Shown: positions 1 to 47,602 of the stretch, piece by piece | Layout: every line of letters begins with the position of its first letter | Position numbering within the stretch: the first letter of the stretch is position 1 | From: a virus | DNA length: 47,602 nucleotides | Strand: one strand, 5' to 3' | Virus record (IMG/VR): IMGVR_UViG_3300025141_000170 | Span: 1 to 47,602 of that record | Notes under the pieces: generated by a model | The model's input: only the letters and a program-made list of their open reading frames with translations | The model's database searches: none | Told to the model about the DNA's origin: nothing | Program-made: the position numbers and the translations under genes

Positions 1-1
1 T

Positions 2-1180
2 AACAGGTCTGCTAGGCTTAGTGATGTGTCCGAATATTATTATGATTCACTGTGTCCTGACATCGCTGAAATGTGGGTGGTCGATGATGCTCAACCATTT
101 TCAACAAACGAGTTTTTCGGCCTTAGGGCAAACACCGGTGCAGGCTCAAATTATTATCAAGATAGAACAAGTCTGTTTGCGGTGTCACTTCCAGAATTTG
201 GGCCTCCAAGTGGGGTTACCGCAAATACAAAATTTGCAAGATCATTTCCGTTTGAACCAAGATATAGTGAATGTAAGAGAATGACCGCGCAGACTAGAAA
301 GCCTGCATATCATATGAGAACCACAGAGCATCTCACCATGTATTCTTCAAGCATGAACGCTGGAGGTGTTGATGCGGTTGTTGGTTTTGCATATGCAAAC
401 ACAAACACGGTCTCTCTGACTGCAGCAGGACCATCGCATTTTTGTGGTGGCGAAGTAGTTCTCGGTGTCGCCACTGAAGGACCACAAACAACTCGACCAA
501 TGGTTTATGTTGCTGAGCTGGCACAGAATTCCGATGAAACCCAAATGGCACCTGGAACTGTCCGGGGCGATTTTCCAAGAGGGAATGCCGTCGCCGGCCT
601 TGTGTCGACTTCAAGGAATCACATAAAAACAAATTTTGAAATGTCTGGAAGTTCTCTAACTCCATTCTTTGGTATTGGTGATAACAGGCATGGTGTTTTG
701 GACAGTTATTATTATTATTTAGAATCAAACAGTCCAGTAGCGTCAACTACTGGAAAGATTTATGCAGCCAAGCTGGTTTCTAGAAAGCCTCGTGGATATA
801 GATATGGTTTGATTAGTGACGAGTTAAAACCAATTTCTGCTGTTTTTCGAAGGGACCGGTATGGGCAGTTTAGGGATATGCTTGAACAACGACAATACTC
901 AGCATTATTTATTAATGACCCAACTGATATTGCGCAGTCAAAGATTCACGCTGGAGAATCAGCACAGCATAACATTTATTTCCCAGGTTCGATCACCGCT
1001 GAATTTCGCCAGGCTGTATATCTAAATCCAACTGCTTCACCGACAGAAGTTTCTACTTCCCCCGCAAACACAAATTCGTCTAATTTAAGTATCTTTGCGT
1101 CTTCATCACTTCCTTTCTTTGACGGTGAAACAAAAAATAGGGATGGTGCTCCACCGTTAGAAGAAGTTATTATAACCTAA
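2..1180 (+). CDS. Virion structural protein, C-terminal part (cut by window edge)
   Basis: The reading frame is open to the left edge, so the true start is probably outside the window; an in-frame GTG at 26 is possible but has no convincing ribosome-binding site. About 392 codons are visible. The protein is rich in Ser, Thr, Asn and aromatic residues, with no membrane segment and no catalytic motif. A stretch near residues 255-300 (KPRGYRYGLISDELKP, then RDRYGQFRDMLEQRQ) resembles a segment I recall near the end of large structural proteins of environmental tailed phages, but I cannot name a family. It is followed after 10 bases by a fibre-like gene, so a baseplate, tail or adhesin role is inferred from position. 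Confidence is good that it is coding and low for function. Confidence 0.7.
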   Translation, partial: NRSARLSDVSEYYYDSLCPDIAEMWVVDDAQPFSTNEFFGLRANTGAGSNYYQDRTSLFAVSLPEFGPPSGVTANTKFARSFPFEPRYSECKRMTAQTRKPAYHMRTTEHLTMYSSSMNAGGVDAVVGFAYANTNTVSLTAAGPSHFCGGEVVLGVATEGPQTTRPMVYVAELAQNSDETQMAPGTVRGDFPRGNAVAGLVSTSRNHIKTNFEMSGSSLTPFFGIGDNRHGVLDSYYYYLESNSPVASTTGKIYAAKLVSRKPRGYRYGLISDELKPISAVFRRDRYGQFRDMLEQRQYSALFINDPTDIAQSKIHAGESAQHNIYFPGSITAEFRQAVYLNPTASPTEVSTSPANTNSSNLSIFASSSLPFFDGETKNRDGAPPLEEVIIT

Positions 1181-1190
1181 GGGATTAAAG

Positions 1191-4100
1191 ATGGCAACAG
1201 TCTCAAGAGATGAGTTAAAAAAGACTGATTTTCTAAAGCTGTCCGAAACATCTGGGCAGATAACGAAAGTCATTGCTCCTAACGATTTTCAAGTCGGCCT
1301 TGATGATGATGGGTTTAAATCTTCCGTCACGGTGAAGGGAACACTTATTGTAGAGCAAGGGATTACCGGTTCATTGACACAAGTTTCAAGTGGTGTTGAT
1401 TTTCTACAGGCTGGCTCAAATATTAGTGTAACAAAGAATTCTAATGGTTCACTAACAATCGAAGCAATCGGATTTCCAACTACTGCTGCGCTGAGTTTGG
1501 GCAGCGGCCTCGAATACGATTCTGGTACAACATTTGATGGCTCTGTTGCCAGGACACTCTCACCAAATTTGGTGAATAAGGGTGGGCTGGCAACACCAAG
1601 TTCTGCTGGCCTTAGAATTGATTTTGATAATTTAAATACCGACACAATAGAAACTGAAGATATAATATTGTTTGGCGAGACAGATAACGCAGTTGCTTAT
1701 TTTCCCAAAAAATGTACAGTTTCAGATCTGCTAGCCCTCGGCAGTCCAGTTACTGTCACAAATGCAATTACGCTTGGGGATGGTATAAAGGATTCTGCTG
1801 GAGCTGCTTCAAGTTGGGATAACTCAGCAGCAGTAACCATCGCAATGGATCTTGCATCAAATGGTGCCTTGAATATTACAGCCGGAACAAAGCAGGCTTA
1901 TGTTGATCCCAATATGGCTACTGTTACAACAACAGTTGATTTGGCTAATGATTATGCAATTATTTATGATGCCGATGCTGGTGCAACTAGAAAAGTAGCA
2001 CTACAATACATCGCTGGTGTTGCTCCTAATGGCCTTTCGCTTGGAGATGGATTGACACCTTATGGCACAGCCTACGATGGCTCAGTGGGTGTCACTGCCG
2101 CGGTGCTACCTGCTGATTCTACGGTTAGTTCAACATCTTCAGGCATCAGGGTGTTGAAAGTTCCCTATGCGCTAACAGACGGCGCTGGAATCCAAACATT
2201 TTCATATGATGGAGGCACCGCAGCTGTCGCTGTTGCCATTGATAGAAATACTGCTGGTGGTTTGAATTTTAACGGCAGCAATGAAATTCAACTTGATATT
2301 AACAACTTATCTGCTGGTTCCACACCAAGTATAGTTGATGAAATAGCTGTATCTTTTGGTTCAAATTCTACAAAGAAAGTCGACATCGGTTTGATTGGCT
2401 CCGTAGTAACAGCAGACTTTAAAAGCTCAGGATCATTTAATGTTCCAGTGGCAAGTAAATTTGTAACAACGGCATCGATTTCGTTCGCAGGAACGCAAGG
2501 TTTTACGCACACATCAGACACTGGAAGAGAAGACACATATTTTTATGTTAGCGGCTCTATTGGAAAAAAAGACGCCACGACACCGAGTATTGCTACTTTT
2601 GGTGGAGATGTTTTCGTAAGTGGCTCATTGATATCACCGTCGCTTTCTGGATCTTTGACAATGCTTCCAGATGGAACGTCATATCTTGTGGCAGGATCAA
2701 ATGTAGAAATAGTTTCATCTTCAAATGGATCAATCACCATTTCATCGACTGGTGGGGGTGGCGGAGCTGCGCTCACTATTTTGTCAGGCTCGACAAGTGT
2801 TTCAAGTGTTGACACTATAAACGTATCTGAGCTCGGTGTCTTGCAGTCTCTTGGTTCTGGTGATGTTGCAATAACAGCATCAATAGGTTCCGCTGAAGAT
2901 GGGTCATATTCTGATGGGCTGTTTACTGACTTTACTACAAAAACTCCGGTGGGCACTGCTGTCGACAGGTTTAACGAGGTTCTGAAAGGTTTGGCACCTT
3001 CAGCGGCCCCATCTTTAGATGATGCGAATTGTAATGATTCAGGGACCTCAGCTAACCTTTCATTCGGTTCATCTCAATCCATTTCTCTCTACACAAATGC
3101 ACAACCCTCCACTTTAACTCCCACGGATAATCTATCAGATGTTAATATTAATGGAACATTTTCAACTACCACTGTAAGTAATGATACACGAAGAGCATGC
3201 TTTAAGACTGTGCCAACAATAGATGGAACATTAAATGCAGATGTTTCTGCCGACAGTCCAAATTATGCTGCTGATTCATTCGGTGACGGTGATCAAGGAA
3301 CGCTTAAACTATATGTAAACAATAATTCAACAGAGATACACTCTGTGGATTTAAGCTCATTTGGTTCAGGCAATTCTTTGAATGGAGACGGGTCAGGGTT
3401 TAATTTAATAGCAGCAACCCCTGGACATTTTAGCGATGGATCCAATTTCGAAACATTCCAGCATAGACAAGGCACATATAAAATAGTTTCAGCTTCTCAA
3501 AGAGACGGCTGGAATTATGCTAGAATTACACATACGGTTGGAAGTTCTATTACAACTACAAATTACATAGAATGGGTGATAGATCCTAATGACGTCGCAC
3601 TCTCGGCAGCGGGATCTGCAATGGATGTGCCTTCAATGACAGGTACAAAGAACTTGTCAGGAGTTAAATACAACACAGGTGGCTCTACTGAGTATCGAAT
3701 TAGAGTTTCTAATGCCTATCGGAATACCTATTCAACATCAAATATAACATACAACGGAACAAATTGTTCAGTTCCTAATACGACTTTTCCAATAATCGAT
3801 TACGGTGCCGGAGAAAATGAAGAAAAAGTATTACACTTGACAGGATCGGTTACTATAACTGGTGATCCCATATTAGATGGATCGATTACAGTAAGCACCA
3901 ATGTTCCCCATCCCTTAAAATCAAATTTATCTAGCGGTGGTTCCCAGTCAATAAGTGGATTGTTACTTTATGATCTTTCTGATACTTCTACGGTGACGTC
4001 TGAAACGTTCAGAGGCGAATCTTATAGGCTCATTTCAGGAAGTTATAATGCTCAATCAGATGTTACTAATGTTGCTAATGCATGGGATTCCACGACGAGT

Positions 4101-4640
4101 TTAACTGGTGTGGATGGATTGTTATTTTACAATTCAAGATTATATCCTCCTGTTCAAGGTGGTGATGCCGGTGACTTTAGAAACACCGCTGATGGGGGAT
4201 CAATAACAAACGGTCCGAGCAGCAACGTAGACTATAGTGGGGAAACAGCTGGGACTCGTACATTTTATAGAAAATTTCAAAATAATTCAGGAGGATCGAA
4301 GACTAATTTTGAGTTGACGATAAACGGTTCGGGAACAATTGTAAGCCACAGTACTTCTTTGACAGCATCAACTTCTAATCTTCATGTTTTTATAAAGCTT
4401 CCTCTTACATCCGATCCGTTTTCAACTGGATGGATGGATTTAGCGACTGCATTTTCTACAGGACAAACAAGCGATGGGTCTGGTTGTTTGGTCGGGTCTT
4501 TAGATTCATCATTAAATGCAACGAATGAAGTAACATTTGGTACTGAATCAGCAGGGGATGATGATTATGTGATGGTGCTAATTAAAACAGACGCCACATT
4601 TACAGGTTACATATCAAATATGAGTGTAAGTTGGAGTTAA
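1191..4640 (+). CDS. Putative tail fibre / receptor-binding protein
   Basis: This 1149-aa protein is rich in Gly, Ser and Thr, as in elongated beta-structured phage fibres. Residues about 59-94 and 485-520 carry two copies of a module with core SGSLT...DGxxFLxAGSN and SNGSLTI; a third copy is in the next gene. Between them lie degenerate repeats of the type LSLGDGL...YDGS (about residues 97-120, 190-215, 280-300). The C-terminal 150 residues (KLPLTSDPFSTGWMDLA, then SDGSGCLVGSL and ISNMSVSW) look like a compact terminal domain of a kind I have seen at the ends of marine phage fibres, so receptor binding is an inference. The start ATG follows AGGGA with good spacing. No signal peptide or enzyme motif is visible. 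Confidence 0.75.
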   Translation: MATVSRDELKKTDFLKLSETSGQITKVIAPNDFQVGLDDDGFKSSVTVKGTLIVEQGITGSLTQVSSGVDFLQAGSNISVTKNSNGSLTIEAIGFPTTAALSLGSGLEYDSGTTFDGSVARTLSPNLVNKGGLATPSSAGLRIDFDNLNTDTIETEDIILFGETDNAVAYFPKKCTVSDLLALGSPVTVTNAITLGDGIKDSAGAASSWDNSAAVTIAMDLASNGALNITAGTKQAYVDPNMATVTTTVDLANDYAIIYDADAGATRKVALQYIAGVAPNGLSLGDGLTPYGTAYDGSVGVTAAVLPADSTVSSTSSGIRVLKVPYALTDGAGIQTFSYDGGTAAVAVAIDRNTAGGLNFNGSNEIQLDINNLSAGSTPSIVDEIAVSFGSNSTKKVDIGLIGSVVTADFKSSGSFNVPVASKFVTTASISFAGTQGFTHTSDTGREDTYFYVSGSIGKKDATTPSIATFGGDVFVSGSLISPSLSGSLTMLPDGTSYLVAGSNVEIVSSSNGSITISSTGGGGGAALTILSGSTSVSSVDTINVSELGVLQSLGSGDVAITASIGSAEDGSYSDGLFTDFTTKTPVGTAVDRFNEVLKGLAPSAAPSLDDANCNDSGTSANLSFGSSQSISLYTNAQPSTLTPTDNLSDVNINGTFSTTTVSNDTRRACFKTVPTIDGTLNADVSADSPNYAADSFGDGDQGTLKLYVNNNSTEIHSVDLSSFGSGNSLNGDGSGFNLIAATPGHFSDGSNFETFQHRQGTYKIVSASQRDGWNYARITHTVGSSITTTNYIEWVIDPNDVALSAAGSAMDVPSMTGTKNLSGVKYNTGGSTEYRIRVSNAYRNTYSTSNITYNGTNCSVPNTTFPIIDYGAGENEEKVLHLTGSVTITGDPILDGSITVSTNVPHPLKSNLSSGGSQSISGLLLYDLSDTSTVTSETFRGESYRLISGSYNAQSDVTNVANAWDSTTSLTGVDGLLFYNSRLYPPVQGGDAGDFRNTADGGSITNGPSSNVDYSGETAGTRTFYRKFQNNSGGSKTNFELTINGSGTIVSHSTSLTASTSNLHVFIKLPLTSDPFSTGWMDLATAFSTGQTSDGSGCLVGSLDSSLNATNEVTFGTESAGDDDYVMVLIKTDATFTGYISNMSVSWS

Positions 4641-4646
4641 GTAACG

Positions 4647-5981
4647 ATGTCATATGATGCAAAAACTGAACGATTAATATCGATAAAGAAGCTTTCTGGA
4701 AAAGCCCAGACTTCTAATGATAAAGGTCTTTCAAATGAAGGGTTACCTTCAGGTCTTACTCTTTCTTCAAATACTGTGTTTGGTCAGACAATCACCACGT
4801 CTCCATCTGCAGCTGGGTTATATACAATCACCGGCCAGGTTGAGTACTTAAGATTTCCAACCACCTTTATTGCTGGTAGCGATACATCATCCGGTCGACA
4901 CGGGTTTGAGATGAAGCTTCCCTCTGACTATGAGGCAAACACATCAAATGCAAAAGCAGGAACCTACCCATTCATTAATGATCAGGAGATAAATATCACG
5001 TCAGGTTCGCTGCAACTTGTTCCCCCTTCATTTGCGATTACATATGAAGCAAAGCCATTTTATGGTGGGACGTCAGCAAAAGATTCTGGAACTCAGATAC
5101 CAGTGCTCGATGCAAGAGACTGGTACCTTGATTACTTTAACGGAATTATATTTCAACAGGATCCACCCGGTACCGGTGATCATTCTAATAATCCTGATTA
5201 TGTGGAAGCATTTTTGTATATTGGCGATATGCTGGACACAGTTGTTGCAAGCGCGGGTGGTGGTGGAGCCGCAGACAAAAATGCTCAGTTTCTTGTGCTT
5301 GCCGCAACCGGTTCTTTGAATGCTGAGCGGGTCATGACTATGGGAACGGGCTTGTCTTCATCTGATGGTGGCGCTGGTGGGAATTTTGCAGTTTCTATAA
5401 ATAACTCGGTGGTTGCCACACTTACTGGGTCTCAATTTTCAGGAAATATTGGAATAACTGGTTCACTTGGTTCTACTTTAGGACTATCAGGTTCCTTAAC
5501 AAGACTTATTGATGGTTCCACTTTTATTAGAGCCGGCTCAAATGTTTCGGTAACATCAGAGTCGAATGGGGCCATCACAATTACTGGCACACCTGGTGGT
5601 GCTGGTGATGGCGATCGTAATGCAGAGTACTTAGTCTTATCGTTAACAGGATCCTTGAACAATGAAAGACTATTTGCTACTGGCTCTGGGCTTACCGGCT
5701 CTGATGGTGGTGCTGGTGGAATTTATAAGGTAGAAACCGATCCAAAGATGACCATATATAGTGTGACCGGTTCTCATGCAGAGAATGAACCGCTTGTCTT
5801 ACAGGGTGTTGATTTTACCATAAATTCAAGGAGTTTTCATAAAAATCAAATTTTTTTAAACGGTGTTTTGATGGCGTCTGGTAGCTCTCTGGATTATATT
5901 CTTGATTCTCCCGCCACCGGATCAGTCAGCTTTAAGATGATTTTAAAATCAGAAGATATCGTAATTATTCGTCAGTCTTAA
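4647..5981 (+). CDS. Putative tail fibre protein sharing modules with its neighbours
   Basis: A 444-aa Gly/Ser/Thr-rich protein starting 6 bases after the preceding fibre gene. It has one copy of the SGSLT...AGSN...SNGAITI module (about residues 285-318) and two copies of a second module, NAQFLVLAATGSLNAER and NAEYLVLSLTGSLNNER, each followed by GSGL...SDGGAGG. The C-terminal 70 residues (FLNGVLMASGSSLDYIL, ending DIVIIRQS) match in pattern the end of the 644-aa protein at 6369, which has FVNGQLMLSN and ends DVVTAIVR. These look like interchangeable fibre modules. A role as a fibre or fibre-attached structural protein is inferred from composition, repeats and context. There is no intrinsic evidence for its receptor. 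Confidence 0.7.
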   Translation: MSYDAKTERLISIKKLSGKAQTSNDKGLSNEGLPSGLTLSSNTVFGQTITTSPSAAGLYTITGQVEYLRFPTTFIAGSDTSSGRHGFEMKLPSDYEANTSNAKAGTYPFINDQEINITSGSLQLVPPSFAITYEAKPFYGGTSAKDSGTQIPVLDARDWYLDYFNGIIFQQDPPGTGDHSNNPDYVEAFLYIGDMLDTVVASAGGGGAADKNAQFLVLAATGSLNAERVMTMGTGLSSSDGGAGGNFAVSINNSVVATLTGSQFSGNIGITGSLGSTLGLSGSLTRLIDGSTFIRAGSNVSVTSESNGAITITGTPGGAGDGDRNAEYLVLSLTGSLNNERLFATGSGLTGSDGGAGGIYKVETDPKMTIYSVTGSHAENEPLVLQGVDFTINSRSFHKNQIFLNGVLMASGSSLDYILDSPATGSVSFKMILKSEDIVIIRQS

Positions 5982-6018
5982 GATACTTACAGATGATGAG
6001 TAAAGAGGATGCTATAAT

Positions 6019-6240
6019 ATGTTTGTGACTAATGATCTTGGAACCGCTGCGTTTTTAATGGTCAGAGGTTGCAGGCTGTCAAACGCATTCATAAATGATC
6101 AAAAAATTTATGTTTTTGAATTTGACGGTGACGAGCAACAAATCCGACAGATAGCCATTGAATATTTGAATTCTGAATGTTCGATGCATGATGCACAGAT
6201 CAAAAATCTTAAGAAAATTATAAGACTCGGTTATAATTAA
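6019..6240 (+). CDS. Small DUF5659-like protein
   Basis: A 73-aa protein between two fibre genes, with AGAGGA about 9 bases upstream of its ATG. The pattern VTNDLGTAAFLMVRG, then a charged strand with YVFEFDGD, then IAIEYLNSE and a basic end (KNLKKIIRLGYN) fits the short single-domain family DUF5659 that is common in phages and integrated elements. That family has no established function to my knowledge. A fibre-assembly chaperone would be possible at this location (T4 keeps small chaperone genes near its fibre genes), but nothing in the sequence shows it. The family call comes from pattern recognition and has not been searched. Confidence 0.65.
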   Translation: MFVTNDLGTAAFLMVRGCRLSNAFINDQKIYVFEFDGDEQQIRQIAIEYLNSECSMHDAQIKNLKKIIRLGYN

Positions 6241-6368
6241 AATTGACATGTTCAATGTCGTTCAGTTTATATTTTTAGTTTTTTTACGTTCGGTTAATTG
6301 TTAGGTTTTGTTTCTCGTGTAAACGTAGTGTTTACATGATGCCATAAAATTAACATAGGAGTAAAAAA
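6241..6368 (+). promoter_or_regulatory. Intergenic leader of the 644-aa structural gene, candidate promoter and inverted repeats
   Basis: This 128-base gap is one of the three longest non-coding stretches in the window. It holds TTGACA at 6243-6248 and TATATT at 6268-6273, a promoter-like pair with a long 19-base spacer. The TTGACA lies in an inverted repeat (ATTGA at 6242-6246, TCAAT at 6252-6256). A second inverted repeat, TGTAAAC-gtagt-GTTTACA, spans 6318-6336. AGGAG at 6357-6361 is the ribosome-binding site for the gene at 6369. The elements are seen directly; promoter function is an inference. Confidence 0.35.
6318..6336 (+). repeat. Inverted repeat TGTAAAC-N5-GTTTACA
   Basis: Two perfect 7-base arms separated by 5 bases, 33 bases upstream of the start codon at 6369. 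There is no following T-run, so it is not a classical terminator. It could be an operator or a hairpin in the mRNA leader. The arms have the same TGTA...TACA polarity as the palindromes at 34756 and 35973. Confidence 0.5.
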
Positions 6369-8303
6369 ATGGCTGTTAGAACACAAATTAGATTGCCTCA
6401 GTTGTCTGGGTCAATCGATGATAGTGGTAGCGCACTCACGCAGATGTCCGGGGATTCATTACAATCACCGCTTGATGCAATGGGTGCTGCAATTAGAAGA
6501 ATTAACGGTGGTGGTGACTTTTTTCGCCAATCCGATGGTGTCTTCACCCACTCTTTAATGAAAGTCACAGGAGCATGTGATCTTACTGGAGATCTCACCG
6601 TTCAAGGTAATGATATCTATGGATCTTATGTCACCGGTGAGCCAGTTAAAGCACTTACGCTTAATTCTGGAAGTATTGTAGTCAATGGAGACGTAACTGT
6701 TGGGGGTAACGATATCAAAGACAGTGGTGGTAACGACCACATTAAATTCACTGCTGGTGTTGGTGGACTTACTGAAATCGTTGGTGACCTTAAACTTTCT
6801 GGTCTTGATATCCAGAATGATAAAGGTGTAGCATCAATTACTATGGGCACCCAGGCCGCAGATGTTACTGTTAATCTTGGAGCTGGACTTGGACTTGTCT
6901 CTACAGCTGCTGACCTCAAAATCGGTGGTGGAGATATCCAAAATGCTAACGGTGTGTCTGCTGTTCAATTGGCGACTGGTGCCACCAATGTCGCAGTTGG
7001 CCTCGGGGCTGGGAATGGACTTGTTACAACAGTTGCTGACCTCAAAGTCGGTGGTAATGACATTCAGAACAGCCAAGGTGTGAATTCAATTACCTTGGGT
7101 ACCCATGCCACCAACGTAGATGTGTCTGTGACTGCAGGTACCGGTAAGCTTAAGGTTCTCGGTAACAATATCCAAGGCTCAAACGGTGTGGACATGATTA
7201 CGTTTACATCTACTGCTGGTAGTACCGAAGTTATCATTCCTGGTGACCTCACTGTCAAAGGTACAACCACGTCAATTGACACTACTAACCTTGAAGTTGA
7301 AGATACATTTATTGGCTTGAATTTCACTAGTGGTTCAGAACAAGGTGGTGCCAAGGATGTCGGTATTATCATGGGTCAAGCTTCAGGTGGTGACAATCCG
7401 TCAATGGTTGCAATGTATTTTGATCAGTCAGAAGACAGATTCAAGTATGTTTCCACTGTAAACAATCCATCCGGTTCGATTGTCAATCTTGTCGATGCAG
7501 GGTTTAAGGATCTTGAGGTTGCGGACTTATGGGTTCAGGGTCTTAATATTAAGAACGAGAGCGCAGATGCAATGACACTTACTGCTGGTGCAAGTCCAGA
7601 TGTTTCTTTCTCTAATAACATTGGCTTAGCTGATAGTAAAAAGATTCAACTTGGTAATGCTGCAGGTGGTGATGCACAACTTTGGCATGACCCCACCGGT
7701 GATGGTACGCTGAACTTGGACGTTGCCGCAGGCCAAAAGTTTGCGTTTGCTATTGACGCAGCTATCACTGCGATCGTTACTAGTAGTAATGGACAAGGCA
7801 CGCTCAAGCTTTGTAGCGCTGGAGCTTTCGGTGGTATTCTTTCTTCTTCCGATGGCGGTGATCTTCGCTTGCACAGCGCGAAAGACTTACACCTCAGCGA
7901 TATTTATCGACAGTCCAGTACTTGGAGTTTAGTTGATGGTATTAAGCTTGCTACAAATGCATCTGATTGGAGTGCTTTTGAGACTGCTTTTGGTGAGGTT
8001 TCACTTCTTGCAGCGATTAAAGCAGCTAAAGATACTTCGGCGACTGGTGCTGGTAAGACAACTTTCTTTGTCCCACCTGCTGGTGTAGCCCTCTCAGGTA
8101 GTGTTAACATCAACATCAATCTTGATGGCATGGCCACAGCCGATGTTGTGTCTCGTGTTGACTTGTTTGTGAATGGCCAGCTTATGCTGAGTAATTCACT
8201 TGGTGAAGGAGATTATCAGCTTGCGGCTCCGACTGCTGCAACTGATGTCACGATTTTCTTCCCACTCGTTGACCAGGACGTCGTCACTGCAATTGTTCGA
8301 TAA
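6369..8303 (+). CDS. Repeat-rich virion structural / fibre protein
   Basis: A 644-aa Gly/Ala/Asn/Asp-rich protein with good AGGAG spacing. Residues about 110-275 contain a degenerate tandem repeat with core GGNDIQNxxGV...TLGT.AT.V, three units of which are spaced exactly 126 bases apart. Near residue 300 is TTSIDTTNLEVEDTFIGL, a segment I recall from structural proteins of T4-like cyanophages. The C-terminus (FVNGQLMLSN...DVVTAIVR) is a small domain shared with the 444-aa protein at 4647. It has its own leader and a strong downstream terminator, and uses more CGT/CGC and GGT codons than nearby genes, which suggests abundant expression. It is probably a major fibre or virion surface protein; exact placement is unknown. 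Confidence 0.75.
   Translation: MAVRTQIRLPQLSGSIDDSGSALTQMSGDSLQSPLDAMGAAIRRINGGGDFFRQSDGVFTHSLMKVTGACDLTGDLTVQGNDIYGSYVTGEPVKALTLNSGSIVVNGDVTVGGNDIKDSGGNDHIKFTAGVGGLTEIVGDLKLSGLDIQNDKGVASITMGTQAADVTVNLGAGLGLVSTAADLKIGGGDIQNANGVSAVQLATGATNVAVGLGAGNGLVTTVADLKVGGNDIQNSQGVNSITLGTHATNVDVSVTAGTGKLKVLGNNIQGSNGVDMITFTSTAGSTEVIIPGDLTVKGTTTSIDTTNLEVEDTFIGLNFTSGSEQGGAKDVGIIMGQASGGDNPSMVAMYFDQSEDRFKYVSTVNNPSGSIVNLVDAGFKDLEVADLWVQGLNIKNESADAMTLTAGASPDVSFSNNIGLADSKKIQLGNAAGGDAQLWHDPTGDGTLNLDVAAGQKFAFAIDAAITAIVTSSNGQGTLKLCSAGAFGGILSSSDGGDLRLHSAKDLHLSDIYRQSSTWSLVDGIKLATNASDWSAFETAFGEVSLLAAIKAAKDTSATGAGKTTFFVPPAGVALSGSVNININLDGMATADVVSRVDLFVNGQLMLSNSLGEGDYQLAAPTAATDVTIFFPLVDQDVVTAIVR
6807..7184 (+). repeat. 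In-gene tandem repeat, 126-base units
   Basis: Copies of the element encoding D-I-Q-N begin at 6807, 6933 and 7059, exactly 126 bases (42 codons) apart, and a shortened unit follows with its equivalent at 7167 (108 bases). A more diverged copy precedes at about 6709. The unit is conserved in frame and in protein pattern, so it is a structural protein repeat and not a regulatory array. Confidence 0.7.
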
Positions 8304-8311
8304 TAAAAAAT

Positions 8312-8329
8312 AAGTGGTTATTACCACTT
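8312..8329 (+). terminator. Upstream hairpin of a tandem terminator
   Basis: AAGTGGT (8312-8318) pairs with ACCACTT (8323-8329) around a 4-base loop, directly after the stop at 8303 and 1 base before a second, stronger hairpin. It may slow or pause polymerase, or protect the transcript end. By itself it lacks a U-tract. Confidence 0.55.
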
Positions 8330-8330
8330 T

Positions 8331-8358
8331 GGGCCGGGAATTTTTCCCGGCCCTTTTT
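8331..8358 (+). terminator. Strong intrinsic terminator after the 644-aa structural gene
   Basis: GGGCCGGGAA (8331-8340) pairs perfectly with TTCCCGGCCC (8344-8353) around a 3-base loop, and TTTTT follows at once. This is a textbook rho-independent terminator and separates the fibre block from the next transcription unit. Confidence 0.92.
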
Positions 8359-8364
8359 ATTTTC

Positions 8365-8394
8365 TTGATAGATTTATTAAAATATCTCTATAGT
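8365..8394 (+). promoter_or_regulatory. Candidate sigma70-type promoter for the 8408 unit
   Basis: TTGATA (8365-8370) and TATAGT (8389-8394) are separated by 18 bases, each one base from the bacterial consensus, immediately after the terminator and 13 bases before the start codon at 8408. The transcript would have a very short leader, which weakens the call. No T4-type late promoter (TATAAATA) is seen here. Confidence 0.35.
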
Positions 8395-8407
8395 TTTAGG
8401 AGAAAAT

Positions 8408-8923
8408 ATGCCAGACGAAAAATTATCGGTTGCAAAATCTGGAATAATGCAGCTAGCGGAAGAAGTCAAGGCTTCCATCCGTACCTTTGAGAGTGTTGAT
8501 ACTCAAGTTCGTGACATGTCAACAATTATTAATAATTTTGTGATGCAAACACTTCAGGTCATTGATAACAATGAAGATCTTAGTGATGTTAATCAAATTC
8601 TTGCAAGCTCATTATTACAAATTAGAAATTTTGCTAATGAAAGGCCGGCAGGTATACGAGATGCAAAATTAAGGGCAGTTGAGAGATTGTCGGCATACGA
8701 ACAGAGTATCATTATTTTAAATGAGGTGGATGTTGAAGCTGTTGTTGAAAATCTCGAAGAAGAATCAGCAAGTGAAACTGCTCGCTCTAGAATTGAAAAA
8801 GATTTAGATGAAGAGGGAAAATATACAAAAAAATCTCGAAAACCAGGAGAAAGACCAGAGAAGCTTCGTGATGTCAGAAACACTGAAGCGGAGTTTGAAG
8901 CCTCGAACAATTTTTCAGAATGA
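8408..8923 (+). CDS. Hypothetical helical phage protein
   Basis: A 171-aa protein preceded by AGGAGA. I do not recognise it. The first 120 residues look almost wholly helical, with no Gly-rich or membrane stretch (KSGIMQLAEEVKASIRTF, then VDTQVRDMSTIINNFV). The last 50 residues are very charged (EEESASETARSRIEKDLDEE followed by KKSRKPGERPEKLRD) and likely disordered. It begins the unit after the terminator and precedes a virion gene by 23 bases, so it could be a small virion or assembly protein, but there is no direct evidence of that. Confidence 0.6.
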   Translation: MPDEKLSVAKSGIMQLAEEVKASIRTFESVDTQVRDMSTIINNFVMQTLQVIDNNEDLSDVNQILASSLLQIRNFANERPAGIRDAKLRAVERLSAYEQSIIILNEVDVEAVVENLEEESASETARSRIEKDLDEEGKYTKKSRKPGERPEKLRDVRNTEAEFEASNNFSE

Positions 8924-8946
8924 TAATTATTTCAACGAGGTGAACT

Positions 8947-9861
8947 GTGGCTGGTATCTTAAACCCAAAGGACAGAGTGCTTGATACGATCATCACTCCT
9001 GTTGGAAGAGCGCAAATATCTACTGGCGAATTAAAGATTGAGTATGCATCTTTCTCTGATCGCCAGGCATATTATACCACATCTTCAAATGGAGAGCTTG
9101 ATGATCCAGGACAAAGGTTGAATTTTGAAGCATATTCTACAGATGCAGATTTGATAATTCCTGAAATTGATGCAGATGCAAATTTAGTTCCATTCCAGAC
9201 TGATACTTTCACGCTCTACGGTGGAAACGTAATTTCAGGTAGTCAAGAGCAAGGTAATGTTAGAATTTTTGCCAATGCGCTGCCAATGGACTCAATTCAA
9301 AGTCTTTCACGCCAAATGATACTTGGAACACGAAATCAATTAAAGAATGAGCATTCTGATAATTTTTTTATTACACCGGAAGATGCTACGTTTTATGTGG
9401 AAAATGTAATTGAGGCATCATCTGGAAGCGGTGAAGTTTTAGTTGCAAGCTTAAATGATATTGAAGCGCTATGGCAGGATTACCGTATAACAAATACACC
9501 AAACTACCAATATTTACCACCACAGAATCTTCCCAAACCTGGTGAGGTCACTGGCAGTGTGTTGGGAAGTTATACAAAAATAAATCAAGATCCGCCAACG
9601 TCATATGAAGAAATTTTATCAAATGTTTCAGATAAACAAGTCCAAAAATTTACATTTTCAAATACGAGAACATCCAATGATATAATAGGACAGATTTTTG
9701 AAATAAGTGAAAATAAATTATCAAAGCTTATTTTGGTTGATGGCGGAACATTTTCCGTTGACAGCACAACAGATCCTCATGTGTTTTATGCAGGAAAGTT
9801 ATATAGAGATTCCCGTGGAATGTTAACATTTGTGAATATTTTTACCTTGGTTTTTGAATAA
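8947..9861 (+). CDS. Virion structural protein, family paralogous to the 18293 gene
   Basis: A 304-aa protein with a GTG start after ACGAGGTGA. The N-terminus (VLDTIITPVGRAQISTGEL, then IEYASFSDRQAYY) has the same order of features as the 241-aa protein at 18293 (IIVDAVLTDKGRQLLAKN, then FAFGDDEVDY): a leading helix, T-x-x-GR, a turn and a strand ending in an acidic Y motif. Such proteins recur among structural genes of T4-like marine phages as I recall them, without a precise role. The middle has PKPGEVTGSVLGSY, probably a flexible linker. The last codon overlaps the next start (TAATG), which suggests translational coupling with the 818-aa protein. Confidence 0.65.
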   Translation: MAGILNPKDRVLDTIITPVGRAQISTGELKIEYASFSDRQAYYTTSSNGELDDPGQRLNFEAYSTDADLIIPEIDADANLVPFQTDTFTLYGGNVISGSQEQGNVRIFANALPMDSIQSLSRQMILGTRNQLKNEHSDNFFITPEDATFYVENVIEASSGSGEVLVASLNDIEALWQDYRITNTPNYQYLPPQNLPKPGEVTGSVLGSYTKINQDPPTSYEEILSNVSDKQVQKFTFSNTRTSNDIIGQIFEISENKLSKLILVDGGTFSVDSTTDPHVFYAGKLYRDSRGMLTFVNIFTLVFE

Positions 9862-12317
9862 TGTTAAAAGAACAAACTATAACAGCAACTTATTTTTTAG
9901 CTGGTACAGATTTCGCATCGGCTAAAATTGATGATATCCCAACCGAAGTCATATCCGACCCTGATGGAACGCCTATAACTGAACATTTATATCAGGGGTA
10001 TTTTGAATTTGATGTATATGCAAATTTATTGAAGGCACTTGTCGATGGGTATGATACAATTAGATTAAAAGTTGTTTCAGATTCTAAATTATTTAAATTT
10101 GCTTATTTAAAAGGAAATTCAGCTGCAATGGTTGAATATTCTAGGGTTAATTTTGCCACAAATGTCAAGAATGAGATTCAAGGGTTTTTACCTGATGAAA
10201 TTTCAGAGACTGTTGAGCTGGAAATCATTAATCTACTATCAGATGATATTGTTACGAAAGTCGGGAACGGAACTATAAATGAAGATAACTTTGTTGACTA
10301 TTTGCCAATAATAGAACAAGAGCTCATTGAAAGAAAACAACTTTCTAGATCCCAGTCAACAACAGATAGTTCTTCTAGCACTCTGAGTGGCAATTTTGTT
10401 ATGAGCACTAAGAAAATTTTCCAAAACAGCTCGATTCATCCTGCTGAGGTTGGATTAATAGATTTTCCATCTAAAAAAGTACAGGTTAATGATGATGGTG
10501 TGACCCAAGGTTCCAGCGCTATATCAACAAACCTTTTAAAGAATTTAGTTTTTTATGATTATTATCATAAATTTTTCTATAAAAGCACAAATTCATTGAT
10601 TCCAGCAAAAAAAATTCAAACAGCAAAAGCAAATTATGAAAAAATCAATGTTGTAATTCCATTAATTAAAAGAATTGAACAGGTTACACCAGTTGCAGAA
10701 TTAAAGTTAAGTGTTAGCTTGGTAAAAGATGGTATAGAATTCTCAAGACAATTGTTTGGTTTTGGAAATAAACAACTTTGGACGCATTTAACAGCTGGCG
10801 GCTCCAATATCGAAGCTGGAATTAAAAGCTTTGAAGATGTTTACGCCCTACCTGACGTGCTGACAATAACAAATAATGAGTCATACCCAGTAAGCTGTAG
10901 ACCATATGAGTGTGTGATGAGTTATGGGGAATTTAATGTAACTCCATTAAATCCTATCTTGTTAGAACCAGGGATGACATCGGAGATTAATGCAACAAAT
11001 ATATTTTTTAGCAACACAGAACCAAGGGTTTATGCCATAAAAACAGCAAGATCTATTCCAGGTTCACAACAGATCTACAATGTTTCAACTTTTGTTAGGC
11101 CTCCACAAGCACAACCATCAAAGCCTTCTTCTAACGAATTAAATTTAGTTGCAAAGCCCACAAGCACCGCTTCATCGGTTATAGTTGAGTTAGTTGGCCT
11201 CTTAAACAACGATTATACTGCAGAGGTTTTTAGAAAAAGAATTGGTGGTGGTAACGCTAAGCTTATTGCTCGATTAACAGCACAGAGTAATTCATTTACA
11301 GATACTTCGTTAGATGAAAATGAAATTTATGTGTATGTTGCCAATGTCTTTCATAATGATTCAGGCCACACTGCAAAAGCAACCACAGGTTACTTAAGTT
11401 ATGTTAGAGGATATTTCAACAGGCTTTCATTCTCAATTACAAATAAAAATGAGAATTTTACATCTGGACAAGGAACACACGAATTTCAGATAAAAGAATC
11501 AATCGCTACAACTGCTGCGTCGGAATTACTGAAAACAGTGGGTGAGTCCGGCCAGGCCGGGATGTTCGAAGGGGAATTAGATTCTACAAAGCAAGATACA
11601 ACTATGATAACAAGTTATAGCATTGCAAGGGAAAATCACAAGTCAGGTCAAGTTGAATTTCTGGGTCATTTTAAATCCAATGAGAAGCTTTCGTTTAATG
11701 TTTATCAATCCGGAAAGTATACATATTATATTTCCCCTGCTGCAACATCCACATCGGCTCTTTCTTACAAAACAATCATTAGCGAAGCTGATATAGCCAC
11801 TGGAAAAGAATATAAATTAAGCTATAAAAAATGGAGAGATGATAATTTTCTTAGGCAAGAGATTTTACCATCGTGGTCTGAAGTTGTTAGAAATGATATA
11901 ACTCAAGCACTTTTAGATATTCCTTCTGGAATACCTCAGACTATCTCTTTTGAAAACCCAATACGCCCAGGGTCGGTTTCTGCATTATCTGGAACTGCAA
12001 ACAAAAAGCTTCAAAAAGTATTTTTAAATTGGAGATATTCTGGCTCATGGTCAGAAATATTACATTTTGTTGTGCTTGCAAACTATAACGGCATCAAAGC
12101 ACCGATTGGTGCCTTAATTCCCGATCCTACATTGATTGGAAGGGCTCTATATACATATTGCGATGATGTTTTGGGTCATGCTCTTGGAGACAGAACATAC
12201 ACTGTTCTACCGGTGTTAAAAAATGGAACAAAAGGTATAGAATCAAAATCTCTAATTGTGCGTGTTGAGGATACTTATTTACAGAGTGCACTAAGGGATG
12301 GCGTTACTTTTAGGTAG
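9861..12317 (+). CDS. Large putative tail or baseplate protein with fibronectin-III-like domains
   Basis: An 818-aa protein whose ATG overlaps the preceding stop. Residues about 428-520 (KPTSTASSVIVELVGLL, later YVYVANVFHNDSG) and about 702-800 (RPGSVSALSGTANKKLQ, WRYSGSW, RTYTVLPVLKNG) read as fibronectin-III / Ig-like beta sandwiches. The N-terminal 400 residues are unassigned. There is no enzyme motif and no membrane segment. Ig-like domains are frequent accessory modules on phage tails and capsids and are thought to help binding to cells or surfaces, so a virion surface role is inferred. The neighbour at 16462 has a comparable domain. Confidence 0.6.
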   Translation: MLKEQTITATYFLAGTDFASAKIDDIPTEVISDPDGTPITEHLYQGYFEFDVYANLLKALVDGYDTIRLKVVSDSKLFKFAYLKGNSAAMVEYSRVNFATNVKNEIQGFLPDEISETVELEIINLLSDDIVTKVGNGTINEDNFVDYLPIIEQELIERKQLSRSQSTTDSSSSTLSGNFVMSTKKIFQNSSIHPAEVGLIDFPSKKVQVNDDGVTQGSSAISTNLLKNLVFYDYYHKFFYKSTNSLIPAKKIQTAKANYEKINVVIPLIKRIEQVTPVAELKLSVSLVKDGIEFSRQLFGFGNKQLWTHLTAGGSNIEAGIKSFEDVYALPDVLTITNNESYPVSCRPYECVMSYGEFNVTPLNPILLEPGMTSEINATNIFFSNTEPRVYAIKTARSIPGSQQIYNVSTFVRPPQAQPSKPSSNELNLVAKPTSTASSVIVELVGLLNNDYTAEVFRKRIGGGNAKLIARLTAQSNSFTDTSLDENEIYVYVANVFHNDSGHTAKATTGYLSYVRGYFNRLSFSITNKNENFTSGQGTHEFQIKESIATTAASELLKTVGESGQAGMFEGELDSTKQDTTMITSYSIARENHKSGQVEFLGHFKSNEKLSFNVYQSGKYTYYISPAATSTSALSYKTIISEADIATGKEYKLSYKKWRDDNFLRQEILPSWSEVVRNDITQALLDIPSGIPQTISFENPIRPGSVSALSGTANKKLQKVFLNWRYSGSWSEILHFVVLANYNGIKAPIGALIPDPTLIGRALYTYCDDVLGHALGDRTYTVLPVLKNGTKGIESKSLIVRVEDTYLQSALRDGVTFR

Positions 12318-12337
12318 TAGCACACAGGAAAGATAAT

Positions 12338-15300
12338 ATGGGATCATTTAAAACACTTGGTACGGCTCCAATAACGACGGATGCACGTGTTACAAAAGCA
12401 TTGTCATCGACAAGCATTAGGGTGTCATCATCCAAGTCCTCCACTTCATCGGAGAGATCAATTCCATTGTCAAAATCAAGTAAAAGATCATTAAAGGCTG
12501 CCGGCTTGACTGAAAATAGGCTTGAAACAATTGCTACAATTGATTTTAAACCGTTATATTCGGCAGGAAATTTGACTCTTGCTGGTGATTTATTTAATAA
12601 AAGAGTTCTTAAGCGAGCCAGCGAAATTGAACTTTTGATGGAGACCCTGACAGGGCTTGAAGAGTCAATGCCTGACGAACTTGCAGCAGCAGTTAACCAG
12701 TATAATTCATCACTTATAGCAACTGAGGCTGATTTTGCATTGTTAAAAACAATTGTTGTCTTACGCAGGTATGCTGAGTTAAGCACACAATTTATATCTT
12801 TTCTTGATGAGTATTCACCGAATGAAGAAATTCTACCTGCCGTTGCAGCGACATGGAACTCTGTGAAATGGCCAACGATGATGACTGGCATGACAGGTGT
12901 AAATTTTTTGAATTTTAATGAATGGCCAAAACAAGCATCAACAGTTTTAATGGGAAATCTATTAAGCGCACTCAATTGCACATCATATGGTCTATCACCA
13001 GCCGCCATTTCTGCTGGTGCATACCAGAACTGTGCCGGCAGCGATTGTGTGCTGACAAAGGTCCTTTACCCTGGTAGTGATGATATTGCCGCGCTTTATG
13101 GTTTAAGCTTCATCTCTCGGGACTTGACTTTATCAAGCGAGATGGCAAAAATTCGCGACGATGGGGAATATGATGAAGATTTTAAAACACTGATTGAGGA
13201 GGTTCTTGGATCAACATTTGCAACATCAACCATTAAGCAATCTGTGAAAAATTTAATGGCTAAATTTACTGGCCTTAATTCATTTTCTGGGGTCCGAACC
13301 GGTCTATCCGGTGAAATTGGTGTAGCAACCTCTCCAGTTACAACACTTCTTGCGGGTGCTGAGGCTGGTTTGTTTGGGGTTTTAGAGTACCCTTATTCGT
13401 CAACAAAATCAGTTTTGGTCACTGAATCAGCTCCTGTAGAGCTTGGTGTTACAACCACTGGGCTGATGGCACCAAAGTCTTTTAATAGTTTAGAACCACT
13501 GATTGATGATGCATTTATAGGCGATAACCTTTTGAATTTTGAGAAATATGATGAAGCCTCATCAAATCTAGTTGAAAAATGCAAGAATTTAAACACGTTT
13601 GGGAAAATCGGCTTCAGATTACTGGATTCTAAATTAGATGGTGGAAGTCTAAACACTGAAATTCCGCTTATTGCAGAGCAAAATCCCATCGCACCACAGT
13701 CAATTGGTGCTATTGCTTTAGATGTTTTTAGTAGAAAATTTGTTGAACCGGCTTCCCAGAGTCTGTACACACCTTTTTATGAATGGCTGACTCCAGAACA
13801 TGTCGCTTACACAAGAAATTATGCATGGGCATTAATGAGGGAAAATCCCGATCGAGCCAAAGCAATTGTAGGGGCATTTATTAAAGACATCGAAACCGGC
13901 TTTTTAACAGTTAGGGAACTTCCAGAATCTATCGAAGGAACGGGCCAGCTTGATGAATATGGTAGGGAGGTCGAAGGAACAGAAACTGTCAATGAGCTGA
14001 CATATGTTCTGCCTGAAACGGAAAGCATTGTGAATTTACTTGGCCGCAATACGTTTCTTAACGGTCAGCTTGTCCAACTGAACAATTATTACAAAGGTAT
14101 TGATATTTCAGATCCAAGCTGGATCCTCTCAAGTTATGTAAATTCTGCGATTGGATTTCCAATGATAAGAACAAATTTAGCAGTTCCTGCCGATGATGTT
14201 ATCTCCCTTTTTGGCAAGGTTCAAGCGGCAGGTGCCGACACCGATGAAGACGGGACGAGCTCCTCCACCGAAGCAATTACCGACCTTGATCTTCGGCTTA
14301 TTAATCCTATGTCTTGTGTTTACCGGGAGGTGGATTTCAGCGACTCTGCGATGAGCAGTTGGGCCGGTATGGGAATTCCTTTAAACCCACGAACGGGGCC
14401 GATGACGACCACCACCACGCTCGATTACTCGGATACGGCAATTCCTGTAAGCAATCATTGGCTTGGAACAAAGATCGTAGCTGCAGAAATTATAGATGCA
14501 GTTATGGAAGTCCTCCGGGCAACTGTCACACCATTTGCTGAAGTTGAAGCAACTGCGGATGGTGATACAATGTTTCCGCAGGTTTCTGGAATGAAGACTC
14601 CATACGGTAATGAGTCATCGTCAGCATGGGTTTACAGTGGCGTTGGTTATGATCAATTTCAAATGGACGCGTGGGTACCAACTGTTTTAGCTTGGAAAAA
14701 AGCATTTACTAGAGAAGCAGATGAAACAACTTTTTTGAGAGATGCAAAGATAAAAGATCACGCTGAGCGTATTATTGATATCTTTACACATTTAATGGAG
14801 CCGTATCGTTCCATCACTGTTAAAAAAACCTCGGTGAATGCCGCGGTGGATAGCACGACGGCTGCTGTTGGGCCTGGTGGGATATATGAACCACTGTGTG
14901 TAACTTTAAAATTTAATGAGGCTGAATTTGCAGCGCAGTATAGTGTGCTTACAGGCGACAAGTCTGGTGGTTCCGAGGCCGGTATTTTTCATCCCTCATT
15001 CATGAATGTTTTAGCTGGCACTGCTCCAAATATAACTGGCAAAATTCTTAATGGGACCTGGCCGCTGGCGGAAACTATAGACCCATTGACATCTGGAACT
15101 GGCTGGCCTCTTATATTTGCGCAATGGGGCGGATATCTTGATCAAGCGTGGGTTCAAGATCAATCTTTGTCACTGTTGTATGATTTGCTTGGTGAATATG
15201 CGACCCGAGTTGAAGGTTATAAGACCTCTTTTCTTGATATGTTAGAGGGTGATGAATCAGTTATTGGAGATTTTGTAAAGTCTTTAGTTGAAAATGGTGA

Positions 15301-16465
15301 TTCCGGTGTTGATGTAATTGAAAATCTTGGATTTGACCAGCTTGCGCTGAAACAGCTTGCGCTAGATGAAGAGCAAGGTGATGAAACAATGGGATATCTT
15401 CCAAATTTGTCAATAATTAGCGCAAATGAAGCCAGGAGTGTACGTACACTATGTGATAATTCTACGGTTAAATCCCCTGAGGCAGACAACGTAAAGGTAG
15501 TGTTTGTTGGCGTTCCAGCTGGCACTTTTGAAAAGCACGGAATTCAAGATTCATTTAAGCTCCGCGCAAGTTATGTTGATATAGAATATCCACAATTAGT
15601 TTTCAAACCCAAATATTATTCGTTTGATAAAAATTTATTTATTCTTCCAAGTGATATTGACAGTGCTACTCATACTACACTCACATCTATGCTGAATTCA
15701 ATGTCATTTTCAAAGATAAAATTTGAAATAAATGAATCAGAGGACAACACACCAGAAATTTCACTTTCAGATGATGTTGAGTCGGTTTCAACAACTTCAG
15801 TGTCTAGCGACGTTGAGGTTTATAAAAATTTATTAATATCTGAGCTTCTAAAGATTTATTATAGAATTGTTCTCGGCGTTAACATGTCAGAAATTTCATT
15901 CCCAACAACAGCAGAAGGTTTAGATCTTCCAGTTTCCGACGCAACACTTGAACTAGCCACATCAATGGCTGAACAGCTTGATGAAGTGTCAAGTTTTTCT
16001 GAAAGTGTTGCCGAGAACATTAAGGAAATGCTGTCTGACATTACAACATTTGAAAATCCTGATGATTTTATTTCTGGTGACATAACCGCAGTCGATTCAT
16101 CATTATTAAATGACATTGCAAATGCATATCAATCTAGATTGTTTTCTTCTGAAGTGATGCGATCCCGCGTTCTTTCTGCAAAAATGTTTGATCGGATTTA
16201 TGCAATTCCAGTTGATCCAGATGAATTTGAGATTATTCCACCTGGTGGTGCAGAGTTATATGACGCTGCCACCCCGGTTGAAATTTTTGATTATTATTAT
16301 AACGCTGGAATCATTGAGGGACTAACTGATGCAGGGGGTTCCACATCTTATAAATTATCATCGAGAAAAGCCGCTGAGGGAACTATGGCAATTGGAAAGG
16401 TTTCATTCATGCTTGTTTCTGGAGATGCTGAAACTCCAACAACAGAAGGATTATTTGGACTATGA
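12338..16465 (+). CDS. Very large virion-type protein of unknown function
   Basis: A 1375-aa protein, the longest in the window. I do not recognise a family. The N-terminus starts MGSFKTLGTAPITTDARV, which has the same pattern as MANFKTIGADDIQTSTSV in the protein at 19041, followed by a Ser/Lys-rich segment (about residues 24-50) and a helical segment. The middle is a mixed fold with many Trp and aromatic residues. Residues about 1125-1145 and 1180-1280 are acidic and Ser-rich or helical (SMAEQLDEVSSFSESVAENI). There are no transmembrane stretches of the kind expected in a tape measure protein. It overlaps the next gene by 4 bases (ATGA). A structural, probably baseplate-linked, role is inferred from neighbours only. 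Confidence 0.6.
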   Translation: MGSFKTLGTAPITTDARVTKALSSTSIRVSSSKSSTSSERSIPLSKSSKRSLKAAGLTENRLETIATIDFKPLYSAGNLTLAGDLFNKRVLKRASEIELLMETLTGLEESMPDELAAAVNQYNSSLIATEADFALLKTIVVLRRYAELSTQFISFLDEYSPNEEILPAVAATWNSVKWPTMMTGMTGVNFLNFNEWPKQASTVLMGNLLSALNCTSYGLSPAAISAGAYQNCAGSDCVLTKVLYPGSDDIAALYGLSFISRDLTLSSEMAKIRDDGEYDEDFKTLIEEVLGSTFATSTIKQSVKNLMAKFTGLNSFSGVRTGLSGEIGVATSPVTTLLAGAEAGLFGVLEYPYSSTKSVLVTESAPVELGVTTTGLMAPKSFNSLEPLIDDAFIGDNLLNFEKYDEASSNLVEKCKNLNTFGKIGFRLLDSKLDGGSLNTEIPLIAEQNPIAPQSIGAIALDVFSRKFVEPASQSLYTPFYEWLTPEHVAYTRNYAWALMRENPDRAKAIVGAFIKDIETGFLTVRELPESIEGTGQLDEYGREVEGTETVNELTYVLPETESIVNLLGRNTFLNGQLVQLNNYYKGIDISDPSWILSSYVNSAIGFPMIRTNLAVPADDVISLFGKVQAAGADTDEDGTSSSTEAITDLDLRLINPMSCVYREVDFSDSAMSSWAGMGIPLNPRTGPMTTTTTLDYSDTAIPVSNHWLGTKIVAAEIIDAVMEVLRATVTPFAEVEATADGDTMFPQVSGMKTPYGNESSSAWVYSGVGYDQFQMDAWVPTVLAWKKAFTREADETTFLRDAKIKDHAERIIDIFTHLMEPYRSITVKKTSVNAAVDSTTAAVGPGGIYEPLCVTLKFNEAEFAAQYSVLTGDKSGGSEAGIFHPSFMNVLAGTAPNITGKILNGTWPLAETIDPLTSGTGWPLIFAQWGGYLDQAWVQDQSLSLLYDLLGEYATRVEGYKTSFLDMLEGDESVIGDFVKSLVENGDSGVDVIENLGFDQLALKQLALDEEQGDETMGYLPNLSIISANEARSVRTLCDNSTVKSPEADNVKVVFVGVPAGTFEKHGIQDSFKLRASYVDIEYPQLVFKPKYYSFDKNLFILPSDIDSATHTTLTSMLNSMSFSKIKFEINESEDNTPEISLSDDVESVSTTSVSSDVEVYKNLLISELLKIYYRIVLGVNMSEISFPTTAEGLDLPVSDATLELATSMAEQLDEVSSFSESVAENIKEMLSDITTFENPDDFISGDITAVDSSLLNDIANAYQSRLFSSEVMRSRVLSAKMFDRIYAIPVDPDEFEIIPPGGAELYDAATPVEIFDYYYNAGIIEGLTDAGGSTSYKLSSRKAAEGTMAIGKVSFMLVSGDAETPTTEGLFGL

Positions 16466-18234
16466 CAATAGTGATTCCATCAGGAAGGGATGAGGAGTCC
16501 CGCGACAGCTCTATTAATTTTTTAACATTCCCATCAATATCAGCATCAATTTTTGAAGTTCCGGAACCAAAAGACATTGGTGGGAACTTTGTGTACAATT
16601 ATTTTCTCCAAGACGAACGCGAAAGCAGCGACACTTTTGTAAGCGAAGAACAGTTTAAGTTACATGGCAAAAAATATGCAAGGCAAGTGGAGATTTTTTT
16701 CGAGCCACTTAGCAATGTGATTCCAAACAATGATGTCATGTCAACGATTCAAATTAGTAACAGGCAAAAGCAATTATTACTCGAAAGAAATGTTGATAAA
16801 ATAACCAAAGAGACTGAGTTTACCTCAGGCCAAAATGTTTCGTTAAAACTTCAAGATACAACAGTAGCAACTGATTTACTAGCAAATATTGAAGCGCTTT
16901 TACTAAAAAAGAAAGTTGACACTTTTGCTTTATCACCAATGGAAACTGTGTTGCAATATTCATCACAAACTACGGCAAATTTAGACGGTCAAGAGATGTT
17001 AGATTCTGTAAATGTTGATGATTCAAACGAATATATAACAATAGATCCGGCAACTGGAGAAGAATTTGAAGTACAAAAATCAGGTGAGCTTGACAAATTA
17101 ACATTTAATATGAATGTGTCAAAGAGATTTGCTGGTGATGTCGCAACAACAGCTGTAAAAACACCGTTAAGCCCAACTGCTGAAATGTTTTCAGGATGTT
17201 TAAGTGAATTAATCGAGGAACAAAGTAAGTCAAGAAGAAATATTTCATCATGTTATGTAACAAGATCTAATTTTTTAGAAATGCTGAATCCCGTTCTGTT
17301 CTCTGAAGTTGCAACAGATACTGTATTTTTAGGCGGAAATACAATAATGGGTTATCACATTACAAGAGTAAGGACTGACGACGACACCGATATTGAGCAT
17401 TTTTTCATTACAAATGATACTGCAGATAATTTTGTAGACACAACGGTAATGTATGGATACACATATCAATATGCAATATCAGTCATTTATCTATTTAGGG
17501 TATTTGGTTTCCGTGCAGACCAACTTGTATTTGCCGATATTTTAATTGAGTCACGCGAGTCACCGTCGATTAACATTGCTTGTAAAGAAATAATTCCGCC
17601 CCAAGCACCAGATGATTTAAGATTTTATATGTTACAAAGTGAACAGCTTATAGTTGAGTGGGCATTCCCAATCAATAGAAGTAAAGATATAAAAAGGTTT
17701 CAAGTTTACAGGCGATCTGATATCAATCTTCCATTTTTGTTGCTTGGAGAGCTTGATTTTGATGACAGTACGATTCAGACTGATCGATCTGAAGGGATTT
17801 ATGATACCCTTGTAACGAAGATTGATACTCCTCGAACATATTTTAATGACCCTTACTTTGATCTAGATTCAAATTTTATTTATGCAGTTTGTGCTGTTGA
17901 TGCACATGATTTGTCATCTCCGTATAGTGAACAGTTTAGGGTATGGTTTAATAAGGTTGATGGAAAGCTAGAAACTGAATTTATTTCAGAGAAAAATGCA
18001 CCCAAGCCATACCCAAATTTTTTATTAAGACAAGAGTTATTAGAGAACATTGTAAAAGATTCAAATCATTCAGCACTTAGCTGTTATTTTGATCCTGAAT
18101 ATTTAAAAGTGGTCAATGGTGACGGTCAAGATTTAAATTTTTTACAAAGATCGGAAGATAACGTTTCATATAAACTGCAGTTAATTCATTTGAATTTTCA
18201 ACAAAGTGTTATTGCGGATATTAACGTTAAATAA
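16462..18234 (+). CDS. Putative structural protein with fibronectin-III-like domain
   Basis: A 590-aa protein starting inside the previous stop (ATGA). Residues about 378-480 (PPQAPDDLRFYML, EWAFPINRSKDIKRFQVYRR, YAVCAVDAHDLSSPYS) form a clear fibronectin-III-like pattern with the usual late Tyr-x-Val/Ala-x-Ala core and following polar turn. The N-terminal region has charged helical stretches (QKQLLLERNVDKITKETEF). No catalytic motif is seen. Coupling to the 1375-aa gene suggests that the two products work in the same virion substructure. Confidence 0.6.
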   Translation: MTIVIPSGRDEESRDSSINFLTFPSISASIFEVPEPKDIGGNFVYNYFLQDERESSDTFVSEEQFKLHGKKYARQVEIFFEPLSNVIPNNDVMSTIQISNRQKQLLLERNVDKITKETEFTSGQNVSLKLQDTTVATDLLANIEALLLKKKVDTFALSPMETVLQYSSQTTANLDGQEMLDSVNVDDSNEYITIDPATGEEFEVQKSGELDKLTFNMNVSKRFAGDVATTAVKTPLSPTAEMFSGCLSELIEEQSKSRRNISSCYVTRSNFLEMLNPVLFSEVATDTVFLGGNTIMGYHITRVRTDDDTDIEHFFITNDTADNFVDTTVMYGYTYQYAISVIYLFRVFGFRADQLVFADILIESRESPSINIACKEIIPPQAPDDLRFYMLQSEQLIVEWAFPINRSKDIKRFQVYRRSDINLPFLLLGELDFDDSTIQTDRSEGIYDTLVTKIDTPRTYFNDPYFDLDSNFIYAVCAVDAHDLSSPYSEQFRVWFNKVDGKLETEFISEKNAPKPYPNFLLRQELLENIVKDSNHSALSCYFDPEYLKVVNGDGQDLNFLQRSEDNVSYKLQLIHLNFQQSVIADINVK

Positions 18235-18292
18235 CATGGCATTTTTACTGGATTTTAATGACACCTATATTTATTAGTGAAGTGAGGTAATC

Positions 18293-19018
18293 GTGGGTTT
18301 TTTAGATCATTCAACAAATAACATTATTGTCGATGCTGTTCTTACGGACAAGGGTCGACAGCTTTTGGCAAAAAACGATGGGTCGTTTCAAATTACTAGA
18401 TTTGCATTTGGTGATGATGAAGTTGATTATAATATAATAAAGCAGTTTGGCCGAACTGTCGGGAAGGAAAAAATTGAAAAAAATACTCCTGTTTTTGAAG
18501 CACAGACAAACAGCGATGCAGGATTGAAAAACAGAATGATAAGTGTTGCCAATCCATTCCTGACAACACTTCCAACACTTTCTGTGAGTGTTGATACTGG
18601 TTCTACTACTCTGGTCCGGGGTTCTTCACCGGTACAGGCAGATTTAAAGATTACACAAAGCAACTATAATAACGCTAGTATTGATCTTGATTTAAGAGAT
18701 CCGAGTTTCTTGGTTCAATATGATAGCAGATTTTTGACTGTTGTTGGATATGAAAACAATGTTTCAACTCCATCAACTGGTCAGAATTATATCAGTACAG
18801 TCAGGGTTAGACAAACGTCAACAAACAGCGATGGAAGTAACGGGTCAATTGCATCATTTAGAGTTGCAATTAAATCTTTTTCTGATTCTTATTATAATTT
18901 TTATTCAACGTCTGCAAATTCAAATCAAATTAGAACATTTGTAACGATAACAGGTACTGCATCAGGCGCATTGGTTACACAGCAAGTGTTGGTTAACAAA
19001 AATAGCAGCGTGACATAA
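18293..19018 (+). CDS. Conserved virion structural protein, paralogue of the 8947 product
   Basis: A 241-aa protein with a GTG start after GTGAGG. The N-terminus DHSTNNIIVDAVLTDKGR followed by FAFGDDEVDYNII is, as I recall, a strongly conserved signature in a family found beside tail genes of T4-like marine phages. The C-terminal half is a Ser/Thr/Asn-rich beta region with no motif. Comparison with the 304-aa protein at 8947 suggests an old duplication. The function is not established to my knowledge; a tail or baseplate component is likely from context. Confidence 0.65.
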   Translation: MGFLDHSTNNIIVDAVLTDKGRQLLAKNDGSFQITRFAFGDDEVDYNIIKQFGRTVGKEKIEKNTPVFEAQTNSDAGLKNRMISVANPFLTTLPTLSVSVDTGSTTLVRGSSPVQADLKITQSNYNNASIDLDLRDPSFLVQYDSRFLTVVGYENNVSTPSTGQNYISTVRVRQTSTNSDGSNGSIASFRVAIKSFSDSYYNFYSTSANSNQIRTFVTITGTASGALVTQQVLVNKNSSVT

Positions 19019-19040
19019 TTTAGAGATATAGGGTTTATAG

Positions 19041-20396
19041 ATGGCAAATTTTAAAACAATAGGTGCTGATGATATTCAAACCTCGACAAGCGTGTTGAGT
19101 CAGCTTGTTGATGTAATTCAAGAAGATGTATCAGGCTCAAGTACCAGAAGAAAATACCAGGTATTTGTAACGGGCGGACTCGGACCCGGTGTAACATCAT
19201 CATTATATCAGACTGTTTACGATCAAGATTTTTCTTTACAAACAAGCAATCCTGTGTTTGACATGACTGTTGGTTTGTTTCAATCGGGAAGCACAGTCAT
19301 AGATTGTAAGACAGGTACAGATGTCAATGGAAAGATGCTCTTTCCATCACAATCACTAATGATGAGAGAAAAGATTTCGAACTATAAGCAATTTGCCCAG
19401 GTTTTGCTTGGCGATTCCGAGGCGGCTTTTTATTCACCTGGAATCAATACATATGATTCTGCCGCAAGCTATACTGCTGAAGCAACTGGTTCTGCAGGCG
19501 ATAGAATTGAAGAGGCATTATTTGTTAATTTCAAGAGACTCTTCGCGCGCGACGAAATTAGAAAAGAAACATTTGCGGTTAAAATGTTTGCCTCTGCTGC
19601 GCTGGATGGCAGTGAATGTGATGTCCAGAATGGAATTGTTGATCCAAACGTTACTCTAAATACCATGACCGGCTCAAACATTGGTATCCCATCAACATCA
19701 GGGAGTAAAATTTATGCCGATGTCGGTGCATCTGCCACCCAATTAAAATATTATGGTGGAGATGTTGGGTTCATAAAAGATACCTCAAACACGTCAAAAA
19801 TAGTCGGTTTAATGTGGTATGACCATGGGATTGGTATTTTTGATATGGGGAAGGTTTTCTGTATAGACCAGCACGTATCAGGAGCAGTAAAGGCGGTTAC
19901 AAATGCAGAGCCTGATGTTTTTCCTGTGGGGACAACATTACTTGGGTTTGGTGATCATCCTTTTACAGGTGATCAGACGGCTCCAACATTCTCTAGAGGT
20001 TTCAGCTCTAATGTTTCCGCGTCATTTATTCCTGATTTTGTAGTGTCTGCGTCAGTTGATAAGATTATCGATCATATCGCATCAACCAGATTTGGAACTG
20101 GTTCGTTTACAGCATCAACGTTTCAGAATGTGACAAATATTAATTCTACTTTAATTTTCTGCAGAGCCACTGCTGACGAATTCAATTATTCGTCAAATCC
20201 AACTTTTAGAAATTCTTCTGGAGAGCTTGTTGTTATTGATCCTGGAGATGACACCGGCCAAAGGGCGTTTACTTTTGTAACAACAGTTGGGTTGTATAAC
20301 AGTAATAATGAATTGTTGGGAGTTGCAAAGCTTTCTCGACCAGTTGAAAAAAATGACGAAAAAGACTTAACAGTCAGGGTTCGTCTTGATTTCTAG
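19041..20396 (+). CDS. Virion structural protein sharing a C-terminal domain with the next gene
   Basis: A 451-aa protein. It begins with MANFKTIGADDIQTSTSV, a variant of an N-terminal motif (FKxF/I..DDx.xT) that I recall in several structural proteins of large phages. The middle carries YGGDVGFIKD and MWYDHGIGIFDMGKVF, a beta-rich region. The last 110 residues (FNYSSNPTFRNSSGELVV ... KLSRPVEKNDEKDLTVRV ending RLDF) correspond in pattern to the end of the next protein (SSSNPRFTPG ... NFAQPVLKTEYDKYLFRV ending KFDF). The two genes are 17 bases apart, so the two products may share a docking site in the virion. No enzyme motif is visible. Confidence 0.65.
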   Translation: MANFKTIGADDIQTSTSVLSQLVDVIQEDVSGSSTRRKYQVFVTGGLGPGVTSSLYQTVYDQDFSLQTSNPVFDMTVGLFQSGSTVIDCKTGTDVNGKMLFPSQSLMMREKISNYKQFAQVLLGDSEAAFYSPGINTYDSAASYTAEATGSAGDRIEEALFVNFKRLFARDEIRKETFAVKMFASAALDGSECDVQNGIVDPNVTLNTMTGSNIGIPSTSGSKIYADVGASATQLKYYGGDVGFIKDTSNTSKIVGLMWYDHGIGIFDMGKVFCIDQHVSGAVKAVTNAEPDVFPVGTTLLGFGDHPFTGDQTAPTFSRGFSSNVSASFIPDFVVSASVDKIIDHIASTRFGTGSFTASTFQNVTNINSTLIFCRATADEFNYSSNPTFRNSSGELVVIDPGDDTGQRAFTFVTTVGLYNSNNELLGVAKLSRPVEKNDEKDLTVRVRLDF

Positions 20397-20413
20397 GAAA
20401 CAAGTGATGTTCC

Positions 20414-22768
20414 ATGTCTTTTATAAAAATTACGAAAGCAAACACCGATACGTCATATGTGAGGCTTCACCCTAGTAGAAGTTTTTCATCTTCTTCTCTG
20501 GGCGTGATTGGGTCAGTTAGGGTCATAGCACAGTCGTCACCGTTTTTTAAAGAAGTTCAGACATTTAGTCCGTTCATAGATTCTCCAGTTATTGCTGACA
20601 GTATTGAAGATATGAGGATGGCAGTATTTTCAACTACCGGTTCTGCAGAGGACATAAGTTCAGGAACACTAGAATATCTTGAAAAGGTCAACGATGCATC
20701 TCAAGCTGCTCGACAATCCAAATATGTTGAAGTACTTAGATTTACACCAACAAATACATTAACATCGGATTCGATTAGAAAAAGCATTTATAGAAAGATT
20801 TTGCTTCCTTATTATCAGTCAGATTTTCCTGATGCGGGTTATAATTTCACAAATTATCAATGTTTTAATTTTGTGAGCGCATCTCAATTACCAAGCGGTA
20901 GTGCTTTAGTTTATCCAGAGCCACTTAACGAATATATGGTTCAGACTGGTTTTGCTTTTTCATTCAATATTAAGGTAGACAGAGACGCTGGAAACAATTT
21001 AAATGGTGATGCCCTTGATTATACTGCCGGGTGTATCATGTTCCGCTCTTCGTCTTATGCACTGTCTGTAGTGACAGGATCTAAAAAGACTGAGAAGGGA
21101 AATCCACTTGCGTGGAGAGTCTTATTACAATTAAGCTCAGCTGCAGACACAAGCCCAGCCGATGTGAATTTAAACGCGCTCCCTGCAAACACATTTATTA
21201 GTTCTGACAATGTTTTGAGAAAGAATCATTGGCATAATTTTGCAGTGTCGTGGGGCAAGGATCATAATGCTGGAACTGGTTCATTTTATATTGATGGTGA
21301 TCATGACGAAGATGCAGATTTTGCTCTGGGTACGGTTACTATTAATACTGGAACGTTAGCCCCTCATAACGCTGTTATGATTGGATCAAGATTTGATGGT
21401 AACAACAGCTCATATTCCGGATTTTTTAATTCCGCAGTATCTTCAGAAGGTGTATATGCTGGAGGCGGTGGAAGTGAACCTGCCAATACAGCAGTGACGA
21501 ACCGTTTAAATGCGGAAGTAAATGATATTCGAATTCATAGTAATGTTCTTGCACCTGGATTAATCAAGACAGGCTCAGTTCTTGGAATGTCAGAAATTCC
21601 ACGGGCAATGATTTTTTATGTACCGTGTTTTTTCGTGAAAGAAAGCCCACCGCGACTTTCGTTATTGACACCGTTTCAACAAGAAACAACAGGAACACAA
21701 GAACCATATAATGTTAAATTAAGCTATGGAGTCAATGGCCGCGATATAAATTTACAAAATTTTGTGAGAGAGTTTGTACAGGAAACACATCCAAGGCTTT
21801 ATTATCTTACTGCATCTGCAATTACAAAGTCAACTCAAACGTATGATGCAAATGCGTTTATTTTAGACAGGGGCGAAAAAAGCTTAATGCACCGTGCCCG
21901 CGAGATGTTTGTTTTACCCTGTGATAACGGAAAATTTGCACCAGCATGGACATTATTAAAATCTGGTAGCAGTAGCATAACACCATCAGGTTCTGATCCT
22001 ATGTCTCGGTTTATTAATGATTATGGAATTCTGAATTATTCAGTTGTTTCATTGTCAGATATGATGCCAACCGCATCTATTTTTGAGGGTCTTGTACAGG
22101 TAGGTTCCGACGGTACTGATGACACATCTAGTTCTGGTTTGTTACAGCAAATAATGGGGTCTAGCCCTGAAGATGTGTCTGTTGATCCTGGTTCAGGCTA
22201 TACAATCTTACAAAGAACAAGAGATAATTCATCTAACGCTGTTGTGTTTTTTGATGCAAGTAATTTGTTTTATGGAAAATCTATTCAGCCGGGAACAGTT
22301 ACCCTAAATAGTAATGAATTATCAGGAACTTCTGGCATAGTTTCAATGAGATTAAAAGATAACAGCGAGGGTGGCATGTATAGAGCAGATGCGTCATCAA
22401 GGCATGCTACGTTCTCACGGGTTGGTGATGTTTTGTATGCAGAGGGTTTATTTGGGATTATGCACCCATGTATCCCATTCTTTGGAAAGAATAATTTTGA
22501 TGTTGACTTTAGAGGCAATCATAATGTCCATGTTTATGAAGTAAATGTTCCAGCTCTTGCAGGAACGTTAAATTCAAGTTCAAACCCAAGATTCACTCCC
22601 GGGGCCAAAGATGATTATGCTTCTTCTTATGAGGGTGCTGCAATGACAATTTCGTCTATAATGTTTCATGACGAAAATTTTAACGTTGTTGCAAGAACAA
22701 ATTTTGCTCAGCCTGTACTTAAGACAGAATATGATAAATATTTGTTTAGGGTAAAATTTGATTTCTAA
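20414..22768 (+). CDS. Putative adhesion protein with laminin-G / concanavalin-like domain
   Basis: A 784-aa protein. Residues about 180-385 form a jelly-roll-like LamG pattern: FSFNIKVDRDAGNN, then WHNFAVSWGKDHNAGTGSFY, then GSRFDGNNSSYSG, then NAEVNDIRIHSNVL. This order (ligand strand, H-N-F-A-V-S-W core, x-DG, final D-I-R-I strand) is typical of LamG/ConA-like domains that bind glycans or proteins. The C-terminus resembles that of the preceding gene and ends KFDF. A role in surface attachment or virion decoration is inferred. The TTG start of the nuclease gene lies inside its last codons, so the late virion unit and the DNA-metabolism cassette are physically coupled. Confidence 0.65.
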   Translation: MSFIKITKANTDTSYVRLHPSRSFSSSSLGVIGSVRVIAQSSPFFKEVQTFSPFIDSPVIADSIEDMRMAVFSTTGSAEDISSGTLEYLEKVNDASQAARQSKYVEVLRFTPTNTLTSDSIRKSIYRKILLPYYQSDFPDAGYNFTNYQCFNFVSASQLPSGSALVYPEPLNEYMVQTGFAFSFNIKVDRDAGNNLNGDALDYTAGCIMFRSSSYALSVVTGSKKTEKGNPLAWRVLLQLSSAADTSPADVNLNALPANTFISSDNVLRKNHWHNFAVSWGKDHNAGTGSFYIDGDHDEDADFALGTVTINTGTLAPHNAVMIGSRFDGNNSSYSGFFNSAVSSEGVYAGGGGSEPANTAVTNRLNAEVNDIRIHSNVLAPGLIKTGSVLGMSEIPRAMIFYVPCFFVKESPPRLSLLTPFQQETTGTQEPYNVKLSYGVNGRDINLQNFVREFVQETHPRLYYLTASAITKSTQTYDANAFILDRGEKSLMHRAREMFVLPCDNGKFAPAWTLLKSGSSSITPSGSDPMSRFINDYGILNYSVVSLSDMMPTASIFEGLVQVGSDGTDDTSSSGLLQQIMGSSPEDVSVDPGSGYTILQRTRDNSSNAVVFFDASNLFYGKSIQPGTVTLNSNELSGTSGIVSMRLKDNSEGGMYRADASSRHATFSRVGDVLYAEGLFGIMHPCIPFFGKNNFDVDFRGNHNVHVYEVNVPALAGTLNSSSNPRFTPGAKDDYASSYEGAAMTISSIMFHDENFNVVARTNFAQPVLKTEYDKYLFRVKFDF

Positions 22769-23330
22769 CAAAGCAAATGATTTTGTCATAGGACTTGACA
22801 TATCAACAAGTTGTACGGGTATTTCGCTTCTTAATACAGACGGGAGTGTTATTCTTCTTTCTTATTATAAGCCAGCTGGAAATTCTTTGGTTGAAAAAGC
22901 CAGGGGTTTTGGTGAGTATTTAGACACGCTTTTATTGGAAAATAGCTTGTGTTCTCCTTCATTTATTTTTATCGAAGAGAATTTACAAAGATTTCGACGT
23001 GGTTTTTCCAGCGCAAAGGTCATAAATAAGCTTGCTCGATTTAATGGTATGTTAAGTTATATAGTTTTTGAGCGGTATGCGGTTCAACCAGTTTATATTA
23101 ATGTAAATGAAGGCCGAAAGAGTGTTGGGTTGAAAATTCCTCGTGGTAGTGATACAAAGGAAAAAGTTTTGGAATGGTGTCAGGAGAATTACACCAATAT
23201 TTCATGGCCCACAAAAAAATTAGCATCCGGTCCTCGACGTGGACTTGTAATCTTAGACCCTTGTTGTTATGATATGGCTGATGCACTAGTAACAGCGACA
23301 GCAGGGTTGAAATTGAATGATATCTCTTGA
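22758..23330 (+). CDS. RuvC-like RNase H-fold nuclease (putative Holliday junction resolvase)
   Basis: A 190-aa protein with a TTG start overlapping the previous gene by 11 bases; AGGG lies about 6 bases upstream and no ATG is available near the start. GLDISTSCTG (residues 12-21, D14) is the first RNase H-fold strand, FIEEN (71-75, E73/E74) the second acidic position, and CYDMADALV (170-178, D172 and D175) the C-terminal acidic pair. These match the order of catalytic carboxylates in RuvC-family resolvases, which cut branched DNA before packaging. T4 uses an unrelated enzyme (gp49, endonuclease VII) for that task. The neighbours primase and SbcDC support a recombination or replication role. 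Confidence 0.75.
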   Translation: MISNKANDFVIGLDISTSCTGISLLNTDGSVILLSYYKPAGNSLVEKARGFGEYLDTLLLENSLCSPSFIFIEENLQRFRRGFSSAKVINKLARFNGMLSYIVFERYAVQPVYINVNEGRKSVGLKIPRGSDTKEKVLEWCQENYTNISWPTKKLASGPRRGLVILDPCCYDMADALVTATAGLKLNDIS

Positions 23331-24300
23331 AGAACAAAAAGTATATGATATAAGAACTGGTTTTCTGAATGCACTCTTCGGTGATGGTATAAGATCAGCT
23401 GATTCCTATGCTGTAACTTGTCCAGCATGCTGTAATGAAGAAGGAAGGCAACACAAGAAGAAACTTTCTATCAAATTATCAGATGGGATGCACCATTGTT
23501 GGATTTGTGGCCTGAAGGGAAAAACATTGCAATACACAATGAAGAAGTTTTTTCCTGCAAGATTATCTGAGTATTTGAGAATTTTTGAAGAGACCGATTA
23601 TAATTCTAAAATACTTGCCGTCGAAGAGGAAGACATTAAATTGGTTTTACCAGTTGGTTTTCTTCCACTCGCAATAACACCACTTGTTGATCCGGATCAT
23701 ATTGCAGTTGTTAGGTACCTGATGGAGCGAAATTTAAAAAGGTCTGATTTTTATAGATGGAGGCTCGGTACTTGTAAATCTGGGAAGTTTTCTAGAAGGG
23801 CAATTATGCCTTCGTTTGATATTGATGGAAATTTAAATTATTATACCGCAAGATCGATCGACAATGACGGGCCCAAAAAATATATTAATTCCAAAGTAAA
23901 GCGAAAAGACATTATTTTTAATGAATTAAATATAGATTGGACAAAGCCCCTCACTCTAGTAGAGGGACCTTTTGATTTAATGAAGTGTAACTGGAATGCA
24001 ACTGCAATGCTTGGTTCATATTTAGATGAAAGCTATTTATTGTTTCAAAAGATTGTGAAAAATAGGACAGATGTTGTTCTCGCAATGGATTCAGACGCCA
24101 TTGAAAAGAGAGCTAAGATAGCCCAAGGACTAAAATCTTACGGAATAAATGTAAAATACATAAATTTGGGTAAATTTAATGATGTGGGAGAAATGTCAAA
24201 AACACAGTTTGCTTGTGCTCTTGAAAAAGCGCACCACTGGTCTTCTGTGTCATTACTCACTACAAAGATCAAGAAAATTAGATCTAGTTCAATTTTTTAG
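23317..24300 (+). CDS. DNA primase, zinc-ribbon plus Toprim
   Basis: A 327-aa protein that would make RNA primers for lagging-strand synthesis. The N-terminal zinc-binding domain has C35-x2-C38 and C61-x2-C64 (CPAC, then HHCWICGLKG). The Toprim domain has E216 in LVEGPFD and D258/D260 in AMDSDA, which would hold the catalytic metals. The length is close to T4 gp61 (about 340 aa) and shorter than bacterial DnaG; no helicase domain is attached, so a separate helicase gene must lie outside the window. The start overlaps the previous stop by 14 bases. I see no anomaly in the key residues. Confidence 0.85.
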   Translation: MISLEEQKVYDIRTGFLNALFGDGIRSADSYAVTCPACCNEEGRQHKKKLSIKLSDGMHHCWICGLKGKTLQYTMKKFFPARLSEYLRIFEETDYNSKILAVEEEDIKLVLPVGFLPLAITPLVDPDHIAVVRYLMERNLKRSDFYRWRLGTCKSGKFSRRAIMPSFDIDGNLNYYTARSIDNDGPKKYINSKVKRKDIIFNELNIDWTKPLTLVEGPFDLMKCNWNATAMLGSYLDESYLLFQKIVKNRTDVVLAMDSDAIEKRAKIAQGLKSYGINVKYINLGKFNDVGEMSKTQFACALEKAHHWSSVSLLTTKIKKIRSSSIF

Positions 24301-24308
24301 GAACATAC

Positions 24309-27300
24309 ATGATAAAAATAGCGCACCTTGCCGACATTCATTTTCGAGGGCTGTCTAGGCACTCTGAGTATCGAAAGGCCTTTACGGATTTTTTTGAACA
24401 GTGCGATGAGGTACAGCCAGATCATATTGTAATATCTGGCGACATTGTACATTCAAAGACTCATGGGATATCTCCTGAGCTTGTGGATATTTTAACGTGG
24501 TGGTTTAAGCAAATGGCAAACCGTGCACCGACACATATTATCCTTGGGAATCATGATGGCTTGATGAGTAATAAAGATCGACAAGATGCAATAAGCCCAA
24601 TAGTTAATGCAATTGATCATGAAAATTTGCTTTTATATAAGAAATCAGGAAATTATTTTTATGACAAATTATGTTTTAATGTTTTTTCTTGTTTCGATGA
24701 GGAAGGGTGGGGTTCTGTTAAGCCTGTTGAAGATTATATAAATATTGCTTTGTATCATGGTGCAGTTAGGGGAAGTGAGATAGAAAGTGATTGGTCAATA
24801 GAGGGTGAGGTAGAAGTAAATTTATTTGATGGATTCGACTTTGCAATGCTTGGTGACATTCACAAAAGACAGTATTTAAACAGCAAGAAAACAATTGCGT
24901 ATCCGGGTTCAACAATTCAACAGAATTATGGTGAGGGTCAAGTTAAAGGTTGGTTACTATGGGAGATTAATAATAAAGATTCTTTTAGCAGCAGATTTAT
25001 AGAGATAAAAAATAGACAGCCTTTTGTGACCCTGGAGTGGTCAAAGATAAAAACAACAGAAATTGATGATGGATTTATCCCTGAAAATTCTAGAGTGCGC
25101 TTGAGACACCCACAGGAGGTTGCAAGAGCGGAATTAAAACAGCTGAAAGCATTGCTGAGGGAAAAGTTCCATACTACGGAGATTGTGACGCGTGTTGAGT
25201 CAGAACAACAACAGAATACAATTAAGTTATCAAATAATTCTATTGTTGATTTAAGAGACCACACAACGTTATTATCTCTAATTCGAGATTTTCATGAAGA
25301 CAAAAATTATTCAGACGAAACATGGGCGCAAATTTCAAGCAGCTTAAAAAAATATTGTGAAATGATTCCAAAAGCAGACTCAGCGCGTGGAACAAGGTGG
25401 ACAATTGATCGGATGAAATTTGACAATACATTTGGTTATGGTGAGGGGAATGTGTTAAATTTTTCAGAACTTTCTGGAATTGTGGGTTTATTTGGAAAAA
25501 ACCGCGTTGGAAAAAGTTCGATACCAGGTGCGATAAGCTATGGTTTATTTAATTCATCTGATAGAGGATCTTTGAAGAACCTCCATATAATCAACACTAG
25601 GAAAAATTTCTGTTCGGTTGAGGTTGACCTGTCAGTCAATGGAAAGAAATATCGTGTTCAACGACAGTCTGTGAAAAAAACCTCAAGGGCAGGTAAGGTA
25701 AGTGCATCAACTCATTTGAATGTGTTTGAAATTGATTCAGATGGTGAAATTATAAAAGACGAATCAGGTGAACAAAGAAGGGATACTGACGCCGTATTAA
25801 GATCATTGATTGGTGACAAAACAGAATTCTTTTTAACAACTTTTGCATCACAAGGACAGATTAATGCATTTATAAAAGAGAGAGCAACATCAAGAAAGGC
25901 AATTTTGGCAAATTTTTTAGATTTAGCTGTTTTTGAGTCGTTACATGAGTTAATTAACAGAGATGCTGTACAGGTGAAGGCAACACTATCAAACATTCCA
26001 GAAAGAAATTGGTCTTCATTGATAGCTGAAATAGAAGAAACAATAGTCGAAAGTAAAGACCGTATCGAGTCAGCTGAAACTGAAATGTCTAGCCTGCAGT
26101 CGCGATTGGCTGGTTTACGTCTTGAGCTTGATGAAATAAATCCATCAGGTGTAGCTACACAATATGAGGTTGATTCAAAAAAACAAAAACTATGTTTGAT
26201 TCAGGATCGTGTTATAACCATCGAACATAAGTTAAGTGAAAAAAATCTTTTATTGTCTTCTCAACACCGTAAAATTGAAAAGGCAGAACTGATAGAAAGG
26301 ACATTTCCGCTAAAAGAGCTTGAAGAAAAATTGAGCGAACAAAGAGACATAGAGAGAAATTTGCTTAATTTAAAGCATTCATTGAATTCTGAGAAGGGCT
26401 TATTAAAGCGACAAAAAGAATCAGCAAAAACGCTACAAAGTGTCCCTTGTGGTACAACTTTTCCTACATGTAAGTTTATTAAAAAGTCTCATAGAAATGC
26501 AAAGCTTATTGACAGGCAAATTGAACTCGTGAAAGAAACAACAAAATCAGTAAATGCTTTACAAAAGTCGTTTGATAATTTGCTGGAGCAAGATTTAGAC
26601 AAGAAAATAATTCGCTACAGAGATCTAATGAAAAAAGCGTCTACAATGAGAATAGAAAAGACAGAAATTGAGATGGAGCTACTTGATTTACAAAGGGAAA
26701 AGAGTGACCTGGCTGAATCGCAGATTCTCTTGTCAGATCAAATATCGGTTATGTCTTCACAATTAATTACAGAATCAGGTGACGCAGACACAACACAAAT
26801 GGTTATTAAGATCGGTGAAATTGAAACTGAAATCAAGCAAAACGATGCTTTACGCTTGTCACTGAGTGAAAATATAGGGAAAGACAAAACGAGGCTTGTA
26901 CAGGTTAAAGAAGAGAGATCACAGTATGAAAGAACACTGGGCAAATGGAGGGTTTATGACGCTCTCCTCACGTCTACCAATAAAAGAGGTGTGCCCTTAT
27001 TTGTCTTAAACAGCAGGTTACCGAAGATAAACGCTGAGATTGCAAAAATTCTAGGAGACAGCACTAATTTTACTATTGATTTGGAAGCACCGGTTGATTC
27101 TAATGAAATGAATATATTCATTGACTATGGCGACTCAAGGAGGCCAATTGAGTGTGCTTCTGGGATGGAAAAAATGCTATCATCTTTAGCAATTAGGGTC
27201 GCATTGATTAATGTGTCAACACTTCCGAAATCAGATATTCTTATAATTGATGAAGGGTTTGGTTCGCTTGATGACACAAATGTTCAGGCATGCAGTAGAT

Positions 27301-27431
27301 TGTTGGAAAGTCTAAAGGATCATTTTAAAAGTATATTTATAATTTCACATGTTGAGACAGTCAAGGATAATGTCGATAACTTGATAGAGATAACTAAAAA
27401 GGGGGCTGATTCTTATGTTTATGCGATTTGA
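24309..27431 (+). CDS. Fused SbcD-SbcC (Mre11-Rad50-type) recombination nuclease
   Basis: A 1040-aa single chain that combines what T4 makes as gp47 and gp46. The N-terminal metallophosphatase has D9 and H11 (HLADIHF), D45 (SGDIVHS), N81-H82 (LGNHDG), H150 (YHGAVRG) and H185 (LGDIHKR). From residue about 380 follows a Rad50-type ABC ATPase: Walker A G396-S404 (GKNRVGKSS), a long coiled coil (about 570-890) with a hook at C714-x6-C721, the signature region SGMEKMLSSLAIRVAL, Walker B ILIIDEGFGSLDD (D981/E982) and the H-loop His at 1014. It should process double-strand ends for recombination-dependent replication. ORF integrity over 3.1 kb and intact motifs in both halves argue for a real fusion. 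Confidence 0.9.
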   Translation: MIKIAHLADIHFRGLSRHSEYRKAFTDFFEQCDEVQPDHIVISGDIVHSKTHGISPELVDILTWWFKQMANRAPTHIILGNHDGLMSNKDRQDAISPIVNAIDHENLLLYKKSGNYFYDKLCFNVFSCFDEEGWGSVKPVEDYINIALYHGAVRGSEIESDWSIEGEVEVNLFDGFDFAMLGDIHKRQYLNSKKTIAYPGSTIQQNYGEGQVKGWLLWEINNKDSFSSRFIEIKNRQPFVTLEWSKIKTTEIDDGFIPENSRVRLRHPQEVARAELKQLKALLREKFHTTEIVTRVESEQQQNTIKLSNNSIVDLRDHTTLLSLIRDFHEDKNYSDETWAQISSSLKKYCEMIPKADSARGTRWTIDRMKFDNTFGYGEGNVLNFSELSGIVGLFGKNRVGKSSIPGAISYGLFNSSDRGSLKNLHIINTRKNFCSVEVDLSVNGKKYRVQRQSVKKTSRAGKVSASTHLNVFEIDSDGEIIKDESGEQRRDTDAVLRSLIGDKTEFFLTTFASQGQINAFIKERATSRKAILANFLDLAVFESLHELINRDAVQVKATLSNIPERNWSSLIAEIEETIVESKDRIESAETEMSSLQSRLAGLRLELDEINPSGVATQYEVDSKKQKLCLIQDRVITIEHKLSEKNLLLSSQHRKIEKAELIERTFPLKELEEKLSEQRDIERNLLNLKHSLNSEKGLLKRQKESAKTLQSVPCGTTFPTCKFIKKSHRNAKLIDRQIELVKETTKSVNALQKSFDNLLEQDLDKKIIRYRDLMKKASTMRIEKTEIEMELLDLQREKSDLAESQILLSDQISVMSSQLITESGDADTTQMVIKIGEIETEIKQNDALRLSLSENIGKDKTRLVQVKEERSQYERTLGKWRVYDALLTSTNKRGVPLFVLNSRLPKINAEIAKILGDSTNFTIDLEAPVDSNEMNIFIDYGDSRRPIECASGMEKMLSSLAIRVALINVSTLPKSDILIIDEGFGSLDDTNVQACSRLLESLKDHFKSIFIISHVETVKDNVDNLIEITKKGADSYVYAI

Positions 27432-27687
27432 AGATCTTAATATCATATCATCTTCTGAATATCAAAAAGTTTCACTAACATGTCCAAATTGTAATTTGTT
27501 AATGACAACAGGCGACAAATCATATTTTGATAAATATGAATGTTGTGAAGCATGCACGATTATATTTGTGCATCCAAATAAAGAAAAATGGATTACCGGG
27601 TGGAGACCACCCGCGGAGGAAATAAATAGAATGCTGAAAAAGAAAACTTTAGAGCCTACTTATATAATGCGAGGTTTAAAATGCTAA
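27415..27687 (+). CDS. Small zinc-ribbon protein
   Basis: A 90-aa protein overlapping the end of the SbcDC gene by 17 bases. C23-x2-C26 (CPNC) and C44-x2-C47 (CEAC) with an extra C43 suggest a four-Cys zinc ribbon. The following FVHPNKEKWITGWRPP is a pattern I recall from conserved small proteins of marine T4-like phages. The function is unknown. Its location suggests a role in DNA metabolism or in transcription of the late unit, but neither is shown. Confidence 0.65.
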   Translation: MFMRFEDLNIISSSEYQKVSLTCPNCNLLMTTGDKSYFDKYECCEACTIIFVHPNKEKWITGWRPPAEEINRMLKKKTLEPTYIMRGLKC

Positions 27688-28064
27688 ACTCTAATGAAAT
27701 AAACATTTTGGGAAACATATTCAATACCACATTTGGTAGATCATCTTCTGACACATTTAGCTGTAAGGCTCTCCTTGAGGGTAACAAGCTAAAGATTATG
27801 TATAATACTACTGCATATTTTGCTTCTGAGAGAGACATGCGTACTCAGCAGGCAAGGCTTGCAGAAGAATCAGCTGTCAGAATTTCTGATCTTGTAAAGA
27901 GATCAAAAGACGAATTTAAGGAAGCTGCTGGGTTTGCCCTGAAGTTAGATGAAGTTAGTGATGTTGACTCACTAGAGCTGGTTAATGCTTCAATGAATAA
28001 TCCGAGAAGGATTTTTCTATATCGACGCATTGCACGCTTTGAGATACTCAATGGCGGTGAATAA
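27681..28064 (+). CDS. Conserved phage protein of unknown function
   Basis: A 127-aa protein overlapping the previous gene by 7 bases and the terminase gene by 14. I have seen similar proteins (TFGRSSSDTFSCKALLEG, ... RDMRTQQARLAEESAVRISDL ..., NPRRIFLYRRIARFEI) directly upstream of large terminase genes in T4-like marine phages. The first 55 residues look like a small beta sheet and the middle is a charged helix. Candidates include a small terminase-like or late regulatory protein, but the sequence does not decide between them. Confidence 0.55.
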   Translation: MLNSNEINILGNIFNTTFGRSSSDTFSCKALLEGNKLKIMYNTTAYFASERDMRTQQARLAEESAVRISDLVKRSKDEFKEAAGFALKLDEVSDVDSLELVNASMNNPRRIFLYRRIARFEILNGGE

Positions 28065-29655
28065 CAAGAAAAAACAAGTTAAGGAAATTATAAAGTGCGG
28101 AAAAGAGCCGTTATATTTCATTAACAAGTATGTTAAAATCCAACATCCTGAAAGAGGTACTATACCCTTTGACACCTACAAGTTTCAGGACGATTGTGTT
28201 GAAAATTTTATTGATAATCGATTCAATATTATTGTAAAGTCTAGGCAGCTCGGCCTTTCGACACTTGTTGCTGCTTATGCTGTTTGGTTGGCTGTTTTTT
28301 ATAAGGACAAAAACGTTCTTGTAATTGCAACGAAACTTGCTGTTGCTATGAATTTTATAAAAAAGGTTAAGGTTGCATTGAGAAGCATGCCTCCCTGGCT
28401 TATGATTCCAGAAATAATTGGAAATAATAAACAAAGCGTTGAATTTAGTAATGGTTCGACAATAAAGGCAATACCAACATCTGACGATGCCGGCCGCTCC
28501 GAAGCTCTTTCGCTGTTAATTATTGATGAAGCTGCCTTTGTCCGCAATTTTGATGAACTCTGGATGGGCTTGTACCCCACTTTGTCCACTGGGGGTAGGG
28601 CAATTGTACTGTCGACACCAAATGGTGTTGGTGGGCAATATTATGACCTTTATATGAAGGCAGAAGCTGGTGAAAATGATTTCCATCCAGTTAAGCTTCC
28701 GTGGAGCGTCCATCCTGAGCGAGATGACCATTGGTTTGACACTGAAGCTAAAAACATGAATGAAAAGCAGATTGCTCAAGAGTTAATGTGCGATTTTGCT
28801 GCAGCGGGCGACACGTTTCTTTCTCCGGCTGAAATTGATTATGTTAGAAATTGTATCCGCTCACCAATTGAGAAGTGGGGACCCGAGAATGCCGTTTGGG
28901 TTTGGAAATATCCTCTATCTGAAAAGAAATATCTCGTCAGTGCTGACGTTGCCCGCGGTGACGGTGCTGATTACTCGACATTTATAGTTTTTGATATTCA
29001 GAATAGCGAAGTCGTTGCAGATTTTAAGTCAAAGATTCCACCTGATGAATTTGCCACTGTGCTGGCCGAGGTCGGCCGTAGATATAATGATGCAATCCTT
29101 GCACCGGAGAGTAACACATATGGATATGCCGTTTTGATGAAACTTCAAGAACTAAAATACCCATCTATTTATTTTGCAAAAGAAAAGGATAAATTTGCTG
29201 TTTTATACGGGAACGGGAATATCGGAAAGGCTGGTTTTTCAACACAAGGAACATCCAGGCCAAAAATTTTAACAAAACTTGAAGAGGTTATTAGGAACAA
29301 ACACCTGATGATTTATTCTTCAAGAATTTATGAAGAATTAAAAACATTTATATGGAAAGGATCAAAGCCTCAGGCGATGCGTGGAAAAAATGATGACCTG
29401 GTTATGGCTCTAGCAATTGGGTGTTGGTTGTTTGACACATCTTCCGAATATTCAAAACAGGCTATCGATTTAAACAGTGCAATGTTAGCAGCAATGTCAG
29501 TTAACAAGAACAAGGTTGATGGTTTAATGGATCCAAATTTAAAGACAATGCAGAGATTAAACCCGTATAAACCTGTGCTTATTTCAGGTGACCAACCTTC
29601 TGAAGAAAATAAAGAGAGCAACAGGATAACCGATTTTTCGTGGTTACTTAAGTAG
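28051..29655 (+). CDS. Terminase large subunit (packaging ATPase and nuclease), T4 gp17-like
   Basis: A 534-aa protein that pumps DNA into the prohead and cuts it to length. I chose ATG 28051 because GAG lies upstream; an in-frame TTG at 28030 would add 7 residues. The ATPase half has the P-loop K63-S-R-Q-L-G-L-S-T71, Walker B LLIIDE (D159/E160) and STPNG (188-192). The nuclease half has D299 (SADVARGDG), E353 (APESNTYG) and a late DDLVMALA. T4 gp17 is 610 aa, so this one is shorter at the ends. The P-loop lacks the usual GK(S/T) lysine; the Lys at its start (K63) may replace it, as described for lambda gpA. Confidence 0.92.
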   Translation: MAVNNKKKQVKEIIKCGKEPLYFINKYVKIQHPERGTIPFDTYKFQDDCVENFIDNRFNIIVKSRQLGLSTLVAAYAVWLAVFYKDKNVLVIATKLAVAMNFIKKVKVALRSMPPWLMIPEIIGNNKQSVEFSNGSTIKAIPTSDDAGRSEALSLLIIDEAAFVRNFDELWMGLYPTLSTGGRAIVLSTPNGVGGQYYDLYMKAEAGENDFHPVKLPWSVHPERDDHWFDTEAKNMNEKQIAQELMCDFAAAGDTFLSPAEIDYVRNCIRSPIEKWGPENAVWVWKYPLSEKKYLVSADVARGDGADYSTFIVFDIQNSEVVADFKSKIPPDEFATVLAEVGRRYNDAILAPESNTYGYAVLMKLQELKYPSIYFAKEKDKFAVLYGNGNIGKAGFSTQGTSRPKILTKLEEVIRNKHLMIYSSRIYEELKTFIWKGSKPQAMRGKNDDLVMALAIGCWLFDTSSEYSKQAIDLNSAMLAAMSVNKNKVDGLMDPNLKTMQRLNPYKPVLISGDQPSEENKESNRITDFSWLLK

Positions 29656-29687
29656 ATAATTAGTTATAATTAATCGTGGTGTAAGAT

Positions 29688-31631
29688 ATGGCAGAACAAA
29701 ACAGTAATTTATTTTCAAGGCTGACTAGCTTATTTAGGGACGGCCCGTCAATAAAGCGAAGGGTCCGCGCTTTTGACTCAAAATCAGGCGCATCTTCGTC
29801 ATTGCAACAATTCCGACGCGCTCATTCTGATGTTTATTCAAGTACAATGAGCGCTTATGGCGCTTTTGATAGGATGTCCAGATATTCTGATTTTTCAGAG
29901 ATGGAATCAACTCCAGAAATTGCTTCTGCACTTGACATATATGCAGAAGAAACTGTTTCTGCTGATGATAAAGGAAATGTGCTACACGTTTATTCCGAAA
30001 ATAGAAAAATAAGAGAGTTGCTCCATACATTGTTTTATGATACACTTAATGTTGATTTTAATTTACCTATGTGGGTTAGAAATCTTGTTAAGTATGGAGA
30101 TTTCTTTCTTTTTAATGATGTTTCTCCAGAATTTGGAATTATAGCAGTCTACCCTATTCCAATTTCAGAAATTGAGCGAGAAGAAGGCTTTGATCCAAAT
30201 GATCCAGCAGCCGTCAGGTTCAGGTGGATGACACAAGGAAATCAAGTTTTAGAAAATTGGCAAATTTCTCATTTTCGGCTGCTTGGAAATGATGCCTTTC
30301 TGCCATATGGTTCAAGTGTCCTTGAATCCGCTCGACGAATTTGGAGGCAGTTAATATTAATTGAAGATGCAATGTTGGTTTATAGGGTGATTCGGTCACC
30401 CGAGAGACGTGTTTTTTATATTGATGTTGGTAATGTTCCACCGGAAGATGTTGCTACATACCTCGAGCAGGCAAAAAACTCTTTAAAGAGAGAACCGGTA
30501 ATTAATAAGTCTGATGGCAGAGTTGATTTGAGATTTAATCCCATGAGCGTCGATGAAGATTATTTTATTCCAGTTCGTGGCGGTGATTCAGGAACTAAAA
30601 TTGATACTCTTGCAGGCGGACAAAACACGACAGCAATCGAAGATGTTGAATACATTCAGAAGAAGTTATTTGCTGCGTTGAAAATTCCGAAAGCTTATCT
30701 TGGTTATGACGAATCAATCGGTTCAAAAGCAACATTAGCACAGGAAGATATTAGATTCTCCCGCGCTATTTCCAGAATTCAGAGAACAGTTATAGCTGAA
30801 CTAAATAAAGTTGCAATGATCCACCTGTATTCTCACGGTTTTTCAGGTGAAACACTAATAGATTTTGAATTAAAACTGTCAAACCCTTCATCAATTGCAC
30901 AACAACAAAAGCTGGAATTAATTAGTACTAAATTTGATATCGCAGGGAAGGTTCCGGAGGGTCTTGTTGATAGGCGTTGGGTACAGAAAAATGTAATGCA
31001 GCTCACAGATGAAGAAATTGATTTTATTGCTGAGGGAAGAATTGAAGATAAGCTGCTCGATGCAGATGTTGAAGCAGCAGCAACTGCCGAAGAGGGTGGT
31101 GATGCCGGCGGAGGAGACGATTTCGCGGCCGATGAGGGCGGTGACGAAGGAGGCCTCTTCTCAGCAGATATACCGGGTGGAAAGCTTTTAATTGGTGACG
31201 AAAATATTATTGATGAAGATGAGGATGAAATAAAAGATTTATCTATCGATGATGATGATGCCCCAATAAAGGTCGATCGACAGATAAGGAATGCATTTGG
31301 TGAGCCAATTAAGAGAAGAAAAAATCGACTTGGTCCAGGCTATTTACAAATGCCGGATTTAGCAAGTATCGCCGGCATAGGAAGCACAACTAGGTCTAGA
31401 GATACTAGCAATAGGCCATTTGAAGCCAACATTAACGATTTTGCAGATTTGTTGAATGACGATATTGGCTTTTCAGTGAAACCAAGAATGAATCCAAATA
31501 TTACCAAAGCGTTATCTAGTCTCGACAGCGTAATAAATAATAAGGTAAGAGTATTAAAAGAAGACAATGATAAAGAATCAAAAGTCCGAAACAAAACAAC
31601 AGAAGAGGAAGATCAAAGTGGCACGCCATAA
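29688..31631 (+). CDS. Portal protein, T4 gp20-like
   Basis: A 647-aa protein forming the dodecameric ring at the head vertex. It has typical gp20 features: a helical N-terminal segment (MSRYSDFSEMESTPEIASAL), the wing and stem with GSSVLESARRIWRQLI, then EDVEYIQKKLFAALKIPKAY (stem/tunnel region) and IQRTVIAELNKVAMIHLYSHG. It is longer than T4 gp20 (524 aa); the extra length is at the C-terminus, with a very acidic Gly/Ala/Asp-rich tract (about residues 455-535), a basic patch and a charged tail. Its end overlaps the next start by 14 bases. It lies directly after the terminase with which it should form the motor. Confidence 0.9.
   Translation: MAEQNSNLFSRLTSLFRDGPSIKRRVRAFDSKSGASSSLQQFRRAHSDVYSSTMSAYGAFDRMSRYSDFSEMESTPEIASALDIYAEETVSADDKGNVLHVYSENRKIRELLHTLFYDTLNVDFNLPMWVRNLVKYGDFFLFNDVSPEFGIIAVYPIPISEIEREEGFDPNDPAAVRFRWMTQGNQVLENWQISHFRLLGNDAFLPYGSSVLESARRIWRQLILIEDAMLVYRVIRSPERRVFYIDVGNVPPEDVATYLEQAKNSLKREPVINKSDGRVDLRFNPMSVDEDYFIPVRGGDSGTKIDTLAGGQNTTAIEDVEYIQKKLFAALKIPKAYLGYDESIGSKATLAQEDIRFSRAISRIQRTVIAELNKVAMIHLYSHGFSGETLIDFELKLSNPSSIAQQQKLELISTKFDIAGKVPEGLVDRRWVQKNVMQLTDEEIDFIAEGRIEDKLLDADVEAAATAEEGGDAGGGDDFAADEGGDEGGLFSADIPGGKLLIGDENIIDEDEDEIKDLSIDDDDAPIKVDRQIRNAFGEPIKRRKNRLGPGYLQMPDLASIAGIGSTTRSRDTSNRPFEANINDFADLLNDDIGFSVKPRMNPNITKALSSLDSVINNKVRVLKEDNDKESKVRNKTTEEEDQSGTP
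31604..31610 (+). promoter_or_regulatory. Ribosome-binding site deciding a GTG start
   Basis: AGAGGAA lies 7 bases before GTG 31618. The longer frame starting at ATG 31567 has no comparable site and would overlap the portal gene by 65 bases, so the GTG is preferred. Confidence 0.6.
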
Positions 31632-32442
31632 TAAGAAGAGGAATGTCGGTCTAATTTATGAGCTATTAATACAGCGGTTAAGCAAAGCTGTTGTTGAAGG
31701 CGATAAAAAAAATATTACCGTCATAGAGGGAATAATACATTCTAGGTTTAAAAAAGGAACAGAGTTATATAAAGAATTCAGATTGTTTAATGCCCTTGTT
31801 ACAACAAATACTGTTTCTGAACAGCTCGCGTATAGAATATTGAATGAGGCAAAAATAGCTTCTGTAGATCATGATAAGAAAAAGCTGGATAAAGAAAAGT
31901 CTTTGTTAATAAAGGATGTTAATCATAAGATAAATGAAACAACTTTTTATGATAAAAAAGTAGAAAACTATACAGTGTATGCATCTGCACAGCAGTTATT
32001 TAATTTGTGGAGAGATAAAGAAGCAAATATTGTTGAAGTTGCAAAACATGAAGCAACGGTTCACACATGGCTTATTAGAGAAGATGATCGAAAAGAATTG
32101 CTGGAGCACAAAACACCAGATGTTAACGATCTAACGCTACAAGTGATGAAAGATAAGTTTGAGGCAAAATATGGTGCATCATTGAATCCATACCAACAAA
32201 ATCTTTTACGCTTTTATTGTGAAGGAAATAAAACGAAATTAAACCAGCTTATCACAGAATTGTCTACCAGCATTTCAAGACAAATTGATAGATATGCCAA
32301 GAAAAGTGGCGATAAATTTTTAGTTGAAAAGGTCATAAGCACAAAAAACATAATCAGCTCACATGACACTTCTTGTGATATTGATGGTGTGTCAAGGGCA
32401 ATGATGATAGCCCAATTATCAGAAGAATTAAGAGAGTTATAA
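31618..32442 (+). CDS. Conserved head-region protein of unknown function
   Basis: A 274-aa protein from the GTG start, beginning VARHNKKRNVGLIYELLI, then KKGTELYKEFRLFNALV. This start and its spacing to the portal stop are what I recall for a conserved family between portal and prohead protease in T4-like marine phages. It is basic and mostly helical, with no enzyme motif. T4 has short core proteins (gp67, gp68) at the equivalent place; a core or assembly role is possible, but the similarity is not visible. It is followed 1 base later by the protease gene. Confidence 0.65.
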   Translation: MARHNKKRNVGLIYELLIQRLSKAVVEGDKKNITVIEGIIHSRFKKGTELYKEFRLFNALVTTNTVSEQLAYRILNEAKIASVDHDKKKLDKEKSLLIKDVNHKINETTFYDKKVENYTVYASAQQLFNLWRDKEANIVEVAKHEATVHTWLIREDDRKELLEHKTPDVNDLTLQVMKDKFEAKYGASLNPYQQNLLRFYCEGNKTKLNQLITELSTSISRQIDRYAKKSGDKFLVEKVISTKNIISSHDTSCDIDGVSRAMMIAQLSEELREL

Positions 32443-32443
32443 G

Positions 32444-33055
32444 ATGTCAAAAGTTAATTTACTAACAAGCTGGGCTCCGTTTGATTACTCCGTTGAGTCA
32501 ATTAAAGAATCAAGAGCATTAAACGATGGAAAAATTATAATGAAAGGGGTTCTGCAGAAAGCAGATACACTAAATCAAAATGGAAGGGTTTATCCTAAGG
32601 TAATTTTAGAGCGTGAAATAAGAAATTATCAAAAATTTATCCGTGAAAATAGGGCTCTTGGAGAGTGTGATCATCCAGATTCATCAGTTGTTGAATTAAA
32701 AAATGCATCCCACATCATAAGGGAAGCCCATATGGATGAAGACATTGTCTATGGTACTGTAGAGCTTTTGGATACTCCTGCTGGAAAAATTTTGCAATCG
32801 CTTGTTGAATCCGGTGTTACTTTAGGAATCAGCTCCCGTGGTGTAGGTTCAACAACATCACAAGGTTCACATCAGGTGGTTCAAGATGATTTTCAGCTTA
32901 TCTGCTGGGATTTTGTAAGTGAACCGTCAACTCCTGGAGCGTTTATGATGCGCGAGGGTGTCGAGATTTCTCGTTCAGATTTAAAAAAGGTGTTTAACGC
33001 ATCAGACCGTATAGATAGAATATGCAATGATATACTAGATTGGGAGAACTCATGA
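32444..33055 (+). CDS. Prohead core protease, T4 gp21-like
   Basis: A 203-aa serine protease that should mature the prohead by removing scaffold and trimming the capsid protein. H77 in ECDHPD and the GISSRG motif (S130/S131) match the catalytic His and Ser regions of the gp21/U9/S77 family. The segment NQNGRVYPKVIL (residues 44-55) is also typical. Length matches T4 gp21 (212 aa). The start follows the previous stop by 1 base, and the next gene starts inside its stop (ATGA). Confidence 0.88.
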   Translation: MSKVNLLTSWAPFDYSVESIKESRALNDGKIIMKGVLQKADTLNQNGRVYPKVILEREIRNYQKFIRENRALGECDHPDSSVVELKNASHIIREAHMDEDIVYGTVELLDTPAGKILQSLVESGVTLGISSRGVGSTTSQGSHQVVQDDFQLICWDFVSEPSTPGAFMMREGVEISRSDLKKVFNASDRIDRICNDILDWENS

Positions 33056-33408
33056 GTCTTAAGAATGTAAAACCAGGGCTTCACGACATTGGTCAATATG
33101 AAATATCTGGTGTTCCCTATCTTGCCACAGTGGGCGCCTCTTCATCGATGACAATTACTTTAAAGTATGTTGCTAGTGAAGTAACTGTTACTGCATCCGG
33201 TGGTACACTAACCATAAATTTTGGCCAATCAAACTCAGCCAACGTTACGGTACCGGACGGTGGGGTAATGACAGTTAGAGGAAAAATAAGAACGATTACT
33301 GTTGCGACTGGCGCTGGATGCATCGGAAGTGTAGTAGCATCATTGACTGGAATTAAGTCTGGCAATTTACCAGTTTATGATCAGAATGATTATGGTGGAA
33401 CTGCATAG
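33052..33408 (+). CDS. Small beta-rich putative head protein
   Basis: A 118-aa protein with start ATG 33052, inside the protease stop codon (ATGA), preceded by GGGAGA. A TTG 12 bases upstream is unlikely to be the start. After the N-terminal SLKNVKPGLHDIGQYE the rest alternates hydrophobic and small polar residues (SSSMTITLKYVASEVTVTAS, TLTINFGQSNSANVTVP, TVRGKIRTITVATGAG), i.e. a beta sandwich without enzyme residues. Location between protease and capsid genes and its fold type would fit a capsid decoration or head-completion protein, which is inference. Confidence 0.55.
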   Translation: MSLKNVKPGLHDIGQYEISGVPYLATVGASSSMTITLKYVASEVTVTASGGTLTINFGQSNSANVTVPDGGVMTVRGKIRTITVATGAGCIGSVVASLTGIKSGNLPVYDQNDYGGTA

Positions 33409-33420
33409 GGGGTAATGGAC

Positions 33421-33885
33421 ATGGCTAAGATATCTAGAGAATTATTAAAAGGCATTGTGAAAGAATGTCTTGTTGAAATTTTATCCGAGGGTCTTTCGAC
33501 AAAGACCTCAAGTTCAGGTGCAAGTTTGAATGAGGTAACGCATAAAAAACCGCGACGGTCAAAAAAGCAAGAACCGGTAAGGAGAAAAGCTGCTGATTTA
33601 GTTAGCTTTGGGGAAACAAAAAACAAACAATCAGATGCACTCAACCAGCGAATAACAGCTGCAGCTGGAGGGAATAGCATAATGGAAAGTATTTTGAGGG
33701 ATACTGCAAAAAATACACTTCCGACAATGTTGGCAGCTGACAACAGAAAAGATCGCGGAATGGCAGAACGCTTATCCCGCGGGGATCAGGCCACCCGGGC
33801 AATGGCAGATGCTGATCCTATGAGCGTTTTCGAAGGTGCGTCTAATTGGGCGGCACTTGCTTTTGCAGAAAAACAAAAGAATTAA
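33421..33885 (+). CDS. Basic hypothetical protein in the head module
   Basis: A 154-aa protein. Two adjacent ATGs (33415 and 33421) are possible; 33421 is better spaced from AGGGGG. The N-terminus ISRELLKGIVKECLVEIL is a short amphipathic helix, a type common at the start of proteins in this region of marine phage genomes. A Lys/Arg-rich segment follows (HKKPRRSKKQEPVRRKA), then a variable region. It is probably mostly disordered. Function unknown; a DNA- or scaffold-associated internal head protein is possible. Confidence 0.55.
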   Translation: MAKISRELLKGIVKECLVEILSEGLSTKTSSSGASLNEVTHKKPRRSKKQEPVRRKAADLVSFGETKNKQSDALNQRITAAAGGNSIMESILRDTAKNTLPTMLAADNRKDRGMAERLSRGDQATRAMADADPMSVFEGASNWAALAFAEKQKN

Positions 33886-33950
33886 TTTGTTTTGAGCAAT
33901 TTTTTAGAAAACTTGATATTTAATTTTGAGCAAGGCTCACGGAGTATATT

Positions 33951-34214
33951 ATGTCGAAAAGAATTAAAAAATTAACACCCGCAGTATTGCGGAGAATGGT
34001 TTTAAGAGAAACACTTTCTGGTGAGGAAACTCCAGTTGATAAAGTGTCCGCCGTTGAGGTTGGCGCTGATGAGCTGGGTACATCCGCAGCACTAGAAAAA
34101 GATATTGATCATGCTAAAGTTTTAAAGCTTGAAGAAACAAGGCTACGCAATAGGCTTACAAAAGTTGTAAAGGCTCGCCGCAAAATTGCATGTCGAATTC
34201 TAAAGGGTTTATAA
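33951..34214 (+). CDS. Small basic hypothetical protein
   Basis: An 87-aa protein preceded by CGGAG. The N-terminus KRIKKLTPAVLRRMVLRE and the C-terminal helix EETRLRNRLTKVVKARRKI are basic, with an acidic, flexible middle. I do not recognise a family with an assigned role. The gene lies 65 bases after its neighbour and 1 base before the next gene, so it is part of the head-protein run. Confidence 0.5.
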   Translation: MSKRIKKLTPAVLRRMVLRETLSGEETPVDKVSAVEVGADELGTSAALEKDIDHAKVLKLEETRLRNRLTKVVKARRKIACRILKGL

Positions 34215-34215
34215 G

Positions 34216-34752
34216 ATGGCAACAAAACAAGGTACAACAATTACTGGAGAATCAGCCGGTGGATTGGGAAAGAGGAATACGGCAAACATAAAAGCTGCAT
34301 ATCCATCTAGTCCCCTGTATTCTGGTGGATCAACAAATAATGATGCGCTTACCGATGATGGGACTCTTGGCGCTGATTGCGCAATGAGGGTGTGGTATCA
34401 GACTTATGTCCTTGATGGCAACACCAACAATAAAACACCTGATGGCGAAACTCGTGCAAATGATGCATTCCCAGGTGTTTCTATGGATTTTGATGACAAC
34501 GGAGCGCCGACATTGATCTCTACACAAGAGGTACCAGGTCTTGCAGGTGGTAGCGAATACATCCCAAATCTAGCTTCGCCAGGTGAAGGTAATGGATTAG
34601 ATGCGTCGGCAAAACCAGCAAATTTGGCTGCAGCTCAGCCCCAGGGTCATATGGGTGAGAATGGTACTGTTCAGACACCTTCTGCGTCCTCGGCAACACA
34701 ATCAACGTTTAGCTTGACAAACATGCCAAATCCAGGCAATGGGCCTGCATGA
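34216..34752 (+). CDS. Gly/Ser/Asn-rich protein, first of a related pair
   Basis: A 178-aa low-complexity protein with a start after AAGGG. It has no lysine-rich patches and no membrane segment. Residues about 116-130 read NLASPGEGNGLDASAKP, and the next gene has TVLSPGQGNGLDAASIP at a similar distance from its end, followed in both by a Gly-rich tail with GHM or GHG. The two are therefore probably old duplicates. A capsid accessory role is inferred from position only. The extended composition suggests a disordered or intrinsically loose virion protein. Confidence 0.55.
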   Translation: MATKQGTTITGESAGGLGKRNTANIKAAYPSSPLYSGGSTNNDALTDDGTLGADCAMRVWYQTYVLDGNTNNKTPDGETRANDAFPGVSMDFDDNGAPTLISTQEVPGLAGGSEYIPNLASPGEGNGLDASAKPANLAAAQPQGHMGENGTVQTPSASSATQSTFSLTNMPNPGNGPA

Positions 34753-34755
34753 CAA

Positions 34756-34769
34756 TAATTGTACAATTA
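34756..34769 (+). repeat. 14-base perfect palindrome in an intergenic gap
   Basis: TAATTGTACAATTA is identical to its own reverse complement and lies in the 45-base gap between two related genes. It could be an operator half of a regulated site or chance in AT-rich DNA. No T-run follows, so it is not a terminator. Confidence 0.4.
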
Positions 34770-34797
34770 GTTTGATAATTTAACTCGGGTGTAATTC

Positions 34798-35388
34798 GTG
34801 GCAGGAAGTCCTCAAACAACAACAAATCCAGATAGAACGGCTGGTCCATCAGGGGCAGTCACGGGAGGCTCGAGCGCAGCCCCGGGTTATACTACACCAC
34901 TAGCAGTTGGCAGTGCGCTCCAAGTTCACCCTGGGTTTCCAAGCCCAGATGATGTACTTCCATCTGCAGAAACATTGTGGGCCGACTATTATAGAAATGT
35001 CATGCGTGGTGACATCGATGAATTGACTGAATTTCCAACAAATCTCAACGTTAGCAGGACATATTCTGATAATAACCCCCCATTTATTGATCCCAAAACC
35101 ACTGGTGATACTAGTGCAGATCTCTTATTTGGAGGTGGAAATCCATTGGGCGGAATGTGCCCAACTGTTTTATCACCAGGTCAAGGTAATGGCCTCGATG
35201 CTGCAAGCATCCCTGGCGGTGATGGGCCGAAAACAATTCTAGGTTCAATGCTAGTAACAGGTCATGGTACCAGCCGAAACGGCTCCGCAGCAAATCCAAG
35301 CGAGGGATCTGATATACAGAAAACTGTTGGTTATAATGGTGAAATATCTCCAAGCTACAACAGCGGGAATAAAGGTTGGTCTGGATGA
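34798..35388 (+). CDS. Gly/Ser/Asn-rich protein, second of a related pair
   Basis: A 196-aa protein with a GTG start. It is low in hydrophobic clusters and shares the LSPGQGNGLDAASIP element with the preceding protein (see there). The N-terminus is Ser/Thr/Pro/Gly-rich (TNPDRTAGPSGAVTGGSSAA); residues about 50-90 contain a more ordered segment (DDVLPSAETLWADYYRNVMR). Its stop overlaps the next start (ATGA). A head-accessory role is inferred from position. Confidence 0.55.
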   Translation: MAGSPQTTTNPDRTAGPSGAVTGGSSAAPGYTTPLAVGSALQVHPGFPSPDDVLPSAETLWADYYRNVMRGDIDELTEFPTNLNVSRTYSDNNPPFIDPKTTGDTSADLLFGGGNPLGGMCPTVLSPGQGNGLDAASIPGGDGPKTILGSMLVTGHGTSRNGSAANPSEGSDIQKTVGYNGEISPSYNSGNKGWSG

Positions 35389-35957
35389 CCCAGGCAAATG
35401 CAAAGATTAATCGATACCAGCATTATGATGCAAATACTGATGCTGGCTACGGCCGTACATCCGCTAAATTTCATAAGCAGAGATCATTCAACCAATATCC
35501 AGAACCTGTTGTTAGAGATCCAGTAGCTGACGCAGCAATTGATGATGAAACATATTATGCTGTGCTTGATAAACTTTTGTCATATGTTCCAGGTGATGAA
35601 TACGCTAAAAATGGAACAGATCCATTTCATTTTGTTGATGGAGCAACGAATATCGCAGAGCTTTCAACTGCAAAGGGAATGGTTCCATTTCCAAAGATGT
35701 ATCAAAGCAAACAGGCTGTTGCTGGGGGCACGGCACAACGCCTACCGGCTGGCCCAACATTAGGGTTTCGAACTCGTGTTCGTCCAACTGGCACAAAAAA
35801 AGGATTTTCCAGTGCGCCATATCCAGAATATTATGATGATGAAGGCACTGAACCAAAGATGAATTTTACTGATATAATAGACGCTGATTTAGAAAAAGAT
35901 CACGTTGATTTGATAAAAAAAATGGTTGATTTAATCCATTTAGAACAGCAAAGGTAG
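35385..35957 (+). CDS. Hypothetical protein in the head module
   Basis: A 190-aa protein. ATG 35385 overlaps the preceding stop; a TTG at 35376 would add three residues and is less likely. The protein is rich in aromatic and charged residues, with YQHYDANTDAGYGRTSAKFH at the N-terminus and an acidic helix at the end (DADLEKDHVDLIKKMVDLIH). I do not recognise it. It comes just before the scaffold-like gene. Confidence 0.55.
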   Translation: MTQANAKINRYQHYDANTDAGYGRTSAKFHKQRSFNQYPEPVVRDPVADAAIDDETYYAVLDKLLSYVPGDEYAKNGTDPFHFVDGATNIAELSTAKGMVPFPKMYQSKQAVAGGTAQRLPAGPTLGFRTRVRPTGTKKGFSSAPYPEYYDDEGTEPKMNFTDIIDADLEKDHVDLIKKMVDLIHLEQQR

Positions 35958-35972
35958 TTAGTTAGCTCTGCG

Positions 35973-35985
35973 TGTAATAATTACA
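35973..35985 (+). repeat. TGTAAT-A-ATTACA palindrome upstream of scaffold gene
   Basis: Perfect 6-base arms around one central A, 24 bases upstream of ATG 36010. It is of the same TGTA...TACA type as the elements at 6318 and 34756. It may be an operator or promoter-associated site, or chance. Confidence 0.4.
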
Positions 35986-36009
35986 AATGATTTATTGTGA
36001 GAAAGGTAT

Positions 36010-37662
36010 ATGAGTTCTACATTATATAAAGACGCACTTCTTGAAGTCGATGAACTAAAAAGAATGGCTGAAGAAAATGCAAAAAATAAAATAATTGAAG
36101 CAGTTACTCCTCGAATTAGGCAGTTAATTGAGTCTAGATTACTCGGCGAACAGAAAGCCGAAGATTTAGATGAGATGGATGATCTTTTAGATCAGATTGT
36201 CGATGAAGAAGAAGCTGAGCTTGATATGACTTCGCTTCCAGCTCCTGAACCAATTATGTCAGAGCCTGTTGACAGTGGTCAATCTGCAGGTGCACCGAAG
36301 ATAAAAATTGATGTTGCCGGTGATTTAAACATTGAAATGGAAGAAGAGGTCGATGAAGACGACGACCTGATATTAGGTCAGCAAGTTAGTGATGTTGTTG
36401 AAAATTATATCTTAGGAAAACGGTCCCTCAGATTCAGGATTAATGAGCTTTCTAGAAAAACAAGAAAGTTATCTAAGATTTTAGAAACAATTAATTTGAG
36501 TAAAGCAAATAGTACACAATCAAAAATTGCACTATTATATTATGCAAAGCTTTTAGATGAAGCTGTCAGTTTGGCCACTGGCGGTATAATTATTGAGGAG
36601 TCTGTTGATTTACGGCTCTTGAGCCAGCTTAAAACAACTATAAAGGAGATAAGGCAAATGGCAAAACGAAGAGATGCTGTGGCATTCCGAAGACTACTCG
36701 AAGAACTTGAAAAAGATGAGAGTCTGAAAGAATTAGTCCGCGAAGAAGATGAAGACGGCGGCGACGCCGATGAAGGTTCGGCTGAACTTGCCGCTGACGA
36801 GGTTGATGCAGATGTTGCCGCAGCTTCCGATGCCGCTGAAGAGCTGAAAGGTGGTGTTGATGACTTATTGACTGCACTTGGATTAGATGTCGAGGAAGAT
36901 GTCGAGGTCGACGAAGAGCTCGAGGTGGACGATGGTGGCGAAGTTGCTGCCGATGAAGAAGTCTTAGAGCTCGGAGAGGCCGACGATGCTGATTTAGATG
37001 AGGTTTATGAGATTGACGAAACAATGCTCCGCCGTGAACTCCTTCGGATGAAGGAAGGTCTCGAAGGCGAAGCCGGAGCATCAGCTGCAAATGTTGATGA
37101 ATTTGAAGATGTCGGTGATCCTCTTGATGCTCAAGACGCTTGGGGAGGTTCTGATGAGGTTATTGAAGTCTCAGAGAAAGACCTTGTCGAGGCACTTCAT
37201 CTTGAGCTTAATAGAGCACGCAGATCTCGTCGCCCTCGAAGAAAGAGCGCTAGATTGACTAGGGAATCTCGTCGTAGAAGGACAAGATCGACAAGATCTA
37301 GATCTAGCGGAAAAGGAAAAAGAATTGCAGAGGCAAACGTAAAACTACGTAAGCAACTGCATGAAATGAATGTTTTTAATGCAAAGTTACTTTTTGCCAA
37401 TAAGCTCATGCAAAATCGTGAGCTCACAAAGAGACAACAGCGCGCCATAGTCGAGGCTTTAGATAGTGCCAAGACAGTTAATGAAGCAAAGCTTTTGTAT
37501 AAAAGCCTAAGCGCTTCTCTTACGCAATCGGGAAATCTTTCCGAGAGTAAAAATCGCTTACTTGCATCATCATCGAGATCAACTCGGTCGGCTAGTCCGG
37601 CAGCAAATGGAGTTGATGGTGATAGGTGGGCCCTTCTTGCCGGCTTGTCGGGCAAGAAATAA
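36010..37662 (+). CDS. Putative prohead scaffold / core protein (T4 gp22-like position)
   Basis: A 550-aa protein immediately before the capsid gene, where T4-like phages keep the scaffold gene (gp22). It is largely helical at the start (LLEVDELKRMAEENAKNKII) with an acidic DEEEAEL segment, a central helical region, and a long Asp/Glu/Ala-rich tract (about residues 242-394). Residues 402-438 are then a very basic Arg/Ser tract with 20 Arg/Lys of 37 positions. A coiled-coil-like end follows (KLRKQLHEMNVFNAKLLFAN). T4 gp22 is only 269 aa, so this one is twice as long. The scaffold role is inferred from position and composition; direct sequence similarity is not visible. Confidence 0.6.
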   Translation: MSSTLYKDALLEVDELKRMAEENAKNKIIEAVTPRIRQLIESRLLGEQKAEDLDEMDDLLDQIVDEEEAELDMTSLPAPEPIMSEPVDSGQSAGAPKIKIDVAGDLNIEMEEEVDEDDDLILGQQVSDVVENYILGKRSLRFRINELSRKTRKLSKILETINLSKANSTQSKIALLYYAKLLDEAVSLATGGIIIEESVDLRLLSQLKTTIKEIRQMAKRRDAVAFRRLLEELEKDESLKELVREEDEDGGDADEGSAELAADEVDADVAAASDAAEELKGGVDDLLTALGLDVEEDVEVDEELEVDDGGEVAADEEVLELGEADDADLDEVYEIDETMLRRELLRMKEGLEGEAGASAANVDEFEDVGDPLDAQDAWGGSDEVIEVSEKDLVEALHLELNRARRSRRPRRKSARLTRESRRRRTRSTRSRSSGKGKRIAEANVKLRKQLHEMNVFNAKLLFANKLMQNRELTKRQQRAIVEALDSAKTVNEAKLLYKSLSASLTQSGNLSESKNRLLASSSRSTRSASPAANGVDGDRWALLAGLSGKK

Positions 37663-37682
37663 TATATCCCCAAACTTCAATA

Positions 37683-37688
37683 AAGGAG
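37683..37688 (+). promoter_or_regulatory. Strong ribosome-binding site of the capsid gene
   Basis: AAGGAG lies 9 bases before ATG 37698 and fixes the start of the capsid protein. An upstream in-frame extension to 37626 would overlap the scaffold gene and has no such site. Confidence 0.75.
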
Positions 37689-37697
37689 AAAATTAAA

Positions 37698-39635
37698 ATG
37701 TCGAAGTTTTCACTTGAGCAGTTGACGGAGGGTATTCGCCAGAGACATCTGGGCGCCCAAAACCGTCAACTCGTAGAGAAGTGGTCCAGAACAGGACTGC
37801 TTCGAGGCCTCACTGGCCAAAATCGTGAAGTAATGTCAACACTCCTTGAAAATCAAGCCGCACAGGTTCTTCGTGAGCAAAGCTCACTTAGTACAGGTGG
37901 TGGTGCTGTTGTCTCTTCTGGAGACATGAGCGGTTTTCAAAACGTTGCATTTCCAATCGTTCGTAGAGTCTTCGGAGGCCTTGTTGCCAACGAGCTCGTT
38001 TCAGTCCAGCCTATGAGCTTGCCATCCGGCCTGCTTTTTTATCTTGACTACACATATGGTACCTCTGAGGGTGCCGCTGGTCCTGGCGGTAGCGCTCAGT
38101 ATCAGAGTGGTTCGTCAATTTATGGTTCGCCAGCCGGTAAGGGCATCCGTTCGGGTGCACTTGGTCAAGGTGGACAGTATAACCTTGCAGGTTCTGGGTA
38201 TTCCAGAGTATATGCAACAATGGCCCTTGACGGCTCTAATATGATTCTGGCTTCCGGTGCTTTCGGTAGTGGTGCCACGCTGTCAGCCATGAACGACGCT
38301 GGACCGTTCCTCAGAACTACTGGTTCTGATGGTAGGCTTCTGCTGTTTGATCCTCAGTTAACAACAGAGATTGAAGATCAGAATGCTAAGGCTGGTGCAG
38401 GACAAACTGGTGCTTCATACCAGGCTGTGTTCATGTATTCTAGAGTTCTGACTGGTTCGTCAGCTTCAGGTGTGAATAGAGTTGAAGAGTCGCTCATCAA
38501 GAACATTGTTCTTTCTGATACAGATAGTGCAACTCCAACAACTGGTATTCGAGTTATTTCCAGTGACATCCAGGATGGAAAGGGTATCCTTAACATTCGT
38601 CGCTTGAACGAGCTTGGTACATATAGTTCTGGAAAGTTCAGTCCAAATGCACTTGCTGATATTACCGCTGCAACTACTGTTGTTAAGATGATTGTTTCAG
38701 GAACAACTGGTGGTTCTACTGCTGGTGTTGATGCCGGTGGTGACGGTGTTGGTTGGGAAGATATTAGTGTATCTTATCCAGTTGCAGACCGTCGTGTATC
38801 TGGTAATGATGGTGATTCATTGACCCTTTCGGCCTTTGAGTCTAACTTTGCCACTTCACCAAGTCCAGAGATTCCAGAGATTGATATCAAGGTTGAGTCA
38901 ATTGCTGTAACAGCTCAGACCCGTAAGCTTCGTGCTCGTTGGTCACCAGAGCTTGCTCAGGATCTTAACGCTTATCACAGCCTTGACGCTGAGGTTGAGC
39001 TTACACAGATTCTTTCTGAGCAGATTGCACTTGAAATCGATCGTGAGATTCTCAATGATCTTGTGACTGGTGCCGATACGCGCTTCTATTGGAGTCGTTC
39101 CCCTGGTGATTTCATCAACAAGAGAACTGCTGCTGCAGATGTTTCCGGTGCAACATTCCGAGGAACAGTCCGCGAGTGGTATGAGACTCTTATTGAGACG
39201 ATCATTGATGTTGGTAACGAGATTCATCGCAAGACGCTTCGTGGCGCTGCAAACTTTATCGTGGTTTCACCTGAAGTTGCAACAATCCTCGAGGCTTCAG
39301 TGATGTATCGTCCTTCGTATAGTCTTGACGCTGAAGGTCAGGTTGGTACACCGTTTACAATTGGCGCTGAGCAGGTCGGTACTCTTAGTAACCGCTTTAC
39401 AGTCTACAAAGACCCTTATTTCCCAAGAAATCAGGTTCTCGTTGGCTACAAGGGTGGAAGCTATCTTGAGACCGGGTATGTTTATGCTCCATATGTCCCA
39501 CTGATTGTTACTCCGACAATCTTTGCTCCAGAAGACTTCACTCCTCGTAAGGGCGTGATGACTCGGTATGGTAAGAAGATGGTTCGTAGTGATTTCTATG
39601 GAACAGTTACATGCTTGAACATGGATATTATCTAA
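37698..39635 (+). CDS. Major capsid protein, T4 gp23-like
   Basis: A 645-aa protein building the head lattice (HK97 fold). LLENQAAQVLRE (residues 49-60) and VRRVFGGLVANELVSVQPM parallel the gp23 N-arm and first core strand. DLNAYHSLDAEVELTQILSE and EIDREILNDL mark the conserved spine-helix region. RKGVMTRYGKKMV near the end also fits. It is longer than T4 gp23 (521 aa), with the extra residues mostly before residue 420. A gp21-type cleavage site may lie after E60 (L-R-E), by analogy with T4, which is inference. Its codon use favours CGT/CGC for Arg, unlike most neighbours, as expected of an abundant product. Confidence 0.92.
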   Translation: MSKFSLEQLTEGIRQRHLGAQNRQLVEKWSRTGLLRGLTGQNREVMSTLLENQAAQVLREQSSLSTGGGAVVSSGDMSGFQNVAFPIVRRVFGGLVANELVSVQPMSLPSGLLFYLDYTYGTSEGAAGPGGSAQYQSGSSIYGSPAGKGIRSGALGQGGQYNLAGSGYSRVYATMALDGSNMILASGAFGSGATLSAMNDAGPFLRTTGSDGRLLLFDPQLTTEIEDQNAKAGAGQTGASYQAVFMYSRVLTGSSASGVNRVEESLIKNIVLSDTDSATPTTGIRVISSDIQDGKGILNIRRLNELGTYSSGKFSPNALADITAATTVVKMIVSGTTGGSTAGVDAGGDGVGWEDISVSYPVADRRVSGNDGDSLTLSAFESNFATSPSPEIPEIDIKVESIAVTAQTRKLRARWSPELAQDLNAYHSLDAEVELTQILSEQIALEIDREILNDLVTGADTRFYWSRSPGDFINKRTAAADVSGATFRGTVREWYETLIETIIDVGNEIHRKTLRGAANFIVVSPEVATILEASVMYRPSYSLDAEGQVGTPFTIGAEQVGTLSNRFTVYKDPYFPRNQVLVGYKGGSYLETGYVYAPYVPLIVTPTIFAPEDFTPRKGVMTRYGKKMVRSDFYGTVTCLNMDII

Positions 39636-39656
39636 TCACTGCTGGTTAGAATATCA

Positions 39657-39694
39657 GCGGCCGTCTATTTTACCATAGACGGCCGCTTTAGTTT
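39657..39694 (+). terminator. Strong intrinsic terminator after the capsid gene
   Basis: GCGGCCGTCTAT (39657-39668) pairs perfectly with ATAGACGGCCGC (39675-39686) around a 6-base loop, followed by TTTAGTTT. The 12-pair stem is the longest hairpin I found in the window. Confidence 0.9.
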
Positions 39695-39755
39695 GGTATC
39701 TTTGTTATTTTTATTGATACTTAATAGTAGAATTGATTAATTTAGGAGAAGTATA
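39695..39755 (+). promoter_or_regulatory. Short spacer with possible promoter for the coiled-coil gene
   Basis: TTGATA at 39714-39719 is followed after 17 bases by TTAATT (39737-39742), a poor -10 match. AGGAG just upstream of ATG 39756 is the ribosome-binding site. A promoter is expected here because terminators lie on both sides of the gene, but the sequence match is weak. Confidence 0.25.
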
Positions 39756-40004
39756 ATGGCGACATTACAATCAAAAAAAGACGGCGTAAAGGCAAAGGTT
39801 GAAAAACCACAGGACAATTCGGCTGCTGAAATTGCACAGCTTAGAAGTGAAGTGGCAGCCCTAGCAAAGAGATGTGCCAATCTTGAGGCAAAGTTAAATA
39901 AGGCACCTGCAGCTGCTCCGACAGCAAGCGGTGATTTTGTTTCTCTTCATAGCTTTAAAAGCTGGCAGAAAAAAGTTGCAAAAAAGCTTGGAATTAGACT
40001 TTAA
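39756..40004 (+). CDS. Small coiled-coil protein, own transcription unit
   Basis: An 82-aa protein. Residues 22-48 (SAAEIAQLRSEVAALAKRC, then ANLEAKLNK) give a heptad pattern of A/L at a and d positions, so it likely forms a short coiled-coil dimer or trimer. A Pro/Ala linker follows and the C-terminus is basic (SFKSWQKKVAKKLGIRL). It lies between two strong terminators. A head or neck accessory part is conceivable, but the function is unknown. Confidence 0.6.
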   Translation: MATLQSKKDGVKAKVEKPQDNSAAEIAQLRSEVAALAKRCANLEAKLNKAPAAAPTASGDFVSLHSFKSWQKKVAKKLGIRL

Positions 40005-40032
40005 TTTTGCTTTTTTTGACTGGCTTAATTTA

Positions 40033-40096
40033 GGCTCTCCTGTGTGCGTTTTACACGTATATAAGCAGGAGGGCCCTTTTTGCTTTTGGAATCTTT
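40033..40096 (+). terminator. Intrinsic terminator before the neck genes
   Basis: GGCTCTCCTG (40033-40042) pairs with CAGGAGGGCC (40076-40085) with one G-T wobble, around a long loop that itself may fold. CTTTTTGCTTTT follows. The long loop makes it slightly less certain than the other two. Confidence 0.75.
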
Positions 40097-40132
40097 GAAA
40101 ATTAAAGTAATAGTTAAATTGTGGAGTAAATA

Positions 40133-41308
40133 ATGTCAACGTTCGCAACTACATTTCGACCGACACCATTTGGTTTTTTCGACCAGGATCTAACATTCCA
40201 GTCGGATGCAGACAAAATTATTCCTTTTGTAAAGAGAAAGTTAGGTGATGATATTTTAAGCGTTGAGCTGACAAAAAAACAAATATGGGCATGTTTTGAA
40301 GAATCTGTGCTTGAATACGGTTCGCTTGTCAACGAATACCAAACGAAATCGCAACTTTCAAATTTGATGGGGATCTCTACAGGTTCTAATGTTGAAGGGA
40401 AATATGCACATGAAACGCTAGATTTTGTTTTGCGTTTAGCAGAACCTTATGCTCAAGAAGCCGGAATTGGTGGATCATATAATACAATGTCTGGTTCTAT
40501 TGCTCTCACTGCCGGGAGACAAGATTATGATATTTACAGTGATCTAAAAGATGGAGATGGAAACCTGCTGTTTTCATCAAGTCTTAATAACCCTCCGACT
40601 AGAATGAAAATCATGGAGGTATTTCACTTTTCTCCACAGGCAGCATATAGATTTTTTGATACAACATCTGCAATTAATTACTTAAATAATGAATTTGCAT
40701 TTGAGTCATTTACACCTGAAACGGTTTTTTATGTTTTGCCTGTATTTGAAGATGTCCTGCGTGGCGGAATGATGGACTTGTCCAACAGGGTTAGGAGATC
40801 TAATTACTCCTATACAACTCAAGGTACAAAGATAAGGATATACCCAACCCCATCGAAGAATGACACTTCGTCAAGTCCCAAAAAATTATGGATTAGGGTC
40901 GGATTTTCAGCGGACCCATTTAATCCATCATATGAGGATGCTACAGTTTCCGGTGTGAGTTCATTTGCCAATATACCTTATGGATTTTTAAAGTATGACA
41001 CATTCAATAGCATGGGTCGAACATGGGTTTATCAGTATACTTTGGGACTTGCAAAGGAGTTGCTTGGGTTGGTCAGATCAAAGTTTAGTCAAGTTCCAAT
41101 CCCTGGAAATTCACTGCAATTAAACGGGAGTGATCTGGTATCCCAAGGCAGAGATGATCAGGCAAAAATGAAAGAAGAGATGACTGCTCTCCTTGAGTCA
41201 CTGACATATGAAAAAATGGTTGAAGGTGATGCAAATAAGGCTGAAAATTTACAAAGAATCTTAAAGACAGTGCCCATTCCAATGGGCAAAAGCATAATAA
41301 TAGGTTAA
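40133..41308 (+). CDS. Neck / head-tail adaptor protein, gp13-like
   Basis: A 391-aa protein after GGAG. FVKRKLGDDILSVELTKKQIWACFEESVLEY (around residues 31-60) is a pattern I associate with head-tail connector and neck (gp13-type) proteins of T4-like marine phages: helix, V-E-L-T/S turn, second helix. GSIALTAGRQDYDIYSDLKD adds an adaptor-like beta segment. It is the first of three short genes ahead of the sheath, in the gp13-14-15-18 order of T4. The name rests on order and pattern, without a search. Confidence 0.6.
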   Translation: MSTFATTFRPTPFGFFDQDLTFQSDADKIIPFVKRKLGDDILSVELTKKQIWACFEESVLEYGSLVNEYQTKSQLSNLMGISTGSNVEGKYAHETLDFVLRLAEPYAQEAGIGGSYNTMSGSIALTAGRQDYDIYSDLKDGDGNLLFSSSLNNPPTRMKIMEVFHFSPQAAYRFFDTTSAINYLNNEFAFESFTPETVFYVLPVFEDVLRGGMMDLSNRVRRSNYSYTTQGTKIRIYPTPSKNDTSSSPKKLWIRVGFSADPFNPSYEDATVSGVSSFANIPYGFLKYDTFNSMGRTWVYQYTLGLAKELLGLVRSKFSQVPIPGNSLQLNGSDLVSQGRDDQAKMKEEMTALLESLTYEKMVEGDANKAENLQRILKTVPIPMGKSIIIG

Positions 41309-41309
41309 C

Positions 41310-41972
41310 ATGGCTCGTTTATTTATTACACCAAGAGAAATTGATTTGATTTCTGACATCACGAAGGAAGTGATGAAAGATGTCATAGGTCAAAAGATCT
41401 ATTATTATAGAGTGAGAGAAGAGTTTTCCAATGTCCATGATGTATATGAAGAAGCAGCTGAGAAAATTTTTGATCCACCCATTGAAATCGACGCATTGAT
41501 TGAGTGGGACAGTTCAAAAGTGTCAACAAATAATTTTGGAACTGAAAAATATCAAAAAATTACCGTGTATATCCAGGCCCGCGACATGATTGATAAGCAA
41601 ATTGATATAAGGGAAGGCGATTATTTGAGTTATAGCACGAATTTTTTTGAAATTGCAACCGTAGAATACGATCAGGTTATTTTCGGTCAAATTGAATATT
41701 CAACCGGCTGGAGATTAGCTTGTACCCAAGCAAGAATTGGTCAAATTGACAAGGTTCCCCACGGCCCACTTAGCGAAGAATATTCTGGTGCAGATGCAGT
41801 TCAGGAAACATTTGTTCAACAGAGAGGCTTAAAGAAGAATAGGCTTGGTCCCACATATGACACAAGGGCACTTATTGAACAAGGCAAGCTTGACCCACCA
41901 GATGTTCCTGGTGAAGTTTCAAAAAGAGGTACACCAAAACCTTTAGAATCAACATTTTATGATGAGTCATAG
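41310..41972 (+). CDS. Neck protein, gp14-like
   Basis: A 220-aa protein 1 base after its neighbour. FITPREIDLISDITKEVMKD and the beta segment FFEIATVEYDQVIFGQIEYS fit T4 gp14-type neck proteins (256 aa) that cap the head-tail joint. Its position between the gp13-like and gp15-like genes supports this. There is no enzyme motif. The C-terminal tail (KRGTPKPLES) is probably unstructured. Confidence 0.6.
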   Translation: MARLFITPREIDLISDITKEVMKDVIGQKIYYYRVREEFSNVHDVYEEAAEKIFDPPIEIDALIEWDSSKVSTNNFGTEKYQKITVYIQARDMIDKQIDIREGDYLSYSTNFFEIATVEYDQVIFGQIEYSTGWRLACTQARIGQIDKVPHGPLSEEYSGADAVQETFVQQRGLKKNRLGPTYDTRALIEQGKLDPPDVPGEVSKRGTPKPLESTFYDES

Positions 41973-41975
41973 TAA

Positions 41976-43235
41976 ATGAGCACATTTCAACAAACACATG
42001 CAAGCAATAAGCAGTTGGGGATTTCAAATGATCCTGACTTTACCATTCCATCATGTACTGTTGAGGATGTAGATCGGGCAATTTTTAGCTTGTTTGATAA
42101 AGATTTAGATTTGTTTTACAAACATGAAGGTTCCATTGTGAGGGTCCCTATTGTTTTTGCAACTGGTGAAAGATTTGCAATACTTTCTAGAAATAAACCT
42201 CTGAGGGATGCGAATGACACTTTAATTTTACCTTTGATATCAATAGCCCGTGGCGCCGTGTCAAAAGAAATGGCAAAAGGGACAAGCACAAACCAAACTG
42301 CGCCTGTTGTTATTAAGAGAAGAATTAGCAAAGAAGACCCGATATATCAAAGGATCATAAATAAGGAAGATCTACAGAACCAAGATGATAGGGCTCATTC
42401 ATCACATCAAATCGGCAACCGTGGTATGGGAACTGAACCGGGAATGCTCTCCTCACGCAGGGGCGCGGTCCGGGAAAATTCAGCATATCGTACTGGAAGA
42501 TTGCTCGAAAAATCTGGGAATAATAATATATACGAAATTTTTGAGTTACCATGTGTGAAATATTACACTGCAACATATGACATTACTATATGGGCACAAT
42601 ATACACAACAAATGAATGATCTTTTAATGTCAATCATTAATTCATCACATACAAATTCAAAAATTACATTTAGAATTGAATCCGACAAAGGCTATTATTT
42701 TGTTGCTTATTTAGACGGTGATTTCAGTGCGGATAATAATTTCACAGACTTTACTGACTCCGAAAGAATTGTCAAATATAGTTTTTCAATGTCGGTTCCG
42801 GCATATATTTTGAACCCTGATTATGAAGGGTCTAGAAATGAAATTAGAAGATTTATTTCTGCACCACAGATCTCTTTTGATATGACAGCAGTTTATGCAC
42901 CATTAACTGAAAAGCAAATTGTTCCTGTTGCGAGCGGCAAGACAAAGGATTATATACTTGATGATTTAAATTCAGAAGCCACTCCATTACCGGGTCAGGC
43001 AATCGGAACCAATGCAGCAACAAGCCAGGGCGACTATTATGATTCGGCAACTGTGGGTCAAACACGCTCTGGCAGAACCCGGGTAGAGGTGGTGAGAGAA
43101 TACAAGGATCCAATTACTGGAGAGCCTCAAAGCGAGGTGTTACCATTCAAACAAAGAAACGAACGCAAAGGTGAAACTGTTTACCAAGCGCAACTAACTG
43201 ACGATTTAGGCACTATAACTGTGGTGCCGGAGTAG
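41976..43235 (+). CDS. Tail completion / proximal sheath stabiliser, gp15-like
   Basis: A 419-aa protein. The central part YYTATYDITIWAQYTQQMND, followed by FRIESDKGYYFVAYLDGDF and RIVKYSFSMSVPAYILNP, matches the pattern I know for T4 gp15-type proteins, which cap the tail and hold the sheath. T4 gp15 is 272 aa; the extra residues are at the C-terminus (about 300-419), acidic and Gly/Thr-rich. The next gene is the sheath, as in T4. Confidence 0.7.
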   Translation: MSTFQQTHASNKQLGISNDPDFTIPSCTVEDVDRAIFSLFDKDLDLFYKHEGSIVRVPIVFATGERFAILSRNKPLRDANDTLILPLISIARGAVSKEMAKGTSTNQTAPVVIKRRISKEDPIYQRIINKEDLQNQDDRAHSSHQIGNRGMGTEPGMLSSRRGAVRENSAYRTGRLLEKSGNNNIYEIFELPCVKYYTATYDITIWAQYTQQMNDLLMSIINSSHTNSKITFRIESDKGYYFVAYLDGDFSADNNFTDFTDSERIVKYSFSMSVPAYILNPDYEGSRNEIRRFISAPQISFDMTAVYAPLTEKQIVPVASGKTKDYILDDLNSEATPLPGQAIGTNAATSQGDYYDSATVGQTRSGRTRVEVVREYKDPITGEPQSEVLPFKQRNERKGETVYQAQLTDDLGTITVVPE

Positions 43236-43276
43236 AATCTTGACTTTTAGAAAGATAATTACCATTGAAGATACAA

Positions 43277-43282
43277 AAGGAG
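43277..43282 (+). promoter_or_regulatory. Strong ribosome-binding site of the sheath gene
   Basis: AAGGAG, 7 bases before ATG 43290. High translation is expected of a sheath present in hundreds of copies. Confidence 0.6.
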
Positions 43283-43289
43283 CTCTATA

Positions 43290-46200
43290 ATGGCTGAACA
43301 AACTTTTCGCTCCCCGGGGTTTTTTGAAAGAGAAATAGACCTCTCGGGACAGAGCGTACAACCAACTGGCACACCTGCGGGTGTTATAGGAACATCAGAA
43401 AAAGGGCCGGCATTTATCCCAGTAACTGTTGGCTCCGAAGAAGATTTCATCGCGAGATTTGGAGAGCTGGATCCAAAACGCGCTGGACCATATGCTGTTC
43501 ATGAATATTTGACACACAAAGATGCCGTTACATACCTTAGGGTCTTGGGTGCAGGTTCTAATGATACTGAAGCAGAGATGTCATCAACAAAAACTTATGG
43601 AATTGTTTCGAAGGCTGGCTTCAAGGTAAATGGTACGGTAGAAACACTTGATATTTCAAACCCAGTTATCTATAATTTGGGTGCGCCACAATTTTTAAGT
43701 GCCATGCATTATGTGTCAACGTCTGTTGAGTCAATGGCAATGCCTGAATTTACTGATAACAATTCATTTCCTGACATTGCAGCAGGTAACGGAACAGTGC
43801 GGGTATTAAGGGCTGTAATTTTTCCAACTACTGGTTCTAGAATTTGTATAACTGGTGCATCGGGCTCTGTTGGTGCATCGTCTCTTGGCGGACCTGGTGG
43901 TCAACAGACTGAACTTGTGATTAATGATGATCTTGCCGGTTTTGGAAAATTTAGGATAATTGTTTCATCATCTGCAGGAACTGGTTTTTCTAATGATGAT
44001 AGTATTGCGGGCGCAAGAATTTATACTGCATCGTTAAATCCTACGAGTGATGATTACATTGCGAGGGTTTTAAACACAGATCCATCAGAATTCCAATCAA
44101 AACAACATTTGTTGTACTTAGATTTTGCTGTTGAAGATGAAATTGCTCCTGTCGACGACCGTGTAGGAGAAACAAATACAATTCTTATATCATCAGGGTC
44201 TGGTACAACCAATACCTTGGGGGGACAAAGTGATGTATATGGTAATTCATTCGGAAGGTTTGATACAAGGTACACAACACCTACCACGCCACTTGTTATA
44301 TCACAACCTTATGGTACCACTGAATATAATCTCTTTAAGTTTGAAACAATTTCAGATGGTGCTTATGCAAACAATAGAGTGAAGGTAAGTATTACAGGCC
44401 TTCGAGCTTCTACTGATAAAAATAATCCTTGGTCCACATTTGAAGTCCAGGTGAGAAGATTTGGTGACACCGATGAGGCAAAAGAGATTATTGAGACATT
44501 TCCGAATGTTAACTTAAATCCCAATGATGAGCGCTTCCTTGCACGTGTTGTTGGTGACTACAAACCTCGCTTTAATTTCGATTCAATAGACTTGGACGAA
44601 CAGAGAATTGTTGTTACTGGAAAATATCCAAATATGAGTAGGCATGTTAGGGTTGTGATGCAACAGGCTGTGTATGATGGAAAGGTTCCAAGGGACGTTA
44701 TGCCATTCGGCTTTAGAGGAATTCCAGTTCTTAAAACAGCAGATACTCTCACAGATGACCCAACGGAAGCCTTGACGGATAGAAATGGTGATAATATCGG
44801 GTCGGCTTTGAAAACTCCAGGAGATGGCTTTGGTGTTAGGGTGAAATCTCTTGTCGGCAATACTTTGACAGGATCAATCCTTCCTCCTCTCCCACTGAGA
44901 TTTAAGGTTACCAAGGGCAATGTACCAGAAGCCGCCGGTCCTTATGTCGGTTATCCATCTTCTGTTGAGCGCGCTGATTCTCGTTTATATTGGGGTGTTA
45001 AGTTTGAACGATGTCCTGATATTAATAATGTCGCAAATGCAGGATTGAATCCAAATGCTGGTTCTCTTCCAAATGCAACAGTTGCTGCATACACAAAATT
45101 TCAAGGTATTGCTGGCCTTGATAACTTGGTGACAGGCTCAGGAGCTGATTTATTTAATGACAATAAATTTACACTTTCAAGAGTTGCATTGTCTACAACA
45201 TCAATGGCAATGTTAACCGGTTCTGCTGCCGAGCACATGCTTGAAGCTGCATACATTCGGAACAAATATCCTGATGCCAAGACATATACAATTAATGATG
45301 GTGTATTATCTGGTCGTTTTACCTTGGCAACCCTTGTTGCAAGCTCGTCAGTGAAATTTAATAGATTTACCAATTATTCTAAGTTTACACTTCCATTCTA
45401 TGGTGGCTTCGATGGTGTTAATATTCTAGATAAAGATATCAGGTATCAAAATGATAGAGCAGCTGCTACTGACACTGGTGGAAAGGCTGCAGATTCAATC
45501 ACTGGCGGTTTGGGATTAAAAGGCACCGATGATGGTTCAATGATGGGTAAGGGTCCACAAAATAATTCTGTGTTTAGCTACAACAAGGCTCTTAGAATTA
45601 TGACCGATCCTTTGACTGTACGCCATAATTTGCTCGCAGTCCCAGGTATTAGAGATCCTTATATTACAAATACTGCAATGAATGATGTGAAGGCATATTC
45701 AATGGCCATGTATGTAATGGATATTCAACACTACGATGAAGATTCCAACAGACTATTTGTTGATGACGCAGCCAGACCTGATGTTAGAGAAACAGCAGAA
45801 CAGTTTGAAGGCAGGAGAGTTGATAATAATTACGTCGCGACATATTTCCCTGACGTGTTTGTTGAAGACGCAACAAATAACAAGCCAGTATTTGTACCTG
45901 CATCAGTAGCTGCATATGGTGCGCTATCATACAGTGATAGTGTTTCATTCCCATGGTTTGCCCCTGCAGGTTTTAACCGAGGAGCGCTTGGATTTGTTAA
46001 GAATACTGAAGTGAGATTAACGTCTGCAGACCGTGATGAGTTGTATGATGCAAGAATTAATCCAATAGCTAATTTTCCAAACGGAGGTTATGTTATATTC
46101 GGGCAGAAAACGTTACAGATTACAAAGAGCGCCTTGGATCGTGTAAACGTCCGTAGAATGTTGCTCGAAGTAAAACGACGCGTTGTCGGAGTGGCAGAGA

Positions 46201-46451
46201 CATTACTTTTCGAGCCAAACAATGCAAATACAAGAGCAAAATTCATAGGTCAGGTTACACCGATCTTGGCATTAATTCAATCACAATCTGGTATTGAAAA
46301 ATTCTCTGTTGTGATGGATAACACAAATAATACAGCAGAAGACGTTGAACAGAATAAGCTGAATGGTAGAATTGTTGTTGTTCCAACAAGGGCAATTGAG
46401 TATATTGCCATTGACTTCATTGTTACGAATGCTGGGGTTGAGTTTGCATAA
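43290..46451 (+). CDS. Contractile tail sheath protein, gp18-like
   Basis: A 1053-aa protein forming the contractile sheath. The start (RSPGFFEREIDLSGQSVQPT, PAGVIGTSEKGPAFIP) is typical of sheath N-termini. The C-terminal region VNVRRMLLEVKRRVVGVA, LFEPNNANTRAKF and VPTRAIEYIAIDFIV carries the beta strands that link sheath subunits. T4 gp18 is 659 aa, so about 400 residues are extra, mainly in the middle (about residues 90-850), probably surface domains. Its last base is the first base of the next sheath-type gene (TAATG). Confidence 0.93.
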   Translation: MAEQTFRSPGFFEREIDLSGQSVQPTGTPAGVIGTSEKGPAFIPVTVGSEEDFIARFGELDPKRAGPYAVHEYLTHKDAVTYLRVLGAGSNDTEAEMSSTKTYGIVSKAGFKVNGTVETLDISNPVIYNLGAPQFLSAMHYVSTSVESMAMPEFTDNNSFPDIAAGNGTVRVLRAVIFPTTGSRICITGASGSVGASSLGGPGGQQTELVINDDLAGFGKFRIIVSSSAGTGFSNDDSIAGARIYTASLNPTSDDYIARVLNTDPSEFQSKQHLLYLDFAVEDEIAPVDDRVGETNTILISSGSGTTNTLGGQSDVYGNSFGRFDTRYTTPTTPLVISQPYGTTEYNLFKFETISDGAYANNRVKVSITGLRASTDKNNPWSTFEVQVRRFGDTDEAKEIIETFPNVNLNPNDERFLARVVGDYKPRFNFDSIDLDEQRIVVTGKYPNMSRHVRVVMQQAVYDGKVPRDVMPFGFRGIPVLKTADTLTDDPTEALTDRNGDNIGSALKTPGDGFGVRVKSLVGNTLTGSILPPLPLRFKVTKGNVPEAAGPYVGYPSSVERADSRLYWGVKFERCPDINNVANAGLNPNAGSLPNATVAAYTKFQGIAGLDNLVTGSGADLFNDNKFTLSRVALSTTSMAMLTGSAAEHMLEAAYIRNKYPDAKTYTINDGVLSGRFTLATLVASSSVKFNRFTNYSKFTLPFYGGFDGVNILDKDIRYQNDRAAATDTGGKAADSITGGLGLKGTDDGSMMGKGPQNNSVFSYNKALRIMTDPLTVRHNLLAVPGIRDPYITNTAMNDVKAYSMAMYVMDIQHYDEDSNRLFVDDAARPDVRETAEQFEGRRVDNNYVATYFPDVFVEDATNNKPVFVPASVAAYGALSYSDSVSFPWFAPAGFNRGALGFVKNTEVRLTSADRDELYDARINPIANFPNGGYVIFGQKTLQITKSALDRVNVRRMLLEVKRRVVGVAETLLFEPNNANTRAKFIGQVTPILALIQSQSGIEKFSVVMDNTNNTAEDVEQNKLNGRIVVVPTRAIEYIAIDFIVTNAGVEFA

Positions 46452-47602
46452 TGTCCGGTCCGGGTGTTTCTACATTTCATGGTTCTTCTTTAACTGACAG
46501 TGGAATCACCGTTGGCGGCCCTGGGGCAGGTGTAATTGGCACCGCCCCAAGAGGTCGAGCCTTTGTTCCTATTTCAGTTGCTGATCTCCAAAGCTTTATT
46601 ACTTCATTTGGTCCGATATTGGGAAAAAGTTTCGGACAGGTTGCTGCATCGATGTGGCTTCAGCATTCGGAAGGTTGTACATATACCCGTCTTCTCGGAA
46701 TCGGTGACGGCAAGAAGCGCATAATCTCGGATACTACAAAGGCTGATGGTGAGAACCTTCCTGCCGGTGCAGTGAAAAATGCTGGTTTTGTTGTTGGTTC
46801 TCGAATGACAGGTTCTGTGAACGGTTTCCTGGGGAATAATCCATATGCGACGGAAGGCTCAATACTTGGTCGAACATATTTGCTTGGTGCATTCATGTCC
46901 GAGTCAAATGGTTCAAGGGTTTTCACAGATGCTGGAATTCAATCATCTGTAGCCTTTGCTAAAGCTACATGGACTCCTGTAGATACAGACCCAGCAAGTT
47001 ATATTAGTGGGTTATTGACAATTACAGACTATCGGAACACTGAGAAAACATATTTTTTCTGTAGTGGTGACAATGGAGGTACACTGACTGGTTCTCCAGC
47101 AACTGGCGACGATGCCGGCGACTTCGGTGGGGCTGCTGGAAGAATATGTGTCCAGCTTGGTTCACTAACAAAACCAGTTCATAATTATGTTAACTATTTA
47201 CATCAAGCCATAGATTCTACCTTAGGGCATAATGCTGGTACTGACAACAAAAGCATCACCCTCACTGACAACGTCTCTCATTTGACTCTGGAGCAAAATG
47301 GGACAGGACCTGCCCATAATCGCAGTCTTTCAAGGGATATAGTAACAAGTGACAGTGTTTATACTATGTCTGGTTTTTCTGGTGGTGTTCCGATTTACGC
47401 AACTGGCAGGTGGACTCCTGTAGACACTAATCCAGCAAGTTATAGAGCAGGTAATCTTACAATTCAAGACTACCGCGGTGTTAATAAAACATATTTTTTC
47501 TGTGATGGCGACAATGGTGGCACGCTGACTGGTTCTCCAACAACTGGCGATAATGCTGGAGATTATGGCGGTGCTGCGAATTTGGTATGTGTCCAGCTGG
47601 GG
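46451..47602 (+). CDS. Second tail sheath-like protein (cut by window edge)
   Basis: The frame starts at ATG 46451, overlapping the sheath stop (TAATG), and stays open for all 384 codons to the window end. The N-terminus (SGPGVSTFHGSSLTDSGITV, GAGVIGTAPRGRAFVP, SFITSFGPILGKSFGQV, CTYTRLLGIGDGKK) aligns step for step with the sheath gene upstream, so it is a sheath paralogue. After residue 173 it has two copies of a 147-codon unit with WTPVDT.PASY, KTYFFC.GDNGGTLTGSP and AGD.GGAA. The C-terminus is missing, so whether the sheath-linking strands are intact cannot be seen. Confidence 0.85.
   Translation, partial: MSGPGVSTFHGSSLTDSGITVGGPGAGVIGTAPRGRAFVPISVADLQSFITSFGPILGKSFGQVAASMWLQHSEGCTYTRLLGIGDGKKRIISDTTKADGENLPAGAVKNAGFVVGSRMTGSVNGFLGNNPYATEGSILGRTYLLGAFMSESNGSRVFTDAGIQSSVAFAKATWTPVDTDPASYISGLLTITDYRNTEKTYFFCSGDNGGTLTGSPATGDDAGDFGGAAGRICVQLGSLTKPVHNYVNYLHQAIDSTLGHNAGTDNKSITLTDNVSHLTLEQNGTGPAHNRSLSRDIVTSDSVYTMSGFSGGVPIYATGRWTPVDTNPASYRAGNLTIQDYRGVNKTYFFCDGDNGGTLTGSPTTGDNAGDYGGAANLVCVQLG
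46970..47160 (+). repeat. Sheath-paralogue internal repeat, copy 1
   Basis: This segment encodes WTPVDTDPASYISGLLTITD and continues through KTYFFCSGDNGG to CVQLG. It matches copy 2, which begins 441 bases (147 codons) later, at protein and largely at DNA level. Confidence 0.8.
47411..47601 (+). repeat. Sheath-paralogue internal repeat, copy 2
   Basis: This segment encodes WTPVDTNPASYRAGNLTIQD through KTYFFCDGDNGG to CVQLG. The window ends at the matching end of copy 1, so further copies may follow. Confidence 0.8.

Follow-up and report, generated by a model that had tools for sequence, protein, structure and literature searches.

How a contractile sheath is started and stopped, and how uniform its rings are, is known mostly from phages with one sheath protein and from the AFP and PVC particles. 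The window analyzed here (the whole stretch of DNA, an IMG/VR virus record 47,602 bases long) ends in two overlapping reading frames that both resemble tail sheath genes, which raises the question of what the second of them encodes and which part its product could play in the tail. A sequence-only reading had suggested a minor sheath or a decorated variant. These were the right options, but the canonical second sheath gene of such phages, called B in the following, was missed: the second frame is better described as a third paralogue, called C, that in relatives lies between the first sheath gene (A) and B. The sheath of the phage in the window is probably made of at least two related proteins and, by comparison with its relatives, of three.

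Sheath gene A and its neighborhood

Gene A (43290 to 46451, plus strand) encodes 1053 residues and matches PF17482 (E 6e-7, above the cut-off), PF04984 (E 4e-6), and phrog_23 (E 1e-57). It contains both the sheath C-terminal domain and the subtilisin-like domain of the gp18 family, and by these matches its product is a T4-type tail sheath protein. The gene is preceded by the ribosome-binding site AAGGAG (43277 to 43282, plus strand), 7 nt 5' of the ATG. Its N-terminal donor arm (residues 1 to 26, 43290 to 43367, plus strand; MAEQTFRSPGFFEREIDLSG) shows 89% identity among the A proteins of four C-bearing phages, and the C-terminal tail, AIEYIAIDFIVTNAGVEFA and its neighbor, is encoded at 46389 to 46448 on the plus strand. 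The protein is 71% identical to the A sheath of contig L002 (BLASTP).

Upstream of A, a putative Gp15-like tail sheath stabilizer (41976 to 43235, plus strand) is recognized by a weak match (PF16724, E 4e-4, below the cut-off) and by the same position in relatives. T4-type head genes are found in the window as well (terminase, portal, prohead protease, and capsid), including the gene of the major capsid protein gp23 at 37701 to 39635 on the plus strand (PF07068, E 6e-80). A single reading frame of 1040 residues at 24309 to 27431 combines a calcineurin-like phosphoesterase region with an SMC/SbcC-type ATPase region, for which T4 has separate genes (47 and 46, respectively).

The second reading frame and its relatives

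The second frame (46451 to 47602, plus strand) provides the first 384 residues of C and has no stop codon before the window ends. As the sequence-only reading had stated, its ATG overlaps the TAA of A, with 1 base shared (TAATG). The same reading had aligned the first 80 residues of both proteins in order. The N-termini are indeed homologous (BLASTP, 33% identity over 118 residues, E 5e-12), but they do not align from residue 1: the similarity is clear only from near GVIGT, and the arm of A has no good counterpart in C. The sheath N-terminal part of C (46451 to 46969, plus strand), starting with MSGPGVSTFHGSSL.. and devoid of the usual donor arm, is 51% identical to the C protein of L002 over 179 residues. 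That both genes belong to the sheath family was confirmed through the full-length C proteins of L002 and L023, which match phrog_23 (E 1e-34 and 2.5e-30, respectively); their matches to PF17482 (E 3e-3 and 1e-4) are both below the cut-off. A collagenase match of the second frame (PF01752, E 0.19) was rejected as chance.

With the N-terminal 173 residues of the second frame, 18 viral contigs were retrieved, and the middle sheath gene of L002 added two; an alignment of A sheaths as query brought 80 contigs, and reading frames were then sorted by A, B, and C HMMs. Nearly all of the about 90 uncultured contigs carry a tandem pair of A then B, with both genes complete at 43 loci and 39 loci cut at the contig end. 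Exactly two sheath genes are present in 22 of the 24 larger records, those of 320 and 257 kb included, a count in which some insert-bearing sheath genes appear as two matches. The A-B order also occurs in three MAG contigs. C immediately follows A in five contigs (the window, L002, L022, L023, and L024). It is complete in L002, L022, and L023, where B starts 56 to 59 nt after C, and is cut short inside the gene in L024 and in the window. In all five, C starts exactly at the stop codon of A with the 1-nt TAATG overlap, and its protein begins with MSGPG, MPSPG, or MPGPG. As the window stops at residue 384 of C, the hairpin and tail of its C and the gene that follows are read from these relatives, by which B should lie beyond the right edge. 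An exact 30-nt probe from near this edge found no match in viral_contigs.

Some of the retrieved loci have peculiarities of their own. The C gene of L024 (3192 to 6302) turns leucine-rich-repeat-like near the contig end (..IIPNTVIIIEELAFHSCKSLTHLTIGDSVTTI..), and the contig is perhaps chimeric. Sheath A of L057 (5266 to 8263) is broken into a frame of 946 residues and an overlapping one of 97 residues, probably through a sequencing-error frameshift. In two lineages, a minus-strand gene of about 550 residues lies between sheath B and the tube gene (16435 to 18081 in L023, 8625 to 10274 in L009); its start is zinc-finger-like (MTSTRFKCPTCDF..), and it possibly encodes a homing endonuclease. In L099, a further sheath-like gene with an altered arm (MTVKFNSPGVSAQDLG..) follows B (15356 to 15805), and the contig ends within it.

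In a maximum-likelihood tree, A and B form mostly separate groups. The C proteins are monophyletic (100) on a long stem branch and are joined to the B of the same lineage (97), and the A proteins of the five C-bearing contigs are also monophyletic (100). The simplest history that fits these groupings is a single gain of C, through a duplication of B in this sublineage.

Two simpler accounts of the second frame have to be weighed here. It might be the plain B of an A-B pair whose N-terminus has diverged, given that it directly follows A and that its N-terminal part is 46 to 48% identical to B sheaths. This is very improbable, as the HMM score is 221 for C versus 157 for B (and 53 for A), and the MSGPG start and the TAATG overlap match the four other C genes, whereas A and B in a pair are separated by a median of 40 nt and B there carries the canonical arm. 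By these comparisons, the second frame is the extra paralogue C and not the canonical second sheath. Decay of C as a duplicate, or its origin as an artifact of assembly, is hardly credible either, although its long stem branch and the odd sequence at the end of the C gene in L024 could point to this. The reading frames are intact in L002, L022, and L023, and pN is 0.27 to 0.31 versus a pS of 0.72 to 0.75, values by which C is under purifying selection. A chimeric A-C assembly was rejected because the identical junction recurs in five contigs, which stem from different samples.

Arms, tail, and hairpin

Structures of contractile sheaths show subunits joined through an N-terminal arm, a C-terminal tail, and an acceptor hairpin. 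In the extended E217 sheath, these three make the only contacts between subunits, and the tail terminator contributes a strand that occupies the top-ring hairpin (PMC10329688). The profile alignment to T4 gp18 spans all three regions. A weak structure model of the B sheath of L023 (mean pLDDT 50) places strands at residues 997 to 1004, 1019 to 1027, and 1034 to 1040, in that order and with moderate confidence, and B resembles T4 gp18 in fold (Foldseek E 5e-14).

Regional identities were calculated with C from L002, L022, and L023 and with B from L023. The N-terminal arm is 62% identical between A and B and 19% between C and B, and the C-terminal tail 65% and 33%, respectively, with 7 to 8 residues missing from C. 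The hairpin is 65% identical between C and B and 35% between A and B; for the rest of the protein, the values are 43% and 35%. The canonical N-terminal donor arm, present in A and B, is found in none of the five C proteins, that of the window included. Behind the P-T-R/K motif, A has mostly 19 to 20 residues, B 15 to 21, and outgroup sheaths 19 to 21; the three complete C proteins, all from relatives, have 11. The acceptor beta-hairpin before the tail is kept in these three. The high hairpin identity, the low identity of arm and tail, and the short tail therefore show that C retained the socket, whereas its hooks have been lost or shortened. In terms of the protein, C is, as judged from the relatives, a sheath paralogue that has kept the core and the acceptor hairpin, has lost the N-terminal arm, and has a shortened C-terminal tail. 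The sequence-only reading had named missing C-terminal linking strands as an outcome that would speak against its sheath assignment; the shortened tail and the lost N-terminal arm go halfway toward this, but the retained hairpin does not. In length, C falls short by only a few residues (about 5 at the N-terminus and 7 to 8 at the C-terminus), and its shorter arms might still be able to pair.

Another sheath relative, T, is very diverged and lies directly after the tube gene in L075 (11109 to 14474), L081 (8062 to 11376), and L079 (10124 to 11620). Where complete, T has 1104 to 1121 residues, and it is without the usual N- and C-terminal arms. Judged by these sequences, arm-abnormal sheath relatives arose at least twice in this phage group, as C and as T.

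The genes also differ in their translation signals. In C-bearing phages, an AAGGAG or AGGAG motif lies 7 nt ahead of the ATG of A and of B. C has only GGAG at 13 nt, and the C gene of the window has GAG at 8 nt. C starts on the stop codon of A and lacks a well-positioned ribosome site, so that less of it is probably produced, its translation being coupled to that of A and weaker, which would deliver a low dose.

The inserted repeat

Behind its sheath part, the C gene of the window carries a repeat whose copies start at 46970 and 47411, a spacing of 441 nt or 147 codons. Copy 1 (46970 to 47410, plus strand) is complete and sits in the loop after DAGIQ. Copy 2 (47411 to 47602, plus strand) reaches the window end after 64 codons, so that the two 147-codon copies described in the sequence-only reading are a real repeat of which the second is present only in part. 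Over the 192 nt compared, the copies share 73% DNA identity and 49 of 64 residues (77%), and the self-match (E 9e-36 by BLASTP in windows) is far beyond chance. Their differences fall 14/10/28 on the three codon positions, and pN (0.19) is lower than pS (0.53); both copies have therefore evolved as coding sequence. The Ig-like or lectin-like fold proposed for the unit was not supported: it has no Pfam or PHROG match, and an AF2 model of the second frame (mean pLDDT 38.6) is too poor for use.

The insertion loop lies between (S/T)DAGIQ and PI(L/V)RG. Without an insert, the stretch from AGI to RG has 7 to 25 residues in B and C, among them the C proteins of L022 and L023. It measures 136 to 164 residues in B and C of L002 and in B of L007, L011, L012, L013, L038, L039, and L083, and it reaches about 750 residues in the 1794-residue B of L033. 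As a sequence query, the repeat unit found no relative at E 1e-3. An HMM of the unit, built from the window, L007, L012, and L013, matches A of L052 (E 5.9e-14) and B of L106 (E 1.5e-11), neither of which is part of the HMM. Copy 1 of the window ends in GFSGGVPI, similar to the sheath sequence that follows the insert in B of L106 (GFSGGDSSTVPIVRGV), which suggests that the duplication of the repeat carried a few sheath residues along. In L091, a B sheath of 1475 residues (13205 to 17632) contains about four diverged copies of the inserted repeat; the large inserts of other B sheaths (up to the 1794-residue protein of L033) have no repeats detectable by BLASTP self-comparison in windows. We read the repeat as a probable surface domain that B and C carry in one particular loop and that presumably points outward; several relatives have a single copy. 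Inserted domains that range from about 100 to 750 residues are accommodated by this sheath loop.

A possible role for C

We give about even chances to a three-gene operon, A-C-B, in which C is a minor, acceptor-only subunit that perhaps belongs to an end ring. The window would then end within the sheath operon of an uncultured phage of the T4 type. A and B, both with linking arms and the acceptor hairpin, would form most of the contractile sheath. C, derived from B and left with core, hairpin, and a short tail, would allow A and B to dock onto it but could not extend the lattice normally. If the arms run to the ring below as in E217, such an acceptor-only subunit could take up the arms of the ring above but hand none down, which would place it in an end ring, with the baseplate side as the simplest choice, or at a break of the lattice. 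The C protein of the window would additionally carry at least two inserted domains that probably face outward. Against an end ring, one may object that without arms it would have to hold the baseplate by other means. The position, stoichiometry, low copy number, and virion presence of C are what we infer from the genes. In general terms, the third paralogue of a three-paralogue phage sheath would receive the arms of its neighbors and donate none, thereby capping or punctuating the lattice, a statement to which we assign somewhat less than an even chance.

C could instead be an ordinary lattice subunit, interspersed with A and B over the length of the tail, that displays its inserts (to bind weakly to host surfaces, for example), with its altered arms using other partners. 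Its retained sheath core and hairpin agree with this, and inserts in the same loop of B and the unit in A of L052 make display a general theme of the sheaths in this group. The insert-free C proteins of L022 and L023, however, indicate that display is not a constant function of C, whereas the loss of the arm and the weak translation start are constant, and we consider a mixed lattice possible but clearly not probable. It is unlikely that C acts outside the mature tail as an assembly factor or decoy, for instance, by limiting polysheath formation. A kept acceptor, lost donors, and low-level coupled translation would suit such a factor, but the full sheath core, over 1000 residues long, is conserved, more than a decoy would seem to require. 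A point against the acceptor-only minor subunit comes from known minor sheaths: Pvc3, Pvc4, and Afp3 align with the profile almost as far as their C-termini and therefore do not have the pattern of C.

Comparison with known systems

For duplicated or triple phage tail sheath genes, a literature search with few subscription journals covered returned only PaBG-type reports; within the same scope, no phage with three sheath genes in tandem and no sheath paralogue devoid of arms was found described. The Pseudomonas jumbo phage PaBG has two sheath paralogues derived from duplication, which are 38% identical and both part of the structural proteome (Kurochkina 2018, cited in PMC7412058). Two sheath paralogues by gene duplication, A and B, are likewise found in nearly all contigs here. 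The PaBG genes (gp76 and gp213, about 58 kDa each) are not adjacent, and the account cited mentions no third, arm-less member.

With T4 gp18 (PF04984/PF17482), the sheaths share the fold and the C-terminal domain (sequence-profile match to PDB 9mkb at E 1e-43), and in the relatives their genes are likewise flanked by a gp15-like gene and the tube gene. T4, however, has one sheath gene of 659 residues, whereas two or three tandem paralogues of about 1000 to 1200 residues are found here. Three sheath proteins per particle are known from the extracellular injection systems AFP (Afp2-4), PVC (Pvc2-4), and PlPVC1, which are matched by the profile. These are bacterial particles that lack heads and have smaller sheaths, and the profile also matches the C-termini of most of these sheaths, whereas the window contains capsid and packaging genes of the T4 type.

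The 484-kb uncultured phage LR756508 has two nearby sheath genes, the first of which (3825 to 6299 in L020) is without the usual N-terminal arm. Its genes are about 1 kb apart, however, the first keeps its C-terminal tail, and the tree position is outside the clades of A, B, and C. By sheath and capsid, Mel-JY01 (Microcystis) and immuto (Flavobacterium) rank among the closest cultured relatives and, unlike the phages described here, have one sheath match per genome; the sheath of Mel-JY01 has an ordinary SPG-type arm and a full tail. A large group of uncultured phages that has two sheaths throughout, with a sublineage whose third sheath is hook-less but keeps its socket, offers a natural experiment on which of the arms a contractile sheath needs at which place.
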